From positions 1 to 64,000 of the forward strand of contig JAIORJ010000094.1 of NCBI GenBank assembly GCA_021108185.1: 64,000 nt of DNA. Reading direction: 5' to 3'. Below are positions 1-64,000 of this stretch, piece by piece (position 1 is the stretch's first letter; every line of letters begins with the position of its first letter). This DNA is from Methanococcoides sp. (GTDB lineage: Archaea; Halobacteriota; Methanosarcinia; Methanosarcinales; Methanosarcinaceae). The position numbers and the translations under genes are program-made. The notes under the pieces were generated by a model that was given only the letters and a program-made list of their open reading frames with translations, did no database searches and was not told where the DNA came from.

Positions 1-424
1 CCATTACTTCATTAATTTCCTCTTTGTTTTCAGCAGAAGATATGAGCTCCTTTGCGTCTTCAAGCTGAACTATGTGCTCATCTATAAGTTCCTCAGTAAT
101 CTCTTCGTTACCAATGTCATCGAGGTTCTCTTTTAGAGTCTCCAGTCTTTCGATCCTTTGATCAAAAGAAGTGATCAAATGCTCTTTATGAAACTCAAAT
201 GCATCTTCTTCACTTTCAAACTCCACTGGACATACAGGGCGGTCATCAGAAAGGAAAAGTCCCCCACCGATTCCATGTGCCATTCTATTATGTACACCCG
301 ACTTCATCATTGAGAGGTCTTTTGTATTATTATCTTCTGCCGCGAGCGCACCTGTTGGAAACAAACTGAATACCATCAGGATAGCTGCAAAGCAGCCAAT
401 TGTTTTCAATATTTTATTGTTCAT
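1..424 (-). CDS. Secreted coiled-coil protein, C-terminus cut by window edge
   Basis: The gene begins at ATG 424-422 and runs off the left edge; 141 residues are visible. Residues 1 to about 29 form a Sec signal peptide (basic start, hydrophobic core, ALAAE cleavage region). After a short Gly/Met-rich stretch (about 48-58) the rest is very acidic and helical, with Glu/Asp/Leu spacing typical of a coiled coil. I recognise no enzyme motif. It is divergent from the lipoprotein gene at 931. The function is unknown; a surface-exposed or pseudoperiplasmic role follows only from the signal peptide. Confidence 0.75.
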   Translation of the reverse strand, partial: MNNKILKTIGCFAAILMVFSLFPTGALAAEDNNTKDLSMMKSGVHNRMAHGIGGGLFLSDDRPVCPVEFESEEDAFEFHKEHLITSFDQRIERLETLKENLDDIGNEEITEELIDEHIVQLEDAKELISSAENKEEINEVM

Positions 425-860
425 ATTATCATCTCTGTGTCCCGGCAATATCCGAGTATTCACAATGCATCCACTGGCAGTCGAGAATATAAGCATACTT
501 TCAGACAAAAGGGATTTAAAGCATTTAATTATGAAAAAGAAGCTTATTAGAACCCTAGAAAACGTATTGAATATTAATAAACCTTTAAATTGATAATATA
601 ATACAAAATTTCAATATTCTTTATTGAAAAATAATTTGAATAAGATGATGTTGATCTATCATCAAAGAAACTTAATAGATACTAATAAAAGAGATGAAAA
701 TTGCATATATCAATAATATAGATATAGAAATGTATTTAATAGACATTTAAATTCTCTTTTTAGCAATGAAGGATAAATAAAGCATATTGAAGTTAAAAAA
801 GCTCAAAAAATACATATTTCAATATACGAAAAAACAAAATACTGTCCCTTCATAAAGTAT
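425..860. other. AT-rich divergent intergenic region without a gene
   Basis: This stretch separates two divergent exported-protein genes. It is very AT-rich, has stops in all frames, and shows no tRNA-like or strongly paired structure. It holds several TATA-like runs (for example near 722 and 833), so it probably carries promoters for both flanking genes, but I can place only the rightward one with any precision. Confidence 0.5.
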
Positions 861-869
861 GTTTATATC
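861..869 (+). promoter_or_regulatory. TATA box of the lipoprotein operon
   Basis: The sequence TTTATATCT lies 62-70 nt before the ATG at 931 and predicts transcription starting near 890. A longer reading frame opening at 859 would begin inside this box, which is one reason to reject that earlier start. Confidence 0.45.
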
Positions 870-930
870 TTCAATAGCAGAACTGGAAGTATTCATTGAT
901 CGCATTGATCTGGGAAAGAGGATTATCAAA

Positions 931-1854
931 ATGAAAAAGGTATTAGGCATCACCTTAGCTTTACTTACATTCATACTACTGACTTCCGGTTGTGCTGATA
1001 GACAGGATAATTTCCAACACGAGGTCGTAAGACCCATCTGGTTCACATCGGACATAGAGCATAACAACAATTACTGGCCATTTGATACCGAACATAGACC
1101 ACAATATAAACATAAAACACCATTTTTTGCAGATGATCAGGATATTGTCAATATCATAGACAGTGATATCGAAAGATCTGAAAGTGCACTTTACCATTTC
1201 GAGAGAGAAGTGGAGAGGCTGGAAAATGAAGGGAAGGATGTTAACTTTCTGAATCAGAAGATAGGAGAAGTTCGCCAGCATCTCGAAAATGCTAAGATGA
1301 ACAAGACCCTTTCGGATGAACTTTCAGAAAACAATGAAAGTTCCACAACCATTAGCGTAGAACAGAAAAAGTACCTTTTCAATTCAATTAAAGAACTCCA
1401 AATTATTCATGAGATATTGCCACAGATATTCAATGACGGACAAATAATGAGACCGGGACAGGTTAAACTAAAGGATGATGTATATCTGAATGCAAGTGGA
1501 AATGGAGCTGCGGTTCTTTCAGGAAACATCGAAATGAGCCTTTCAGTCCAAAATGCTGTGGTCACGATCAGGGATGAAAATAATGACAAGATCATTTCCA
1601 TCGATGGAGAATATACACCGGAAAGCAATATCGATCCTAAAATTGTGGTTTACCGTAATGTAAACGGCACAATGGACATCACCGGAACATCCACCATAGT
1701 GATGGTACGTGGGCAGAGTATTAATTTTAAGGCCATGGGTGATGGCTTTGCAGCACTATCCGGGAACGGGACCTACACTTACGAAGAAGGAAATGGAACT
1801 ATTACAATGGAATGGATGCCTCAGGTATTTATGACCAAACGTCAAAGTATTTAA
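931..1854 (+). CDS. Exported lipoprotein with coiled coil and beta-rich C-terminal domain
   Basis: The protein has 307 residues. Start 931 is chosen because it is preceded by GAGGATTATCAAA and followed at once by a signal peptide whose lipobox LTSGC places the lipidated cysteine at residue 21. Residues about 75-150 are strongly helical with Glu/Arg/Leu heptads. The last ~110 residues are Gly/Asn/Thr-rich and look like repeated beta-strands (GNGAAVLSGN, then GFAALSGNGTYTYEEGNG). It is 8 nt upstream of the membrane-bound winged-helix gene, so the two are probably co-transcribed and the lipoprotein may be its sensory partner. No family is recognised. Confidence 0.7.
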   Translation: MKKVLGITLALLTFILLTSGCADRQDNFQHEVVRPIWFTSDIEHNNNYWPFDTEHRPQYKHKTPFFADDQDIVNIIDSDIERSESALYHFEREVERLENEGKDVNFLNQKIGEVRQHLENAKMNKTLSDELSENNESSTTISVEQKKYLFNSIKELQIIHEILPQIFNDGQIMRPGQVKLKDDVYLNASGNGAAVLSGNIEMSLSVQNAVVTIRDENNDKIISIDGEYTPESNIDPKIVVYRNVNGTMDITGTSTIVMVRGQSINFKAMGDGFAALSGNGTYTYEEGNGTITMEWMPQVFMTKRQSI

Positions 1855-1862
1855 ATAAAAAA

Positions 1863-2654
1863 ATGAAGTCCATCACAATTATATTCTGGATCGCCATCAT
1901 CCTGGCATCAATGCCATTAGCAGGTGCAGATAGCACTGCCACCATACATGGTGTGGTTTATGAGTGGGACACGTTCGAACCGACGGATAATGCATACATA
2001 GAGATAAACACCACACCCACCCAGTCCATAGTTCCACAATACGGCATCTACTCATTAGAATTACCTCCGGGAAACTACCTGATCACAGCTACTTCATACA
2101 AAGAGAACACCCTTGAATATTCCACAGAAGTTCCACTGACTATCACTGACAATGGCACCTATGTGATCGACCTTTTGCTGATGCCTGTTTATTCAGACAT
2201 TGTAGAGAGTGAAGAAGATGAGAAACAGCCAACTTTACAGGCTAGTACATTTTCGATAGCAATCTACATTTTACTTGCGATCATACTAATGGTAGCAATT
2301 GAAAGAACGACATCAAGAAATAAAACAGATCAGAAAAAGCACTACATTAGACCGGAAATCGAGATAACAGAATATTCAGCACCCGAACATGCTGAAGAAG
2401 TACTACCCGAAGATGAGAAATTAACATATCCTGAAGACATGGAAGACCTACCTTCAGACCTGCAGGAAATTGTGAAAATACTCCTATCCAATGATGGCCG
2501 TATGACACAAAAGGACATTCGAAGCAGGATAGATTATTCAGAAGGAAAGGTTAGTATGATGCTAAACGATCTTGAGAAAAATGGTTGGGTTGAAAAAAGG
2601 AAGCAGGGAAGAGGAAATATTGTATTCCTGAAAAATGAGCATGAACGAGAATAA
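1863..2654 (+). CDS. Membrane-anchored winged-helix regulator with extracellular beta domain
   Basis: The product has 263 residues. Domain order: signal peptide/anchor (1-22, ending PLAGADS); an extracellular carboxypeptidase-regulatory-like (CnaB/PEGA type) beta domain about 23-115, with the typical IHGVVYEWDTFEP and PGNYLITATSYKE strands; one membrane helix about 130-148; an acidic linker; and a cytoplasmic winged helix about 195-260 (TQKDIRSRIDYSEGKVSMML, then a basic wing). The ATG at 1863 directly precedes the signal peptide; an in-frame ATG at 1812 lies inside the upstream gene. The architecture suggests a one-component transmembrane transcription factor, an inference from layout. Targets are unknown; the upstream lipoprotein and the downstream ABC operon are candidates. 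Confidence 0.72.
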   Translation: MKSITIIFWIAIILASMPLAGADSTATIHGVVYEWDTFEPTDNAYIEINTTPTQSIVPQYGIYSLELPPGNYLITATSYKENTLEYSTEVPLTITDNGTYVIDLLLMPVYSDIVESEEDEKQPTLQASTFSIAIYILLAIILMVAIERTTSRNKTDQKKHYIRPEIEITEYSAPEHAEEVLPEDEKLTYPEDMEDLPSDLQEIVKILLSNDGRMTQKDIRSRIDYSEGKVSMMLNDLEKNGWVEKRKQGRGNIVFLKNEHERE

Positions 2655-2850
2655 TTAATTGTTCTACATCAACCCTGCTTTTGAACGTATCTCCACTTTT
2701 TTGCGATTTACAGCATAACAAAAATAATTGATTTTTTTGAATTAAATACACTGAAACAATTCGAATTCAATTTTAATGCGATTAAATAGTTTTTTTAAGA
2801 ATTAAAAGCCTTGAAAAAGCTTCATCCCTAATTTAAATCTTATTTTTCAC
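2655..2850. other. AT-rich intergenic stretch
   Basis: There is no gene here. The stretch holds two loosely similar T-tract elements (T7 followed by GAATTAAA near 2732 and T7 followed by AAGAATTAAAA near 2790), either of which could act as a U-tract terminator for the upstream operon. The promoter and structured leader of the ABC operon follow. Confidence 0.4.
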
Positions 2851-2865
2851 TTAAATTATAAAGTA
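2851..2865 (+). promoter_or_regulatory. Promoter of the ABC transporter operon
   Basis: The TATA-like run TTAAATTATAAAGTA predicts transcription starting near 2882-2890. That leaves a 5' untranslated leader of about 135 nt before the ATG at 3024, which is unusually long for this window, where many genes look leaderless. Confidence 0.45.
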
Positions 2866-2890
2866 TCCTTATATTCAAGACCACTAATGC

Positions 2891-2977
2891 AGGGTTGTAC
2901 AAAGTGGTACTGAACCAGTGCCATTAGCACCACACCACCCCATGAATGGCACCTGTACCTTATCACCGATCAACCCT
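2891..2977 (+). ncRNA. Candidate structured 5' leader RNA (three nested helices)
   Basis: Three inverted repeats are nested and collinear. P1 is AGGGTTG (2891-2897) with CAACCCT (2971-2977). P2 is GGTAC (2906-2910) with GTACC (2955-2959). P3 is GTGCCATT (2918-2925) with AATGGCAC (2945-2952), enclosing a C/A-rich loop. The element starts at the predicted transcription start and ends about 46 nt before the ATG of the ABC operon. A cis-regulatory RNA is the simplest reading, but I cannot match it to any known riboswitch class. The pairing is seen in the sequence; the function is inferred. Confidence 0.45.
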
Positions 2978-3023
2978 ACAGGTGCTTTCATGAAAACAAA
3001 AAAGAGAAGAGACGATTGAAAAT

Positions 3024-3761
3024 ATGAATGGAACAGAGCGTGTTGAAATGCAAGAGAACAATGACCCGCTGATAAAGCTCAGTGATGTCTGGAAAACGTA
3101 CCAGATGGGAGAAATTGAATTTGATGCATTGAAAAATGTGGATCTGGACATATACAGTGGAGAATTTGTTGTGATCCTTGGGCCCAGCGGAAGCGGGAAA
3201 AGCACAATGATGAACCTGATAGGTTGCCTTGATGTTCCAAGTAAAGGCACCATACGGCTTGAAGATCAAGACATATCAAAGTTAAAGGAGTCTGATCTTG
3301 CACAGATTCGGGGACAAAGCATAGGATTCATTTTTCAGCAGTTCAACCTGATCCCCACACTCAATTCTTTAGAAAATGTCATACTACCCCTCGAGTTTCA
3401 GGAAGTGGACCCCGATATTGCTAAAAAGAGAGGACAGGAACTTCTGGAGATCGTGGGTCTTGGGGATAAACTTACGAACCTGCCTTCCCAGCTTTCCGGA
3501 GGACAACGCCAAAGAGTAGCTATCGCGCGATCACTGGCCATTGATCCACCCATAATCCTTGCCGATGAGCCAACCGGCAACCTCGACAGTAAAACCGGAA
3601 CCTACATACTGGAATTCCTGAACGAGATGCACAAAAAAGAGAAGAAAACGATCATTATTGTCACACATGATACCGAACCGATACAGTATGCAGACAAGAT
3701 AGTCTACATCAGAGACGGACAGGTCGAGAAGATAGAATACAGAAATAAGATGGAGAATTGA
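3024..3761 (+). CDS. ABC transporter ATP-binding protein, MacB/LolD type
   Basis: This is a cytoplasmic ATPase of 245 residues that should power the permease encoded at 5061. Visible motifs are Walker [10 protein letters not shown] (53-61), Q-loop IFQQFNLIP, signature [16 protein letters not shown] (about 153-168), Walker [14 protein letters not shown] and the H-loop VTHD. The ADEPTGNLD string and short length are typical of the LolD/MacB/FtsE group, whose complexes act mechanically on exported proteins or lipids rather than importing solutes. An in-frame ATG at 3048 is an alternative start. It is the first gene of a three-gene operon, 1 nt from the next. Confidence 0.92.
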
Positions 3762-3762
3762 T

Positions 3763-5064
3763 ATGAAAAAGACTATACTATTAATACTACTTTTCTGCAT
3801 GACCGCTGGAAGTGCTTCTGCAGCAATTTATGTGGATTCCTCAATGATAACGGTTGATATGTTAAATCAAAACCCTGATCCTGCAAGGCCAGGAGAGACC
3901 ATGGAGATCACCCTTAGTGTGATGAACGATGGAAATTCAGATCTTGAAGATGTTACAGTTACCATCGAACCGGAGTATCCATTCTCAAAAGTGACCGGCG
4001 AATCGTTAACCCAAACAATACCATATCTGAACTCCCGACAGGATGACGATGATGCTGCCATACTCAAATATAAACTTTTTATAGATAATGATGCACCAGA
4101 AGACCTGTATGAGCTGGATATAGTTGTAACTGACAGTGAGAACGGCGCTACGATCACAACAACCGTCAATATTGACGTCCGTGGAAAGGAATACGCACAG
4201 ATCGTCACTATTACTAAATCAAAAATCGACATAGCAACCGAAGAACCGCTTGAGTTTATTGTAACCAACACCGGAAATTCACCCCTGAAGAACATGGTGA
4301 TCTCATGGGATGAAGAAAGCGGAGTTGTTCTGCCGGTATATTCTGATAACACTAAATATATCGCCTACCTCGATGCCGGCGAGTCTGCAACGGTAAGCTA
4401 CACCGTAATGGCTGATGTGAATGCAATTCCCGGGCTTTATCAGCTGGATATCTGCCTGAGTTTTGAGGATTATGATTCAAACATAAATGAGATAACTACG
4501 AAAGCCGGACTTTTTGTAGGAGGAGAAACCGATTTTGATGTTTCGTTCTCTGAGAGTGCAAGTGGGGAAGTCTCACTTTCTGTTGCCAATGTGGGCAACA
4601 ATGAAGCATATTCCGTGAAAGTGTCAATTCCGGAACAGGATGGGTACACAGTTACAGGAAGTTCTTCGACCATTGTGGGAAACCTGGAAAAAGGAGATTA
4701 TACGATCACTTCTTTCAACATTGTCCAATCTGCAAATGTTGCGACAAACGAAAATAGTGATGATGAAAAAACTGGCACAGGAGAAAATATACCCGCAGGC
4801 CGATCTGCCGGCAGAAGTTCAGGTAATGAACTGACAGCCATTATCGAATATACTGATTCGACTGGTCAGAGACTTTCAGTTGAGAAAAACGTTGATATTT
4901 CATTTACCTCAGGTGCAACTGGAGAAAATGATGTAGCGTATGCCAAGAACAGGAATGCAAGTAGTGGGACCAGCACTAGCACATACTTTCTGATCCTCAC
5001 AGCAATCGTTGTAGGAGCTGCTGTAGTATATAAAAAGAGAAAGGACAAGGAAAGGGAACAATGA
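3763..5064 (+). CDS. CARDB/COG1361-type surface protein of the ABC operon
   Basis: This surface protein has 433 residues. Residues 1-20 are a signal peptide (AGSASAAIYVD). The ectodomain has repeated immunoglobulin-like CARDB-type modules with the recurrent hallmark of hydrophobic residues around NDGNSDLEDVTV, NTGNSPLKNMVI and NVGNNEAYSVKV. A low-complexity Ser/Thr/Gly linker is followed by one C-terminal membrane helix (about 402-422) and a Lys/Arg/Glu tail. The SD GGAG lies in the 3' end of the ATPase gene and the stop overlaps the permease ATG by 4 nt, so translation is probably coupled. By position it is the surface or adaptor subunit of the transporter, analogous to the membrane-fusion partner of bacterial MacB; this is an inference. 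Confidence 0.8.
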   Translation: MKKTILLILLFCMTAGSASAAIYVDSSMITVDMLNQNPDPARPGETMEITLSVMNDGNSDLEDVTVTIEPEYPFSKVTGESLTQTIPYLNSRQDDDDAAILKYKLFIDNDAPEDLYELDIVVTDSENGATITTTVNIDVRGKEYAQIVTITKSKIDIATEEPLEFIVTNTGNSPLKNMVISWDEESGVVLPVYSDNTKYIAYLDAGESATVSYTVMADVNAIPGLYQLDICLSFEDYDSNINEITTKAGLFVGGETDFDVSFSESASGEVSLSVANVGNNEAYSVKVSIPEQDGYTVTGSSSTIVGNLEKGDYTITSFNIVQSANVATNENSDDEKTGTGENIPAGRSAGRSSGNELTAIIEYTDSTGQRLSVEKNVDISFTSGATGENDVAYAKNRNASSGTSTSTYFLILTAIVVGAAVVYKKRKDKEREQ

Positions 5065-6302
5065 GGTATAAAACATCTCTTAAACTTGCGACCAACATCC
5101 TTCTGCACAGTAAGATAAGAAGTTGGCTGACCATCATTGGCATCGTCATAGGTGTTGCATCAGTAGTTAGTATCGTTGCTCTTGGAGATGCAATGACGGA
5201 AAGTGTTGAGAGTAGCTTTGAGGATATGGACCTTACGATAATAACCGTCACACCCGGATATTCCGGTGCTCAGTCATCCATGGGACCAGGCAGGAGTGGA
5301 GGCGGAGGTGCTGCCACCACCACTGATGAAGATGAGCTTACGGATAAAGATATAATGGCACTTCGATCGGTCGAAGAGATAGAGTACATGTACGGTCAGA
5401 TCAGTGGGAAAGCCGATGTCGAATATACGGGAGAAACTGCATCCCTATCAGTTACCGGAGTGGACCCACAGGTGTGGAAGTACACATCTAATATGGACTA
5501 CGATTCAGGCCGTGCCCTTGAACCATCGGACAACTATGCGGCAGTGATCGGATACAATGTCGCAAATGAATTGTTCGATCAGCCAATTGGAGTGAACCGA
5601 GTTATAACAGTTGAAGATAAATCTGTAAGAGTGGTAGGAATACTGGAAGATGGGGAGAGCAATAATGCAATAATAATGCCGATCGATGCTGCGATCAATA
5701 TTATAGACGATGCCGAAAAAGACGTATACGGATCGATAGTGATAAAGGTTGAAGACGAAGAGGTCGTTGAATCGGCTGTTGAGGAGATAGAAAATGCCCT
5801 TCTTATCTCACGCCATGTTGCTGAAAAGGACAGGGATTTTTCAGTAACAGATTCAAAATCACAGATGGACGGAGTATCTGATATGGTGTCATCAATGACG
5901 TACTTCCTTGGCGCAATTGCGGCAGTGTCCCTTATAGTCGGTGCAGTGGGAATTGCGAATACGATGTTCACTTCCGTAATGGAAAAGACAAAGGAGATCG
6001 GCACAATGAAGGCCATTGGTGCGAAGAACGGGGATATCATGATCATATTTGTTATGAACTCTGCACTTGTGGGTTTTGTTGGCGGTTTTTTAGGAATAGT
6101 TCTTGGAGAGATAGTTTCACGAGTCATCATACCAATGAGCGGATTCCAACTGGGCCGTACAACTGCATCGACCACCGGGCTTTCCCCCGAACTGATGGTC
6201 CTTGGGATAGGACTTGCAATGTTGATAGGAGTTATTTCCGGCGTGATTCCTGCATACAGTGCATCAAAGATGAAGCCTATAGATGCTCTGAGATATGAAT
6301 GA
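5061..6302 (+). CDS. MacB/FtsX-type ABC transporter permease
   Basis: The membrane component has 413 residues in the classical MacB layout: helix 1 at about 20-45 (IRSWLTIIGIVIGVASVV), a large extracellular MacB_PCD domain (about 46-270), then three C-terminal helices (about 282-305, 330-355, 372-398) with the FtsX-like motif TKEIGTMKAIGAKNGDI. The ectodomain carries a Gly/Pro-rich insertion near residue 75-90. It overlaps the preceding gene by ATGA. A strong hairpin terminator follows, so the operon ends here. Confidence 0.92.
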   Translation: MRYKTSLKLATNILLHSKIRSWLTIIGIVIGVASVVSIVALGDAMTESVESSFEDMDLTIITVTPGYSGAQSSMGPGRSGGGGAATTTDEDELTDKDIMALRSVEEIEYMYGQISGKADVEYTGETASLSVTGVDPQVWKYTSNMDYDSGRALEPSDNYAAVIGYNVANELFDQPIGVNRVITVEDKSVRVVGILEDGESNNAIIMPIDAAINIIDDAEKDVYGSIVIKVEDEEVVESAVEEIENALLISRHVAEKDRDFSVTDSKSQMDGVSDMVSSMTYFLGAIAAVSLIVGAVGIANTMFTSVMEKTKEIGTMKAIGAKNGDIMIIFVMNSALVGFVGGFLGIVLGEIVSRVIIPMSGFQLGRTTASTTGLSPELMVLGIGLAMLIGVISGVIPAYSASKMKPIDALRYE

Positions 6303-6324
6303 ACAGACTGGAGACATTAAATAT

Positions 6325-6360
6325 TTCCTGCCAAAAGACTGGCAGGAACAATACTCTTTT
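6325..6360 (+). terminator. Hairpin terminator of the ABC operon
   Basis: TTCCTGCCA (6325-6333) pairs perfectly with TGGCAGGAA (6340-6348) around a 6-nt loop, giving a 9-bp stem. A weak T tract (CTCTTTTA) follows within 10 nt. It lies 22 nt after the permease stop. Confidence 0.7.
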
Positions 6361-6393
6361 ATTGGCCACTATTTTCATGCTCCCTGCAAATCA

Positions 6394-6408
6394 GCGTATT
6401 TAATAACC
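6394..6408 (+). promoter_or_regulatory. gpmI promoter, predicted leaderless
   Basis: The TATA-like GCGTATTTAATAACC is centred near 6401, about 28 nt before the ATG at 6429. That is the spacing expected if transcription starts at or next to the start codon. No Shine-Dalgarno sequence is present. Confidence 0.5.
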
Positions 6409-6428
6409 ATCAGGATAATCTACTTCGC

Positions 6429-7985
6429 ATGAATTTTACCAAAAGACCTTTTCTGTTGACCATACTTGATGGCTGGGGATATTCCCCTGAAGTGGAAGGA
6501 AATGCCATCAGTACAGCCAACACCCCCAACCTTGATGATCTGCTGGAGACATATCCGAATACACTCCTCAGCGCTTCAGGTGAAGATGTGGGACTTCCTG
6601 AGGGACAGATGGGGAATTCAGAGGTTGGGCACTTGAACATAGGTGCAGGACGTGTTGTCTACCAGGACCTTACACGCATCAACCGGGATATCGGGAACGG
6701 GGACTTTTTTAAGAACCCTGTATTGAAGCAATCAATTGAAAATGCAAAAGCACAGGGTTCTGCATTACACCTCATGGGATTGTTCTCTTACGGGGGAGTT
6801 CACAGCCACATGAAGCACCTACGTGCGCTTATTGAATTTGCAAAGGCAGAGGGTATTACTGAAATATTCGTCCATGCATTCCTGGACGGCCGGGACGTTC
6901 CCCCAAGAGCGGCACTTGAGGATATGAAGGAACATGTGGAATACTGCAACAACCTGGGAGTCGGAAAGATAGCCACGGTTTCAGGGCGTTATTATGCCAT
7001 GGACCGGGATAACCGCTGGGAACGGATCGAAGATGCATACAATGCGATTACCCGGGGCGAGGGAGTATATTATTCAAAAGGGCCCATTGATGCCATTTCG
7101 GAAGGTTATGAGAGAGGCGAGAATGATGAATTTATCAAACCTACGGTGATCGTCGATGAAAATGGTAGACCCATAGGATCTGTGAATGAGAACGATACGG
7201 TCATTTTCTTCAATTTCCGCCCTGACCGTGCACGACAATTGACCTATGCTTTCGTGAATGATGAATTTGACAATTTTGAACGCAAAAGCCATCCAAAAGT
7301 GCATTTTTTATGCATGACAGAATACGATGAAAAGCTGGATGTCCCCATAGCATTCCCTTCGGAAGAATTGAAGAACACATTGGGAGAAGTACTCAGCAAA
7401 GAGGGAATAAAGCAGTTGCGTATAGCTGAGACCGAAAAATATGCACATGTGACATTCTTTTTCAACGGCGGTGTTGAGAAGCAGAACGAAGGAGAGGACA
7501 GGTGTCTGATCCCATCGCCAAAGGTGGCAACCTATGACCTGAAACCGGAGATGAGTGCTTATGAGGTCACCGAAGAGCTGATAGAAAGGATAGGATCTGG
7601 AAAGTATGATGTGATCGTACTCAATCTTGCCAACATGGACATGGTAGGACATAGCGGCATAATGGAAGCGGCCGTGAAAGCGGTCGAGATCGTTGATGAT
7701 TGTGTGGGAAAGATAATTACTGTAATAAAGGAAGTCAGTGGCGAAGCCATGATAATGGCAGATCATGGCAATGCCGAAAAGATGGTAGAGTTCTGCAACA
7801 ATACGGACAGGCAATGCCACACGGCCCATACGCCAAATCCGGTCCGCTGTATCTATGTGACACAGGAAAAAGGAGTTGAACTTCTAAAAGGCAGACTTTC
7901 AGATGTTGCACCCACCATACTGAAGATCATGGGCATTGAAAAGCCACCGGAAATGACCGGTGTTCCTTTAATAAAGAACAGTTAA
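6429..7985 (+). CDS. gpmI: 2,3-bisphosphoglycerate-independent phosphoglycerate mutase
   Basis: The enzyme interconverts 3- and 2-phosphoglycerate in glycolysis/gluconeogenesis with Mn(II) and a phosphoserine intermediate. At 518 residues it matches the full-length bacterial-type family rather than the shorter archaeal ApgM type. The alkaline-phosphatase-superfamily metal motif LDGWG (D14) and the catalytic serine in [14 protein letters not shown] (S64) are present. Later metal ligands are in [13 protein letters not shown] and ADHGNAE, and the substrate arginines in [12 protein letters not shown] and [10 protein letters not shown]. Its stop overlaps the end of the convergent flap endonuclease gene by 4 nt. 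Confidence 0.96.
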
Positions 7986-8998
7986 AACCATTGATCAAGA
8001 GTGCTTTGACTGCCACCCATGTTCGCTTCAAGGCGGTCAAGTGCTTTATTGACCCGGTCCTCTGAAAAATCGTGTTTTTTGCAGAGAAGGTCAATTACCC
8101 CGGCACGGTCAGGCTTGATCCATTTCAGTTCATAATCATCTGTTACCGGCGGGTTCATGAAGAAATCCCTTTTAGCATCAAGGCCTTCGATCTCTTTTCC
8201 AAGTTCTTCAAGTACGGCTTTTATATCGCCGTGTTCTTTCACCAGTTTAAGCGCCCTTTTCGGACCGATGTTCTCGAGACCGGTATTATAATCTGTGCCC
8301 ACACACATGGCAATATCGATCAATTGCTGTCTTGTAATGCCAAGTTCCCCAAGGGAATCCTCAAGGGATAAGACCTCAGGTTTAACATCCACATAGATGT
8401 TCTTTTTCGGAAGCTTTCGCTTACCGGTAATAGTGAGATTTCGAACCACCCGTGGTGCACCGAAAAGAAAAGAATCATAGTCCTGTGAACCGATATAATC
8501 AGCATCCCCTTTTTGGACCATGTATGAGGCCTGTGCCTCCCCCTCGGATGGTGCTTTCACATAAGGGATACCCATCAATTCCAATAGTCTGACAGAATCA
8601 TCGATCATCTCACGGGTCACTTTTGAAGAAGCCTGTGCATACTTGTAGGCTTCTTCCTCAAGTCCCTGTGCTTTTGCGTCTTCCCATTTAGCAGTTGCAC
8701 TTTCCCGGACCTCATGGCGTTTTGCCAGAGTATCTGATTTGAAATCAGGAGGTTTACCATCAAAGACAAAAATAGGTTTGACACCTGCTTCGATGAGACT
8801 GGTAAGCCTATAAAGGATACCCGAAAGATGAGAAGTGATCTGACCGCTGGAATCCTTTAAAGGGGTTCCGTCACGTTGCCTGATTATACTTAAGAACTGA
8901 TAAAGAGTATTATACGCATCGATAGCCACTACTTTATTTGAAAGCCCAGCTAACTCGATCGCATCTTTAAGAAGTAGATCCCCAATATCCGTACCCAT
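7982..8998 (-). CDS. fen: Flap endonuclease FEN-1
   Basis: This structure-specific 5' nuclease removes flaps during Okazaki-fragment maturation and repair. I use the ATG at 8998, not an in-frame TTG two codons earlier, because the family begins MG-x-D-IGDLL and the N-terminal glycine is functionally conserved; this gives 338 residues. Metal-binding acids are visible in [34 protein letters not shown] and [13 protein letters not shown]. The C-terminus QSTLDQWF is a PCNA-interacting (PIP) box. It is convergent with gpmI with a 4-nt overlap, leaving no room for a terminator between them. Confidence 0.96.
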
Positions 8999-9016
8999 GT
9001 TCAAATGATGTGAATA

Positions 9017-9331
9017 TTATAGATCTCCAGAGAGACCATCGGTAATGGAAAGTCTGATATCGATGACAGAATCATCGTTTGCATTCATTTTCCCAACTTT
9101 AAGGACATTACCATCCCTTTCAACTACTTCTGTCTTGGTCACCTCGACCTGGTGTCCATCGCTACTAGTATAGTTCTTATGCACCACTAGGAGCTCCTGA
9201 CCACCCACAGAGCCTTTTCCCACCATTGAGACCAGATTTTTTATGATCTGCTCAAATTCAGAATATATTAATATTTCTGAATACTTTCCAGCCTTTTTAA
9301 TTATGCCAATTGGTTCTAAATTGATGCGCAT
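9017..9331 (-). CDS. Conserved small protein of unknown function
   Basis: The product has 104 residues. The reading frame is open to 9445, but the ATG at 9331 follows GGGAGTGCGTAT and begins the conserved-looking part (MRINLEPIGIIKKAGKYSEI); the upstream 38 codons are Cys-rich and atypical. The predicted fold is mixed alpha/beta with two C-terminal strands (VEVTKTEVVERDG, VIDIRLSI). No catalytic motif, membrane segment or metal site is seen. It lies 18 nt upstream of fen on the same strand and is probably co-transcribed with it. The function is unknown. Confidence 0.7.
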   Translation of the reverse strand: MRINLEPIGIIKKAGKYSEILIYSEFEQIIKNLVSMVGKGSVGGQELLVVHKNYTSSDGHQVEVTKTEVVERDGNVLKVGKMNANDDSVIDIRLSITDGLSGDL

Positions 9332-9482
9332 ATACGCACTCCCTTGAATCTTAGCAATATTACAAGTCCCACATATACTGGTACACATATATTGGTTTCG
9401 GCAGATGTCGACAGGCACAATATAATAGAACAGTGTGCAATACAACTGATTCTGCTTAGTTCAATGAAAAAAAGATAGGGAA

Positions 9483-9809
9483 TTAACGATATGATTTCCT
9501 ATTAACCACGTCCATTGCCTCATCCACTACGGTGATAACTTCGTTCATCTTCTTGTCCATTGAGCTCTCAATGCTCTGTATATTGATACGAAGAGAACGT
9601 TCCTTATCATCCAGCGTCTTTTCGATCCTCCGAAGCCTGATATCCAGAGAAAGGATCATCGCAGCCAATGCACCTACCATTACAATAGCAGAGAGTATGA
9701 TCAAAGAATTAGCAGAGTTGGGTTTGAACCTGCCAAGCCATTCATAGGTCAGCACAAAAGAAGATACAACCATCACGATCGAAAATACAATGTCCCGGGG
9801 ATCCATCAT
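9483..9809 (-). CDS. Small two-helix membrane protein with coiled coil
   Basis: The product has 108 residues: two membrane helices (about 8-24 and 33-53) joined by a short loop, then a charged amphipathic coiled coil (about 55-100, RLRRIEKTLDDKERSLRI). GAGGTAAA precedes a tandem ATG ATG, so either 9809 or 9806 may be used. Similar 2TM-plus-coiled-coil proteins are common in methanogens but have no assigned role. It precedes the fen-linked small gene on the same strand, separated by about 150 nt. Confidence 0.65.
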   Translation of the reverse strand: MMDPRDIVFSIVMVVSSFVLTYEWLGRFKPNSANSLIILSAIVMVGALAAMILSLDIRLRRIEKTLDDKERSLRINIQSIESSMDKKMNEVITVVDEAMDVVNRKSYR

Positions 9810-9970
9810 TTTACCTCATTTACTAAGTACAGCAATCCTATCGACAACAACATCGATGTATTAACTGATAACACCTATTAGAACTATTATAACAATTACA
9901 TACTATTAAATACTGTGCAGATATTTGAAATTAACATTACATAGATATTTTGGGTACAGGGAGAATTATA

Positions 9971-10870
9971 TTGAGTTCCGAAAAAGACACATTCAAAGAT
10001 TATCTGCCAATGGTCGCAATGGCCGGGCTGATCCTAATAGTACAGGTTCTCGCATTGATACTGGCATCCCCAATGGATAAATTGGGAATGCAAGCCGTAG
10101 AGAATCCCGAATCGACTGCCAATTCGTTCTACTACATAGGATTCATCCTCGCATTCACATTCCTGTTACTGCTTGCCATCAAACGTAACATGAAGTGGGT
10201 AATACAACTGACAATGTTGCTTGCAGTAGGAGCCACCATATTCTACGGATTCTATCCGATCTTGTATATGCTTGGAATAAATGAGACATTGAGCAGTACA
10301 CTGGGAATTATACTGGCAGCTATACTCACTATCATCCTTTATAAGTTCCCTGAATGGTATGTCATAGATACAATCGGTATAATAATCGGAGCTGCTGCCA
10401 GTTCAATATTCGGAATATCCTTTGGCATCCTGCCAGCGATCGTCCTGTTATCACTTCTTGCAATATACGATGCCATATCGGTCTATAAGACAAAGCATAT
10501 GATCGATCTTGCAGAAGGTGTTATGGACCTCAAATTGCCAATACTTTTTATCATCCCGAAAAAACTGAACTATTCATTCATAAAGGACGGAATGAAAAAG
10601 GAAGGCGAAAGAGATGCGTTCTTTATGGGACTTGGGGATGCGGTCATGCCAACCGTTCTGGTGGTATCTGCAAACGTTTTCATTGCCCACACAGGGTTCA
10701 TATCATACCCCGCCCTTGGAGCAATAATAGGAACACTTACCGGATTCATCGGGCTTACAATATTCGTCATGAAAGGAAAACCACAGGCAGGACTTCCATT
10801 CCTGAACAGTGGAGCGATCATTGGATTCCTCGCAGGTGCACTTCTTTCAGGAGCCCCGCTTCTGGGATAA
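9971..10870 (+). CDS. Presenilin-like intramembrane aspartyl protease (A22 family)
   Basis: This membrane protease has 299 residues and eight to nine hydrophobic helices. The two catalytic aspartates are in YDAISVYKTKHM (helix 6) and GLGDAVMP (helix 7), and a PAL-like LPFL sits in the last third: the YD/GxGD/PxL signature of presenilin and signal peptide peptidase homologues. These cleave substrates within the membrane. I choose TTG 9971 because GGGAGAATTATA precedes it at ideal distance; an in-frame TTG at 9950 has no ribosome site. It is a single-gene unit with its own hairpin terminator. The substrates are unknown. Confidence 0.88.
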   Translation: MSSEKDTFKDYLPMVAMAGLILIVQVLALILASPMDKLGMQAVENPESTANSFYYIGFILAFTFLLLLAIKRNMKWVIQLTMLLAVGATIFYGFYPILYMLGINETLSSTLGIILAAILTIILYKFPEWYVIDTIGIIIGAAASSIFGISFGILPAIVLLSLLAIYDAISVYKTKHMIDLAEGVMDLKLPILFIIPKKLNYSFIKDGMKKEGERDAFFMGLGDAVMPTVLVVSANVFIAHTGFISYPALGAIIGTLTGFIGLTIFVMKGKPQAGLPFLNSGAIIGFLAGALLSGAPLLG

Positions 10871-10928
10871 GATAAGTTAATAGATGCCAATAAGATAAAA
10901 TTATAAAAAACGAATTAAATTAAATAGA

Positions 10929-10963
10929 GATGATGCTTAAAACAGCATCATCATGCTTTTTTT
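10929..10963 (+). terminator. Hairpin plus T-run terminator of the presenilin-like gene
   Basis: GATGATGCT (10929-10937) pairs perfectly with AGCATCATC (10944-10952) around TAAAAC, and a run of seven T follows at 10957-10963. It overlaps the stop codon of the convergent AhpD-like gene. Confidence 0.75.
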
Positions 10964-11411
10964 AATCGTGATTCGCGATCTTGCAAACATCACAATCATC
11001 GTTGCCATCACATTTCCTGCCATTGAACTCTGCATCAAGGGCACGTGTGCCTTCCGCAAGTACGGATGCATTGGAAATGGCACCAGCGATCAGAACAGCA
11101 TCGAAGATCTCTTCCTTGGTAAGCCCGAGCCTGTTTGCCACACGGATGTGCATATTCATACAATGGTCGCACCGAAGGGCAGATGAAACACCGATACAGA
11201 TCAGTTCGATCGTTTTCGGATCAAGCCTTTCGAATTCACGCATGATCGAATTGTCATACATTACCTTGGGGAGAAGGAGATCCGGCATATCCCGCATGAA
11301 CTCCAGAATATATGGGATCTCACCGTAACGCTCCTTCACGCCTTCCAGTATATCAGAAACTGCCTCATCAGGCTCTTTTTCGATGATCTCTCGGATCTTC
11401 TCAATGTCCAT
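10962..11411 (-). CDS. AhpD-like carboxymuconolactone decarboxylase family protein
   Basis: The product has 149 residues. The ATG at 11411 is preceded by GTGAGGATTATT; a GTG four codons earlier is the other option. The AhpD/CMD core is clear: CDHCMNMHIRVA gives the redox CxxC plus the following His, and GLTKEEIFDAVLIAGAISN is the conserved second half. Family members are peroxidase-partner disulfide reductases or small redox enzymes. An unusual C-terminal cysteine tail (CDGNDDCDVC) follows the core and could bind metal. It lies 28 nt after mmp7 on the same strand, so it is probably the last gene of the MCR-activation operon; a thiol-redox role there is inferred. Confidence 0.85.
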   Translation of the reverse strand: MDIEKIREIIEKEPDEAVSDILEGVKERYGEIPYILEFMRDMPDLLLPKVMYDNSIMREFERLDPKTIELICIGVSSALRCDHCMNMHIRVANRLGLTKEEIFDAVLIAGAISNASVLAEGTRALDAEFNGRKCDGNDDCDVCKIANHD

Positions 11412-11439
11412 AATAATCCTCACTTAAACTACAGATATT

Positions 11440-12372
11440 TTAAATATTTGCTACCTCAGACCTGCGTTTGATCTTTACAAGAATGTAATCCTTCATCTTG
11501 GAAGGAAGGATGTTCGCCACATCCGAAAGGAGGAAGCCTTCATCAAATACGATATTCCCGACAGCTTCATGGTATCTATCATAAGGCAGTTTTACTCTCA
11601 TGCCGTCAAGCTGAAGCGTGATCGGGGCAGGTGTCAGCACATTAAGAATATCAGGAACCTGCTCCTGAACCTCTTTCATGAGCCTTGCAGGAAGAACTGC
11701 AAGGGGGTCCTTTGCAATATTTTCCCTCTTAAGATTCACTATCTCACCCACTTTTTCATTCAGAACGTCCATTGCGTCCAGTTCAGAACCTTTCCTCATC
11801 CTGTGAGCAACACGCCCGATGCCACCAACATATATGTCAGCTCCGGAAATCTCCTCAGTTCTGATGTCAGGCCCACCGGTCACCACGATAGGTATCTCGA
11901 TACCTTCAAAGAGCTTTGGCTTCTTGTTAATTATACAATCCTTGAAAGTGCCGAACGAGAAAACAGCAACATCGTGCTCATTAATGAGCTTTCTCTCATA
12001 ATCAGCAGACAATGCGACCCTTCGTCCCATCCCCCTTGCAAGCCCGATCATATTGGTATTAGCCCCTCCGCGACGGAGATATTCCGCAACATCACATGCT
12101 GAATGTGGAAGATGATGGGATGCGAGTGTAGGAGACACTACCGCGACTTCAGTACCCGTAAGCGGTGCCGGGGTCAGCTTACCAAGAAGCTTTTTGCAGA
12201 GATCCTCGACCAGATGGATATCCTTTTTCGGAATGAGCATAACAAGAGTGACCTCTGTTGAAGCAGGGGTCTTCTGAACGAGATAACCACCAAGGTCTTC
12301 CAAAAGCTCAAGGATCAGACTGTGTTTGTGAATACCGCCTTCATAGATATACGGTTCAAGTACTGCTGCCAT
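11440..12372 (-). CDS. mmp7: Methanogenesis marker protein 7
   Basis: This marker protein has 310 residues and is found in essentially all methanogens. Members of the family co-purify with the complex that reductively activates methyl-coenzyme M reductase. I see no classical catalytic motif; candidate ligand residues are the single central Cys in LPHSACDVAEYLRR and conserved Gly-rich segments (GGPDIRTEEISGADIYVGG). Its ATG shares one base with the TGA of mmp17 (TGATG), so translation is coupled. Assignment rests on sequence resemblance plus the diagnostic gene order. Confidence 0.9.
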   Translation of the reverse strand: MAAVLEPYIYEGGIHKHSLILELLEDLGGYLVQKTPASTEVTLVMLIPKKDIHLVEDLCKKLLGKLTPAPLTGTEVAVVSPTLASHHLPHSACDVAEYLRRGGANTNMIGLARGMGRRVALSADYERKLINEHDVAVFSFGTFKDCIINKKPKLFEGIEIPIVVTGGPDIRTEEISGADIYVGGIGRVAHRMRKGSELDAMDVLNEKVGEIVNLKRENIAKDPLAVLPARLMKEVQEQVPDILNVLTPAPITLQLDGMRVKLPYDRYHEAVGNIVFDEGFLLSDVANILPSKMKDYILVKIKRRSEVANI

Positions 12373-12965
12373 CAGGAATCATCCCCTTCCAGTTCTTTCA
12401 ACATAACATTGGCCTCATCGATCCAATCCTGCTGCATCGTATCCTCTGATGCCACGAAAACGAATTTGCCGCTATCAAGGGAATGATAACGTATCCTGAA
12501 CCCTTCCGGGGTGGCACGTATCGCCATATCGGCAAGCCTTTCCCGGATCGTCTTCTCAGGATCATCCACGATAAGTTCAGCGATGAACTTATCCACGGTC
12601 TCAAGATCTGAAGCAACCTCGATAATGTTCCGTTCTGGCTGCATAACGTTCTGCCTTCCAAACTGTTCCCAGAGCCTGTCCAGAAACTGAGGAATGGTCT
12701 TCTCATCCCTGACAGTGATGAACACCTTTGCGTGTTCCCTGTCGAACTCAGTATCCGAGATCTCACCTGCCTTAATAGGAGGAAGACCTCTGCGAAGGAG
12801 TATGACCATCATGAACAGCGAATCCTCCGGCCTTATCCTCACTTTTATCCTGCCTATGGTTCGGGAGAATGCAAGCTCGGAGATGATATCCTTAAGGATG
12901 CTCTCATAAGCTGCAGCCTCGGAAGGTTCCGTAGTTTCAACAGTGAATATCTCAAGAGGTTCCAT
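12372..12965 (-). CDS. mmp17: Methanogenesis marker protein 17
   Basis: The protein has 197 residues. The ATG at 12965 is chosen because CGGAGTGATCCTC precedes it; an in-frame GTG lies three codons upstream. It has no cysteine-rich motif and looks like two related alpha/beta ferredoxin-like halves (IGRIKVRIRPEDS, then FRIRYHSLDSGKFVFV). Family members occur only in organisms with methyl-coenzyme M reductase and are reported subunits of the MCR activation complex with Mmp3, Mmp7 and McrC. It sits 5 nt after mmp15 and overlaps mmp7 by one base. Confidence 0.9.
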   Translation of the reverse strand: MEPLEIFTVETTEPSEAAAYESILKDIISELAFSRTIGRIKVRIRPEDSLFMMVILLRRGLPPIKAGEISDTEFDREHAKVFITVRDEKTIPQFLDRLWEQFGRQNVMQPERNIIEVASDLETVDKFIAELIVDDPEKTIRERLADMAIRATPEGFRIRYHSLDSGKFVFVASEDTMQQDWIDEANVMLKELEGDDS

Positions 12966-12970
12966 GAGGA

Positions 12971-14215
12971 TCACTCCGACACATAGCCTGATGCGAGGAG
13001 AGCTGCACCCACAGCACCAATAAGCTGTGAATGCGGTGGCACTATGACATCTATTTTCAGGAGGTCACCAAGGGCCTTTGGAACCCCTGCAATAAGGGAT
13101 GAACCCCCAACGAGGATCAGAGGTTCCTTTACCTCTACCTCCTGCAGTTGCTGTTCGAATATCTGCTCGACAACACTATGGCAGGCTGCAGCTGCGACAT
13201 CTTCCGGCGAGGAACCTTTTGCAAGGGAATTGACCAGGGACTGAATACCGAAAACGATACAGTAACTGTTCATTTCAACATTCTCACCCATGCCCTTTAT
13301 GGCAAGATCCCCAAGGTCCGTGATCTCCACACCGAGACGTTTAGCGGTCATTTCAAGGAAACGACCTGATGCTCCGGCACAGATACCGCCCATGGTGAAC
13401 ATTCCGGGAATACCGTCCTGTACGGAAATAGCTTTATTGTCCATTCCGCCTATATCAATAACAGTAGCAGGTCCTTTTTGTTTATCTGCAAGGAAGACAG
13501 CCCCCTTTGAGTTGACTGTGATCTCTTCCTGCACCAGGTCCGCCTTGAAATGTTCACCTACAAGGAAACGACCATAACCGGTCGTACCGATCGCCTGGAT
13601 GTCCTCCCTTTTTAGACCGGCCTGATCAAGTGCCTGCTGCAATGCAGTCTCTGCACTTTCAAGGACCTTAATGGTAGGCACCCAGCCCTCACCAACGATC
13701 TCGTTGTCCTTCATAACGACCGCTTTGGTAGTGGTCGAACCGGAATCGATACCTGCAGTGATACCGGTTTGGTTCATTCTCGCAAGCAGGTGTTTCCTTC
13801 TCGCAATGGTAGTCAGAGCTTCCAGACGTGTGAGCAGAGTTGCAGCAGTGGTACGCTCAGTGAAAGAATAGCTAATCACAGGCAGACCGGATTTCTCGAA
13901 GATGTACCTCCTCAACTCATTCCTCACGATCGCAGCTTCAGCACAGCGGAAACATGATGTCACGAAAACACCGTCCACTTTTGCGACGCCTTCAACGACC
14001 GCTTTCGCCCTTGCCATCATAAGTCTAAGGTCAGGACTTGCCACTTCCAACCCGAACTCCATACCGATGGTATCGAGGGTCGCAACATCCATCTCAGGAT
14101 ATACAAGCTTGGCATTCAACATACTTGCGGCTTTTTCCAGCTCGCTCTGGACACCAGCATACTCACTCCCACAGGAAACAAGGGCTACCAGTACCGGATC
14201 TCCTTTATCGCTCAT
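12971..14215 (-). CDS. mmp15: Methanogenesis marker protein 15, CoA-dehydratase-activator-like ATPase
   Basis: The protein has 414 residues. An N-terminal region of about 150 residues (with TSCFRCAEA) precedes an ASKHA-fold ATPase of the BadF/BadG/BcrA/BcrD type: phosphate loop [14 protein letters not shown], second loop [12 protein letters not shown], the cluster-cysteine motif [14 protein letters not shown] and the adenosine motif [12 protein letters not shown]. Relatives (HgdC type) hold a [4Fe-4S] cluster at the dimer interface and use ATP to push electrons to very low potential, which suits a part in MCR activation or in building its metalloclusters; this is inference. Its start overlaps the mmp5 stop by ATGA. 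Confidence 0.92.
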
Positions 14216-14667
14216 TTTTCATCACTCCCGGATGGCAGGGACTTCAAGAACTCTGCTATCTTGTAAACGAAATCCTGCCCTTCTTCCTCGGTATGAGGAT
14301 ACTGGATCTCAAGTAGGGGGATGTCCTTTTCCCTGATAAGGAACTTTGTCAGTTCGTTGGTACGGGCACAGCCCATACATCCAAAACTGAAAGATGAATC
14401 GCCAACGATGATGCCAGCTTCTGCAAGATCGATCATGGGACCAATAAGGGACATCCTTCCACGAACTCCTGCAGGCACTTCCACCGCAGCATATTTCAAA
14501 CCGTGTTTTGGCCCTTCAGGAGTAATGTTCAAAGGAGGAGAATCAACCCCAACAGTGTTTATTATCTCCTTGATCTTCTCCATCATAGCAAGAGGTTCAT
14601 GTCCGAACCTTTCCACCATATCGGAAAGGATCAGGCTGTTAGTAGGATAAATGATAACTTTTGCCAA
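14212..14667 (-). CDS. mmp5: Methanogenesis marker protein 5
   Basis: The protein has 151 residues and starts [14 protein letters not shown]. The most striking motif is [12 protein letters not shown] (about 96-107), a CxxC in a short loop that could be redox-active or bind a cluster, followed by a C-terminal helix. The biochemical role is unknown. It lies between mmp6 (9-nt gap) and mmp15 (4-nt overlap), in the order conserved across methanogens, which together with the sequence gives the assignment. Confidence 0.88.
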
Positions 14668-14676
14668 TGTAACACC

Positions 14677-15111
14677 TCATAATTCTGAATCAATTATCTT
14701 CTTCAACTTCGATATATCAAGTTTTTTCGGAGCCTCATGCTCTTCAAAGGGTTCGCCAGCCTCATATTTGTCCAGTGCTCTGCCTATCATGGGAAGCATA
14801 TTCACCTCTTCCCTCAGGAAATGGAAACCTGGTCTTGGACCGCCCCCTCTTCCCGCCCGGCATCGAACCTCTGCACCTGGCTTAAAGCCCCTTTCCTTTA
14901 CAAATATATGATTACGGTCCATTGAACGAAGGGTTTCGACAACCTTGAGCACAGCCTCCCTCGGACCATTCACCATCGTACCAAAACAGGTCTCCTTGAT
15001 GGTGATGGAATCTTCCGATTCGTAAACCTTCATAGCTGCGTCCGTGGGCAGGATGCTGTCCGAACTTATGACAACTATCTTCGTGATGTTATCCTCAGTT
15101 TCTTCAGCCAT
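14677..15111 (-). CDS. mmp6: Methanogenesis marker protein 6
   Basis: The protein has 144 residues. The ATG at 15111 shares one base with the mmp3 stop (TGATG), so I prefer it to an in-frame TTG one codon earlier. Visible conserved parts are ETCFGTMVNGPREAV and KPGAEVRCRAGRGGGPRPGF, the latter very Gly/Arg-rich with one Cys. No known fold or activity can be read from the sequence. Its place between mmp3 and mmp5 fits the methanogen-specific operon. Confidence 0.88.
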   Translation of the reverse strand: MAEETEDNITKIVVISSDSILPTDAAMKVYESEDSITIKETCFGTMVNGPREAVLKVVETLRSMDRNHIFVKERGFKPGAEVRCRAGRGGGPRPGFHFLREEVNMLPMIGRALDKYEAGEPFEEHEAPKKLDISKLKKIIDSEL

Positions 15112-16676
15112 CAATTATCACTTCCCTTACTTTCAATAACGTACATAACATCCCCATCCTTAAGCCCTTTAAGTTTCTCAGGTTCAAGGATATGACCAAT
15201 GATATTTGTGCTCAGGAACTTCTCACCCGTAGGACCGAACATATCATCATCGTCCAGTTTTACACCAACCATACCATGCCTTTTAGCCGCCTGGTTGGTG
15301 ACACCGATATCACCTGCATTTACCTTGCCTACGGGAACATTCTCAGGCATGATCTCCTTATATTTCTCCGCAGCCTTTTCCGCCTTGAATATATACGTGT
15401 TCTCGTAGGTCATCATGACCGGCAATGCCCCAACGGGTTTGAACTGGAGATCGATAGCATGTCTGAAGAAATCAAGCGTTTTTGGAGCCAGATCATCATA
15501 AAGTTCAATGCTTACAAGCTTTGAATCCGGAACACCGATAACTTCCACAGATCCCTGTCGCATAACATCAATGCTATGAGGAGGATCCTGTTTCACAACA
15601 ACCGCATCTTCTTCCACGTAGCCTTTCTTAACAAGCTCGATACCGAGTGAAGAAAGCTTTTCTTCTGCAGCCTTAAAGGACAGACCCAATAACCAGATAG
15701 GTTCCGGATCGGTCTTTACCATCAATTTCTGACCGGCTTCTGCCATCTGTACAAGTTCGATACCATGCGACAACTGTCCTATAACGGAATGCATGATACT
15801 TGCCGGACGGTCATCGCGGGCAATGAAGACCTTGCCGGAACCATACCCTACTGTCCTTACCCATACTGAACCTTTGTCCCGCGGGTCAAAACCTTCATAC
15901 TTGCACATCTCACCTTGCAAGAAACTATCAGAAATAAAAGAGCTGGAAACAAAGTCCACATCGAAGGTCCCATCCCGGATCAAAGCAAAAAAGTGTTCTG
16001 CCCCCTCAGGGGTTTCCGGATTAAGCTCCACTTCAACATAAGTGAATATACGGTATCCGTCCTCAAGTACTATAGAGAGATCGGAAGTACAGATATGCTC
16101 CCCGGACTCTTCCCATTCCAGGACAGGTTCGATGGAAAGGATGCTATCCCCGTTTCCAAGTTCTTTCAGGACATTGATACCACTGATCACCTTTCCAAAG
16201 GAACCGTCTTTAGGCGTACCGTATTCCGAGGAGTGATCATCCAATGCGATGATCAAATGAGTATTACCGGGATCAAGACCACCAGCACCGAAGATCACAT
16301 CATATTTCTCAAGTGACACTGAGCCTTTACCGGGAACTATATCCGCCTCGAAAGGACCAAAAGCTATTGCATCCCTGGAATCCCAGCGTACACTGACACC
16401 TTCATAATCTTTAAAACGGTCTGCCCATATCCCTGCGGATACAGAGCCACCATTGAGTTCTATTTTAAATTCACCTTTAGAGGTCTTAACGACATAATCG
16501 ATAATAGCACCGCTTCTACCGCCCTCATCTTTCTTGAGAATACCTATGGCAGAACCTTCCCTATAAGGAGTTTCAGATGCTTGTATAGCATCCCCCAATG
16601 TAGAATTTGGGGGCATTGCTATGCGATGATCATTGACCTCTACACTAATCTCGCCGCTCAGGCCTATCGCCTCCAT
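15111..16676 (-). CDS. mmp3: Methanogenesis marker protein 3, with cyclophilin-like C-terminal domain
   Basis: The protein has 521 residues. The N-terminal ~75 residues resemble a ubiquitin-like beta-grasp module (ISVEVNDHRIAMPPN). The middle contains conserved ITDEV-like repeats and a section with GAGGLDPGNTHLIIALDDHS. The C-terminal ~120 residues (ELYDDLAPKTLDFFRHAID to STNIIGHI) look like a cyclophilin-type domain similar to the TM1367 group. The family has been found in purified MCR activation complexes. It follows atwA by 29 nt and overlaps mmp6 by one base. The peptidyl-prolyl isomerase active-site arginine is not obvious, so a binding rather than catalytic role is likely. Confidence 0.88.
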   Translation of the reverse strand: MEAIGLSGEISVEVNDHRIAMPPNSTLGDAIQASETPYREGSAIGILKKDEGGRSGAIIDYVVKTSKGEFKIELNGGSVSAGIWADRFKDYEGVSVRWDSRDAIAFGPFEADIVPGKGSVSLEKYDVIFGAGGLDPGNTHLIIALDDHSSEYGTPKDGSFGKVISGINVLKELGNGDSILSIEPVLEWEESGEHICTSDLSIVLEDGYRIFTYVEVELNPETPEGAEHFFALIRDGTFDVDFVSSSFISDSFLQGEMCKYEGFDPRDKGSVWVRTVGYGSGKVFIARDDRPASIMHSVIGQLSHGIELVQMAEAGQKLMVKTDPEPIWLLGLSFKAAEEKLSSLGIELVKKGYVEEDAVVVKQDPPHSIDVMRQGSVEVIGVPDSKLVSIELYDDLAPKTLDFFRHAIDLQFKPVGALPVMMTYENTYIFKAEKAAEKYKEIMPENVPVGKVNAGDIGVTNQAAKRHGMVGVKLDDDDMFGPTGEKFLSTNIIGHILEPEKLKGLKDGDVMYVIESKGSDN

Positions 16677-16705
16677 TACATAATATAGGAAGCTAAATGT
16701 TAAAC

Positions 16706-18322
16706 TTATGCTTCCTGAGCAACAGGCACACGTTCTTCTTCAGTAAGTTGAGAAAGCACCTCTGCCGGCTCACCTATCGATACTATCTTAGCATCCCTCA
16801 TCAGTGCAACACGGTCACATACTTCATGCAGGAAGTCCATGTCGTGAGATACTATAACGAAGGTATCACCCATTTCTTCACGTGCTTTGAGTATAGACCT
16901 TGTGACCTCTATCCTTGTGATAGGGTCCATGGTACCGGTAGGTTCGTCCATGACAATGATGTTAGGCTCCTTCATCAATATCTGAGCAAGAGCAACCCTG
17001 TGCCTTTCACCTTCACTGATATCATCTGCCATCTTTGGAAGAATGGATTTTGCTTTCTCTTCACTAAACCCAGTTGCCATAAGCGTCTTAATGGCCTTGC
17101 GTACTGCAAGCTCATAAGGCAGATCGATACCAATGGACTCTGTCAGATTGTCAATGATGGTCCTGTGAGTGTAAAGCCCATATTCCTGATGCAGAATACC
17201 CATATATTTAGTGGCACGTCCCCTGTTATCAGGACCCGGTTTGGTCATGTCCACCCATTCATCGCCCACACGGACCTGGATATCCCCTTTTGTAGGTGCA
17301 ACGATTCCCATGAGCATTTCAGAGGTAGTGGTCTTACCTGCACCACTTGTACCTGCAAGACCAAATATCTCACCTTCCTTCACATTAAAAGAGATATCAT
17401 TTACTGCATGAATAACACCCCGTGTTACAGAGATGTATTTCTTGACAAGGTTCTTGACATCGATTATCGGGGCACCAAGAGGAACTTTAACATTCTTCTC
17501 AATGGTGGACACCATGTCCATGAACTCTTTAGCAACCTTGCAAGGCTCACCTTCACTGACAATCGCGCCATCTTCAAGAATGATAGCCTTATCTGCGAGC
17601 TTCTCTATGACCTCAGACCAGTGAGATGTGATTACCATGGTCATATTGTAATCTTTCACGGCCTTTTCAATAACATCATGGACGATATCAGCAGTCCTTG
17701 GATCAAGCGTGCCAGTAGGTTCATCCGCAAGCAAAAGCATCGGATTTCTCACAAGCTGCCTTGCAAGAACCACCCTTTGTTTCTCCCCACCACTCAGATC
17801 ACGTGCAACGTGCATCATCCTGTGAGACATACGTACATCATCAAGAAGTTCCATAGCCCTTGACATCGCATCAGGACCTGTATATCCGATCTCTGTCAGA
17901 GAGTTCATGACGTTTACAACTACCTGATCATCGCCATAAAGAGCGAATGTGCGCTGCAACATGATGGCAATTCTCTTGGAAACGCTCCTGCGCTCATGAT
18001 TATGCTGAGACAGAGCTACAAAATCCGCATCAAATGCCTTCATATCTTTATGATTACAGAGACGGCAAGGCTCGCCTACTTTGCTTGGCGGATCGATATG
18101 ACCACATTTATCGCATCTCGCAAGATGATAAATGATGGAACCGGAAATGTTCTCGTATTCTTCAGCACCTCGCAGAGCGTGCATCAAAATTGTTTTTCCA
18201 GCACCACTGCGCCCCAGAATTCCAATAACCTCACCTTCATTGATGTTAAGATTGATATTCTTCAGAACATTAACACCGTCGTAAGTGATAGTTAGATCTT
18301 TGATCTCGATGAACAATGACAT
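16706..18322 (-). CDS. atwA: Methyl-coenzyme M reductase activation component A2 (AtwA)
   Basis: This is a soluble ATPase of 538 residues with two ABC domains that delivers ATP for reductive activation of the nickel cofactor F430 of MCR. Start 18322 follows a perfect GGAGGAAAGCAA; an in-frame ATG 12 codons earlier lies in the promoter. Domain 1 has Walker A GRSGAGKT and signature [15 protein letters not shown]. Between them is the A2-specific insertion with two CxxC pairs (CDKCGH, CRLCNH), probably a zinc or Fe-S site. Domain 2 has [23 protein letters not shown] and [12 protein letters not shown]. It is the first gene of the mmp operon, 29 nt before mmp3. Confidence 0.96.
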
Positions 18323-18353
18323 TTGCTTTCCTCCGATATGGTTAGCGTAAGTA

Positions 18354-18366
18354 CCCATTTTTATAT
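18354..18366 (-). promoter_or_regulatory. atwA/mmp operon promoter
   Basis: On the minus strand GATATATAAAAAT is centred about 38 nt before the chosen ATG. It predicts a start near 18335, directly ahead of the GGAGG. This supports the downstream start and a very short leader for the whole activation operon. Confidence 0.5.
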
Positions 18367-18397
18367 ATCGATATATTGATTTTCAATATTACTTAAT

Positions 18398-18422
18398 GGT
18401 TTTGTATATAAATATCAAAACC
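18398..18422. promoter_or_regulatory. Inverted repeat upstream of atwA (candidate operator)
   Basis: GGTTTTG (18398-18404) and CAAAACC (18416-18422) form a perfect 7-bp dyad with an 11-nt AT spacer, about 40 bp upstream of the atwA TATA box. The spacing of half-sites, about 18 bp centre to centre, suits a dimeric DNA-binding protein. It could instead be a second promoter, since the spacer is itself TATA-like. Confidence 0.35.
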
Positions 18423-18587
18423 GAATTAACTTCATTTTGTGCATAACATCACCAAGAATTTATCCTCAGTAGATACACAGAGTTACATAATGCAGTACAT
18501 AAATATAACGTATTGCCGTATCAGTGTTAACATTCAAAAACAGACACCATCGACCCAAAAGGTGACCAACCGCCAGATGACCGGGAT

Positions 18588-19388
18588 TCAATCCCTGTCA
18601 ATGAGGTCAACTACTTCTTTAATATAATTGATAATAACGTTTGCAGACTTCATCAACTTTTCCGGGCGTTCATCCCCCTGTTGTATGGTCATCACCCCGA
18701 CATCAGCTGCCCTGAGAGCAAGAATATCATTCATCCCATCGCCCACCATGAGAACTTTTTCATACTTCTCTTTCAGCTCAAGGATGATCCGCTCTTTTTC
18801 GCGAGTGGTGGCAATGTCAAAGACCCTCTCCATGGGAATAGAAAGACATTTTGCAAGCTGCTCGAGATTGCGCATACTGTCACCTGAAGCAATATAGATA
18901 TCAGCCCCGCGCTCTTCAAGTTTTTCGATGGTATCTTTTGTATCGTGGAACAAACGTCCCCCCGTACTCAATACATAAGGGACCGAATAATCGTTCCTGT
19001 CCACTATGATCCCGGCTGCGACATAGAAGATGTTCGGACACCGTGTTTTTACCCTGTCAACGACCTGAAGTATATCAGATATCCTCAGTTCGCTTCCTTT
19101 AATAATATCATAAGCTTCATCAACAGAGAACGGATCGCTGGCACAACTGATAGCAATAGTTATACCATACTCGTCGATAAAGTCACTAACACGCATGCTA
19201 TGATCGGCACCCAATACCACACTGGGCTCGGTATGAAGAACGATAAGTGCCCGTCCCTTTCGTTGTGCAACAAGTCCGGTACTATCTATGCCCGTAATGA
19301 TCTGACCGGACCCCATATCCTTTGCAACGCGATACATATGCAATAGAGTTCCAGCACTATCAAAGACCACAGCTACGTTCTTTTGCAT
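18588..19388 (-). CDS. HAD-superfamily hydrolase resembling soluble P-type ATPase domains
   Basis: The protein has 266 residues and is cytoplasmic. The ATG at 19388 puts the first HAD motif right at the N-terminus (VAVVFDSAGTLLHMY; the usual DxDxT is DSAGT, so the second acid is replaced by Ala). Motif II lies near YIASGDSMRN and motif III/IV is MVGDGMNDILALRAADVGV, the P-type-ATPase-like GDGxND. It resembles the COG4087 'soluble P-type ATPase' group. The altered second acid may weaken phosphatase turnover. It lies 265 nt ahead of atwA on the same strand; a link to MCR activation is possible but unproven. Confidence 0.8.
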   Translation of the reverse strand: MQKNVAVVFDSAGTLLHMYRVAKDMGSGQIITGIDSTGLVAQRKGRALIVLHTEPSVVLGADHSMRVSDFIDEYGITIAISCASDPFSVDEAYDIIKGSELRISDILQVVDRVKTRCPNIFYVAAGIIVDRNDYSVPYVLSTGGRLFHDTKDTIEKLEERGADIYIASGDSMRNLEQLAKCLSIPMERVFDIATTREKERIILELKEKYEKVLMVGDGMNDILALRAADVGVMTIQQGDERPEKLMKSANVIINYIKEVVDLIDRD

Positions 19389-19477
19389 AATGATATGATT
19401 CAGCATACCAGATTATTAAACTTGTGTTCTCAAAAAAGAAGAAGAGGAAGAAGGCTAAAGAACAAAAGGACCCCCCA

Positions 19478-20254
19478 TCATTGAATGATAACGATCTGTG
19501 AAGGGTCTTCAACGATGATCTCAGGACTTCCTTTGTACTCGATCACCTTTCCGGTCACTAACACGTGTTTTCCCCCATACATGATATCAGGGTCCTGTGA
19601 AAAACGATCCCAGTCATCACTCCATATCACCACAGTGAAATATCCCTCATAAGGGTCATGGAAATTAAGGAAGACTATCCCCGAATCATCTTTTTTTGTG
19701 GTCCGTACTATCGTGCCTTCAACTGTAACGACCTGGTCGATGTAGCGTCCTGCTTCCAGATATGAGATAGTGACAGTATCACCGGTCATGGCAGGAACCG
19801 ACCAGAGCCCGACACCATTCCCTTTTGCCATTACCTCCGCACTGTCAAAAATGTCCAGATAATAAATATCCGGCCTATAGGCCTTTGAGAAAGCAAGTCC
19901 TGAAAGGACAAGTTCTTTGTTCACCATTTCACCCTCCACCCAGACGTACCTTAAAAGTCTGCCATAATTATCAGTCTCACTGACATCCTTTTCGAGCCCG
20001 ACTACCTTGCCAAGGACCCTGTGGACCATATATTGCTTTGCTTCGGAATAATAAGGCTCTCCGACCTCAGGAGTATCAACTCCTATAAGCCTTACTCTTT
20101 CACCGGAAGAGATCACGACCGTATCACCATCTATAACCTCCGTCACATTCACGAACTCAAGGGCATGAGACGATGGATTGGTGTCCGACCCCACACAACC
20201 TGAAGATCCGACAAGGCATATAATGACCAAAAAAAGAGCCATACATTTATTCAT
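19478..20254 (-). CDS. Lipoprotein thermonuclease (SNase) with C-terminal OB-fold domain
   Basis: The protein has 258 residues. The ATG at 20254 starts a signal peptide with lipobox VGSSGC, so it should be anchored outside the cell. The staphylococcal-nuclease domain (about 33-145) keeps the catalytic and calcium residues: VIDGDTV, ERVRLIGVDTPE and NYGRLLRYVW. A second domain (about 165-258) with VEGTIVRTTKKDDSGIVFLN resembles an OB-fold often joined to secreted nucleases. A TATA-like GTTATAATG lies about 28 nt upstream, so it is probably leaderless. It likely degrades extracellular DNA or RNA for nutrient or phosphate recovery (inference). Confidence 0.88.
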   Translation of the reverse strand: MNKCMALFLVIICLVGSSGCVGSDTNPSSHALEFVNVTEVIDGDTVVISSGERVRLIGVDTPEVGEPYYSEAKQYMVHRVLGKVVGLEKDVSETDNYGRLLRYVWVEGEMVNKELVLSGLAFSKAYRPDIYYLDIFDSAEVMAKGNGVGLWSVPAMTGDTVTISYLEAGRYIDQVVTVEGTIVRTTKKDDSGIVFLNFHDPYEGYFTVVIWSDDWDRFSQDPDIMYGGKHVLVTGKVIEYKGSPEIIVEDPSQIVIIQ

Positions 20255-20275
20255 GAAGTGAAGATTAGAACATAA

Positions 20276-20290
20276 CATTATAACATTTTC
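20276..20290 (-). promoter_or_regulatory. Promoter of the lipoprotein nuclease, predicted leaderless
   Basis: On the minus strand a TGTTATAATG element is centred about 28 nt before ATG 20254, with no Shine-Dalgarno sequence. The intergenic region is shared with the divergent sensor kinase gene. Confidence 0.4.
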
Positions 20291-20327
20291 TGAACAAATA
20301 ATATAAATGGATAAAAAGATGGGACAT

Positions 20328-20340
20328 TTTATATAGAATT
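20328..20340 (+). promoter_or_regulatory. Promoter of the sensor kinase/metalloprotease genes
   Basis: TTTTATATAGAAT is centred near 20333 and predicts a start near 20359. That lies 10 nt before the TTG at 20369 and 40 nt before the ATG at 20399. Confidence 0.4.
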
Positions 20341-20368
20341 GTATCAAGATGAATGTGATTGACAATAT

Positions 20369-21799
20369 TTGTCTTCAAACAAGTCAATTCTCCAAGGAAT
20401 GGGATTCAGATTGCAGGATAATGCTTTACCAAGAATTTTGGTCGTGGATGATGACCGAAAAAATGTAGAATTAATGGAAGCATACCTCTCGCCCGATTAT
20501 GAGATGATTCCTGCATACCGGGGAAAAGAAGCACTTGAGATCCTTGAAAAAGAGGAGATAGACCTTGTTCTACTTGATGTGATGATGCCGGATATGAAAG
20601 GTTATGAAGTGTGTGTTAAACTCAAAGAAAATGAGAATACTCAATTCATACCCATCATCATTGTTTCAGCCCTTTCCAGAAGAAAGGACCGCATCCAGGG
20701 CCTTGAAGCCGGCGCAGATGAATTCCTGACAAAGCCGATCGATCAGATAGAACTGAAAACAAGGGTCAAATCCCTGTTGAGACTCAAAGAGCTTTACGAT
20801 AAGAACATCGCGGAAAAGGATCTTGCCAAAAAGTATCTTGAAACCGCCGAGGTCATGCTCACAGTGATAGACCCCGACCATAAGCTCAAGTTGATCAACA
20901 AGAAAGGTTGTAAGGTCATAGGTTGCGGGGAAGTGGACCTTATAGGAACTGATTTCTTCAAAACGCTTATACCGGAAAGATTTAGAGAAAAGGAGATCTC
21001 AGACTTTGAAACCTTTATCTCTGGAAAAGTGGACGGCCTTGATAACTTTGAATCCCCACTGCTAAGACCGGATGGAGAAGAAAGGATCATAAATTGGCAC
21101 AACACCCTGTTAAAAGACAAGCATGGAAAAATAACAGGGATGTTATCTTCCGGGGAAGATATTACTGAGAAAAAGAGATCAGAAGAAGCACTTGCGAAGG
21201 CTGAAGAGACACATGAAAAAGAGATACACCATCGTATAAAGAACAATCTTCAGATAATCGCCAGTCTGCTGGACCTTGAGGCCAGCAATTTCACAGACCC
21301 CCGTGTGATAGATGCATTTGAAGAAAGCAGGAACCGCGTCCATTCAATATCCATTGCACATGAAGAACTGTACCGTTCAAGAGATATGACGAACGTTGCT
21401 TTCCGGGATTATGTGAATGACGTTACAAATTATCTGTACCAGATGAATGACCTGCAGGGAAAAGATATTGAACTAAGTATGGATGTAGAGGATATTCTTT
21501 TGAACGTTGACAGAGCCATCCACCTCGGGCTTATTCTTAATGAACTTATTGTGAACTCTTTCAAATATGCATTCCCGGAAGGAAAAGGGAACATATCCAT
21601 TGCTTTCCACAAAAAGGAAGAGCAGTTCACTTTCATTGTTGCCGATGATGGGATAGGCATCCCGAAAGGGATAGAGATAGGCAAAACAAATACCTTAGGC
21701 ATGCAACTGGTGAACGAACTGGTGGACCAGATCGGTGGAAATGTACATCTTAGCAGAAGTAATGGAACAGAAATAACGATTACATTCAAAGATAGATAA
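20369..21799 (+). CDS. Hybrid response regulator - PAS - histidine kinase (HisKA_2 type)
   Basis: The protein has 476 residues and is cytoplasmic, with no membrane segment. The receiver domain (about 21-140) has acidic pocket VDDD and phospho-acceptor D70 in VLLDVMMPDMKGYEV, plus LTKPID. A PAS domain follows (about 155-275, ending GEDITEKKRSEEA). The kinase part has the HisKA_2/HWE-type box EIHHRIKNNLQ, N-box LILNELIVNSFKYAF and G-box VADDGIGIPKGIEIG. The start may be TTG 20369 or ATG 20399; neither has a good ribosome site. It lies 19 nt ahead of the metalloprotease. No output regulator is adjacent, so its partner is unknown. Confidence 0.92.
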   Translation: MSSNKSILQGMGFRLQDNALPRILVVDDDRKNVELMEAYLSPDYEMIPAYRGKEALEILEKEEIDLVLLDVMMPDMKGYEVCVKLKENENTQFIPIIIVSALSRRKDRIQGLEAGADEFLTKPIDQIELKTRVKSLLRLKELYDKNIAEKDLAKKYLETAEVMLTVIDPDHKLKLINKKGCKVIGCGEVDLIGTDFFKTLIPERFREKEISDFETFISGKVDGLDNFESPLLRPDGEERIINWHNTLLKDKHGKITGMLSSGEDITEKKRSEEALAKAEETHEKEIHHRIKNNLQIIASLLDLEASNFTDPRVIDAFEESRNRVHSISIAHEELYRSRDMTNVAFRDYVNDVTNYLYQMNDLQGKDIELSMDVEDILLNVDRAIHLGLILNELIVNSFKYAFPEGKGNISIAFHKKEEQFTFIVADDGIGIPKGIEIGKTNTLGMQLVNELVDQIGGNVHLSRSNGTEITITFKDR

Positions 21800-21818
21800 C
21801 ATTCCCAAGTGAGATGAA

Positions 21819-22514
21819 ATGAAGCTCAAATTTACGATTATCAGCATTCTTCTGATATGCACCCTTGTGTCTCCTGCATTCGGAGCTCTTGGAGAAAAGG
21901 AATATCCGAGATTCTTTGACGAACCCTGGGACCATTCTCCCATAACAGTGTATATAGATGATGTGAATACCCCCCTCCACTACAGCCATACATATCGGAC
22001 AGCAATTGTGGATGCAACGAAGTATTGGGAAAACGGAGGGAACGGTAAACTGTATTATAACCCCGATTTCGAGATAGTTGATAACCCTAATGCAGATATT
22101 TACGTCATGTGGGTCGAGACCATGGAAGAGGTCACCGGTGCAGAGGATGGTGTTGCAGGATACTGCCGACCGGAAATAGCTGCCGGCAGATTCGTTCGTG
22201 CCAGTATAGTTCTGGAAGTTGGCGATAAAAGAGGATATTCCTGGCAGCAATATGGAGATGCGAACATGGAACAGATCGCCATACATGAGTTCGGACATGC
22301 TCTTGGGCTTGACCATAGTAATGACAAGAAGGACATAATGTATCCCTCGTATGAACAGAGGGAGAATGTGAATCCCTTGCTTCTGGAAAAGACGTATCCC
22401 ATAATAATTGCAATTGTATTGATAGCCATAGGCGTTCTGGGATATCTAGGGACAGGCTGGCTACGCTATCACAAAAAGATAAAGAGCCTTGAGGATGAAC
22501 ACTTCAAAAAGTGA
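21819..22514 (+). CDS. Matrixin-like zinc metalloprotease with C-terminal membrane anchor
   Basis: The protein has 231 residues. A signal peptide (1-22, ending PAFGAL) precedes a catalytic domain with the full metzincin zinc motif HEFGHALGLDH (first His at residue 156) and a Met-turn DIMYPSY. A C-terminal membrane helix (about 188-212) and a charged tail would hold the protease on the outer face of the membrane. The domain is short, with no recognisable propeptide. It follows the sensor kinase by 19 nt, suggesting kinase-linked expression. Substrates are unknown; S-layer processing is one speculation. Confidence 0.87.
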   Translation: MKLKFTIISILLICTLVSPAFGALGEKEYPRFFDEPWDHSPITVYIDDVNTPLHYSHTYRTAIVDATKYWENGGNGKLYYNPDFEIVDNPNADIYVMWVETMEEVTGAEDGVAGYCRPEIAAGRFVRASIVLEVGDKRGYSWQQYGDANMEQIAIHEFGHALGLDHSNDKKDIMYPSYEQRENVNPLLLEKTYPIIIAIVLIAIGVLGYLGTGWLRYHKKIKSLEDEHFKK

Positions 22515-22531
22515 AATGCAGAACATTGGAA

Positions 22532-22562
22532 CATATCCATAGGATATGCATTTAAATAGTTT
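22532..22562 (+). terminator. Hairpin terminator after the metalloprotease gene
   Basis: CATATCC (22532-22538) pairs with GGATATG (22542-22548) around a 3-nt loop; an AT-rich tail with TTTAAATAGTTTT follows. Confidence 0.5.
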
Positions 22563-22601
22563 TGAAACATCCATGCCCATTGAATTTCTTTGTTCGTTAA
22601 A

Positions 22602-22612
22602 CTGATATATAG
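22602..22612 (+). promoter_or_regulatory. eIF5A/speB promoter
   Basis: GATATATAGAA is the best TATA match before eIF5A and would give a leader of about 55 nt. That leader carries the strong ribosome site AGGAGGATTATAA just before ATG 22687. A weaker TATA-like run sits near 22643. Confidence 0.35.
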
Positions 22613-22686
22613 AATAAAGAATTATAACCACACATTCATCCATTAATAAAAAACATTACGGTTTTGCGATTACAGGAGGATTATAA

Positions 22687-23070
22687 ATGAAACAGCAGGT
22701 AGAGGTTAAAGAACTTAAAGAAGGTAAATACGTCCTTGCCGATGATGAGCCATGTGTCATCAAGAGCATACAAAAATCAAAGCCAGGTAAGCACGGATCA
22801 GCAAAAGCAAGGATTGAGGCAATTGGCATATTCGATGGCCAGAAACGTTCCATCATAAGCTCAGTTTCCGCTAAGACCTACGTACCTATCGTCGAGCGTA
22901 AGAGTGCACAGGTATTGTCTATCTCAGGCAACATCGCACAGCTCATGGACATGGAAACCTACGCAACATTTGAACTTACCGTCCCCGAAGAATACAAGGA
23001 AAGGGTCACCGAAGGTAAAGACATCACATACATTGAAGCTATGGGTAAGATGAAGATAGACCTTAGATAA
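22687..23070 (+). CDS. eif5A: Translation initiation factor 5A (aIF5A)
   Basis: The factor helps peptide-bond formation on stalled ribosomes. At 127 residues it has the normal archaeal length, with an N-terminal SH3-like domain and a C-terminal OB domain. The modification loop is SKPGKHGSAKAR, and K35 is the lysine turned into deoxyhypusine/hypusine. A very strong ribosome site (GGAGG) precedes it. It is followed after 15 nt by agmatinase, which makes the putrescine precursor of the spermidine used for this modification. Deoxyhypusine synthase is at 45669. Confidence 0.97.
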   Translation: MKQQVEVKELKEGKYVLADDEPCVIKSIQKSKPGKHGSAKARIEAIGIFDGQKRSIISSVSAKTYVPIVERKSAQVLSISGNIAQLMDMETYATFELTVPEEYKERVTEGKDITYIEAMGKMKIDLR

Positions 23071-23085
23071 ACCCTTAGGAATATT

Positions 23086-23955
23086 ATGTTCTACCAGCCC
23101 GGCATGATGGATGCACTGGCAGATTACGATTCTGCCAGTTATGTCATATTTGGAGTACCATTTGACCGCACATCATCGTTCAGGGCTGGAAGCAGATGGG
23201 CTCCTGATGCAATAAGGAGTGCCACTGCAAATTTTGAAAGTTATAATTCTTTTTTTGATATTGATATTTCAGACGTTCCTGCCCACGATGCAGGAAATTT
23301 CGAAGCAGGAGCTCTTGTGGACGATGTCCTCGATGAACTTTATCTTGATGTCCTCAACATCGTTGATGACGGAAAGGTCCCAATCATGATGGGGGGCGAA
23401 CATTCACTGACACTACCATGCATGAAGGCCTGTGCAAAACGTGCAGGAAAAGATTTCGGAGTGGTAGTATTGGATGCACATTTTGACCTTCGGGATGAAT
23501 TCGAGGGATTAAAGTACAATCATGCATGTGTTTCCCGCCATATTCTCGAAGAGGTCACTGAGAACTATGTCAGCATAGGCATTCGAAGCGGTCCAAAGGA
23601 AGAATGGGACTATGCCAAAGAGAACAACGTCCGTTATTATACTCCCGAAGATGTTACAGAGAAGGGGATAAAGGGACTCACTGAGGAGATCAATGAATAT
23701 CTTGATTGTGAGAATATTTACATCTCCCTTGATATGGATGCACTTGACCCCGCGTTCGCACCTGGACTGGGAACACCTGAACCATTTGGACTTTCATCGG
23801 TACAAGTGAGAGACATCATAAGGAAATTAGCACCCATTGCCAGAGGTTTTGATGTGGTGGAGATCTCTCCGGAATATGATAACGGGCAGACTGCAATACT
23901 TGGTGCAAAATATATCCGCGAGTTTATCGCTGCACATGCTGCCTCAATTAGATGA
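23086..23955 (+). CDS. speB: Agmatinase / ureohydrolase family enzyme
   Basis: This enzyme hydrolyses agmatine to putrescine and urea with two Mn(II). It has 289 residues. All metal motifs are intact: GGEHSLTLP, VLDAHFDLRDE and SLDMDALDPAFAPGLGTPEP. Arginase and agmatinase share this fold. I favour agmatinase because a pyruvoyl arginine decarboxylase that makes agmatine is present at 45006 and because the gene sits in an operon with eIF5A, whose hypusine comes from spermidine. Confidence 0.92.
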   Translation: MFYQPGMMDALADYDSASYVIFGVPFDRTSSFRAGSRWAPDAIRSATANFESYNSFFDIDISDVPAHDAGNFEAGALVDDVLDELYLDVLNIVDDGKVPIMMGGEHSLTLPCMKACAKRAGKDFGVVVLDAHFDLRDEFEGLKYNHACVSRHILEEVTENYVSIGIRSGPKEEWDYAKENNVRYYTPEDVTEKGIKGLTEEINEYLDCENIYISLDMDALDPAFAPGLGTPEPFGLSSVQVRDIIRKLAPIARGFDVVEISPEYDNGQTAILGAKYIREFIAAHAASIR

Positions 23956-23970
23956 AACGTTCATGGTTAA

Positions 23971-23980
23971 GTTTATACAC
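23971..23980 (+). promoter_or_regulatory. Promoter of the zinc-finger gene, near-leaderless
   Basis: GTTTATACAC is centred about 33 nt before ATG 24009, predicting a leader of under 10 nt. It overlaps the region just after the speB stop. Confidence 0.45.
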
Positions 23981-24008
23981 ACATCTAACAATCATATGCT
24001 CAGATACC

Positions 24009-24656
24009 ATGAACGAAGAAGTAATAGTCGAATGTCCTGTATGCTCACCTGAAGAGCCAGTAGAACACGAGATAATGAGAGCGGGACAGAATCCCGTCGT
24101 ACAATGTCAGGAATGTGGAGCAGTCCACACAACCATAATTGAAGAGAAAAAGCCTATCATTACAAAAATAATTGTTAGCAAGGATGATATTACATTTACC
24201 CTTCACGCACCTATCGACTCAGAGGATCTGCTATATGTCGATGATGAACTTGTGGTCGATGATGAGCACTCTGACGAAGTATATCCAATAATTGTCACTG
24301 CCATTGAATCTGAAGGTCGCCGTGTGGACCGCCAGCAAGTCGAGAAGATCGATGTAGTCTGGGGACGTGCCACAGACGAGGTTACTGCAAAGATATCATT
24401 GAAGGTAAGGAACGGCTCAACATCTCTGGAAAAGAAAGTCCCGGGAGAATTTGAGTTCGTTGTCGGTGGAGACTATAACGCCGGCGGAAAGTCGTACCAC
24501 ATCACCAGGATAAAGATCAGAGATGGCGGATTCCGATCACGAAAGGGAGATAGTGTTGCTGCCAAGTATATCAAACGTATCTATTCGATCGAAAAGCGCA
24601 GGACAGGATGGGGAGAGGGGAAATCCTCATGGAGCCAAAGGGACAAGAGATATTAA
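24009..24656 (+). CDS. HVO_0476-family zinc-finger protein
   Basis: The product has 215 residues. The ATG at 24009 begins [17 protein letters not shown]; the open frame upstream to 23952 lies in the promoter and speB end. An N-terminal zinc ribbon is formed by CPVC and CQECG (about residues 10-37). The rest is beta-rich with a C-terminal basic stretch ([13 protein letters not shown]). The family is archaeal and conserved, but no biochemical role is established; RNA or DNA binding is a guess from zinc ribbon plus basic tail. The last 28 nt overlap the start of pcm, so the two are coupled. Confidence 0.82.
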
Positions 24657-25264
24657 TAAGAGCACTGGAATTGAACGGGACTGGCAAGCGAGTGCTCAAT
24701 GCCATGAAAAAGGTCCTGCGACACCTTTTTGTTCCGGAGGATATGCAAAGTGTTGCTTATGCAGACACTCCGTTACCCATCGGACATGATCAGACGATCT
24801 CCGCACCTCATATGGTTGCCATAATGTGCGATCTTCTGGAAATTACCGAAGGTATGACCATTCTGGAGATCGGAAGCGGATCTGGATATAATGCTGCTGT
24901 GATGGCTGAACTTGTAGGTAAGAACGGGAAGATCTACACAATAGAGCGAATTCCGGAACTTGCCGAGCTTGCCAGAAGCAATCTTGAAAGAGCAGGATAT
25001 TCAAACGTCACTGTGATACATGATGACGGTTCCTGCGGCCTACCTGAACACGCCCCATACGAACGCATCACTGTGACTTCCGCAGCCCCCGAAGTACCAC
25101 AGCCGCTCAGGGAACAGTTAGCAAACAACGGGATAATGGTGGCCCCAGTAGGAACAAGGCATCAAAACCTTGTCATCGTAAGGAAAGACAACGAAGGCAA
25201 CATCAATTATAGAACATGGGGAGAGGTCATATTTGTACCCCTTATTGGAAAATACGGATTTTGA
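24629..25264 (+). CDS. pcm: Protein-L-isoaspartate O-methyltransferase
   Basis: The enzyme repairs age-damaged proteins by methylating L-isoaspartyl residues with S-adenosylmethionine. The ATG at 24629 follows GAGGGGAAATCCTC and gives 211 residues. The conserved substrate loop is [18 protein letters not shown] and SAM motif I is [14 protein letters not shown]; post-motif and C-terminal [15 protein letters not shown] also match the family. The gene begins inside the 3' end of the zinc-finger gene. Confidence 0.95.
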
Positions 25265-25326
25265 ACTATGGATAATGCATAAATATATTCATATCTCCTG
25301 AATAAAACTATATACATGCCCCTTCG

Positions 25327-25342
25327 TATATAGCACTATATA
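25327..25342. promoter_or_regulatory. Perfect 16-bp palindrome before the PhoU-type regulator
   Basis: TATATAG (25327-25333), CA, CTATATA (25336-25342) is a perfect dyad lying 20-36 nt before the start codon. It coincides with the expected TATA/transcription-start zone, so a bound regulator would block initiation. The downstream protein has an AbrB-like DNA-binding domain and could bind it itself (inference). Confidence 0.4.
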
Positions 25343-25362
25343 GAAATGTGCAGAAAGGAGAG

Positions 25363-26376
25363 ATGAACATAGAAACGCGAAAGGTACAGCAGACGGGCGG
25401 GTCCACATACATCGTATCACTCCCAAAAAAATGGGCTGAAGGGGCTGGAATAAAGACCGGGTCACAGGTGACACTTCTGCCACGACCGGACGGTTCGCTT
25501 ACGATCGCTCCAATGGACAGTGAGACACCTGCCCAGAAAAAGAATGTGATAGATGTTAGTGGCCACACTGGAGACGAGCTTATACGCACCCTTATTGCTG
25601 CATACCTATCCGGGTCTGACCTTATTGAACTTCGTGCAAACAGGATACAGGCGGAACAGAAGAAGACCATCCGAAATGTTTGCTATAAGCTGATCGGACC
25701 GGAGATAATCGAAGAGACCGCAAAAACGGTACTCATTCAGGACCTTTTGAACCCGAACGAAGTATCCATTAAAAAGAGTGTTCGCCGAATATTCCTTATC
25801 TCCAATTCCATGCTAAAGGATGCCACACAGGCATTAAAGACACAGGACCACGACCTTGCCATTGATGTAGTAGAGCGTGATGATGAAGTTGACCGTTTAT
25901 TCCTTTTGATATCAAAGCAGTTCAGATCAGTGCTCCGTGGAAAGCGTGTCCCCGATGCATCCGAGACAACGATCGATGAGTATCACGACCTGAGACTCGC
26001 TGCAAGTTCTCTTGAGCGTATTGCTGACCACGCTGCAAAGATAGCAGCGATAGTACCGACATTGGAGATCCAGATCCCTGCGGAAACAATGGACCTTATA
26101 GAGACCTCAACAGAAGCCTCAAGTAAAATGGTAGAGGATGCTATCGAGGCATTGTACACCCAGAACACGGGACTTGCAAATATGGTCATCTCAAGGGCAG
26201 ATGATACAAAGGTTAAGATCAATGCGCTTGATGCATCCCTTTTAACGCTTGAGTCACCTGAATCCATTGTTGCACTTGGCACTGTGGCAGACAGTCTTGA
26301 CAGGATAGGGGATTATGGGTCCAACATTGCAGAACTCGCAATAAATCTATCAATGGCACTCATTCAAAACAAATGA
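25363..26376 (+). CDS. Phosphate uptake regulator: AbrB/SpoVT domain fused to PhoU repeats
   Basis: The product has 337 residues. The N-terminus (about 1-45, ETRKVQQTGGSTYIVSLPKK) is a SpoVT/AbrB swapped-hairpin DNA-binding domain. The remainder is an all-helical double PhoU repeat with the metal-binding E/D-x3-D motifs (VVERDDEVDRL, ASSLERIADHAAKIA, DSLDRIGDYGSNIAEL). This fusion is typical of archaeal PhoU-like regulators controlling phosphate transport. The ATG at 25363 follows AAAGGAGAG; an ATG at 25348 is possible. A perfect palindrome sits just upstream. No pst genes are nearby. Confidence 0.9.
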   Translation: MNIETRKVQQTGGSTYIVSLPKKWAEGAGIKTGSQVTLLPRPDGSLTIAPMDSETPAQKKNVIDVSGHTGDELIRTLIAAYLSGSDLIELRANRIQAEQKKTIRNVCYKLIGPEIIEETAKTVLIQDLLNPNEVSIKKSVRRIFLISNSMLKDATQALKTQDHDLAIDVVERDDEVDRLFLLISKQFRSVLRGKRVPDASETTIDEYHDLRLAASSLERIADHAAKIAAIVPTLEIQIPAETMDLIETSTEASSKMVEDAIEALYTQNTGLANMVISRADDTKVKINALDASLLTLESPESIVALGTVADSLDRIGDYGSNIAELAINLSMALIQNK

Positions 26377-26517
26377 AATCCAGAATGATTATTTATTATG
26401 ACGTATTTAATAATTCATAATTAGAATAATGATACTCAGGCCATTATTTATAAGGCATGAGTAATATCAAAACGTATATATTTGAATGGAATTCCCGTAT
26501 CACATCGGAGGGAACTT

Positions 26518-27141
26518 ATGGGCGTAATGGGATCATTTAAGAAATTCTTCAAAAGGATGTTTAACAAAAAGAATGCACGAATCGGTATTTATGGTCCGCC
26601 CAATGCAGGAAAGACCACACTTGCAAACCGGATACTCAGAGACTGGACAGGCGATGCCATGGGCTCAGTATCCCACATTGCTCACGAAACCCGCCGTGCA
26701 AGACGACGAGAAGGAGTTACCATCCAATCAAACGGTGGATCGATAAGTCTTGATATCATTGATACACCCGGACTTGCAACAAAGATCGATTTCCATGAGT
26801 TCATGGAACTGGGAATGAACGAAGCAGAATCCAAAAGAAGAGCAAAGGAAGCGACCGAAGGTGTCATCGAAGCAGTAAAGTGGCTGGAGAACCTTGACGG
26901 GGTCATACTGGTAATGGATGCAACTGAAGACCCATATACCCAGGTCAATGTTACAGTCATTGGGAATATGGAAGCAAGGAACTTACCATTACTTATCGTT
27001 GCCAACAAGACGGACCTTCCGGAATCTTCAGCCACTTCAATAAGAGAGGCATTTCCGCAACATCCAATGGTAGCCATATCTGCCCTTGAAGGAAAGAACA
27101 TCGATACGTTCTACGATGAAGTTGCAAAAAGGTTTGGGTGA
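26518..27141 (+). CDS. Era/Der-like small GTPase
   Basis: The GTPase has 207 residues. The ATG at 26518 follows GGAGGGAACTT. A basic N-terminus (KKFFKRMFNKK) could contact RNA or membrane lipid. G motifs: G1 GPPNAGKTT, G2 region with THR-type Thr in REGVTIQ, G3 DTPG, G4 NKTD, G5 SALEG. It lacks the KH domain of bacterial Era. The next gene (DUF2073) begins 5 nt after its stop, a pairing commonly seen in methanogens and other euryarchaea. A role in ribosome biogenesis is plausible from family resemblance but unproven. Confidence 0.9.
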   Translation: MGVMGSFKKFFKRMFNKKNARIGIYGPPNAGKTTLANRILRDWTGDAMGSVSHIAHETRRARRREGVTIQSNGGSISLDIIDTPGLATKIDFHEFMELGMNEAESKRRAKEATEGVIEAVKWLENLDGVILVMDATEDPYTQVNVTVIGNMEARNLPLLIVANKTDLPESSATSIREAFPQHPMVAISALEGKNIDTFYDEVAKRFG

Positions 27142-27146
27142 TCGAT

Positions 27147-27506
27147 ATGCAGGGAATTCAAATGGACCTGGTCTCAGAGGACAGGCTTGCAAAGATGCAA
27201 CCTGTGGAAAAGATCCGATTTATTATTGATGAAATTAAGGATGGGAAGATCCTCGTTCTTGAAAAGGGGCTTACCCCTGAAGAAGAAGCAACGCTTATCG
27301 AAATGACGATGACGCAGATCGAGCCTGATGAGTTTGCAGGGATCGAGATGGAAAGTTATCCAAGCCAAACAGAAACCTCATTGCTTGGAAAACTTCTCAA
27401 AAAGAATGTAGTTCGAACCCGACTTACTGTAATAGGACCTGCCAACAAGCTGAAGACCTTGAAGAAAGACCGTGACATGATAAGTGCACTTGTCTCAAAC
27501 AAATAA
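27147..27506 (+). CDS. DUF2073 family protein
   Basis: The product has 119 residues. The ATG at 27147 follows GGTGATCGAT, complementary to the archaeal 16S rRNA 3' end; an in-frame GTG at 27138 overlaps the GTPase stop. The sequence is acidic and alpha/beta (ILVLEKGLTPEEEATLIEMT, then RTRLTVIGPANKLKTLKKD). The family is euryarchaeal, of unknown function, and typically encoded right after a small GTPase. It may be the GTPase's effector or regulator (inference from context). Confidence 0.88.
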   Translation: MQGIQMDLVSEDRLAKMQPVEKIRFIIDEIKDGKILVLEKGLTPEEEATLIEMTMTQIEPDEFAGIEMESYPSQTETSLLGKLLKKNVVRTRLTVIGPANKLKTLKKDRDMISALVSNK

Positions 27507-27524
27507 TCATAAGTGGGACACCGA

Positions 27525-28040
27525 ATGGATAACGCTGAAAAAAAACAAAAATCAATAGAAGCCACTCATTCATTGTCTTCTTATGCCATGGGGACAGATG
27601 GAGTCAACATTGTCTGTACCTATGGAAAGATATCCATCTGGTACGGACGCCAGACACCCGCTGTCATTGTAGGGCAGACCCTCATCAGCATCTCAAAGAT
27701 AGACAAAACAGCGGTCCATGAAACTGAGCTTGTATGTGACTTCGATAAGATCACTGAATATGAAAGTAGTGGCTATATCCTGGTATCCTATGCGAAGGCA
27801 CAGAATGGATATCGGGCCATGTTCAACATCCCATTTTACAGTGACAAAGCACTCTACCATCTGGCAGAGTCCATCATCGAAGATTTGAAGAAGGATGATG
27901 TGCACCTTGACATCTACTGGAACGGTGACGATTCAGACATCACTCGATTATCTGAGGAATTCAAGAATATCGAGGGTTGGAAAGTAAAGGATATTACATA
28001 TAAAGATGAAGGCAAGCACAGAGATGCCCAAAAAATATGA
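27525..28040 (+). CDS. Conserved protein of unknown function in the GTPase operon
   Basis: The product has 171 residues and starts at ATG 27525 after GTGGGACACCGA. The first half is beta-rich with many aromatic residues (GKISIWYGRQTPAVIVGQ); the second half alternates helices and strands (LYHLAESIIEDLKKDDVHLD). No cysteine cluster, membrane segment or catalytic motif is seen. It is 18 nt after the DUF2073 gene and 15 nt before the SIS-domain gene, so it is part of the same transcription unit. I do not recognise the family. Confidence 0.75.
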   Translation: MDNAEKKQKSIEATHSLSSYAMGTDGVNIVCTYGKISIWYGRQTPAVIVGQTLISISKIDKTAVHETELVCDFDKITEYESSGYILVSYAKAQNGYRAMFNIPFYSDKALYHLAESIIEDLKKDDVHLDIYWNGDDSDITRLSEEFKNIEGWKVKDITYKDEGKHRDAQKI

Positions 28041-28055
28041 AAGGAATGAATATTT

Positions 28056-28664
28056 ATGAAAGACGTATCGTCAATAAAATGTGAGCATTTGGTCTCATCC
28101 ATGCAACTTATGGCACACCACCTCGAAAGTGTTGCCAGCGACCTTGACAAGGAAAGTATCAGAGATTTGATAGCAACCCTCCTTGATGCGGACGGCATAT
28201 TCGTGATGGGAGCGGGAAGATCAGGCCTTGTAGGAAAGGCATTTGCAATGCGCCTGATGCACCTTGGTTTGAAGTCCTACGTGGTCGGAGAATCCACCAC
28301 CCCTGCAGTTCACCCAGGGGACGTGGTCGTCACAATATCCGGATCAGGAGAAACCAGATCGATCTCCAATCTTGGAAAGATCACAAAGGATATCGGGGCA
28401 AAGCTCATCACGATCACATCCAACTGCGATTCCACACTCGGCAATCTTTCAGATGTCACAATGGAAATAAAGGGAAGGACAAAGGAAGATACTGGCGGAT
28501 ACCTTGAAAGACATATGCGTGGAGACTATTCAAATCTCACACCCCTGGGAACTTCTTTTGAGATATCATCCCTCGTATTCCTTGATGCTGTTATTGCAGA
28601 GCTTATATCCATCACAGGAGCATCCGAGGAAGACCTTAAATCACGTCATGCCAAACTTGAGTAA
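28056..28664 (+). CDS. hxlB: 6-phospho-3-hexuloisomerase (SIS domain)
   Basis: The enzyme isomerises 3-hexulose-6-phosphate to and from fructose-6-phosphate in the archaeal ribulose-monophosphate route, which many euryarchaea use in reverse to make ribulose-5-phosphate and formaldehyde. It has 202 residues. The SIS signature is clear: GIFVMGAGRSGLVGKAFAMR (phosphosugar loop), VVVTISGSGETRSI and LITITSNCDSTLGNL. Its normal partner hexulose-phosphate synthase is not adjacent. The gene lies between the unknown protein at 27525 and the aminotransferase (11-nt gap). Confidence 0.88.
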   Translation: MKDVSSIKCEHLVSSMQLMAHHLESVASDLDKESIRDLIATLLDADGIFVMGAGRSGLVGKAFAMRLMHLGLKSYVVGESTTPAVHPGDVVVTISGSGETRSISNLGKITKDIGAKLITITSNCDSTLGNLSDVTMEIKGRTKEDTGGYLERHMRGDYSNLTPLGTSFEISSLVFLDAVIAELISITGASEEDLKSRHAKLE

Positions 28665-28675
28665 GGGGATATATC

Positions 28676-29788
28676 ATGAGTGGCAGAGGATTTGCACAAC
28701 GTGTTCTGGATGTTGATATTTCAGGCATCAGAAAGATGTTCGAAGCTGCCGGTTCAGATGCAGTCAATCTGGGGCTTGGACAGCCGGATTTTGACACACC
28801 CGACCACATTCGACAGGCAGCTATCGATGCTATTAACGAAGGATTTACCGGATATACATACGGCGCCGGGATCATTGAACTAAGGGAAGCATTAAGCCAG
28901 AAGTTCAGGGAAGAGAATGGTTTTGAGGTGAGCACTGACGGTATTATCGTTACATCTGGCGCTTCCGAAGCGCTGGAAATAGCCATCGCAGCACTCGTTG
29001 ATCCGGGAGATGAGATAATCATCTCCGACCCGGGATTCGTATCCTATAATGCCCTTGCAGGCTTCATGAGCGGAAAGGTAGTCGGAATCCCATTGGGAGA
29101 AGGTCTTACCATGAGACCGGAAGATGTCATGGAGAGGATCACCCCTAAAACAAAAGCGGTCATCGTGAACTCCCCTTGCAATCCTACCGGAGGAGTGCTT
29201 TCAAAAAGCGATATCAAGGCATACGCTGAGATCGCAGACGATAATGATATCACGCTTATTTCCGATGAGGTCTACGAGCATTTCCTTTACGAAGGAGAAC
29301 ACGTCAGCCCTGCAAAGTTCACTGACAATGTCATAACGGTCAATGCAGTCTCAAAGACATATGCCATGACAGGATGGCGTGTCGGTTATACTGCTGCGAA
29401 CAAGGAATATACCGAGCAGATGCTAAAGGTCCATCAATACGTGCAGGCATGCGCTAACTCCATTGCACAAAAAGCAGCTCTTGCCGCCATCACCGGCCCG
29501 CAGGACTTTGTCCATACAATGAGGGATGAATTCAAAAGACGCAGGGATTTCCTTGTTAAAGGCGTCAATGCACTGGGAATGGAATGTGAGCCACCAAAAG
29601 GTGCATTCTACATGTTCCCAAAAGTGGAGAACAGCACCGAAGTTGCCACTAAGCTGGTAGCTAACGGAGTAGTTGTCGTACCAGGAACAGCTTTTGGTGA
29701 GAACGGAGATGGCTACATACGAATGTCTTATGCAACATCAATGGATGAGATAAAAAGAGCTTTACAGATAATGGAAAAAGTACTGTGA
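28676..29788 (+). CDS. Class I/II aminotransferase (aspartate aminotransferase-like)
   Basis: This PLP enzyme has 370 residues and is cytoplasmic. The cofactor lysine is K227 in NAVSKTYAMTGWRVGY. Other landmarks are GQPDFDTPDHI near the N-terminus, YTYGAGIIELREA, the NSPCNPTGG motif and the C-terminal carboxylate-binding arginine in YIRMSYA. The I-gamma subgroup includes aspartate, aromatic and alanine aminotransferases; substrate cannot be fixed from sequence. A hairpin terminator immediately follows, ending the operon that begins with the GTPase. Confidence 0.9.
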   Translation: MSGRGFAQRVLDVDISGIRKMFEAAGSDAVNLGLGQPDFDTPDHIRQAAIDAINEGFTGYTYGAGIIELREALSQKFREENGFEVSTDGIIVTSGASEALEIAIAALVDPGDEIIISDPGFVSYNALAGFMSGKVVGIPLGEGLTMRPEDVMERITPKTKAVIVNSPCNPTGGVLSKSDIKAYAEIADDNDITLISDEVYEHFLYEGEHVSPAKFTDNVITVNAVSKTYAMTGWRVGYTAANKEYTEQMLKVHQYVQACANSIAQKAALAAITGPQDFVHTMRDEFKRRRDFLVKGVNALGMECEPPKGAFYMFPKVENSTEVATKLVANGVVVVPGTAFGENGDGYIRMSYATSMDEIKRALQIMEKVL

Positions 29789-29817
29789 ACAGTCCTATAA
29801 AGGACCTGTTCATTTTT
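29788..29817 (+). terminator. Hairpin plus T-run terminator after the aminotransferase
   Basis: AACAG/CTGTT and TCCT/AGGA form a stem with one bulged C around an ATAA loop; CATTTTTTATT follows directly. The stem begins at the last base of the stop codon. Confidence 0.65.
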
Positions 29818-29833
29818 TATTAATTCTTGAGAT

Positions 29834-30916
29834 TCATTCAAGATCGGCTTTATCGAGTTCTTCACCCAATTCTTCGCTTAATTTAGCTGCTTCTTCAGCC
29901 ATTTCTTCGCTTAATTCCCTAGCTACCTCTTCAGCCGCTTCTTTTGCTTCCTTTTCATTTTTGGTCTCTTCGATCATCTCAACGAGCCTGTCGATGATAG
30001 AATCGAGATTCTCACCTGTTGCTGTTGACATTTTCACATCAACGAAATCAGGTATTTTGAAGAGATCATGGTCACATTTGTTCGCAACAACATAGACCGG
30101 CATTTCAAAGTTTGCCACAACTTCATCAAGAAGACGTTTCTGAGAATCGATCTCGTAACCGCATGTCTCACTTGCATCGAGAATGAAAAGTACAACTGCA
30201 TTAAGATGTTTTATCGCAGTGATCGCCTGAAGTTCCACCTCGTTCCTTTCAGACATCGGCCTGTCAAGAAGACCAGGAGTATCAATTACCTGATACCTGT
30301 CATGGTTCCTTTCGAAATGTCCGATAAGAACACCTTTTGTTGTAAAAGGATAAGATGCGACTTCCGGTCTTGCACCGGTAGCCATTGCAACGAAGCTTGA
30401 TTTCCCAACGTTAGGATAGCCTGCAACTACAATTGTAGGCTCCTCACGTACATCCGGGAACTTTCTCATCACATTACGGGCTTCGTTCAGGAAGACAAGA
30501 TGCTTATTAATAGAACCTATCACAGAACTCATACGGCCAAATGCCTCTTTTCGGGTCTTTACCGGGTCCTTGCTTTTTCTTATCTTACCCACATATTCCC
30601 TTGAGATCTCATGGATCTTGTTACTTGCCCAGTCAGCAGAACCAAGAGCGATACGAAGGTCATCGATACCTACTACGATATCAGTAAGCTCATAATAAAA
30701 ATCTGAAAGATCATCAAAGTTTGGAAAACGCCTGACAGTATTTGCAAGATTATCAGATAAGATATTCCCAGAGGTCATTATCATAGACTCATGTGCCTTC
30801 ATCGCACCGTCCCTATCCCTTACCGTCTTTCCTGCCTTTGCACGCGCTGCTCTCCGAAATGCTTTATCAATAAGCTCGTCCGAAGTCGGAACCGTGTGAA
30901 TCTTCTCAAATATCAT
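29834..30916 (-). CDS. NOG1-family GTP-binding protein (ribosome biogenesis)
   Basis: The protein has 360 residues. The N-terminal NOG1 helical domain (about 1-160) is followed by an Obg-type G domain: G1 GYPNVGKSS, G2 SYPFTTKG, G3 DTPGLLDRP, G4 NKCDHD and G5 STATGENL. The last ~55 residues are almost only Glu, Ala, Lys and Leu, a long acidic coiled coil. NOG1 in eukaryotes acts in 60S assembly; archaeal homologues are presumed to act on the 50S subunit. It is divergent from the HTH-CBS gene. Confidence 0.93.
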   Translation of the reverse strand: MIFEKIHTVPTSDELIDKAFRRAARAKAGKTVRDRDGAMKAHESMIMTSGNILSDNLANTVRRFPNFDDLSDFYYELTDIVVGIDDLRIALGSADWASNKIHEISREYVGKIRKSKDPVKTRKEAFGRMSSVIGSINKHLVFLNEARNVMRKFPDVREEPTIVVAGYPNVGKSSFVAMATGARPEVASYPFTTKGVLIGHFERNHDRYQVIDTPGLLDRPMSERNEVELQAITAIKHLNAVVLFILDASETCGYEIDSQKRLLDEVVANFEMPVYVVANKCDHDLFKIPDFVDVKMSTATGENLDSIIDRLVEMIEETKNEKEAKEAAEEVARELSEEMAEEAAKLSEELGEELDKADLE

Positions 30917-31041
30917 GATCTTTTACCTATAATTAGCTATAATCAGCTTCAAACTCGCATAAGCTATATATTAGTGTTCCTCGAAGTATAGCCCTCAAAT
31001 AAAAAAATTATTAATTATCATTCATTGCAATTCTTACAACA

Positions 31042-31051
31042 TGTATATATA
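31042..31051 (+). promoter_or_regulatory. Promoter of the HTH-CBS gene
   Basis: TGTATATATA is centred near 31046, predicting a start around 31073. This leaves a short leader with the ribosome site GGTGAGCTT directly before ATG 31093. Confidence 0.5.
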
Positions 31052-31092
31052 GCCCTATTCAGATAAATCCATTAGGAGATAACGGTGAGCTT

Positions 31093-31968
31093 ATGGAATT
31101 AACCCCCATTCAAAAAGAGATAATCATTGAATTGATCAACCTTCAGCGTCAGAAGGCATCAGCAGTTAAAGGTGAGGAGATCGCCGAGTTAATAGACAGG
31201 AACCCGGGGACTGTCAGGAATCAGATGCAATCCCTTAAAATGCTGGGACTTGTGGAGGGAGTACCGGGTCCAAAAGGCGGATACCGAGCAACCGGTAATG
31301 CATACGAAGCCCTGAACGTCACTGCAGTGGACAAGGAAGCAGAAGTTCCCATCTACAAAAATGAAGAGGTAGTAAAAGGTGCCACTGTTGCAGAGATCAG
31401 TTTTACAACAGTGAGACATCCTGACCTGTGTAATGGCAGGATAAAAGTGCTTGGGAACATCAAAGCATTCAACAGTGGAGACCAGGTACAAGTAGGACCA
31501 ACACCAGTGAACCGATTGATAGTGCGAGGAGAGGTCGTTGGCCGGGATGATACTGAGAACTTACTTCTTTTTGAAATAACGGAAATGGTATCCCTACCAA
31601 AGAAATCCATCAAACATTACATCAAAGAAGACACTATTTCTGTGGAGCCGAATTCCACGATACAAGAAGCTGCCCGTATCTTTATCACGAACAAGATACA
31701 CGGTGCTCCAGTGGAAGAGAATGGAAAGATAGTGGGAATAGTAACTTTCATGGATATAGGAGAAACCCTTGCAAGCGGGAAGATGACCCTGAAAATAAAA
31801 GATATAATGACAAAGAATGTCATTACAATAGATGGTGAATCATCCCTTAGTGATGCAGCTCATATGTTCAATGAACACAACATCGGAAGGCTTATCGTAA
31901 CCATTGATGGAGTTCCAAGAGGAATGATATCAAGAACAGATGTATTGCATGAACTGGTCATATACTGA
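31093..31968 (+). CDS. Winged-helix transcriptional regulator with two CBS domains
   Basis: The product has 291 residues. An N-terminal winged helix (about 1-75; EIAELIDRNPGTVRNQMQSL is the recognition region, GPKGGYRAT the wing) leads to a beta-rich linker domain (about 85-165). Two CBS domains follow (about 175-228 and 236-290), each with the G-x-V-T/G-M-I-S-R-T-D signature (IVGIVTFMD, PRGMISRTD). CBS pairs bind adenine nucleotides, so this is probably a nucleotide-sensing regulator. It is convergent with hisE. Targets are unknown. Confidence 0.9.
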   Translation: MELTPIQKEIIIELINLQRQKASAVKGEEIAELIDRNPGTVRNQMQSLKMLGLVEGVPGPKGGYRATGNAYEALNVTAVDKEAEVPIYKNEEVVKGATVAEISFTTVRHPDLCNGRIKVLGNIKAFNSGDQVQVGPTPVNRLIVRGEVVGRDDTENLLLFEITEMVSLPKKSIKHYIKEDTISVEPNSTIQEAARIFITNKIHGAPVEENGKIVGIVTFMDIGETLASGKMTLKIKDIMTKNVITIDGESSLSDAAHMFNEHNIGRLIVTIDGVPRGMISRTDVLHELVIY

Positions 31969-31975
31969 TATGACC

Positions 31976-32275
31976 TTAATGCATTCTTTTTTTCATTTCT
32001 TCAGCAATATCCTCAAGAGTAATGTCAGTAGCTGCAAGCATTACCAGCAGATGGAATAACAGATCAGAGGTCTCATAGATTATCTCAGCCCGGTCATTAT
32101 CCTTGACAGCAAGGATCGTTTCAGCAGTTTCCTCACCTACTTTTTCGAGCACTTTGTTTATACCTTTCCTGTGATCAAGAAGAGAACAAACATAAGAACC
32201 CTCCACAGGATTGTTCTTGCGGTCCATTATCACATCGAATACTTCGTTCAGAACAGACATATCTGTATCAGTCAT
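31976..32275 (-). CDS. hisE: Phosphoribosyl-ATP pyrophosphatase
   Basis: This enzyme catalyses the second step of histidine synthesis, converting PR-ATP to PR-AMP. At 99 residues it is a stand-alone HisE. The all-alpha MazG-superfamily motif is complete: [15 protein letters not shown] and [13 protein letters not shown] provide the metal-binding E-x2-E and E-x3-D. GAGGTTTTCCA precedes the ATG and an AT-rich TATA-like run lies near 32298. Another histidine gene, hisF, is at 54943, so the pathway is scattered. Confidence 0.94.
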
Positions 32276-32444
32276 TGGAAAACCTCTATATTGAACATAA
32301 ATATTAGGATCGTAGGACCCAGTCTATTTAGCTAATAGGATTACATCATTAAAAAGGATTTCAATGATATTTACGCATATCATCCCCCTCCCACATACAA
32401 TATTCCCCAATATGCCATTGAAGACATCATGCAACTATCCGATG

Positions 32445-32456
32445 TTTATTTATAGC
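32445..32456 (+). promoter_or_regulatory. Promoter of the CBS-domain gene
   Basis: The TATA-like TTTATTTATAGC predicts transcription starting near 32478, within the open frame upstream of the chosen TTG start. Confidence 0.4.
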
Positions 32457-32543
32457 TAAACTCTCAAAATAAATATTGTAGTATTTTTGAAGCCATCCGT
32501 ATTGGCAGACAGATCGTTTTTAGACACAAGGGAGGAAGATATC

Positions 32544-32948
32544 TTGATAGCAGAAAGTATGCAGGTTAAGGACGTAATGACAAGGGGAGTAGTGACGGTA
32601 CCTTTTGAGTCGAATGCGGCGGAGATAGCAAAGGTGATGGCTGACCAGAACGTATCCACAGTTGTGGCCATAGAGGACGGCGGTGAGACCTTTGGGATCA
32701 TATCTGATATTGATATATTAGGACGGATGAAGGATAAGAACTGGGAAATATCATCTGTGGAAGACCTTATGTCAGATTCGGTTGAAACTGTCAGCCCAAG
32801 TGCAACCGTTCACGATGTTGCTGACATGATGGTCGATAAAAAGGTACACCGCCTGATAGTCATGTCAGAAGATACCGTCGGAGCATCCTACAGACCAATA
32901 GGCATCATCAGCTCCAGCGATATCATAAAAGAGCTGTTTAGGAAATAA
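32544..32948 (+). CDS. Two-CBS-domain protein
   Basis: The product has 134 residues if TTG 32544 is used. I choose it because GGGAGGAAGATATC lies directly upstream; an in-frame TTG at 32487 has no ribosome site and lies only about 10 nt after the predicted transcription start. The whole protein is one CBS pair (MQVKDVMTRGVVTVPFES, FGIISDIDILGR, then VEDLMSDSVETVSP, IGIISSSDIIKEL). It probably senses adenine nucleotides and acts on a partner protein. It is a single-gene unit ending in a structured convergent spacer. Confidence 0.85.
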   Translation: MIAESMQVKDVMTRGVVTVPFESNAAEIAKVMADQNVSTVVAIEDGGETFGIISDIDILGRMKDKNWEISSVEDLMSDSVETVSPSATVHDVADMMVDKKVHRLIVMSEDTVGASYRPIGIISSSDIIKELFRK

Positions 32949-32994
32949 AAGAAACAGCTCGCTGAAATAATGAAGAAATAAAATAAGGTGTATT

Positions 32995-33054
32995 GACGTT
33001 GGTGTGTAATCCGAACACAATATGACGGAATTGTTGTTGGTTAATACCAACGTC
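32995..33054. other. Structured element in a convergent intergenic region
   Basis: A 9-bp inverted repeat, GACGTTGGT (32995-33003) and ACCAACGTC (33046-33054), encloses two further hairpins: TGTGT/ACACA around AATCCGA (33003-33019) and GTTGGT/ACCAAC around TAAT (33036-33051). The last hairpin and the long outer pairing compete for the same bases. The region lies between two convergent genes, 47 nt past one stop and 69 nt past the other. It could be a small RNA, a 3'-UTR element or a processing site. Confidence 0.4.
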
Positions 33055-33100
33055 GAACCCCAATTATCAATATTCTAATATATCTTTTTTGGTCAACTTA

Positions 33101-33126
33101 TAAAAAAGAACTGAGAGATATCTCAG
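33101..33126 (-). terminator. Terminator of the aconitase-family gene
   Basis: On the minus strand CTGAGA-TATC-TCTCAG forms a perfect 6-bp stem (33111-33126) overlapping the stop codon, immediately followed by TTCTTTTTT. Confidence 0.65.
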
Positions 33127-34409
33127 ATCTTTCTCGGGTCAGTTATCACACCGGTCAGTGCAGATGCTGCAGCTGTTGCAGGTGAGCTAAGATATACGAA
33201 TGATTCAGGGCTGCCTTCCCTTCCTCTGAAGTTACGGTTGGAGGTTGCAAGTCCCACTTCACCGTCACCAAGCAGACCAAAGGAACCGCCCATACATGGT
33301 CCACAGCATGGTGCTTCCACAATTGCACCGGCTTCCATGAACTGCTCCACGTATCCTGCACGCAGTACTTTCATGTACTCGGTCCTTGATGCAGGGATGA
33401 TCAAAAGACGTACATCCTTTGCAACAGGCTCATCACCCATCATCTCAGCCACGATCTTGATGTCCTCAAAGCGACCGTTGGTACATGAACCTACGAATAC
33501 CTGATCGACCTTTGTACCTTCCACTTCAGAGACCGGTTTTACATTGTCAACGTTGTGAGGACATGCCACCTGTGGCTCAAGATCGGAAACATCATAATCA
33601 TGGAACTCAGCATATTCTGCATCCTCATCGGACTTCCAGTATGGATCGAACTCATAGTCAGGAATACGCTCCTTAAGATATGCCTCTGTGGTCTTGTCAG
33701 CTTCAATGATACCTGCTTTACCGCCCATTTCAATTGCCATATTGGAAATGGTCATACGCTCGGACATCGTAAGGCCTTCAATGGTGGAACCCGCATACTC
33801 AGCAGCCATATATCTTGCACCTTCTGCACCGACATCACCTATCATGTGCAGTATAAGGTCCTTTGAATAGACGTGTTTTGGAAGCTTTCCATTGGCTTCG
33901 AACCTGATGGTCTCAGGGACCCTGAACCAGAGCTTACCTGATGCGAACACTGCTGCCATATCAGTAGAACCGACACCAGTAGAGAATGCACCAAGAGACC
34001 CGTATGCGCAAGTATGGGAATCAGACCCCACAATAAGGTCACCAGGTCTTACATGACCCATTTCAGGCATGACCTGATGGCATACGCCCTCATAGACATC
34101 ATAGTTCAGAATTCCCTGTTCCTTTGCAAACTTCCTGAGCATGATATGGTTTGCAGAAGCATTGAGAGAATCAGCAGGAACCTGATGGTCAAAGACTATC
34201 ACGATCTTGCTTGGGTCCCACACCTTTTTCTCTTCCTTGTCACGCATGATGTCATAAAAACCATCTACTGCAAGGGGACCAGTGATGTCGTGAGTCATTG
34301 CACGGTCGATGTTCGCAAGTACGAAATCCCCGGCTTTAACCGTTTTTCCTGAAGCTTTTGAAAAGATCTTCTCAGAGATCGTCATTGGATGATCATTAGT
34401 ATTGGACAT
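33123..34409 (-). CDS. 3-isopropylmalate dehydratase / homoaconitase large subunit
   Basis: The subunit has 428 residues. The ATG at 34409 is preceded by GTGATTACC; 19 upstream codons are open but atypical. This is the Fe-S-containing large subunit of a two-subunit isomerase, either LeuC-type (leucine synthesis) or AksD/HacA-type (coenzyme B and 2-oxosuberate synthesis). The three cluster cysteines are in VGSCTNGR and PCCGPCMGG; substrate-site motifs include [15 protein letters not shown] and [10 protein letters not shown]. Methanogens usually hold two paralogues, and without the small subunit next to it I cannot tell which this is. Confidence 0.92.
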
Positions 34410-34462
34410 GGTAATCACTGCATTTATGAGGACCTTATAAATAAAACAATCGATTAGCAGCT

Positions 34463-35173
34463 TCACTTATACAATTTAATTGCAAACTCCGAATTGCCAT
34501 TATGATCGTGTACAACAAAAATAACTTCATCGACATCTGAAGAGCTCTTAGAGGAAGGGATATTAAGAGATGAGGCATCATTTGCCTCGAATTTCTCATA
34601 AAGGAGAACAGTATCTTTCAGCTCAGTAACATACCTGTCCAGCAGGCCCTTTGCGAGCAAAACGGCATCCTCATCGGAAATGGGCTTTCCCAACCCCTCA
34701 CATTCAGAGGTCAGCAACTTGCCACACTCGACATAGAAAGGATAGGTCCCACAAAGCATCGGCCTGCTACCATAGATGCCACACCTGTTGCTACCATCCT
34801 CACCAATAAAAGAACAATTGCCATTCGCCTTCCTTTTCAGCATCCATCCAAACGTATGATACCGGCCCTGAGAGTCCACTTCTAACTCATGTGAATACTC
34901 ATTCACAGCATCTGCAAAAGAAACATCAGACATATCAGGCAACATTGGGAAGACCGCATCGTCAAGGGAGCAGTCCTGCAATGAACGAATGTCAGAAGAT
35001 GTCAAAAAAACGCGATTGTCCCCACAGGAACGCCTACAGCATTTACCACACATGGAACAGGTAAAACCGATACTACGTATCTGTGATGCCAGATCCTCAC
35101 AAGAAATATTTTCGGCAGCTTCAAGCTCTTCTTTGAGTCCATTGACAAGACGCTGCCTATAATCCGAGAACAT
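34463..35173 (-). CDS. YkgJ-type cysteine-cluster protein
   Basis: The product has 236 residues. The cluster motif [14 protein letters not shown] near residue 38-51 plus [18 protein letters not shown] match the YkgJ/UPF0153 cysteine-cluster fold, thought to bind zinc or Fe-S. A Ser-rich linker and short C-terminal strand end the protein. The function is unknown. The gene sits 24 nt after the DHH-family gene and 53 nt before the aconitase-family gene on the same strand. Confidence 0.85.
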
Positions 35174-35197
35174 GATCAGCCTACAAATTATTCAAGC

Positions 35198-36694
35198 TCA
35201 TTCCGTATTCTCATCAACACCGACCGCGTTAAGGAATTTCTTAACAACTGCCTCATTGACAAGTCTGAGAAGTGTCTGCCTATCCTTTATATCACTGAAA
35301 ACCCCAAGCGGAATCTGGGCCCCTGCTGCATTGGAGTGACCACCAGCGATCTCTTCTCCGAAAGCCCGTCTAAGGACCTCACCGAGATTTACCCTGATGT
35401 CATTGCTTCGACCTGAGATGAAGATACGGTCCTCGGAAACGCCGAAAACAATAGACGTGGAGATCCCTTCAAGGCTTAACAAATAATCCGCTGCCTGTGG
35501 AAGGGCATCGCGGTCCCTTATGATACCAACGTTCGTCAACAGATAGCTACCAATGACCTGCCTGTTAAGTATAGCATCTCCCAGAATATCAAGCGTTTCG
35601 ATCGACATTGAAGGGCGTTCGAGCTGATCAAGTATCTCATGGTCTGCCAATGGGTAAAGGTAAGCAGCTGCAGAAAGATCTGCAGAATCGGTATTCCTCT
35701 TGAAATCCAATGTATCTGTCCTTATGCCGTAAAGCAAAGCAGTTGCAAGAACCTGTTCGATCTCGATGTTCAATTCCTGCAGGTATTTGGTAAGGATAGT
35801 TGCGGATGCCCCCACATTAGGACGAATATCCACAAAATCAGCATCAATGTCAGCATCACCCAATGGATGATGGTCCAAAACGATACCGAGATGCATTCCA
35901 GGGGATAACATATTATTAGCTCCCGGAACCGCACAATCCACCATTGCGATATCAGAAAAATCAGAAAGGCTATGCTCTTCCATTCTGTTAAGGTCGATAC
36001 CCAGTAGATTCACGAATGCCTTGTTCTCCTGATGTCCGATCTCACCATGATACAATATAGAGGACTTAACATCAAATGAATCCGCGATCTTTTGAAGTGC
36101 AAGTGCACTGGAAATAGCATCCGGATCGGGATTGTCATGAACTACGATAGCAAGTGCATTGCCGGACATATCCTTGAACCATTGGGACAGCTTGTTCCCA
36201 CGGTGAACCACCTCTGCACGTCCAAGCGATCTTGCAAGCGATTTTGCAACCAATCGGGATGGCATCAACACAAGGTCTGCACCGAGAGCTTCCATCTCCT
36301 GCAGATTGATGGCATCAGATGCCCTTGCCACACAATAAGCATCATTTATACCCAAAGTGGGTATTATCTCAAGTGCCTTTTTGTTGGCCTCATTGTCAGA
36401 ACTAAGAACAAGAACGCCTGTAAGCTCTTTGAGGTTCAACTGTTTGTAGACCTCAGGATCAGAGATATCCCCTGCAATGGCCTGATACGCGTCTTCGCGT
36501 AATGTTTCAACTTTTTGTGAATCCTTATCAACGATTATAAGGTCTTTATCGAGCTCACGGAGCTCCTTTGCGACAGCAAATCCGATACTGCCACTTCCCA
36601 AGATCAGATAAGTGGGATTTTGCCACTTCTTTTCCGGGACATCCATTTCTTTTAAAGTGGGTATATTGATACCTCCTCGTAAGCTATAATTCAT
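35198..36694 (-). CDS. TrkA-N domain fused to DHH/DHHA1 phosphoesterase
   Basis: The product has 498 residues. An N-terminal Rossmann NAD-binding TrkA-N domain (about 28-160, YLILGSGSIGFAVAKELREL) is followed by a DHH domain (NPDPDAISSALAL, VDCAVPG, DHHPLGDADID) and a DHHA1 domain (GGHSNAAGAQIPLG). Archaeal proteins of this layout are related to RecJ-like or cyclic-dinucleotide/nanoRNA phosphodiesterases. The start is uncertain: ATG 36694 is nearly leaderless, but GAGGAGGT lies inside the frame and points to codon ATA 36664. It shares a divergent promoter with nnr. Confidence 0.9.
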   Translation of the reverse strand: MNYSLRGGINIPTLKEMDVPEKKWQNPTYLILGSGSIGFAVAKELRELDKDLIIVDKDSQKVETLREDAYQAIAGDISDPEVYKQLNLKELTGVLVLSSDNEANKKALEIIPTLGINDAYCVARASDAINLQEMEALGADLVLMPSRLVAKSLARSLGRAEVVHRGNKLSQWFKDMSGNALAIVVHDNPDPDAISSALALQKIADSFDVKSSILYHGEIGHQENKAFVNLLGIDLNRMEEHSLSDFSDIAMVDCAVPGANNMLSPGMHLGIVLDHHPLGDADIDADFVDIRPNVGASATILTKYLQELNIEIEQVLATALLYGIRTDTLDFKRNTDSADLSAAAYLYPLADHEILDQLERPSMSIETLDILGDAILNRQVIGSYLLTNVGIIRDRDALPQAADYLLSLEGISTSIVFGVSEDRIFISGRSNDIRVNLGEVLRRAFGEEIAGGHSNAAGAQIPLGVFSDIKDRQTLLRLVNEAVVKKFLNAVGVDENTE

Positions 36695-36723
36695 TGTTCG
36701 CTATTAAGCGTCTTTCGGAAAAC

Positions 36724-36733
36724 GTATATATAC
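36724..36733. promoter_or_regulatory. Symmetrical TATA element shared by DHH and nnr genes
   Basis: GTATATATAC is a perfect palindrome midway between the divergent starts. Leftward it predicts a transcript beginning 6-8 nt before ATG 36694; rightward it predicts a start near 36754. Confidence 0.45.
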
Positions 36734-36843
36734 CTGAACGCATCCACCGGAAATGAAGACGTACCCAATCCGTACTCATTGAAGTCAAAATAACCAGATT
36801 GATAGAACTAAATACGATGCAAACAGAAGAATATATGAGGAAC

Positions 36844-38289
36844 ATGAAGGGGATCACATCTTCAAGGATGAAAGCGATCGATGAGAATTGCGAGCACTTG
36901 GGATTAAAAGGACTCCAGCTTATGGAAAATGCCGGAGCTGCCATTGCCCATGAAGTGAAGGAACGCATTCAAAAAGGAAATGTGCTCATCGTTGCAGGAA
37001 GGGGGAATAACGGAGGCGATGCTTTTGTTGCTGCCAGACATCTGGTATACGACCCTGCAATTACAGTCAATATTGCACTCATTGGATCGGCTTCGGGGAT
37101 AAGGACCCAGGATTCAATGCACAATTTCGCTCTTCTTGAACATTGTAGAATTGAGGAGTTCATTGAGATAACAGATCCCCAACAGCTTAAAGCAACTGGA
37201 TGGCTTGACGAAGCAGACCTGATAGTGGATGCATTACTGGGAACAGGCATCACCGGTAAGTTAAGGGAAACTGAAGCAACAGTGATAGACCTTATCAACG
37301 ATTCAAAGGTCCCGGTAGTTGCTGTTGATGTACCTTCAGGATTCGATCCCGAGGGAGGGGAATTCGATAGATCGGTACGTGCGGATGTTACCCTCACTTT
37401 TCACAGGATGAAAAAGGGACTGGCATCAGACCATGCTAAAGAATACACATCCGAGGTCAAGGTCATCAACATAGGAGTTTGTGAGGATGCTGAGATATAT
37501 GTTGGAAAAGGAGATATCGCTGCATTCCGAACAAGACGTAGAGATAGCCACAAAGGGCAACATGGAAGGATGCTCATTATCGGAGGCGGGCCTTACTCCG
37601 GTGCCCCTACACTCACTGCCATGGCAGCATTGCGTACCGGTGCAGACATAGTGACAGTGGCAGCTCCTGCAAATGTTGCAGACATCATAGCTTCATTCTC
37701 ACCGAACATCATTGTGAAAGCCCTTTCTTCCAATATCCTTTGTGAGGAGGATATTGACACCGTTGCTAAACTCATAGAAGGCCATGACGTAGTGGTCATG
37801 GGAATGGGACTCGGAAGGGACGAGCGGACGAAAGATACTGTCTCGAAGATCGTTCCCCTTTGCAAAAAAGTGGTTGTCGATGCAGACGGACTTTACGGGA
37901 TAGCTCTTCCTGTGCCGGAAGACATTGAGATGATCATCACGCCACATGCAAGAGAATTTACTGCACTGGGCGGAAATGGTAAAGAGGACGCACTTGAGTT
38001 CTCAAAGAAGAACAATGTAACTGTCCTGCTTAAGGGTAAAGAGGACCACATAAGCAACGGAGAGCGGGTCGCCATCAATCATACCGGAAATCCGGGAATG
38101 ACGGTAGGCGGCACAGGAGATGTTCTTGCCGGAATTACAGGGGCTCTTTTTGCAATTGCGCCTGCGATGGATGCAGCATGTGGTGCAGCTTATATCAATG
38201 GAGTAGCAGGAGACCTTGCTTTTGAAAGGTGGGGGCACGGGTTGCTTGCAACAGATATTATTGATATGATAACAGAAGTAATGAAATAA
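36844..38289 (+). CDS. nnr: Bifunctional NAD(P)H-hydrate epimerase / ADP-dependent dehydratase
   Basis: The enzyme repairs hydrated NADH/NADPH. The YjeF_N epimerase domain (about 1-205) shows LMENAGAAIA, GRGNNGGDAFVAARHL and VDVPSGFDPEGG. The YjeF_C dehydratase domain, of ribokinase fold, shows IIGGGPYSGAP, VVDADGLYG, ITPHAREF and GMTVGGTGDVLAG. I use ATG 36844 (MKGITSSRMKAIDENC) because homologous proteins start around this point and TGAGGAAC precedes it; ATGs at 36817 and 36835 are alternatives. That gives 481 residues. It is followed by a 59-codon gene and moaC. Confidence 0.93.
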   Translation: MKGITSSRMKAIDENCEHLGLKGLQLMENAGAAIAHEVKERIQKGNVLIVAGRGNNGGDAFVAARHLVYDPAITVNIALIGSASGIRTQDSMHNFALLEHCRIEEFIEITDPQQLKATGWLDEADLIVDALLGTGITGKLRETEATVIDLINDSKVPVVAVDVPSGFDPEGGEFDRSVRADVTLTFHRMKKGLASDHAKEYTSEVKVINIGVCEDAEIYVGKGDIAAFRTRRRDSHKGQHGRMLIIGGGPYSGAPTLTAMAALRTGADIVTVAAPANVADIIASFSPNIIVKALSSNILCEEDIDTVAKLIEGHDVVVMGMGLGRDERTKDTVSKIVPLCKKVVVDADGLYGIALPVPEDIEMIITPHAREFTALGGNGKEDALEFSKKNNVTVLLKGKEDHISNGERVAINHTGNPGMTVGGTGDVLAGITGALFAIAPAMDAACGAAYINGVAGDLAFERWGHGLLATDIIDMITEVMK

Positions 38290-38302
38290 AGGGAGTGGGA
38301 AT

Positions 38303-38482
38303 ATGGATACAGAAAGAAAAATAATAGTCGATATCGAAAGGAACCGGGTTCGTGTAGTAGTAAGTCATGGAGAGGACGAGGAAATTGTCAAGCTCTCGAT
38401 CCCTGAAGCACGGGAACTCATGTCAAAAATGCAGGATACAATTCTTGATTATGACCAGAGGAAACAGGTGCGTATCGATTAA
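38303..38482 (+). CDS. 59-residue acidic protein between nnr and moaC
   Basis: A short gene with a strong ribosome site (GGGAGTGGGAAT) encodes MDTERKIIVDIERNRVRVVV and continues with two helices rich in charge (EEIVKLSIPEARELMSKMQ, then DYDQRKQVRID). It fits 13 nt after nnr and 17 nt before moaC, as expected of an operon member. A beta-hairpin followed by a helix is predicted by eye. I do not recognise a family. Confidence 0.65.
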   Translation: MDTERKIIVDIERNRVRVVVSHGEDEEIVKLSIPEARELMSKMQDTILDYDQRKQVRID

Positions 38483-38499
38483 ATATTGGAGAAACGTTA

Positions 38500-38979
38500 A
38501 TGCAGGAATTCAGTCACATTAAAGATGACCGTGCTTACATGGTCGACATAAGTAACAAAGACACGGTTGTCAGGTATGCGACAGCTTCCGGAAAAATAAA
38601 ACTTCATGGAGAAACTGTCGAGAAGATACGCAGTGGAAGTGTGGAAAAAGGAAACGTCCTTGCCACAGCGAGGACCGCTGCCATACTTGCAGTAAAGAGA
38701 ACGCCGGACCTGATTCCGATGTGCCACCAGATACCGATCACTTCCGTAGATGTGGAATTTGAGATCGGGAAAGATGATGTTACTGCTAACGTTGAAGTAA
38801 GGTCCGTGGGCAGAACAGGTGTTGAAATGGAAGCACTTACAGGGGTTTCAGTTGCACTTCTTACGGTATGGGACATGGTAAAGTCTGCTGAAAAGGACAA
38901 TACCGGCAATTACCCATCAACTGCCATTGAGAATATCCATGTTGTAAGAAAAGTGAAAGAGATCATTACAAACCAATGA
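38500..38979 (+). CDS. moaC: Cyclic pyranopterin monophosphate synthase MoaC
   Basis: The enzyme works with MoaA to make the molybdopterin precursor cPMP. At 159 residues it is full length. Conserved active-site segments are TPDLIPMCHQIPIT and TGVEMEALTGVSVALLTVWD, with the lysine in DMVKSAEKD. Molybdopterin or tungstopterin is needed for formylmethanofuran dehydrogenase in methanogens. No other moa/moe gene is in the window. It follows the 59-residue gene. Confidence 0.96.
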   Translation: MQEFSHIKDDRAYMVDISNKDTVVRYATASGKIKLHGETVEKIRSGSVEKGNVLATARTAAILAVKRTPDLIPMCHQIPITSVDVEFEIGKDDVTANVEVRSVGRTGVEMEALTGVSVALLTVWDMVKSAEKDNTGNYPSTAIENIHVVRKVKEIITNQ

Positions 38980-39061
38980 CTTTTAATGGTTCAATGTAGA
39001 TAGGAAAGTTCATTGGCTGATAATTCGATTACTACAAAACGAGACAAGAGAGGTACATCAT

Positions 39062-39910
39062 TTGAAGATCATAGCAGGACCTGCATCACAGTTACTTGCA
39101 TCACGTGTGGCAAGAGAACTAAATATGGAACCAACCCTTTGCGAATTCAACCGTTTTCCCGATGGAGAGGTCTATACAAGGATACTCGAAGATATTGTCG
39201 ATGATGTGACCATTATACAGAGCACACCCACAGACGCAGACCTTGTATCCCTGTTACAGCTTATCGATGCCTGCGAGGATGCGCCCACGATCACAGTGGT
39301 CATACCTTACATGGGTTATGCAAGACAGGATAAGGCGTTCAGATCTGGAGAAGCTATCAGTGCACGTGCAATTGCACGGACCATCCATGCTGACAGGGTC
39401 ATCACGGTCAATATTCATGAGAAGAGCGTGCTCGAACACTTCAATGCGGATTCTTTTGACCTTGACGCATCCCATTTGATAGGGAATTATATCAGATCAC
39501 TGGGTCTGGAAGACCCCCTTATCATCGCGCCTGACAAAGGAGCTATTTCCCTTGCAGAAAGTGCCGCAGCAGATGTGGGGATCGAGTACGATTACCTTGA
39601 GAAGACCAGACATTCCGGGGACACTGTCACCATCAAGACGAAGAACATCGATGTCACAGGGAAAGAGATCATTCTCATCGACGATATGATCGCCACGGGA
39701 GGCACTATGGCAGAGTCCATAAAGCTGCTTCGCAGCCAGGGTGCCAAAGATGTTTACATCGCATGCGTGCATCCTGTGCTTACCAAGAACGGAGTATTAA
39801 GGCTTTACAATGCTGGCGTCCATGAGATCATCGCATCGGACACTCTTGAAAAAGCACAAAGCACCATCAGTGTTGCCCCGCTTATTGCTGATTTCCTGAA
39901 GAACCTCTGA
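39062..39910 (+). CDS. prs: Ribose-phosphate pyrophosphokinase (PRPP synthetase)
   Basis: The enzyme makes PRPP from ribose-5-phosphate and ATP for nucleotides, histidine and tetrahydromethanopterin precursors. It has 282 residues. It starts with TTG at 39062: AGAGAGGTACATCA is correctly placed and no ATG fits. Motifs: FNRFPDGEVY, the catalytic flexible-loop region YMGYARQDKAFRSGEAIS, and the PRPP-binding VTGKEIILIDDMIATGGTMA. The archaeal class III type is suggested by length. Confidence 0.95.
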   Translation: MKIIAGPASQLLASRVARELNMEPTLCEFNRFPDGEVYTRILEDIVDDVTIIQSTPTDADLVSLLQLIDACEDAPTITVVIPYMGYARQDKAFRSGEAISARAIARTIHADRVITVNIHEKSVLEHFNADSFDLDASHLIGNYIRSLGLEDPLIIAPDKGAISLAESAAADVGIEYDYLEKTRHSGDTVTIKTKNIDVTGKEIILIDDMIATGGTMAESIKLLRSQGAKDVYIACVHPVLTKNGVLRLYNAGVHEIIASDTLEKAQSTISVAPLIADFLKNL

Positions 39911-39939
39911 GAAATATAAACATACCGAAGTGGTTTACC

Positions 39940-40422
39940 ATGGCGTTACCCGATATATGCCCACAGGACAACGAACACCGATGTAAGAAAGAGCAATGCT
40001 ACCTCTACCATATAGACTGGCGTACAGGGGAGGAGAACTGTTCCATCGGATACCGCGGGACTCACACACAAAGCGATCCGACAGGAACTACTCGCGACAC
40101 CTATGCTGAAGAGACTCGCAAAAGACTTGGACATAGCTCTGAGGCAACCATCGAGATGCATACGCCAGAAATTTTCACTATAGAAAAAGAGACCATCGAA
40201 GAAAAGAGGGAGATGGTCCCCCATATTAATGAGATAATAGAAACCATTGTGATGGAATCAAAGGATACCACTGTGATAGAATCACATGTGTCAGACCCCA
40301 AAACCGAAATGGCCGATGAGGTCAACCCTTCGAAAGAAGATGCCGACAAAAAGGACAAGTTAGCCAAGATGATGGACCTTGAAGATATTTCCGAGGATTA
40401 TGAGAAGGACTTTTGGAAATAA
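39940..40422 (+). CDS. Hypothetical protein with N-terminal Cys/His cluster and acidic tail
   Basis: The product has 160 residues. The first 40 carry four cysteines and two histidines (ICPQDNEHRCKKEQCYLYHI and ENCSIGY), a plausible zinc site. The remaining 110 residues are low-complexity, dominated by Glu, Thr, Ile, Lys and Asp, and look disordered or coiled-coil. The tail ends EDYEKDFWK. It lies 29 nt after prs. No family is recognised; the zinc knuckle suggests a protein- or nucleic-acid-binding adaptor (speculative). Confidence 0.7.
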   Translation: MALPDICPQDNEHRCKKEQCYLYHIDWRTGEENCSIGYRGTHTQSDPTGTTRDTYAEETRKRLGHSSEATIEMHTPEIFTIEKETIEEKREMVPHINEIIETIVMESKDTTVIESHVSDPKTEMADEVNPSKEDADKKDKLAKMMDLEDISEDYEKDFWK

Positions 40423-40496
40423 ACATCATTCACTCTAATTTTTTTCTTGATTGATACAACTTCAGCTTGCAGAGACCATTTGCCCATTAGACCTTC

Positions 40497-41180
40497 ATGG
40501 AAGAGGACTTCAATGGTTATATAATAAGAGAACATCCATTTAAAGAGATGAAAAACGAACATGTCTGCGATATCTACGAGGCACTCCTCGAAAAGATAGG
40601 ACATCTTCAATGGTGGCCTGCAGATACTCCTTTTGAAGTTGTGATAGGCACAATACTGACACAGCAGACAAAATGGACCAATGTCGAGAAGGCCATAGAA
40701 GGTCTGAAGAAGTATGATCTGATAGAACCTGATAAACTTGCGAGAGCTGACCTGGGACTTATTGAAGGACTTGTCAGAGGTTGTGGTTTTTACCGACAGA
40801 AAGCAAAACGTCTGAGAGATATTGCAGGCTTCTTTGCAAGGGAAGGAACAGATAATATCCTTTCCATGCCAACAACCGAATTACGCAACCTCATGCTTTC
40901 CCTCAATGGCGTGGGAAATGAGACTGCTGATAGTATCGTCCTTTACGCTGCTGACAAACCGAAGTTCGTGATAGATGCTTATACAACACGGATCATGAAA
41001 TGTATCGGTATTGAAGGCAATTATATGCAACTTCAGGAGTTGTTCGAAAAGAGCCTTCCTGAAGATGTGCCGCTCTATAAAGAATACCATGCATTGATAG
41101 TGGAATATGCTAAGAACTACTGCGGAAAGAAACAGTGCGACGACTGTGTACTGACCAAAGGATCAAAAGGAGAGGACTAA
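40497..41180 (+). CDS. HhH-GPD DNA glycosylase, endonuclease III-related
   Basis: The product has 227 residues. The helix-hairpin-helix LNGVGNETADSIVLYA and the catalytic aspartate in FVIDAYTTR identify the superfamily. The lysine that makes endonuclease III a lyase (GxGxKTA) is replaced: the hairpin reads GVGNETA, as in MagIII-type 3-methyladenine glycosylases. The C-terminal Fe-S loop keeps three cysteines (YCGKKQCDDC) but the fourth is absent. It is probably a monofunctional base-excision glycosylase for alkylated or mismatched bases. Two nt later the TPD nuclease gene begins. Confidence 0.9.
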   Translation: MEEDFNGYIIREHPFKEMKNEHVCDIYEALLEKIGHLQWWPADTPFEVVIGTILTQQTKWTNVEKAIEGLKKYDLIEPDKLARADLGLIEGLVRGCGFYRQKAKRLRDIAGFFAREGTDNILSMPTTELRNLMLSLNGVGNETADSIVLYAADKPKFVIDAYTTRIMKCIGIEGNYMQLQELFEKSLPEDVPLYKEYHALIVEYAKNYCGKKQCDDCVLTKGSKGED

Positions 41181-41182
41181 AA

Positions 41183-41968
41183 ATGGAAAAAGAGACCTAC
41201 CTCCAGATATATCAGCAGGTAAACACGCTTGAAGATATAGATATATTAGCGATTGAATTTGAAGAAAGCACAGGGGTCATTGCAGCGATCCTCAATCAGA
41301 AAACGGTCTCAAAGGTCAAAAGGAAGATGGGGCAACTTCAGAATAAAGCAAAGAACTTCCAATACCTCTGGGAAAAGGGCATGACCATCAATACGCTGGC
41401 ACAGAATAATGATGTCCCAGCTACTTTAATGGCAAGTGTGATCATCAAGGAACTGGGTTACTCTAAAAAGCATGTCCTCAAGAATCTGGACACACTTGAC
41501 AACAGAAGACTTGCGATCGAAATAGAAGATGCGACCAACTCTGACCATTTCTTCTCCCCCAAAGCCCATGCACTTCAGGTTGTAAAGGGAAAGATGGGAG
41601 AGGACATTATAGGCAAATGGCTTGACCACCACAAGTTAGGTTACAGCACTGAAGAAGACCTGAGAGAACTAGGAATGCAGAAGACACCTGATTTTTTTCT
41701 TGACAAGACCCTCTATGTTGATGGCACTGAGATCGAGTGGATAGAAAGTAAGGCAATGTTCGGGGATGAAAAGGAGCACACCTACTATTTTAAAAAGCAG
41801 TTCCAGCATTATGAAAGGGACTATGGCACAGGAATGGTGATCTACTGGTACGGCCACCTTGATACCATAGAATTTGAAGGCAACCTTATACGTGACCACA
41901 CTTTTTACATGGACCTGGATGCAAAAATAGATGCAGAAATAGACGAACTTCTGAGTTCAACCCTTTGA
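41183..41968 (+). CDS. TPD-family protein (archaeal homologue of C15orf41/CDIN1 nuclease)
   Basis: The product has 261 residues. The ATG at 41183 follows GGAGAGGACTAAAA; the frame is open 16 codons further up, inside the glycosylase gene. The N-terminal half is helical (EDIDILAIEFEESTGVIAAI, then a helix-turn-helix-like ITIN-type segment). The C-terminal half has the family's TPD motif and a PD-(D/E)xK nuclease core: KTPDFFLDKTLYVDGTEI followed by EWIESKAMFGDE. The human homologue CDIN1 partners codanin-1. Tight linkage to a glycosylase suggests a DNA-repair role in archaea (inference). Confidence 0.85.
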   Translation: MEKETYLQIYQQVNTLEDIDILAIEFEESTGVIAAILNQKTVSKVKRKMGQLQNKAKNFQYLWEKGMTINTLAQNNDVPATLMASVIIKELGYSKKHVLKNLDTLDNRRLAIEIEDATNSDHFFSPKAHALQVVKGKMGEDIIGKWLDHHKLGYSTEEDLRELGMQKTPDFFLDKTLYVDGTEIEWIESKAMFGDEKEHTYYFKKQFQHYERDYGTGMVIYWYGHLDTIEFEGNLIRDHTFYMDLDAKIDAEIDELLSSTL

Positions 41969-41978
41969 ACAAAATAAC

Positions 41979-42197
41979 TCACTTTCTTTTTATGTCCATG
42001 ATGCTCAGTGTATGAACGTGGGAGACCTCTTCTTCCTCATATACCACTGCGCCATCCATTATTGAGGCATGCGTACCCATCATCTCAAGCATGTCAGAGA
42101 CTTCATCGAAACCCGGAGCACGCAGGTTGCTCATTTCGAAAATATCCATCAGAGCGGTTATTGCAGGCCTTTCAGTATTTGCTTTGATACGGGTCAT
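41979..42197 (-). CDS. Small protein downstream of feoB
   Basis: The product has 72 residues. The ATG at 42197 is chosen because the longer frame (to 42401) runs antisense-like through feoB and is Cys/His-rich and atypical. It contains a Met-rich helical centre (DEVSDMLEMMGTHASIMDGA) and an acidic stretch followed by HVHTLSIMDIKRK. It might be a FeoC-like accessory by position, but it lacks a clear winged helix or cysteines. A TTTTAATAG element about 27 nt upstream could make it leaderless and independent of feoB. Confidence 0.55.
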   Translation of the reverse strand: MTRIKANTERPAITALMDIFEMSNLRAPGFDEVSDMLEMMGTHASIMDGAVVYEEEEVSHVHTLSIMDIKRK

Positions 42198-42271
42198 ATA
42201 GATAAGTTTGTTTAGTACTATTAAAACCTGCCGAGATAGAAATATTATAGGTACATTGGATAGATCGAGAT

Positions 42272-44248
42272 TTAAAGGTTCATTCCGATCATATTTATTA
42301 GTGCACCGATGACCAGTGCCAGTGTGATCGTGAAAAGAGATATAGCAGTGGTATCTTTCCATCCAAGCTCGTGCTTTAGTATTGCAATGGTTGCAACACA
42401 TGGGATATAGATGGTGGTAATGACCGCGAAAGAGTACATTTGCAAAGGTGTGAGCACCAAGGCAAAGTTTGCAGTTCCGGCAAGCACCGCCAGTATCTGC
42501 AACGCCATTTCTTTCCTGAGAATACCGAAGATAAGGGCAGTTGCTGCAAATGCCGGCAATCCAAAGATCCCCACTGTGATCGGCTCCACTGCATTCTGGA
42601 ACACATCCAGAACACCAAGAGAATCGATCAGGCCAAGTAATGCACTTCCAGCCACTAACAACGGGAATGCAATATACATGAACTCACGGACACGCAACCA
42701 GGTCTTTTGGAAAGTAGCCCTTCGGTCCGGCTTCCGTAATGGGGCCATTTCCATGATAAGACCGGTCCTTTCTCCCGAAAGCCCCTTGCCGAGCACCCAG
42801 CCGGTGGCAAAGATGATCACAAGCTCAAGCACGTAGATGGAAATAGCTGCCCAGTATCCCACAAAGGTGCCTACAAGTCCAATTATTATAACGGTCCTTG
42901 CAGAACATGGAGTCAGGGCTATCAGCACAGATGCAATCCTTTTCTCACGGACCGTATTCAGGGTGCGTGTAGACATTATTGCAGGGACACTACACCCCAT
43001 ACCAAGTACCAGAGGAATGATGGCCCTCCCGTGAAGCCCCACCTTGTGAGTCCAGTTATCAAGCAGGAAGGATGCCCTTGTCAGATAACCGGAATCCTCG
43101 AACAGTGACAGTATCACGTAGAACACCGCAATGTAGGGAATAGCGATAGCGACACCTGCCTCAACTCCCAGAAGAGAATAGATTATAACGTTCCTTATAA
43201 CAGGGTGTGAACCTGCAAGCAGACTTTCTGCCGGAGAGATAAGAAAGGTCTCGAACAGGGAAACTATGCCCTCTTCGAGAAAACCGCCCACAGTAAAAAC
43301 TACAAAGAAAGTCAATAGCAGTGCAGCAACAAGTCCGGTAATGCCCACATATTCCGAAGTGAGCACTGAATCGATCCTTTCTTTAAATGTGACCTTATGC
43401 TCGACCTGAGTGGTCACCCTGTCAACGATATAACCAGCCTCACCGTAAAGGTCACGCACGATGGTATCCGAAATGGACATATCATGTGCTTTTTCAATAT
43501 CATCAGTAATGGATTCGGAGGTAATTAACAAAAGATCAGCCTCGTGAGGGCGACAGCTCAATTTGACGAACTCTTCATCCCTTTCCAGTGCCCTGACCTT
43601 GATACCATATCCTATCTCCGGAAAATCCTCATCCAGCTTCTTAATTGCACGAAGAATATGATTATCGTAATGTACCCTACGCCTGTCCTTAATGGAAAGT
43701 TTCTCATCGATGGCCACAAGGACAGATTCTTCCAGCCCGACGCCTTTGGTGGCGATGGTAGGCACCACAGGCACCCCAAGGGTCTCGGAAAGCTTTTCGA
43801 TATCGATCTCGATTCCCATTTCCTTTGCAGCATCCATCTGGTTAAGTGCTACCACCACGGGGATGTTCAGCTCAAGCAATTGCAGTGTAAGGAAAAGATT
43901 GCGTTCAAGGCGGGTAGCATCCACCACATTGATGATGACATCCGGATATTCACGCAAAAGGTAGCGTTTTGCGACCTTCTCATCCTCAGTTGATGCTCCC
44001 AGAGAATAGATACCCGGAAGATCGACAACATCGAGCTTCTTAGAGCCTACATTGACGCTGCCATGTGTAAGCTCCACAGTGGTTCCGGGATAGTTCGCCA
44101 CTACAACGCCCACGCCTGTCAGACGGGAGAAGAATGCGCTTTTACCGACACTGGGATTGCCCACAAAGGCTATGGTCATGTCGAAATTTGACGACCTCGC
44201 CTTACGTATGTTCGCAGCAGGTCCATCATTAATTTCTGTCGTTTCCAC
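42272..44248 (-). CDS. feoB: Ferrous iron transport protein B
   Basis: FeoB is the membrane Fe(II) importer with a cytoplasmic G domain. It has 658 residues. It starts with GTG 44248 after GAGGTATCCAC, overlapping the regulator gene by 20 nt. G motifs: GNPSVGKSAFF (30-40), DLPGIYSLG, NQMDAAKE. The membrane part has two Gate domains: LVLGMGCSVPAIMSTRTL and LTPCSARTVI, with the conserved Cys of each, and about nine to ten helices. FeoA is not separate here but fused to the upstream DtxR regulator. Confidence 0.96.
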   Translation of the reverse strand: METTEINDGPAANIRKARSSNFDMTIAFVGNPSVGKSAFFSRLTGVGVVVANYPGTTVELTHGSVNVGSKKLDVVDLPGIYSLGASTEDEKVAKRYLLREYPDVIINVVDATRLERNLFLTLQLLELNIPVVVALNQMDAAKEMGIEIDIEKLSETLGVPVVPTIATKGVGLEESVLVAIDEKLSIKDRRRVHYDNHILRAIKKLDEDFPEIGYGIKVRALERDEEFVKLSCRPHEADLLLITSESITDDIEKAHDMSISDTIVRDLYGEAGYIVDRVTTQVEHKVTFKERIDSVLTSEYVGITGLVAALLLTFFVVFTVGGFLEEGIVSLFETFLISPAESLLAGSHPVIRNVIIYSLLGVEAGVAIAIPYIAVFYVILSLFEDSGYLTRASFLLDNWTHKVGLHGRAIIPLVLGMGCSVPAIMSTRTLNTVREKRIASVLIALTPCSARTVIIIGLVGTFVGYWAAISIYVLELVIIFATGWVLGKGLSGERTGLIMEMAPLRKPDRRATFQKTWLRVREFMYIAFPLLVAGSALLGLIDSLGVLDVFQNAVEPITVGIFGLPAFAATALIFGILRKEMALQILAVLAGTANFALVLTPLQMYSFAVITTIYIPCVATIAILKHELGWKDTTAISLFTITLALVIGALINMIGMNL

Positions 44249-44909
44249 GTGGATACCTCTTCCTCATACCCAAACGTACGAATATCTTCTTAGCGATCTC
44301 ATTTCCAAGAGCTATCTCGGTCCCCCTGGTCAATATAGAAGTTGAACCCTGCTTTTGTTTACGTTTGACCTCTATGTACTCACCGGTTATCATTCCAAGT
44401 GAGCTCAGACGCCCTTTTGATGAATCTGACAAGGTCATCATGACGACCGTACCGCAGTCTCCTTCTTTAAGATCGGCCAGAGAAACATAGCTCTCCTTGA
44501 AAGGACAATGTTCATTCCCATCTGCGGGTTTGCAATCGATATTGTTGTTACCAAGGTAATTGCACATGCTTTCCACTACAAGATCAGATAATGTATGTTC
44601 AAGCCCACAGGCTTCATTATGTGCGACCTCAGGTTCGAGGGCCAGTACATCAGAAAGGAACTTCTCAATAACATGGTGCTTCCGGCGAATACTGTTCACC
44701 TGAAGGATACCTCGATTTGTGAGCTCAGTGCCATGATAAGGTTCGTGTTTCACAAGCCCTTCATCCGCCAGCTTTTGCACCATTTCAGAAACTGAAGCTT
44801 GAGAAAAGCCAAGCTCTTCAGCAATATCCTTGTTCTTGACGGGATTCCCACGGCTCTTACCAAGGGAGTCTATCGTTTCAAGATATTCTTCTATACGGTC
44901 GCCGGTCAT
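44229..44909 (-). CDS. DtxR/MntR-family metalloregulator with fused FeoA domain
   Basis: The product has 226 residues. The N-terminal winged helix (about 1-65; DIAELGFSQASVSEMVQ-type recognition helix, GTELTNRG wing) and dimerisation/metal domain (about 66-140; HHVIEKFLSDVL, EACGLEHTLSD) are those of DtxR/IdeR. A FeoA-like SH3 domain (about 150-220; LADLKEGDCGTVVMM, RLSSLGMITGEYIEV) closes the protein. It probably represses feoB when Fe(II) is sufficient. The ATG at 44909 is used; a GTG at 44918 is possible. The start lies next to a CACAC/GTGTG dyad. Confidence 0.92.
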   Translation of the reverse strand: MTGDRIEEYLETIDSLGKSRGNPVKNKDIAEELGFSQASVSEMVQKLADEGLVKHEPYHGTELTNRGILQVNSIRRKHHVIEKFLSDVLALEPEVAHNEACGLEHTLSDLVVESMCNYLGNNNIDCKPADGNEHCPFKESYVSLADLKEGDCGTVVMMTLSDSSKGRLSSLGMITGEYIEVKRKQKQGSTSILTRGTEIALGNEIAKKIFVRLGMRKRYPRGNDRN

Positions 44910-44910
44910 C

Positions 44911-44930
44911 TTGTTCACACTATAGTATAT
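44911..44930. promoter_or_regulatory. Candidate iron-regulator operator at the dtxR/feoB promoter
   Basis: Five-base arms CACAC and GTGTG, separated by 10 AT-rich bases that themselves contain TATACTATA, lie immediately before the regulator's start. The site overlaps the transcription start predicted from a TTTATATATTT TATA box near 44953-44963. Occupancy would block the regulator-feoB operon, consistent with autoregulation (inference). Confidence 0.35.
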
Positions 44931-45005
44931 GTGTGGCTATAATCCCTGTTCTAAATATATAAATTGTGGTTAGTCATACCGAAAATTATTCGGATACATA
45001 CCAAT

Positions 45006-45548
45006 TCAAAGAACAAATACCATGGAAACAACTACCGTTGTCCACAGCCCGTTTTCATCCCCTTTTGCACACCGACAATAGTGAACAGTATCGAATATAT
45101 GGCCGCTCGCCTTATACACCCGTTCCCTTTCCCCCCATGCCGAATCAGCATCGAACTCGATGCCAAGGGTTGTAGCGAGCATTGTAGCCGCAAGGTCTTC
45201 TGCATAGACCCCTGCGGTCCGTTCATCCTCTCCGAAAGAATGATGCTCAGAAATGTAACCATAATCATTGCTATCGGCAGGCACCGCATTCCCAATGGCT
45301 GCTGCGATCATGCGTCCCAGCTCATTGGTCTGGTTCTTTGCCATGACACAATATACTATCTGCCCCGGAGCGAGTTCTTCAAGGCCTTCGTCCCTTGGAA
45401 CGATAACACAGTTAGGTGGTAGTATACTTGAAACGGTCACAAGATTGAACTTTTCAATTCCCGCATCCCTTAACGCAAGCTCGAACGATGCCAGTTTATC
45501 CTTGTGCACGCCTGTGCCTTTTACGACGAATGCTTTTCGGGGGATCAT
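45006..45548 (-). CDS. pdaD: Pyruvoyl-dependent arginine decarboxylase
   Basis: The proenzyme has 180 residues and cleaves itself to make a pyruvoyl cofactor, then converts arginine to agmatine. The cleavage site is in NLVTVSSILPPNC (between S40 and S41), and the catalytic Glu region is GRMIAAAIGNAVP with the later ISEHHSFGEDE. A TATA-like CATATTTAAG is centred about 30 nt before the ATG with no ribosome site, suggesting a leaderless mRNA. It is divergent from deoxyhypusine synthase; its product feeds agmatinase at 23086. Confidence 0.96.
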   Translation of the reverse strand: MIPRKAFVVKGTGVHKDKLASFELALRDAGIEKFNLVTVSSILPPNCVIVPRDEGLEELAPGQIVYCVMAKNQTNELGRMIAAAIGNAVPADSNDYGYISEHHSFGEDERTAGVYAEDLAATMLATTLGIEFDADSAWGERERVYKASGHIFDTVHYCRCAKGDENGLWTTVVVSMVFVL

Positions 45549-45614
45549 AGGGAAGGCTATTGAGAAGAGACTTAAATATGTTTCGCTGGTAGAATAGCTT
45601 AAGAGCAGACCAAC

Positions 45615-45626
45615 ATTTATATATGA
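45615..45626 (+). promoter_or_regulatory. Promoter of the deoxyhypusine synthase operon
   Basis: TTTATATATGAT predicts a start near 45647. The mRNA would carry GGTGATCTTTA just before ATG 45669, a classic archaeal ribosome site complementary to the 16S 3' end. Confidence 0.5.
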
Positions 45627-45668
45627 TTCAAAGATTCCATCAACCTCATACTTAAATGGTGATCTTTA

Positions 45669-46643
45669 ATGGTAAAAGTAAAGGACCTTAAATGGAAGCA
45701 GGACATGAGAGTTTCAGAGCTTGTCGATTCCTATGAGTTCATAGGATTCCAGAGCGTAGAGCTTCAGCGGGCATCCGATGTGATCGTGAAGATGAAAAAG
45801 GATTCTGCAAAGATCTTCCTTACATTTACCTCGAACATGGTCACTTCCGGGCTTCGCGGATTCTTTGCACAACTCATCGACCTTGGCATTGCCGATGTCA
45901 TCGTCACTACCGTAGGCGGTCTTGAAGAGGATATAATGAAAGCCACCGGAGAGGATTTCCAGATCGGCTCTTTCCATACAGATGATGTTGAACTTCATGA
46001 ACAGGGGATCAACCGTGTCGGGAACCTGCTCATCAAAACAGAGAGTTACATGAACTTCGAGAGTCTCGTCGATAAGATCCTCAAAGAGCTTTACGAAAAG
46101 CAAAGCCGCTGGGCAGTTTCGGATATGCTCAGGGAGATAGGACTTATGCTTGATGATGAGAGCTCCATACTCTATCAGGCTGCAAAGAACAACGTACCTA
46201 TATTCTGTCCTGCCATTACCGATGGAGCGTTCGGTTTCCACCTATATCTGTTCCAGCAGGAACACCCGGATTTCATCGTGGATGTAGTGAAAGACTTCGG
46301 GAACATCCTTTTTGCAAGCAGCCATGATGACCGCAAGGGTGTCATAGCCCTTGGCGGATCCATCTCGAAACATCATGCCATATTGAGCACCCTCTTGAAT
46401 GGCGGTGCTGAATATGCAGTATATATGACAACTGCTCACCGCACCTCAGGAAGCATGTCGGGAGCTAACACCAATGAAGCAAAATCGTGGGGAAAGGTCA
46501 AGGACGAAAGTGATGTTGCCACGGTAATAGGAGATGTGAGCATAACCTTCCCTCTGGCAATGATAAGGGCACTTGATGAACTGGCAGCCGACGGTCTGCT
46601 TAAAGGGCTACAGGAGAACAGGACCACCGGAGTGGTAAAATGA
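45669..46643 (+). CDS. dys: Deoxyhypusine synthase
   Basis: The enzyme transfers the aminobutyl group of spermidine to K35 of aIF5A with NAD. It has 324 residues. The catalytic lysine is K276 in NEAKSWGKVKDESD, matching Lys329 of the human enzyme. NAD/spermidine-site segments include FTSNMVTSGLRGFF, VTTVGGLEEDIMKA, CPAITDGAFGFHLY, ALGGSISKHH and MTTAHRTSGSMSGA. Its stop overlaps the start of the PLP decarboxylase by ATGA, so both are translated together. Some archaeal DHS-like proteins are instead homospermidine synthases, but the active-site lysine region argues for true DHS. Confidence 0.93.
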   Translation: MVKVKDLKWKQDMRVSELVDSYEFIGFQSVELQRASDVIVKMKKDSAKIFLTFTSNMVTSGLRGFFAQLIDLGIADVIVTTVGGLEEDIMKATGEDFQIGSFHTDDVELHEQGINRVGNLLIKTESYMNFESLVDKILKELYEKQSRWAVSDMLREIGLMLDDESSILYQAAKNNVPIFCPAITDGAFGFHLYLFQQEHPDFIVDVVKDFGNILFASSHDDRKGVIALGGSISKHHAILSTLLNGGAEYAVYMTTAHRTSGSMSGANTNEAKSWGKVKDESDVATVIGDVSITFPLAMIRALDELAADGLLKGLQENRTTGVVK

Positions 46644-47689
46644 ACAGCACCGTACCTGCACCTAGATTCACCCTTTCAAAAAAGATAATACTTGAGCAAT
46701 ACCGCAAGGTCAAGGATGTAGCAGATATTGTAGCATTCAGCTCAAAGACGAACCCGAAGGTCAGCCCGCTGATCGAAGCTGAGACCGATGGGCTCCTGAG
46801 TGTCCACATGCCAAACGAGCTGAAGCACACAGAGGACATGTCAAGGGTATTGTTCCTGGCACAGGCATGGACACCTGAGATGATAAGGGAGCTTTACGAA
46901 AAAGGCATCCGTTCCTTTGCAGTTGATAACGAGTTCGACCTCGATACATTGCTTTCTACAGTCGATGATACCGACTGGAAGATCACATTATTGTTACGCC
47001 TCAAGCTCAAGGAACACTCCATACGCACTGAACGTTACTTCGTTTTCGGAATGAGGTCGGACACCATCAACAAAAGGATAGCTCAGCTTAAAGGTAACAA
47101 GAACATCGAAAAGCTTGGGGTTCACTTCCACAGGAAAACACAGAACGTGAACGAATGGAAGATCCAGCCTGAGATAGAGGATGCACTCACTGAAGGAACA
47201 CTGGAAGCCATCGACATACTGAACATCGGAGGAGGGCTACCTTCAGAATATGCCAACACCAATGTTGATGTCATAAACGGAATATTCAGACGCATATCCG
47301 AACTTAGAGAATGGCTTCATGAAAAGAACATCAAGCTCATGATAGAACCAGGCAGGTTCATAGCCGCACCTGCAGGGAAACTTGTGAGCCACATAACAGG
47401 AGTATATGATAACAACATCATAGTGAACGCATCTGTATATAACAGCGACATGGATGCCATCCTGGTTCCCGTGAAACTTCGAATTGAAGGAGAGGTCGGC
47501 AACGATAGTGGAGAACCCTATGTTGTGAAAGGTTGCACACCCTGTTCCATGGACCTGTTCAGGTATCGTGTTTACTTAAAGGATGAACCAAAGATCGGTG
47601 ACGAGATGGTGTTCATCAATGCAGGAGCCTACAATTTCTGGTCGAACTTCTGTGACCTTGAAGAGATCGTAACGGAAATCATCGACTAA
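46640..47689 (+). CDS. PLP-dependent decarboxylase, fold type III (polyamine/ornithine/DAP decarboxylase family)
   Basis: The product has 349 residues. The PLP lysine is K36 in VAFSSKTNPK. The family landmarks GVHFHRKTQ, NIGGGLPSEY, IEPGRFIAAPAG and the cysteine of the partner active site (GCTPCSMDLF) are visible. The last motif differs from ornithine (GPTCDGLD), diaminopimelate (GPICESGD) and carboxynorspermidine (GPTCLAGD) decarboxylases, so substrate cannot be assigned. Four-base overlap with deoxyhypusine synthase and divergence from pdaD point to polyamine synthesis. It ends 64 nt before lysS. Confidence 0.85.
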   Translation: MNSTVPAPRFTLSKKIILEQYRKVKDVADIVAFSSKTNPKVSPLIEAETDGLLSVHMPNELKHTEDMSRVLFLAQAWTPEMIRELYEKGIRSFAVDNEFDLDTLLSTVDDTDWKITLLLRLKLKEHSIRTERYFVFGMRSDTINKRIAQLKGNKNIEKLGVHFHRKTQNVNEWKIQPEIEDALTEGTLEAIDILNIGGGLPSEYANTNVDVINGIFRRISELREWLHEKNIKLMIEPGRFIAAPAGKLVSHITGVYDNNIIVNASVYNSDMDAILVPVKLRIEGEVGNDSGEPYVVKGCTPCSMDLFRYRVYLKDEPKIGDEMVFINAGAYNFWSNFCDLEEIVTEIID

Positions 47690-47696
47690 AAAACAA

Positions 47697-47706
47697 ACCT
47701 TATAAT
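47697..47706 (+). promoter_or_regulatory. lysS promoter
   Basis: The TATA-like CCTTATAATA predicts a start near 47727; the leader holds GGTGATC at 47743-47749 right before ATG 47754. Confidence 0.4.
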
Positions 47707-47753
47707 ATTGAAATCCAATCTGTACATCAATTATCTTATTATCGGTGATCAAA

Positions 47754-49340
47754 ATGACTGAAATTACACACTGGGCAGATGTTATTGCTGAAGAAGCAGC
47801 AAAAAATGGCAATAAACATCTGGTATCCACCGGAATTACCCCCTCCGGTCACATCCATATAGGGAATATGAGAGAGGTCGTAACAGCTGATGCAGCTTAC
47901 AGGGCAATGAACGATGCAGGACTCGAATCCGAGTTCATATACATTGCAGATAATTACGACCCTCTCCGTAAGGTCTACCCGTTCCTCCCTGAAAGCTATG
48001 CAGAACATGTGGGAAAACCTATTTCCGAGATCCCATGTCCATGCGGAGAATGTAAGAGCTACGCAGAGCACTTCCTCACACCTTTCCTTGAAGGTCTTGA
48101 GAAACTGGGAATACACCCTAAGGTATATCGTGCAGATGAGCTTTACAAGAGCGGAAGGTTTGTCGAAGCCATCAAGGCAGCCCTCACCAAAAGAGATGAT
48201 ATCGCAAAGATCCTGAAAGAAGTATCAGGAAAGGATGTACTTCCTGAGTGGAGCCCTTTCAATCCTATATGCCAGGAATGTAAGAAGATCAATACCGCCA
48301 CAGTCACCGGATTCGATGCAGATGCAGAGACCGTTGACTACGAATGTTCCTGCGGACACTCCGGTACGGTCTCAATGATAGGCGGCGGAAAGCTCACATG
48401 GCGTGTGGACTGGCCTGCAAAATGGAAGATGCTGAATGTAACAGTCGAACCCTTCGGAAAGGACCATGCTTCAAGAGGCGGTTCATACGATACCGGAAAG
48501 AGGATCGTGCGGGAGATATTCGACCACGAACCACCTCAGCCTATAGTCTATGAGTGGATCATGCTCGGACAGAAGGGAGCAATGTCATCATCAAGCGGCG
48601 TTGTTGTATCGATCTCCGACATGCTTAAAGTGGTGCCACCGGAAGTATTGCGTTACCTCATCATGCGCACAAAGCCTGAAAAACACATCAAGTTCGACCC
48701 TGCACAGCCATTGCTGACACTTGTGGATGAATATGAACGCCTCAACTCGAACGCTGAGATCGAAGGCCTTAACAAGCGCGTACTGGAGCTCTCCCACGCA
48801 AAAGGCATCTGCCACACCGATATCCCGTTCAAGCACATGACCACCATTGCCCAGGTCGCGCATGGTGACTTCGACAAGATCATGAAGATCATAGGACGTG
48901 CAGGCTACGACATCACCAACGAAAAGTGTATAAGGGAACTTGTGAACAATGTCGCTAACTGGCTCGAGATGTACGCACCCCCATTTGCAAAGTTCAGCGT
49001 GAAGGATGTACTGCCTGAAGAGACAGCCAGTCTCACAGATGAACAGAAAGCATTCCTGAGTGCAGTATCAGAGATCATCGGGAATAGTGGAGAACTGACA
49101 GGCGAAGATTATCATAACCTCGTTTATTCTTCAAAGGAAGCAGGTTCAGAACTGAACAATAAGATAGCTGCAAAACTGGGCGTTGATGAGGTGGAGATAA
49201 ACCCCAAGGATATGTTCAAGGCCATCTATACATCAGTACTTGGCCAGCAGTCGGGCCCAAAAGCAGGATGGTTCCTTTCATCCATCGACCAGGACTTCCT
49301 TGCAAAGCGCTTCAGTGAAGCAGCCTTGTACCGACCCTGA
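47754..49340 (+). CDS. lysS: Class I lysyl-tRNA synthetase
   Basis: The enzyme charges tRNA-Lys. It has 528 residues. The class I signatures are GHIHIGN (HIGH) and GAMSSSSG (KMSKS-like). A zinc-binding insert has CPCGEC and a second set CQECKK/CSCG. The ATG at 47754 follows GGTGATCAAA; an in-frame GTG at 47745 is within that ribosome site. Methanosarcinaceae often hold both class I and class II enzymes, reportedly linked with unusual tRNA charging. It is followed 2 nt later by a methyltransferase gene. Confidence 0.96.
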
Positions 49341-49342
49341 AT

Positions 49343-50008
49343 ATGACAGAAGGTAGAACGACCATATCACATTTCACAGCATGGGAGGACGAATACTCCC
49401 ATGTGAAATGGGGCGGAGCAGCACCCATCGATGCCATACGCTCCCAAATACCTGAAAAGGGCCGTGTCCTTGATGCCGGTTCAGGTAATGGTCGTCACCT
49501 TCTCCCCTTATCTAATTTTTACAATTGTGTGGGTATCGATGTATCCACAAAGGCATTGACAGCTTCAAGAGAGTATCTTGCAAAAAGGGATAGAGAAGCA
49601 CACCACTCCACGGCTTCGATCACCCATCTTCCGTTCCAGGACAACAGTTTTGATGCCATTGTCTGTTTTGGAGTGCTGCAGCACCTTCTCAGAAAAGAAA
49701 GAGAAACAGCGGCCTGCGAATTTGAACGTGTCTTAAAGCCCGGGGGAATGATATTCCTCGAGGTCTTCGGCATAGAGGACATGAGATATGGCGGAGAAGA
49801 GGTCGAAGAACACACATTTGTTCGCCAGAGCGGCATAATCTATCATTATTTTACAAAGGAAGAGCTTCAAAACCTTTTCAGTGGATTCGCCACGAACGAC
49901 ATCAATGATGTGATCACAAAAAAAATATTCAAAGGCGAGTCCTATACCCGCCACATGGTCAACGGCATCATTCAAAAGGTATCAGAAAGTGATACCAAGG
50001 TAAGCTAA
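49343..50008 (+). CDS. SAM-dependent methyltransferase
   Basis: The product has 221 residues with a Rossmann-fold class I methyltransferase core: motif I VLDAGSGNGRHLLPL, acidic motif II GIDVSTKAL, motif IV FDAIVCFGVLQHLL and post-motif LKPGGMIFLEVFG. The N-terminal WEDEYSHVKWGGAAP segment resembles tRNA or small-molecule methyltransferases such as the Trm9 group, but substrate is not deducible. It starts 2 nt after lysS, and its 3' end overlaps the convergent BofA-like gene by 27 nt. Confidence 0.88.
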   Translation: MTEGRTTISHFTAWEDEYSHVKWGGAAPIDAIRSQIPEKGRVLDAGSGNGRHLLPLSNFYNCVGIDVSTKALTASREYLAKRDREAHHSTASITHLPFQDNSFDAIVCFGVLQHLLRKERETAACEFERVLKPGGMIFLEVFGIEDMRYGGEEVEEHTFVRQSGIIYHYFTKEELQNLFSGFATNDINDVITKKIFKGESYTRHMVNGIIQKVSESDTKVS

Positions 50009-50227
50009 AAGCACTAAAAGCAAGGCACCGACAGCACCCGCCAGTGCACACACGAGTATAGTTACCCAGGTGAATGCGATGTTTATCCCCAGCACGAACT
50101 TTGCCACAAGAAGGATAACGATGCCAATAACCGTGTTTACAACCATATTCTTGAGGGTCTTAAGCACTTTGTACAATAAAAGAGCTGCAATTATTGCAAC
50201 CAGTACTATAATTAGTTCCATTACCAT
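49982..50227 (-). CDS. BofA-family small membrane protein
   Basis: The product has 81 residues, nearly all hydrophobic. The second ATG (50227) is chosen because AGGAATGATCAAT precedes it. Three helices are seen (about 2-18, 28-47, 52-75) with the BofA-like central motif NTVIGIVILLVAKFVLGI. In Bacillus, BofA inhibits an intramembrane metalloprotease during sporulation; in archaea its role is unknown. Its 3' end overlaps the convergent methyltransferase gene by 27 nt. Confidence 0.78.
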   Translation of the reverse strand: MVMELIIVLVAIIAALLLYKVLKTLKNMVVNTVIGIVILLVAKFVLGINIAFTWVTILVCALAGAVGALLLVLLAYLGITF

Positions 50228-50259
50228 ATTGATCATTCCTAAATATATATCAAAGGTAT

Positions 50260-50688
50260 TTAATTTTTGCTTTTAAAAGAACTCAAAAACCCATTAAGAA
50301 TAAGTTCCAGCTCAGAATTATCCCCATATTCCCTTACAGAGATATCAGCATACGTATTCCCAAGCAACATTGCAGAAACATTGGAATCCGGCATATGCAC
50401 ACACATTATAGGAATACCTTTTTTGATCGCGGAACATACCTCATAACCAACACCAATGGAGGGCATACTGACCTCTGCGATCATACATTCGCTTTCCTGC
50501 AAAAAGGACATATCCCTTTCATATATCTGAGTCTCCGTCAAAAGGGATTCCTTACCTTCGACCTCACTATCCGCAACATGCCAGCTCAATACCTCATGCC
50601 CTTTATTTCTCAGGGACCTGCAAATGAACTGGTAAGTGGGGAGCATCTGCCGCCCTCCACGAATTGAGCCGGACAGAAATACCTTCAT
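50260..50688 (-). CDS. Nucleoside 2-deoxyribosyltransferase-like (DNPH1/RCL type)
   Basis: The product has 142 residues. The N-terminal FLSGSIRGGRQMLPTYQFI phosphate/ribose loop and the catalytic glutamate region MIAEVSMPSIGVGYEV match 2'-deoxynucleoside 5'-phosphate N-hydrolases (DNPH1/RCL) more than bacterial deoxyribosyltransferases. It probably sanitises damaged or surplus deoxynucleotides. Its ATG overlaps the stop of the U32 gene by 4 nt, so it is the distal gene of that operon. Confidence 0.87.
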   Translation of the reverse strand: MKVFLSGSIRGGRQMLPTYQFICRSLRNKGHEVLSWHVADSEVEGKESLLTETQIYERDMSFLQESECMIAEVSMPSIGVGYEVCSAIKKGIPIMCVHMPDSNVSAMLLGNTYADISVREYGDNSELELILNGFLSSFKSKN

Positions 50689-53117
50689 ACCACACCTCGC
50701 AGATAATGCCCTGCAGTATAGCCATCTGTGATATCCTTACAGCGCCCGGCCTTTTTACCGTCCAGAACTCCACGATAGCGGCGGGTCACCTTCTTCACCA
50801 GATCCACATCCATTGTCCTTGCCTCGATCCTTATAGCTGCAACCCCTGCCCGAAGGATGATGTCCATGTTCTCGAGCATACAAAGTTCCCTGGAATTAAG
50901 CACATGCATCCTGCAATCCGAATCCACAAGCAAAGGGAAATAATAACCCATCTCATCGACCAGTTCGAAATCCTCTTCCTCACAGACCTTAATGCATCCA
51001 TCCTTCTTCCCGAAAAGATCACCAAGCATACAATAGCGTGAAACCATGACATCCTGGCGACCATGCACGATACATTCCACAGGACCGCATTCTGCGACCT
51101 CTTCGACCTGTGCAATGGACATCTCGGGAGAAAGGACCACCGAAGCCGCACCAAGCTTCTTCATGGCAGCATAAGACCTTACATTAAAGACATTCATGGG
51201 ACTGTCCGCAACCACAGGAAGACCAAAGCCCATGGCAAGATGATAGGTACCGTAATTGGAAACGACAACGCCATCAACTTCAAGCTTCTTTGCCAGTCCG
51301 AACAGTTCCCTCACAGCATCCACATCGTCTTCCGAAACGATCCTGGAACTGTTCACATAGACCCTGCGACCATTGTCCTTGCATATGGTGACCGCCTCTT
51401 CCAGATCGATATACTGACGACCCCTGAAGAATTCCCCTCCGACATAAAGGACATCAGCACCGCCCTCAATAGCTGCATTCAGCCTCTTGAGAGTGTCAAC
51501 ACTAACAACGAGCAACGGCTTTTCAGAGCCCTTCTCCTCACAGGGCACTTCAGGCAAAACACATTTGTCATGCCCTGGACGATGCCATTTCTCCATCCTT
51601 GCAGCTCCCAGAAGGGAAACAGCATTATTTCTCACATCATTGAGCTGTTTTATGGGAATGAACACCTCACCGGTAATGTTCACATCGATCGAGGAAGCCT
51701 CGAAAACGGAATTACCCAGTTTTAAAAGCTGTTTTTCGATCTGCTCTTTATCAGTAGGCCTTTTTTGTGCAACCTCGACCACATAATCCGATAGAACAGA
51801 AACACGGTTACCATCCCCATCTTCCATTTCAAGGACAATGCTCGAGCCTGCAGACACATCTGCTTTAATAGATACAGGAACCTTCCTGACAGGTTTTGAT
51901 GATGTGAACGTACGTTTTAGGGAGTCCATAAGAGCACGGTCCATTGTCCTGAAGATCATTGACCCTTCAGGAAGTTCCCTTCCAAATGATATCTCTACAA
52001 CATCCCCTGCCTGAGCTGAAGTTACCTGCTCCCCGTCCATGGCCATTTGAGTGATGTTCTCTCCTGCACCTTCCATACCCTCGAGACCAATACCATCGCC
52101 AAGCTCCAGTTTTGCGGAAAGCTTCGCAATTATACGCCTATCCTCTTCATTGTAGCCCATGACACTGCCTGCAACCAATCCACGACTGTATGGCTGTTCC
52201 CGGCTCATCATCTCTACCCTGGAGCCTTTCAAATAAGCATCAGTGAATTCCCTGTTGAAAAGCTGTTCAAGCACAAGCGACTCGTCCGGAGAGACAAAAT
52301 AAGATTCAGGATCATCAAAATAACGATCTATCAATGTCCTGTATATACTAACGACACCTGCAACGTATTCGGGTCTTTTCATTCGCCCTTCGATCTTGAA
52401 AGAAGAAACACCCGCTTCAATAAGCTGTGGAAGAACATCCGTGCTGTTCAGGTCCCTGGGACTTAAAAGATAAGGCCCTTCTGTGCTCACAGCACCCTCA
52501 TACCCCAGCAGCTCATAGGATTTTCTGCAGGGCTGGGCACATTGCCCACGGTTTCCACTCCTGCCACCAATGACACTGCTCAAAAGGCACTGCCCTGAAT
52601 AGGATATGCAAAGAGCACCATGAATGAAAGTTTCAAGCTCAATGTTGGTCTTTTCCCTTACCTGCCTGATCTCATCGATCGACATCTCCCTTGCAAGTAC
52701 GACCCTCTTGACACCAAGCTCTTCAAGAAAAAGAACACCCTCACTATTGTGAACGGTCATCTGTGTACTTCCGTGTATAGGCAGATCAGGAACTATATCC
52801 TTTGCCAGATGAAGCAGACCGATATCCTGAACAATGACAGCATCAGCCCCACATTCACTAAGGAAGCACAACATATCCGCTGCTCTTTTCATCTGCATAT
52901 CTTTAACAAGGGTATTGACGGTCACAAAGACCTTGACACCACGAAGATGGGCATAATCCACAGCCTCGCCTATCTCTTCAAGAGTGAAATTTCCGGCAAA
53001 AGCCCTCGCACCCAGCGCCTTCGCTCCGAGATAGACAGCATCAGCCCCGTTCTCTACAGCAGCCACAAAGGAGTCCCATGTTCCTGCTGGAGCCAAAAGT
53101 TCAGGTTTTTCGTTCAT
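50685..53117 (-). CDS. Peptidase U32 / RlhA-YhbU family protein with DUF3656-like insert
   Basis: The product has 810 residues, the long form of the family. The N-terminal TIM barrel (PELLAPAGTWDSFVAAVENG) leads to the U32 signature FIHGALCISYSGQCLLSS and the following CAQPCR, four conserved cysteines probably holding an Fe-S cluster. A middle collagenase-like/DUF3656 region (about 380-510) and a second, degenerate barrel (LKRLNAAIEGGADVLYVGG) follow. Many U32 proteins are now known as RNA- or cofactor-hydroxylating enzymes rather than proteases, so tRNA/rRNA hydroxylation is a fair guess. The ATG at 53117 is preferred over GTG 53126. Confidence 0.9.
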   Translation of the reverse strand: MNEKPELLAPAGTWDSFVAAVENGADAVYLGAKALGARAFAGNFTLEEIGEAVDYAHLRGVKVFVTVNTLVKDMQMKRAADMLCFLSECGADAVIVQDIGLLHLAKDIVPDLPIHGSTQMTVHNSEGVLFLEELGVKRVVLAREMSIDEIRQVREKTNIELETFIHGALCISYSGQCLLSSVIGGRSGNRGQCAQPCRKSYELLGYEGAVSTEGPYLLSPRDLNSTDVLPQLIEAGVSSFKIEGRMKRPEYVAGVVSIYRTLIDRYFDDPESYFVSPDESLVLEQLFNREFTDAYLKGSRVEMMSREQPYSRGLVAGSVMGYNEEDRRIIAKLSAKLELGDGIGLEGMEGAGENITQMAMDGEQVTSAQAGDVVEISFGRELPEGSMIFRTMDRALMDSLKRTFTSSKPVRKVPVSIKADVSAGSSIVLEMEDGDGNRVSVLSDYVVEVAQKRPTDKEQIEKQLLKLGNSVFEASSIDVNITGEVFIPIKQLNDVRNNAVSLLGAARMEKWHRPGHDKCVLPEVPCEEKGSEKPLLVVSVDTLKRLNAAIEGGADVLYVGGEFFRGRQYIDLEEAVTICKDNGRRVYVNSSRIVSEDDVDAVRELFGLAKKLEVDGVVVSNYGTYHLAMGFGLPVVADSPMNVFNVRSYAAMKKLGAASVVLSPEMSIAQVEEVAECGPVECIVHGRQDVMVSRYCMLGDLFGKKDGCIKVCEEEDFELVDEMGYYFPLLVDSDCRMHVLNSRELCMLENMDIILRAGVAAIRIEARTMDVDLVKKVTRRYRGVLDGKKAGRCKDITDGYTAGHYLRGVV

Positions 53118-53243
53118 TGTATCCACAGCATATCCGATAAAGTTTCAATGATCAAGACTTATATACCTGATATCAAACAACTGAACATATATAAGCGTGG
53201 TCAGACAAGGCAAAGCATAAAGAACAGAAGGATGGAAATGAAA

Positions 53244-53270
53244 AAATGAGGGAGAAGAACTCACTCATTT
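53244..53270 (-). terminator. Possible hairpin terminator after the small 2TM gene
   Basis: AAATGAG (53264-53270 on the minus strand) pairs with CTCATTT (53244-53250) around 13 nt, and a TTTCATTT tail follows. The stem includes the stop codon. Confidence 0.4.
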
Positions 53271-53501
53271 ATTCACAAAAAAGAGCGTTATTATGTAGAC
53301 GCTAAGGCCCAGTACTGCAAGATTTACCAGTGATTTGACTATCATAACATACTCATTCTCAAACCAGGTATAAATGACACCTTCTATGGAAATATAGAGC
53401 TGGAATGCTGACAAGACCATAAAGATCATTGCAAGTCCAAAAACACCTAACCTGAAATAGTATTCCAGATTCGGTTTTTGATTTGGGATATTCTCATCCA
53501 T
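53265..53501 (-). CDS. Small two-helix membrane protein
   Basis: The product has 78 residues: a short polar N-terminus (MDENIPNQKPNLEYY), two membrane helices (about 17-36 and 55-75) and an extracellular or cytoplasmic loop with aromatic residues between. It starts 2 nt after the stop of the PGF-CTERM lipoprotein gene and is certainly co-transcribed with it. No family is recognised; it may hold or escort the lipoprotein (inference from pairing). Confidence 0.7.
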   Translation of the reverse strand: MDENIPNQKPNLEYYFRLGVFGLAMIFMVLSAFQLYISIEGVIYTWFENEYVMIVKSLVNLAVLGLSVYIITLFFVNK

Positions 53502-53503
53502 TA

Positions 53504-54451
53504 TTATCTCCTCCTATGTATGAATGCAACAACTAATATCGAAACAAGCGCGAACAAGATGGTAAAACCAGGAGTTTCATCAGCATACTCCTCCTCGGGA
53601 ACTTCATCTACGAACCGTTCCTCAAAGTCCTCTGCATTGATCACTTTTTTCTGAACGACGGTATCTTTGTCAAGAACAGTTTCAGGACTTAGCTGAATTT
53701 CACTTTCACCACGCTTGATAATAGTATCCTTGTCCCAGATGATCACATCAACAATGTAATTGTAATCTTTAGGAACTGTCATACCCACTGAAACGATCTT
53801 AGTTGTTTCAGGAAGAATAGAACCTGTATTGGTCCAGGCTTTATCTGCAAGCAGGCTGGCATCCCTTTCCCGTGCCTTGATGAGTACTCTGTAATCATCA
53901 CTCAGGGCCCTTCCTTCATTTGAAAGATAGATGTCCGCCTGTAACTCAACTTTGTTATCGACAACACCCTTCACGATAAAATCAACATCTCCGATCTCGA
54001 TCCCAATATCAGCCACATCGGGAGTTAAAGAATCCAGATTTGAGATTTCCAACTGGCGAGACCTTTTTTTCTGATCGTCTTCAAGAAGCTGTACCTCCAT
54101 TCGATAACCACCTTCTTTCAAAAGTGAGATCTCTAGGGGGATGAATACCGTTTCACCGTTTTCCACAGATCCTATGAAAACATCTCTCTGCATATCAAGA
54201 AAACCAGTTTCCTTATCATACACCTTCAGAAGAAGGGATACATTGTCACTATCTGCGAAATTGCTCTTAATTTCGGTCGTAATATTGAGATCTACATAGC
54301 TACTTCTTATTTTTTCTGAAGAGATATCCACGTTTGAGATCTCAAGCTGGCTATTATCTTCAAAGTCCCGAAGACAGCCAGCGGACATCACTGATGCGAA
54401 CATAACAAGTAATAGTAATGTACATCCCACTATTTTTTGGGATTTATCCAT
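53504..54451 (-). CDS. Surface lipoprotein with PGF-CTERM sorting signal
   Basis: The product has 315 residues. The N-terminus is a signal peptide with lipobox MSAGC (Cys at about 26). The ectodomain consists of two or three beta-sandwich modules (VDLNITTEIKSNF, GVVDNKVELQADIYLS). An acidic linker (VPEEEYADET) is followed by the tripartite archaeosortase signal: PGF, a hydrophobic helix and HRRR. A protein with both a lipobox and a PGF-CTERM signal would be processed at both ends. It is the first gene of a two-gene operon. Confidence 0.82.
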   Translation of the reverse strand: MDKSQKIVGCTLLLLVMFASVMSAGCLRDFEDNSQLEISNVDISSEKIRSSYVDLNITTEIKSNFADSDNVSLLLKVYDKETGFLDMQRDVFIGSVENGETVFIPLEISLLKEGGYRMEVQLLEDDQKKRSRQLEISNLDSLTPDVADIGIEIGDVDFIVKGVVDNKVELQADIYLSNEGRALSDDYRVLIKARERDASLLADKAWTNTGSILPETTKIVSVGMTVPKDYNYIVDVIIWDKDTIIKRGESEIQLSPETVLDKDTVVQKKVINAEDFEERFVDEVPEEEYADETPGFTILFALVSILVVAFIHRRR

Positions 54452-54599
54452 AAATATTCACCAATGATAGAGAAGAAGGTTAGGATATATAACTTCCCGC
54501 ATTATTTTTACAAATCATGTTTTTGTTTGTAATGTAGGAGAAGAGGGAACTTTGATCTAAAAAAGATGAAAGAGATGGAAAGATAAGGGCTAAAATAAA

Positions 54600-54631
54600 T
54601 AAGAAAATAAGGCAGACCTAAAAATAGGTCT
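54600..54631 (-). terminator. Hairpin terminator after the MazG-like gene
   Basis: On the minus strand AGACCTA-TTTT-TAGGTCT is a perfect 7-bp stem (54614-54631), followed by GCCTTATTTTCTTATTT. It lies 7 nt after the stop. Confidence 0.6.
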
Positions 54632-54637
54632 CAAATA

Positions 54638-54925
54638 TCAATCAGTACAGATACACGGATTCTTCCTGCAGGTCGGGCATACGAGCGGATATTTTTCCAG
54701 AAATGCTTTTTCAAGATCAATATCATAGAGATTCGCCAATGCACCTATCCACGCAAAACAGTCAGCAAGCTCTTCCCTTAGGTTTTCCATATCATTCCTT
54801 CGAATAGCCTCTGCGAGCTCTCCGACCTCCTCGACCAGCCAGAGTGTAGTGGCAGGTCCGCCCCTGCGTTTGTCGTTATGGGCATAAAGGTCATACATGA
54901 ATTTCTGGAATTCGGATATTTCCAT
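54638..54925 (-). CDS. MazG-type nucleotide pyrophosphohydrolase
   Basis: The product has 95 residues. The metal-binding motif of the all-alpha NTP pyrophosphatase fold is complete: LVEEVGELAEAIRRND and REELADCFAWIGALAN (E-x2-E ... E-x3-D). A C-terminal CPTCRKNPCIC tail adds four cysteines and may bind zinc, which is unusual for this small family. It probably removes noncanonical nucleotides. It begins 17 nt after hisF on the same strand, echoing HisE, which has the same fold. Confidence 0.88.
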   Translation of the reverse strand: MEISEFQKFMYDLYAHNDKRRGGPATTLWLVEEVGELAEAIRRNDMENLREELADCFAWIGALANLYDIDLEKAFLEKYPLVCPTCRKNPCICTD

Positions 54926-54942
54926 TATATTGTCCCCTGAAA

Positions 54943-55764
54943 TTAAAGGCGTACCGGAATGCCCTTGAGTTTGAGTGCTTCCTTTACATCGCGCACAGTA
55001 TATTCCCCGAAGTGGAAGATACTTGCAGCAAGTCCTGCATCGGCCTTGCCGTCAACGAATCCCTTGTACATGTGTTCAGGATTACCCACGCCACCGGAAG
55101 CTATTATAGGAATATCAAGCTCTTCAGAGAGCTTCTTTGTGATAGGAATATCAAAACCATCATAAGTGCCGTCACGGTTCATACTTGTAAGAAGGATCTC
55201 GCCTGAACCGAGCTCTTCCACCTTCTTCGCCCACTGGACAGTATCCAGTCCGGTAGGTTCTCTGCCACCATAAATAACAACTTCATACCATGCAAGAGTA
55301 CCATCCTCAAGCTCAAGTATGGTCTTGTCCTGATTGTTCTCGACATCGAGATTACGCCTGCAATCTATGGCTGTTACAATACATTGTGAACCGAAGATCT
55401 CAGAAGCCTCGCGAATTAATTCCGGGTTCTTCACTGCTGCCGTATTAACAGATACCTTATCAGCACCTGCCCGGAGGATCTGCCTGACATCCTCGACAGA
55501 ATTGATGCCACCCCCGACCGTCAGAGGAATGAATACCTCATCGGCGGTTCGCTCGATGACATCTATCATTGTGGAACGGCCTTCGTGAGAAGCGGTGATA
55601 TCAAGGAAAACAAGCTCATCCGCACCCTGCTCATTATAGCGCTTTGCAAGGTCCACAGGGTCACCTGCTTTTTTCAGGTCAACGAATTCAACGCCCTTGA
55701 CCACGGTCCCACCTGACGCATCAAGAGTAACATCGAGACAAGGAATTATCCTTTTTGTTAGCAT
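54943..55764 (-). CDS. hisF: Imidazole glycerol phosphate synthase cyclase subunit HisF
   Basis: HisF uses ammonia from HisH to make IGP and AICAR in histidine synthesis. It has 273 residues, a (beta/alpha)8 barrel. Catalytic aspartates are in [14 protein letters not shown] (D11) and [15 protein letters not shown]; phosphate loops include [27 protein letters not shown] and [17 protein letters not shown]-like AACATTTAATTAC lies about 26 nt before the ATG, so it is probably leaderless. HisH is not nearby. Confidence 0.97.
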
Positions 55765-55863
55765 AGTTTACGTAATGAATGTTCTGTAATTAAATGTTAT
55801 TGAATGATAAAACAGGCAAACCAGTATAAAAATATAGGAATAAAAACGGTATATTTAAACGGT

Positions 55864-57669
55864 ATGAAGTACATAAAAAGCCTGATGCATTTGAACCGCG
55901 CTGTCCTCGCAGGTATTATAGTCCTTATTTTAATGTGTACGACAGCTTCTGCCTTCGAGTTCCAGTATGAAGAGATCTGGGTCCATCAGGGAGTCTTTGA
56001 ACTCTCAGATAATGATAAAGCGTCTGCTGAAAAGTACACTGTAAAACTGCAGGAGATACGATCAGGAGACTATGAGTATTCAGCGAACGTTCTCCTATAC
56101 GTTGACGGAGAATTCAAAGAAGCTTTCTTTGCAGATGCAGAATTGAACAATGAGTTCCTCTATGACAAAGATCTCAAGGTCAGAACACTCGCAATTGACG
56201 AGACCGGAATATCCCTTGAGATGTACATCCATGAATACGAGCTTGTATGGATACCTGGAGATACCATTGTTCTCGGGGTTGGAGAAAGTTATGACCTGAA
56301 TGGCATCAACATTGGAGCCGTTGGAATTAACGATGATTCTGCATCCATAGAGATCTCAAAGGATGGACGGACCCTCAGTGACGAGTACATTACAGGCGAT
56401 CATCATCGCTACTTCGATGAAGTACTCATTCGTCTAACCTACATTGATAAAATAGAACAGACGATCACAATACTACCTTACCAGCCTGGCAAACCGGCAC
56501 TTGCCCTTGAGATACAGGACATTGAGGATAGATACTTTCCAAATGAAGAACCTGTATTTAACATTCTTATAAAAAATGAGGGAACCATACCTGCCAGAGG
56601 AATTACGATCACACCTTCCGCAATTAATGCACAGGTCGACTCTGACAGCTTTGAGGTACCGATACTGGATACTTCAGATAGACAGATCATCCCGGTCACC
56701 CTCAAGCTTCCGGAAACACCCATCGGAGAAGATATCGAAATAAGTGTTATCGTTGAAGGATATGATTACAAAGGGAACAGCTACCAGACATCAGCAAGCG
56801 CAGTTACCTTTGTCGACCCATATATAGCGATCTCAAGATCATATGATGCCAGCCAGCTACAAGAAGGAATAGATGATCCGGAGATAATTTTCACCCTCGT
56901 TATACACAACAATGCCAGTATTGGACATGAAGTAACTGTGAATGATCCGATACCTCCTTCATTCATGCCTGTGGACATAGCTTCTACCCAATGGAATTTA
57001 TTTATCGATTCCGAAAAGTCAAAAACGATAACATACAGTGCTATCCCCACTGCTGCCGGTACCTTTGAGATGATGCCAGCCGTTGCAAACTGGTATTCAC
57101 AGGGAGAGACATATAGCGTGGATTCAGGAGAGAGTAGCACGATCGTTACTAGTGGTACACTGCTGGAAGTTGAAAAGGCAGTTAGTTTAACTGATATCCA
57201 TACAGGTGAAGAAGTAGATGTCACCATAACCATACGTAACATCGGCACCAGGGATGCGACCGTGTCCTACACAGAGAACATCCCGAAAGGATTTGAATTT
57301 GTCAGCGGACAGAAAAGCTGGGTAGGGTATATTGGCGTAGGTGAAGAAGAACGGATCGTCTATACAATAGTTGCAAAGGAAGAAGCGATCTATGAACTAC
57401 CTTCCACAAAAGTAACATTTGACGATGAAAGTGGTACACAGGGAACGTTTGAATCGAACACGATAAGATTATATGCATATTCAGCTGGAACGATCGATGC
57501 TGGTAGCAAAGATAAGGAAGTTAATTACCAACCCCTCACAATGAAAGGAAAGATATTATTCCTGTTATCATCATTTATCACAATTCTGGGTGTGCTTTCC
57601 ACCATACCATTTATTGCATATTTATATATTAGCAGACAACAGTCAAATCGAAGGAAAAGGATACAATGA
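55864..57669 (+). CDS. Large surface protein with CARDB/DUF11-type repeats, C-terminal anchor
   Basis: The product has 601 residues. The ATG at 55864 (MKYIKSLMHLNRAVL) starts a signal peptide ending TTASAFEFQ; an in-frame ATG at 55804 lies in the promoter. An N-terminal domain (about 30-220) with many Tyr/Glu resembles S-layer-associated modules. Two CARDB-like repeats follow (FNILIKNEGTIPARGITI; FTLVIHNNASIGHEVTV) and a DUF11-like one (VTITIRNIGTRDATVSYTE). A C-terminal helix (about 572-592) and basic tail anchor it. It belongs to the COG1361 group, like the protein at 3763. It is followed by a small membrane protein gene. Confidence 0.82.
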   Translation: MKYIKSLMHLNRAVLAGIIVLILMCTTASAFEFQYEEIWVHQGVFELSDNDKASAEKYTVKLQEIRSGDYEYSANVLLYVDGEFKEAFFADAELNNEFLYDKDLKVRTLAIDETGISLEMYIHEYELVWIPGDTIVLGVGESYDLNGINIGAVGINDDSASIEISKDGRTLSDEYITGDHHRYFDEVLIRLTYIDKIEQTITILPYQPGKPALALEIQDIEDRYFPNEEPVFNILIKNEGTIPARGITITPSAINAQVDSDSFEVPILDTSDRQIIPVTLKLPETPIGEDIEISVIVEGYDYKGNSYQTSASAVTFVDPYIAISRSYDASQLQEGIDDPEIIFTLVIHNNASIGHEVTVNDPIPPSFMPVDIASTQWNLFIDSEKSKTITYSAIPTAAGTFEMMPAVANWYSQGETYSVDSGESSTIVTSGTLLEVEKAVSLTDIHTGEEVDVTITIRNIGTRDATVSYTENIPKGFEFVSGQKSWVGYIGVGEEERIVYTIVAKEEAIYELPSTKVTFDDESGTQGTFESNTIRLYAYSAGTIDAGSKDKEVNYQPLTMKGKILFLLSSFITILGVLSTIPFIAYLYISRQQSNRRKRIQ

Positions 57670-57734
57670 AGCCATTTATGAATGAGATCCAAAAAAGAAA
57701 GGAGAGGGTTTAAACGGACATCATTGGAGTAGCA

Positions 57735-58025
57735 TTGGCAGTCATAATATTCGGGCTTCTTTCCGCCATTGTACTGTACCTGCTCGTTAACTATTCCTCT
57801 TTGATAGCAGGGGTCGTACTTCTTGGAATTCCACTGGGGTTCATGCTGGTAATTCCTGATGCAACCATTGGGTTTTTGACCCACGAGCATGTACGTCTTG
57901 CAGGAGGGGTCGTACCGATCAACAATTACCATTTGCTATTGTTCGCGTGGTCCACCATCATCGGCATAATACTCTATACCGAATTCCTTACATGGTACCT
58001 TTCGAGGAAAAAAATATCAAATTAA
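57735..58025 (+). CDS. Small membrane protein downstream of the surface protein
   Basis: The product has 96 residues from TTG 57735, with three hydrophobic segments (about 2-20, 23-42, 66-87). The true start is uncertain: GGAGAGGG sits at 57701-57708, and 5 nt later the in-frame codon is ACG (57714), giving TDIIGVALAVIIFG, which would lengthen the protein by seven residues. No ATG, GTG or TTG lies at proper distance. The gene is probably co-transcribed with the surface protein 45 nt upstream. The function is unknown. Confidence 0.7.
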   Translation: MAVIIFGLLSAIVLYLLVNYSSLIAGVVLLGIPLGFMLVIPDATIGFLTHEHVRLAGGVVPINNYHLLLFAWSTIIGIILYTEFLTWYLSRKKISN

Positions 58026-58056
58026 AATATCAAATTAAAATGTCAAGTTAAATAAA

Positions 58057-58088
58057 GGAAATAAAAAGGATGAGTTATTCACTCATCC
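58057..58088 (-). terminator. Terminator of the ABCE1/RLI gene
   Basis: GGATGAGT and ACTCATCC (58068-58075 and 58081-58088) form a perfect 8-bp stem around 5 nt that overlaps the stop codon. On the minus strand TTTTTATTTCC follows directly. Confidence 0.75.
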
Positions 58089-59848
58089 ACCTTGTAGTAA
58101 TAATATTCCCCTTTTGCTTTCTGTTCTCTGTCAAGACGTGAATCTTTTTTATTGACCCTTGGTCTTATGGTCTCTTCATCCCTTCTGAAAGTTATACCAA
58201 GGTCGGAGAGGAATTTGTTCATTCCAACCTGCATTGAAGAAGGAGGATGTGCTATACCAAAGACTGCCGGTTCACCTTCGAAGACTATCAGGCGTTCACT
58301 GAGCATATCGATCATGTAGATGTCATGGTCTACGACCATTGCGGTCTTACCGTTATTCTCTGCAAATCTCTTTATCGCCTTAGTTGCGAGGGAACGCTGC
58401 TCCACATCAAGATGCGCACTTGGTTCATCGAGAATATACAGATCAGCATCCTTTGAAAGACAAGCTGCGATCGCAACCCTCTGCAACTCACCGCCACTCA
58501 GATCGTTCAGCATTTTATCAAAGAGGGACTCAAGCTGAAGTGGCTTGATGATCTCAGCTTCATAATAGCTGGTATCGAACCTGCGGGTGATGCTCCTTAA
58601 GAACTGTCGTACCTGCATGAAAGAATCCACTTTGATGTACTGAGGTTTATAGGAGATGGATACTTCAGATTCCAGCTCACCCTCATCAGGTTTGACCTCT
58701 CCTGCAAGTATCTTTACAAAAGTGGACTTACCAATACCATTAGGACCGACAATTCCGATCACTTCACCTTCTTTTAAAGAACCGCCATCTGACCTAAGTG
58801 AGAAACCGTCGCCGTACTTTTTGGAGAAAGCATTGTAATCCAGAAGGGTGGCAATGTCAGTTGCAACACGTGGAGGATGCATTTCAAAAGTAATGGCATC
58901 CGGCCTGACACGTACGTTCTCTTCAGGAAGATAACCCTTGAGATATTGGTTGATAGCGATCCTGACACCTTTTGGATGTGTGATCACACCATACCCGCTT
59001 GGCATACCGTATGCTACCTGAACAACATCAGAGAGCATGTCCAGAATTGCAAGGTCGTGTTCGACGACAAGAACGGCCTTGTCCTTTGCGAGCTCCTGTA
59101 TAAGCTTTGAGGAATTGATACGCTGGTAGATATCCAGATAGGGACTGATCTCATCAAAGAAGTAAAAGTCTGCATCCCTTGCAGCACATGCAGCAATGGC
59201 CACCCTCTGCAATTCTCCGCCACTGAGCTCACCGATATTTCGGTTGATTATGTGACTTAGGTCAAGTTTCTCCACAAGTTCATCCATTACACCGCGCTCA
59301 TCAGTACCTTCAAGAAGGTCACGCGTCTTGCCTTTGAAAGCATTAGGGATCATATCCACATACTGCGGTTTCTGGGAGACTTTGATCTTGCCATCGATGA
59401 CATTCTTGAAATAGTCATACATTCCAGTACCGGCATAGTGTTCCAATACTGTGTCCCAATCACCGGTCTCTTCCCCGAAGTTAGGAACAAGAGCACCTGA
59501 GAGTACCTGTACCGAAGTACTTTTACCAATACCGTTCGGACCAAGAATACCGGTTACCTTACCCACCTGAGGAGTTGGCAATCCATAAAGGGCAAAACCG
59601 TTCTGGCCATACCTGTGGGTTGGCTTATCAAGAGCCTCAGGCAGACCGATTATCATAATACAGCTAAAGGGACATTTGTTGACACAGATACCACAACCGA
59701 CACATAATTCCTCAGATATAATGGCTTTACCATCGTCTCCGAACACGATCGTCTCGTATCCTGTCCTGACCCTAGGGCAATATTTCTCACATTCGTGACT
59801 ACATCGCCTTGGCTGACACTTATCCTTATTCAATATTGCAATTCGCAT
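58079..59848 (-). CDS. rli: Ribosome recycling factor ABCE1/Rli1
   Basis: This essential ATPase splits 70S ribosomes after termination. It has 589 residues. The N-terminal Fe-S domain has two [4Fe-4S] sets: CQPRRCSHECEKYCP and CVGCGICVNKCPFSC. Two ABC domains follow, each with Walker A GPNGIGKST and signature LSGGELQRVAIAA; the hinge lies between and after them. The TATA-like CTTATTAAATATCC is about 28 nt upstream and GTGATCCATC precedes the ATG. The gene ends in a strong terminator. Confidence 0.97.
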   Translation of the reverse strand: MRIAILNKDKCQPRRCSHECEKYCPRVRTGYETIVFGDDGKAIISEELCVGCGICVNKCPFSCIMIIGLPEALDKPTHRYGQNGFALYGLPTPQVGKVTGILGPNGIGKSTSVQVLSGALVPNFGEETGDWDTVLEHYAGTGMYDYFKNVIDGKIKVSQKPQYVDMIPNAFKGKTRDLLEGTDERGVMDELVEKLDLSHIINRNIGELSGGELQRVAIAACAARDADFYFFDEISPYLDIYQRINSSKLIQELAKDKAVLVVEHDLAILDMLSDVVQVAYGMPSGYGVITHPKGVRIAINQYLKGYLPEENVRVRPDAITFEMHPPRVATDIATLLDYNAFSKKYGDGFSLRSDGGSLKEGEVIGIVGPNGIGKSTFVKILAGEVKPDEGELESEVSISYKPQYIKVDSFMQVRQFLRSITRRFDTSYYEAEIIKPLQLESLFDKMLNDLSGGELQRVAIAACLSKDADLYILDEPSAHLDVEQRSLATKAIKRFAENNGKTAMVVDHDIYMIDMLSERLIVFEGEPAVFGIAHPPSSMQVGMNKFLSDLGITFRRDEETIRPRVNKKDSRLDREQKAKGEYYYYKVDE

Positions 59849-59923
59849 GATGGATCACTGAAGTTGTTAATGGGATATTTAATAAGCTGTACGCAAACGA
59901 AAAAAAGAGTAGCATGAATACTG

Positions 59924-60313
59924 TCAATTCAACAGCAATACCCATGTCACAAGGCAGAAGTCGATAACGATGAATTCTACATAGAACCAATCCTTTGGTC
60001 CGAACTCTTTCGTATTTATCTTGATAGCGGGATAGATCAAGCGCTGCGCATAATATGCCAACACACCGACAATGACCAGCACTGCATACCATTTGGTTTC
60101 GGTACCTGCACCGAATTGTAGGAATGAACCAAGACCGGCCACCATACCAAGGAATGCTGCAACAGCAGTCTTGATGATACCCTGTATATGTACTACCCTG
60201 CGCTCTTCCGGAGTTTTTACTTTGATAGCAGCGGGCTTTGTGGACACTGCAGGAGCGTCAGTCTGAACTACCTTTTTGGTGCCATCCGACTTCACTTTGC
60301 TTTCCTTTTTCAA
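59924..60313 (-). CDS. Small membrane protein, possibly EMC6-like
   Basis: The product has 129 residues. It uses TTG 60313, since GGAGAAGATGCCAA precedes it and the nearby ATG is in another frame. A basic/Pro/Ala-rich N-tail (1-35) is followed by three membrane helices (about 45-68, 75-93, 106-128), the last ending FVIVD-type FCLVTWVLLLN at the C-terminus. The layout and conserved RVVHIQGIIKTAVAAFLGMV recall the archaeal EMC6-like family, relatives of a subunit of the eukaryotic ER membrane insertase. The match is by eye and only moderate. Confidence 0.65.
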   Translation of the reverse strand: MKKESKVKSDGTKKVVQTDAPAVSTKPAAIKVKTPEERRVVHIQGIIKTAVAAFLGMVAGLGSFLQFGAGTETKWYAVLVIVGVLAYYAQRLIYPAIKINTKEFGPKDWFYVEFIVIDFCLVTWVLLLN

Positions 60314-60400
60314 TTGGCATCTTCTCCTGAGTTAATTATTAAGATTGGTTGTTATAATCATTAGAACATATATAAACGTTTATTCCTGCAAAGAGCAAGG

Positions 60401-61414
60401 TCAAAGAAACTCATTACTCAGTACATTGCTGACCTGATCAAGGGATACAGCTTCTCTGCCGACACTATTTAGATAAGAAGCGAACTTTTCCGGCCTATCT
60501 CCTGAAGGATGATAAACAATTGTCAGCTCAGGATCTATATCCTCCACCATTTTAGCTAGCCCATTAGCGTCAAGATGGTCACTTACCTGCAGGGCAGGAT
60601 AACTATAATCCAGCCTTCCTGTCAGCACATATTTTTTCATCGAATGAGGCAACTTCTTAAGGTCCCAAGGCGGTACGATGCAGACCTCGTCCTCATCGCA
60701 TTCCCCGATACACACTATATCTCCGGCATTATCCACAAGGCTGCGTGTCAGAAGCAATGATTTTTCTTCCATTGCGATCGTCCCATGATAACCGATACCA
60801 CGCAAAAGCTCCACCGCACGCTGTGCCTTCCCAAACGCATAAGCACCGAAAGCAACCTGGGAACCACATCCCATGACATTTCTAAACCCTTCAAGATCAT
60901 CCTCGAAATGACAGGATGGGTCAGAATGATCGCCATAGTTCGCTTCAGTTATCAGTACGTCACATTTTGGCAGTGCAGAAGCATCCTTAACATCCCCGGT
61001 GACAAGAATACGGGTACCCACATCGTTCACCCAGTAGAAGCCAACCGCTCCTGCAGTATGTCCCGTCTGATAGGTCTTTACTGTCACACCATTGATGTCG
61101 ATAGAATCCCCACATGCTAACGTACGCCCCTTGAACTCACGGTCATGACGTATCTCAAGGGCTTTAGCGGTCTTTTCCGTGGAAACTGAGAGGTCAGATA
61201 GCATTGCAGACTTGCCGTTATGGTCAGAATGAGCATGAGTGACAAGATAAGCGTCCGGTTGAGGCTGTTTTTTAGGAACACGAGTAGAATCGATTGAAAA
61301 GGTGTAAAGGTTCCCATCATCTGCCCGAAATTTCACGGCAAGATGGGGTTTGAACGTTCCTCGTGAATTTGTCTGGCGGAATGCCAGAACTCCCATATCT
61401 GCAAATCTGTTCAA
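60401..61414 (-). CDS. Metallo-beta-lactamase fold hydrolase (exonuclease-like)
   Basis: The product has 337 residues. TTG 61414 is chosen because AGAGGTATCAT lies directly upstream; an ATG at 61396 and a TTG at 61444 are alternatives. The zinc motif is VTHAHSDHNG (HxHxDH), with later ligands in TGHTAGAVGF and VTGDVKDA and a C-terminal LTIVYHPSGDR. The layout resembles archaeal proteins related to the mRNA 3'-end-processing/beta-CASP exonucleases, but the CASP insert looks short. RNA or DNA processing is likely; exact substrate is unknown. Confidence 0.85.
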   Translation of the reverse strand: MNRFADMGVLAFRQTNSRGTFKPHLAVKFRADDGNLYTFSIDSTRVPKKQPQPDAYLVTHAHSDHNGKSAMLSDLSVSTEKTAKALEIRHDREFKGRTLACGDSIDINGVTVKTYQTGHTAGAVGFYWVNDVGTRILVTGDVKDASALPKCDVLITEANYGDHSDPSCHFEDDLEGFRNVMGCGSQVAFGAYAFGKAQRAVELLRGIGYHGTIAMEEKSLLLTRSLVDNAGDIVCIGECDEDEVCIVPPWDLKKLPHSMKKYVLTGRLDYSYPALQVSDHLDANGLAKMVEDIDPELTIVYHPSGDRPEKFASYLNSVGREAVSLDQVSNVLSNEFL

Positions 61415-61517
61415 ATGATACCTCTGGCCAATGGACGAGTTCAAGTTATTTACATGTTGTCAGAAGAAGAAATAATAAAAAAGAGAGGAAAAAATGAATG
61501 AAAAGGAAATAAAAGGG

Positions 61518-61787
61518 TTAAATAAGAGTATTCAGCTCTGCACGAAGTACGTCAGCACTGGTAACGCCTGTATATCGCTTAACCACTTCGCCATCTTTCT
61601 CAATGATGAGAGTAGGTACTGCACTGACACTATACTTGCCTGCAAGGGCATTGTTCTGGTCAACATCTATCATCTTGAACTCTACCTTGTCCCCCAGTTC
61701 ACCCTCGAGCTGTTCAAGGATAGGTTTCTGTATCTGGCAAGGTCCACACCACGTTGCTGTAAAATCCATTACTACTACATTGCTCAT
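61518..61787 (-). CDS. trxA: Thioredoxin
   Basis: The product has 89 residues, the compact archaeal thioredoxin/glutaredoxin-like length. The active site is ATWCGPCQIQKP; the cis-proline is in SAVPTLIIEKDG and the buried Asp of the fold is in VVVMDFTA. In methanogens such proteins reduce target disulfides with electrons from NADPH- or F420-dependent reductases. It is a single-gene unit between the MBL and cofE genes. Confidence 0.93.
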   Translation of the reverse strand: MSNVVVMDFTATWCGPCQIQKPILEQLEGELGDKVEFKMIDVDQNNALAGKYSVSAVPTLIIEKDGEVVKRYTGVTSADVLRAELNTLI

Positions 61788-61999
61788 TGAAGATCACCTT
61801 TGGTTTTGTAAAAATAAAGAGGGTATTGTATGTTTCACACAAAACCATGCTGTTATTCTATAAATAATTTTTGATTGCCACCCTAAGAACAATTATGACA
61901 CTCGCCAATACGATAACCTTAAGACCAATATATTTTTCGAAGACCATGCTCAGAAGAGTCAATGGAGGAATGGAAAAGTAAAAAGGACAAAAGGTATTC

Positions 62000-62785
62000 T
62001 CACATCCTTTTGATATTACTGTAATACATGCACTCTTCAGGTGTGAACAGGGGCATCTCCTCAGAGCCTTCACACATTTCCACAGGAGCTCCGCGAACAA
62101 GCACACAAGGAATACATTCATCGGCTTCGCCCATCAAAAGCTGAGCAGCAGACACCAGATTATCAGCAACCGCCTTGCGTGTTATATGCAGAGGTTTCCC
62201 AAAAAGGTCATGTGAGCCTCGTGCATCTTCAACCGGAACCATACCGGAAGTCCCAAGTGCAACCCCCATACAACCAAGACGCAAAGGCTGAGTGCGGCTA
62301 TCACCAATGATAACACCCACATGGCAGGAAGAGTACTCTTCAACGCCCTTTCTGATATAAGCAGCACTTTTCTGAGCATCCTCCGGCAAAAGTACAACAT
62401 GCCCTTCCGGTGCATTAGAACCATCAATACCTGCATTAGGAGACAATGTCCCGTTGGTCAAAGTCAGAGCAGCCCCCGGCACACCCCCAATGATCTCATC
62501 GCATTCACAAAGAACGAGCTCCATTTCCCTGGGATCAAGACAATACTTACCTGCAAGTTCCTTTGCAATTTTCCCGGGAACTACGGTAGATAAGTCCACC
62601 AATCTGCCTTCTGCGGTAGCTACTGCGGATTCGGCAAGAACCAGGATATCGCGATCTTCCAGAAATACCCCATGCTTTTCGAAAGCTCCGCATAGAACTT
62701 CCACGATATCGTCACCCGCACCAATGAGGGGGGTTCGGATACCGAGCATCTGTATGGAGGGGAGCTCTGATACCAATTCAGACAC
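62000..62785 (-). CDS. cofE: Coenzyme F420-0:L-glutamate ligase family protein (CofE-like)
   Basis: The enzyme adds glutamates to F420-0 using GTP. It has 261 residues and starts at GTG 62785, overlapping the thiC end by 8 nt. GTP/metal-binding segments are present: VLAESAVATAEGRLVDL, GTLSPNAGIDGSNAPEG, GVIIGDSRTQPLRLG and RGSHDLFGKPLHITR. The C-terminus (CMYYSNIKRM) is longer than minimal CofE. F420 is the main hydride carrier of methanogens. CofE-like paralogues exist, so 'family' is the safe call. Confidence 0.9.
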   Translation of the reverse strand: MSELVSELPSIQMLGIRTPLIGAGDDIVEVLCGAFEKHGVFLEDRDILVLAESAVATAEGRLVDLSTVVPGKIAKELAGKYCLDPREMELVLCECDEIIGGVPGAALTLTNGTLSPNAGIDGSNAPEGHVVLLPEDAQKSAAYIRKGVEEYSSCHVGVIIGDSRTQPLRLGCMGVALGTSGMVPVEDARGSHDLFGKPLHITRKAVADNLVSAAQLLMGEADECIPCVLVRGAPVEMCEGSEEMPLFTPEECMYYSNIKRM

Positions 62786-64000
62786 CTTCTGACAGATAAT
62801 CAGCCATTATCTTGATGGCACAGTATTCGCCACACATGGAACAGGGACCCGTCATGGGACACATTCCCTTTGGTTTATCAGGGTCCAGTGCCAGTGCCAT
62901 CTGCCCTTCCCAATCGAAATTGGCACGCCTGTCAGCAAGCAATTTATCCCGCTCATCGAGACCGTATTTCATGGAATCGCCTATGTGTGCCGCGATCTTA
63001 AAAGCAATAAGGCCTTCACGCACCTGCTCAGGTGTTGGAAGGGATAGATGTTCTGCCGGAGTTATGTAGCAGAGATAATCAGCACCATTGCCACTTGCAA
63101 TGCTCGCACCAACTGCCCCGGAGATGTGGTCATACCCCATACCGACATCAGTCGGCAACGGACCTGCTACAAAGAGAGGGAAATTGGAAAGGGAACGGTG
63201 TGCCTGAATGTGGGGAACAATATCATTCGCCTGCACATGGCCACCCATACCTTCAATGATCACCTGGACACCGGCATCGTTCGCCTGCTTTGCAAGTTTT
63301 GCATTCTTCCTGATCTCCATCATCTGCGGATTATCACACACATCATGAACGCAACCACTACGCATAGTGTTCCCAAGGGAGAGGACGACATCGTTCTTCT
63401 TCAGTATAGAAAGGACCTCATCAAAATTCTCAAGATAGGGGTTCTCACAGCCGTCCTTCAGCATCAGAACACTGGTGAAGGAACCGCCCTTTGAGACCAT
63501 GCCCATGATACGCCCTGTACCTTTGAGCTTCTCAAGCATCTGCTTTTCCACGCAATGCACCACAACAGAACTTACACCTTCATCGACCTGCTTCTTAAGA
63601 TAGGAAAGCACATCCTCACCGGTCGTATCCTTCATCCCGCACTCAACGACTGCCTGATAGACCGGCACGGTTGTGATAGGTAAAGTGGTGTTATCAAAGA
63701 CCATTTTTCTGATGCCAGAGATATCGCCACCCATTGACAGGTCCGTTATCGTATCAGCACCGTATTTTTCTGCGATCTTCACTTTTTCCAGTTCAGCATC
63801 AGGGTCGATGCTTGCAGAAGAGGTTCCGAGATTGACATTTATCTTCGTCTTAGCTCCTGTTCCAATAGCCACCGGAGGACAGCCATCGCGAACCATTATC
63901 ACAAGGCTGCCATCTGCAACCCTTGACATTACAGTTTCCACATAAATGGACTCGTGTTCGGCCACATACTCCATTTCCGGGGTCAGCGTACCGTTCTTTG
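62778..64000 (-). CDS. thiC: Phosphomethylpyrimidine synthase ThiC, N-terminus cut by window edge
   Basis: This radical-SAM enzyme converts aminoimidazole ribotide to HMP-phosphate for thiamine. About 407 residues are visible; the frame is open through 64000 (GTLTPEMEYVAEHES), so only about 15-25 N-terminal residues are missing. The barrel motifs are AIGTGAKTKINVNLGTS, AEKYGADTITDLSMGG, and GPLPTDVGMGYDHISGAVG. The Fe-S motif near the C-terminus is MTGPCSMCGEYCAIK (CxxCx4C, specific to ThiC). The promoter and any leader lie outside the window. Confidence 0.97.
   Translation of the reverse strand, partial: KNGTLTPEMEYVAEHESIYVETVMSRVADGSLVIMVRDGCPPVAIGTGAKTKINVNLGTSSASIDPDAELEKVKIAEKYGADTITDLSMGGDISGIRKMVFDNTTLPITTVPVYQAVVECGMKDTTGEDVLSYLKKQVDEGVSSVVVHCVEKQMLEKLKGTGRIMGMVSKGGSFTSVLMLKDGCENPYLENFDEVLSILKKNDVVLSLGNTMRSGCVHDVCDNPQMMEIRKNAKLAKQANDAGVQVIIEGMGGHVQANDIVPHIQAHRSLSNFPLFVAGPLPTDVGMGYDHISGAVGASIASGNGADYLCYITPAEHLSLPTPEQVREGLIAFKIAAHIGDSMKYGLDERDKLLADRRANFDWEGQMALALDPDKPKGMCPMTGPCSMCGEYCAIKIMADYLSEGV

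Follow-up and report, generated by a model that had tools for sequence, protein, structure and literature searches.

To our knowledge, few classes of structured leader RNAs are known in archaea. Cis-regulatory leaders such as riboswitches, protein-binding leaders and thermometers resemble the RNA considered here in that it is a structured 5′ UTR, in this case in front of an exporter operon, and in that it has conserved loops and, in one clade, mutually exclusive folds; it differs from them in being known from sequence alone and in lacking a gathering-level match in Rfam. The operon shares a MacB_PCD/FtsX permease and an ABC ATPase with ABC exporter operons of the MacB/LolCDE type, but this archaeal version adds a secreted NEW3/CARDB protein, an upstream gene for a membrane winged-helix protein and the leader RNA. 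Long leaders are common in Methanolobus psychrophilus and Methanosarcina mazei, which belong to the same family; in the former, about 51% of the 5′ UTRs exceed 50 nt and 24% of the leaders exceed 150 nt, and the accessible portions of that study name no conserved structured leader at the operon discussed here (PMC5378194). The analysed window, 64,000 nt of a Methanococcoides sp. contig (JAIORJ010000094.1, positions 1–64,000, forward strand), contains at 2885–3023 a segment which in our judgement is probably a diverged member of a family of structured 5′ leaders of MacB operons in the Methanosarcinaceae, acting in cis after initiation.

The leader precedes, on the + strand, the genes for a MacB/LolD-type ABC ATPase (3024–3761; Pfam ABC_tran, E = 4.5e-33), the secreted NEW3/CARDB-domain protein (3763–5064; NPCBM_assoc and CARDB) and the MacB/FtsX permease (5061–6302; MacB_PCD, E = 7.7e-35; FtsX, E = 2.6e-22). 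Just upstream and on the same strand lies the gene for the membrane protein with a C-terminal winged helix (1860–2654; DUF7343, E = 1.5e-18), a neighbour common to most relatives. A search for the ATPase in genome contigs retrieved distant ATPases only. The leader is present in a single copy in the own genome, so that a repeat or mobile element was rejected, and four congeners carry leaders of about 90% identity. It is far more stable than its shuffled versions (z = −4.4, 0/200). The MFE structure contains two hairpins on the + strand, P2 (2903–2925; AGTGGTACTG-AAC-CAGTGCCATT), which is also placed by the covariance model, and P4 (2941–2992; CATGAATGGCACCTGTA...TACAGGTGCTTTCATG), which carries TGGCACC...GGTGC and is equivalent to a covarying GGTGGCACC...GGTGCCACC in other genera. 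The C/A-rich segment between them (ACCACCCC, 2934–2941, +) is conserved; its CCACCCC is invariant within the clade of the five closest species, and most other genera have ACCACCC. In the MFE register P2 is found in 5/5 close relatives with zero mismatches. An alternative register, 2904–2911 paired with 2926–2933, corresponds to P2 of other genera and to the family model; it contains a mismatch in the window and is mismatched in three of the five clade species.

The region preceding the ATG at 3024 is unpaired in the MFE structure, and no RBS is sequestered. This finding speaks against an RNA thermosensor or cold-responsive leader, as was proposed for the long 5′ UTRs of psychrophilic Methanolobus on the basis of a cold-dependent choice of 5′ UTRs and predicted RBS-masking stems (PMC5378194). 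As melting of GC-rich 10-bp stems is also not expected in the growth range, we consider such a function highly improbable. Further candidate features of the segment were discarded or remained local. A short ORF at 2888 (MQGCTKWY) is not preserved in relatives, and an additional helix P3 (ACCACC:GGTGG) is unsupported, one locus (L161) maintaining P4 by compensation with ACCACCC unaltered. A pseudoknot between the 5′ G-run and the P4 loop could form in the species of the window clade (91% of cells) and was not demonstrable elsewhere.

A preliminary description of the locus had proposed another fold, in which three nested helices at 2891–2977 form the leader structure. The underlying inverted repeats are indeed present, collinear and perfect, on the + strand: an outer helix of 7 bp (AGGGTTG, 2891–2897, with CAACCCT, 2971–2977), a middle one of 5 bp (GGTAC, 2906–2910, with GTACC, 2955–2959) and an inner one of 8 bp (GTGCCATT, 2918–2925, with AATGGCAC, 2945–2952). 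Of 300 dinucleotide-shuffled versions of 2885–3023, 2 contained a chain of three nested perfect helices totalling at least 20 bp. The folding energy of the nested set is, however, −23.0 kcal/mol, compared to −33.1 kcal/mol for P2 plus P4 and −37.8 kcal/mol for the MFE structure. The nested fold is thus 10–15 kcal/mol worse than P2/P4, with an equilibrium probability of about zero, and the two structures are mutually exclusive because P2 and P4 occupy strands which the nested set needs. Over the five closest species, 92.9% of the cells are paired in the nested fold and 96.0% in P2/P4 including the P2 extension. No double compensatory change was found in the nested helices among these species, and within the same clade no P2/P4 pair has changed on both sides, so that the five species cannot alone prove either fold. 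In view of its energy and the missing compensation, the nested fold was rejected as the ground state. Compensatory changes, on which the preliminary description wished its helices to be judged, are absent from these in the five species and present, at the family level, in P2 and P4.

The promoter also had to be redrawn. Conservation of the TATA box previously assigned to 2851–2865 is confined to the five-species clade, and the box was probably misplaced; the invariant element is a 16-mer at 2860–2875 (+; AAAGTATCCTTATATT), which differs from the family consensus TAAGTATSCTTWTATT at the first base only and probably includes the TATA box, with the candidate CTTATATT at 2868–2875. Across 48 loci the element contains about 2 bits at most positions. 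A second conserved element (AAAAAGCTTCAT, 2814–2825, +) lies upstream at near-constant spacing from the 16-mer, and the 48 promoters carry the respective box (AAAGCTT) some 44 to 38 nt before the 16-mer (about −44 to −38). Because conservation of 2851–2865 does not extend beyond the five species, the start probably lies about 10 nt downstream of the position originally proposed. Combined with the TATA-to-start spacing of 19–22 nt given for M. psychrophilus (PMC5378194), the element probably positions the start nearer 2894–2897 than 2885, and the 5′ arm of the outer nested helix would therefore be mostly untranscribed. An exact match to the 15-bp core of the element occurs just twice in the own genome, each time within this gene cluster. 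An exact copy at 486–500 of the window (−) points left, towards a divergent gene; another at about 856–870 (+), which is looser and has two mismatches, precedes a lipoprotein gene at 931 with little space for a leader. A leaderless uORF within the element (ATG in TAAGTATG; MLLFK..) was rejected, the ATG being replaced by ATC/ATA in the window and several loci and the frame being shifted in L158.

Regions upstream of MacB permease genes were collected, and 112 genomes were searched across the family. In 48 MacB-operon leaders from at least seven genera (genus and family names of the compared genomes as we infer them) the 16-mer is followed at a fixed distance by an abnormally stable structure, commonly consisting of P2, ACCACCC and P4, to which a further hairpin, P5, is added in other genera. 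With positions counted from the element, the mean folding z is about 0 through the promoter (−160 to +50) and, in MacB leaders, −1.8 at +20 to +70 (P2) and −1.5 at +80 to +130 (P4); leaders of the second copy reach −2.7, −2.6 and, at +140 to +190 (P5), −5.3. P2, ACCACCC, P4 and P5 are well conserved in one genus (g10), where most genomes with a match contain two copies separated by about 2.8 kb; one of them precedes a unit of lipoprotein and winged-helix genes, the other the MacB ATPase. Most g10 copies also carry, 3′ of P5, a small ORF of roughly 55–80 codons, which in most copies (L237–L266) begins about 13–17 nt past P5 (e.g. MENIRDSLKQFIDSRLQEA...VRKLDPGQ); a Pfam search of this ORF family gave no hit. 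P5 and the small ORF are present in g10 and absent in the window clade, and the window copy may therefore be degenerate. A different hairpin repeat (GAGGCACC...CCACCACGCTT...GGTGCCTC) is dispersed in the g10 genomes, as many as 9 matches being found in one genome; it may represent small RNAs or a mobile repeat.

Among 27 g10 sequences 95% of the cells are paired, and two-sided changes affect 11 of the 20 pairs, compared to 1–3 in slid controls. When more genera were added, 18 of 20 pairs changed on both sides in a structure-fitted alignment including two antisense rows (alignments A8 and A10 were both fitted to the structure, and A8 holds the antisense rows). A tree-based null, a re-implementation in which substitutions were replayed on a FastTree tree, yielded for 43 sequences 5 of 20 P2/P4 pairs with E < 0.05 (slid controls, 0–1), and five of the top six covarying pairs overall are stem pairs; in a purely sequence-based MAFFT alignment including P5 just 2 of 32 pairs are significant. 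G-U outnumbers A-C in the pair cells by about 10:1 (71 vs 7), a count to be read with the preference of RNAalifold itself for G-U, and the excess argues for the sense RNA as the selected molecule. The inverted repeats might otherwise be conceived as protein-binding operator sites in the DNA near the promoter, given that they adjoin a strongly conserved promoter element and a winged-helix gene. The sense-RNA signature, the conservation of pairing despite stem sequences that differ between species, and the extension of the structure in other genera to at least 130 nt beyond the 16-mer leave little room for this explanation, to which we attach only a very low probability.

The relationship of the window to this family was assessed with two covariance models. 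When 2600–3200 (601 nt) was searched with model R2, trained on g10 alone, the best match fell on the leader (E = 0.006). Against 295 kb, the window scores weakly with this model (11.7 bits, E = 3), and the weak matches of R2 include leaders from species of the window clade and the sister clade. Model R3, whose training set includes three relatives of the window clade and leaves out the window itself, detects the leader genome-wide at E = 5.1e-5, finds two copies in a genome unused in training (G081) and gives no match in genomes from other families of the order. The window contains the promoter, P2, ACCACCC and P4 of the family, with P2 in another register than in the model. Since R2 places its best local match on the leader and R3 recovers the window genome-wide, the window is likely a member of the family, in a short version without P5 or small ORF. 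A search of Rfam 15 produced no gathering-level match in the window and 12 homologous loci, the best sub-threshold match having E = 3.4. None of the open-access papers searched describes such a leader. Of the preliminary description, a structured leader outside the Rfam classes, in front of a MacB-like operon and conserved in the Methanosarcinaceae, has thus been retained, while the specific nested fold and the placement of the TATA box and start have not been upheld, and its functional labels (riboswitch, protein-bound leader or thermosensor) stand as candidate roles.

The cassette is found in other gene contexts as well. In the Methanosarcina-type genome G081 the promoter-P2-P4-P5 unit is duplicated (L284, reverse complement, at about 1828 and 4466); the copies precede a DUF1566-like secreted protein and an operon of a membrane protein, a FAD protein (flavoprotein) and a ferredoxin, named by inspection of the sequence without a Pfam run, and no MacB gene is nearby. 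P5 is located there roughly 200–300 nt from the next gene, and simple SD masking is therefore unlikely at these loci. The 16-bp element was also observed before other envelope-type genes across the Methanosarcinaceae (e.g. L287–L306), judged by eye to encode lipoproteins, secreted repeat proteins and a VTC-like protein; in many cases an upstream AAAGCTT and a P2-like stem accompany it. The element probably marks an envelope regulon, and the leader would best be read as an undescribed class of structured 5′ leader belonging to a cell-envelope regulon. A more far-reaching proposal, which we put forward only tentatively, is a portable archaeal cassette of invariant promoter and P2-P4-P5 leader that senses an envelope signal via binding of a ligand or protein and, by switching between two mutually exclusive folds, governs exporter, secreted-protein and surface-redox genes as one regulon.

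Two simpler or more classical roles have to be weighed against the reading of the leader as a regulatory RNA of its own class. The hairpins could be passive, P2 sitting near the mRNA 5′ end and P4/P5 merely guarding against decay, without sensing or switching; P2-like stems of differing sequence which follow this promoter element in front of further envelope genes, the occasionally large distance of P5 from start codons and the maintenance of pairing while stem identity varies would fit such a role. Conserved unpaired segments (ACCACCC, CCAACCACATCC and the CTATCC loop) and an order of three helices that genera share and that persists before new downstream genes exceed what protection needs, which renders a purely protective function rather unlikely. 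Somewhat more doubtful still is a classical metabolite riboswitch, in which the C/A-rich single strands and helices would form an aptamer controlling the exporter. The conserved loops, the modular nature of a cassette found ahead of exporter, secreted-protein and redox genes and the two mutually exclusive folds of a sister clade are in line with a riboswitch, but core conservation across genera is weak, no Rfam class matches, an expression platform common to all members is lacking and the downstream genes indicate no single ligand.

In this sister clade (L155, L156, L157 and L162), P2 competes with a long-range helix of 13–16 bp (CCTCTCAAGGTGG:CCACCTTGAGAGG). A T-A to C-G double change in L162 preserves the long-range helix and introduces a mismatch into P2, and in L157 an insertion on one side of the helix is matched by a change on the other. 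The helix also covers a GGAGG-like segment. These folds are the best hint at a putative two-state switch, which may act on translation, decay or elongation; the sister clade shows one compensatory change, and in the window the alternative fold is 10–15 kcal/mol worse.

Returning to the favoured reading of a structured cis-acting leader, we propose the following scenario. Transcription would begin around the base of P2. Once folded, the leader would act in cis after initiation and thereby set how strongly the downstream operon is expressed. Most likely, binding of a protein or ligand would shift the balance between P2/P4 and the competing long-range pairing, and the membrane winged-helix protein (DUF7343) encoded upstream is a candidate for regulating the same promoter at the DNA level. 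The leader combines covarying helices and a distribution spanning genera with a tie to a single promoter element and a single type of operon; it is also found before unrelated genes. With these traits, control after initiation becomes open to direct tests in methanogens, perhaps in the genetically tractable Methanosarcina.
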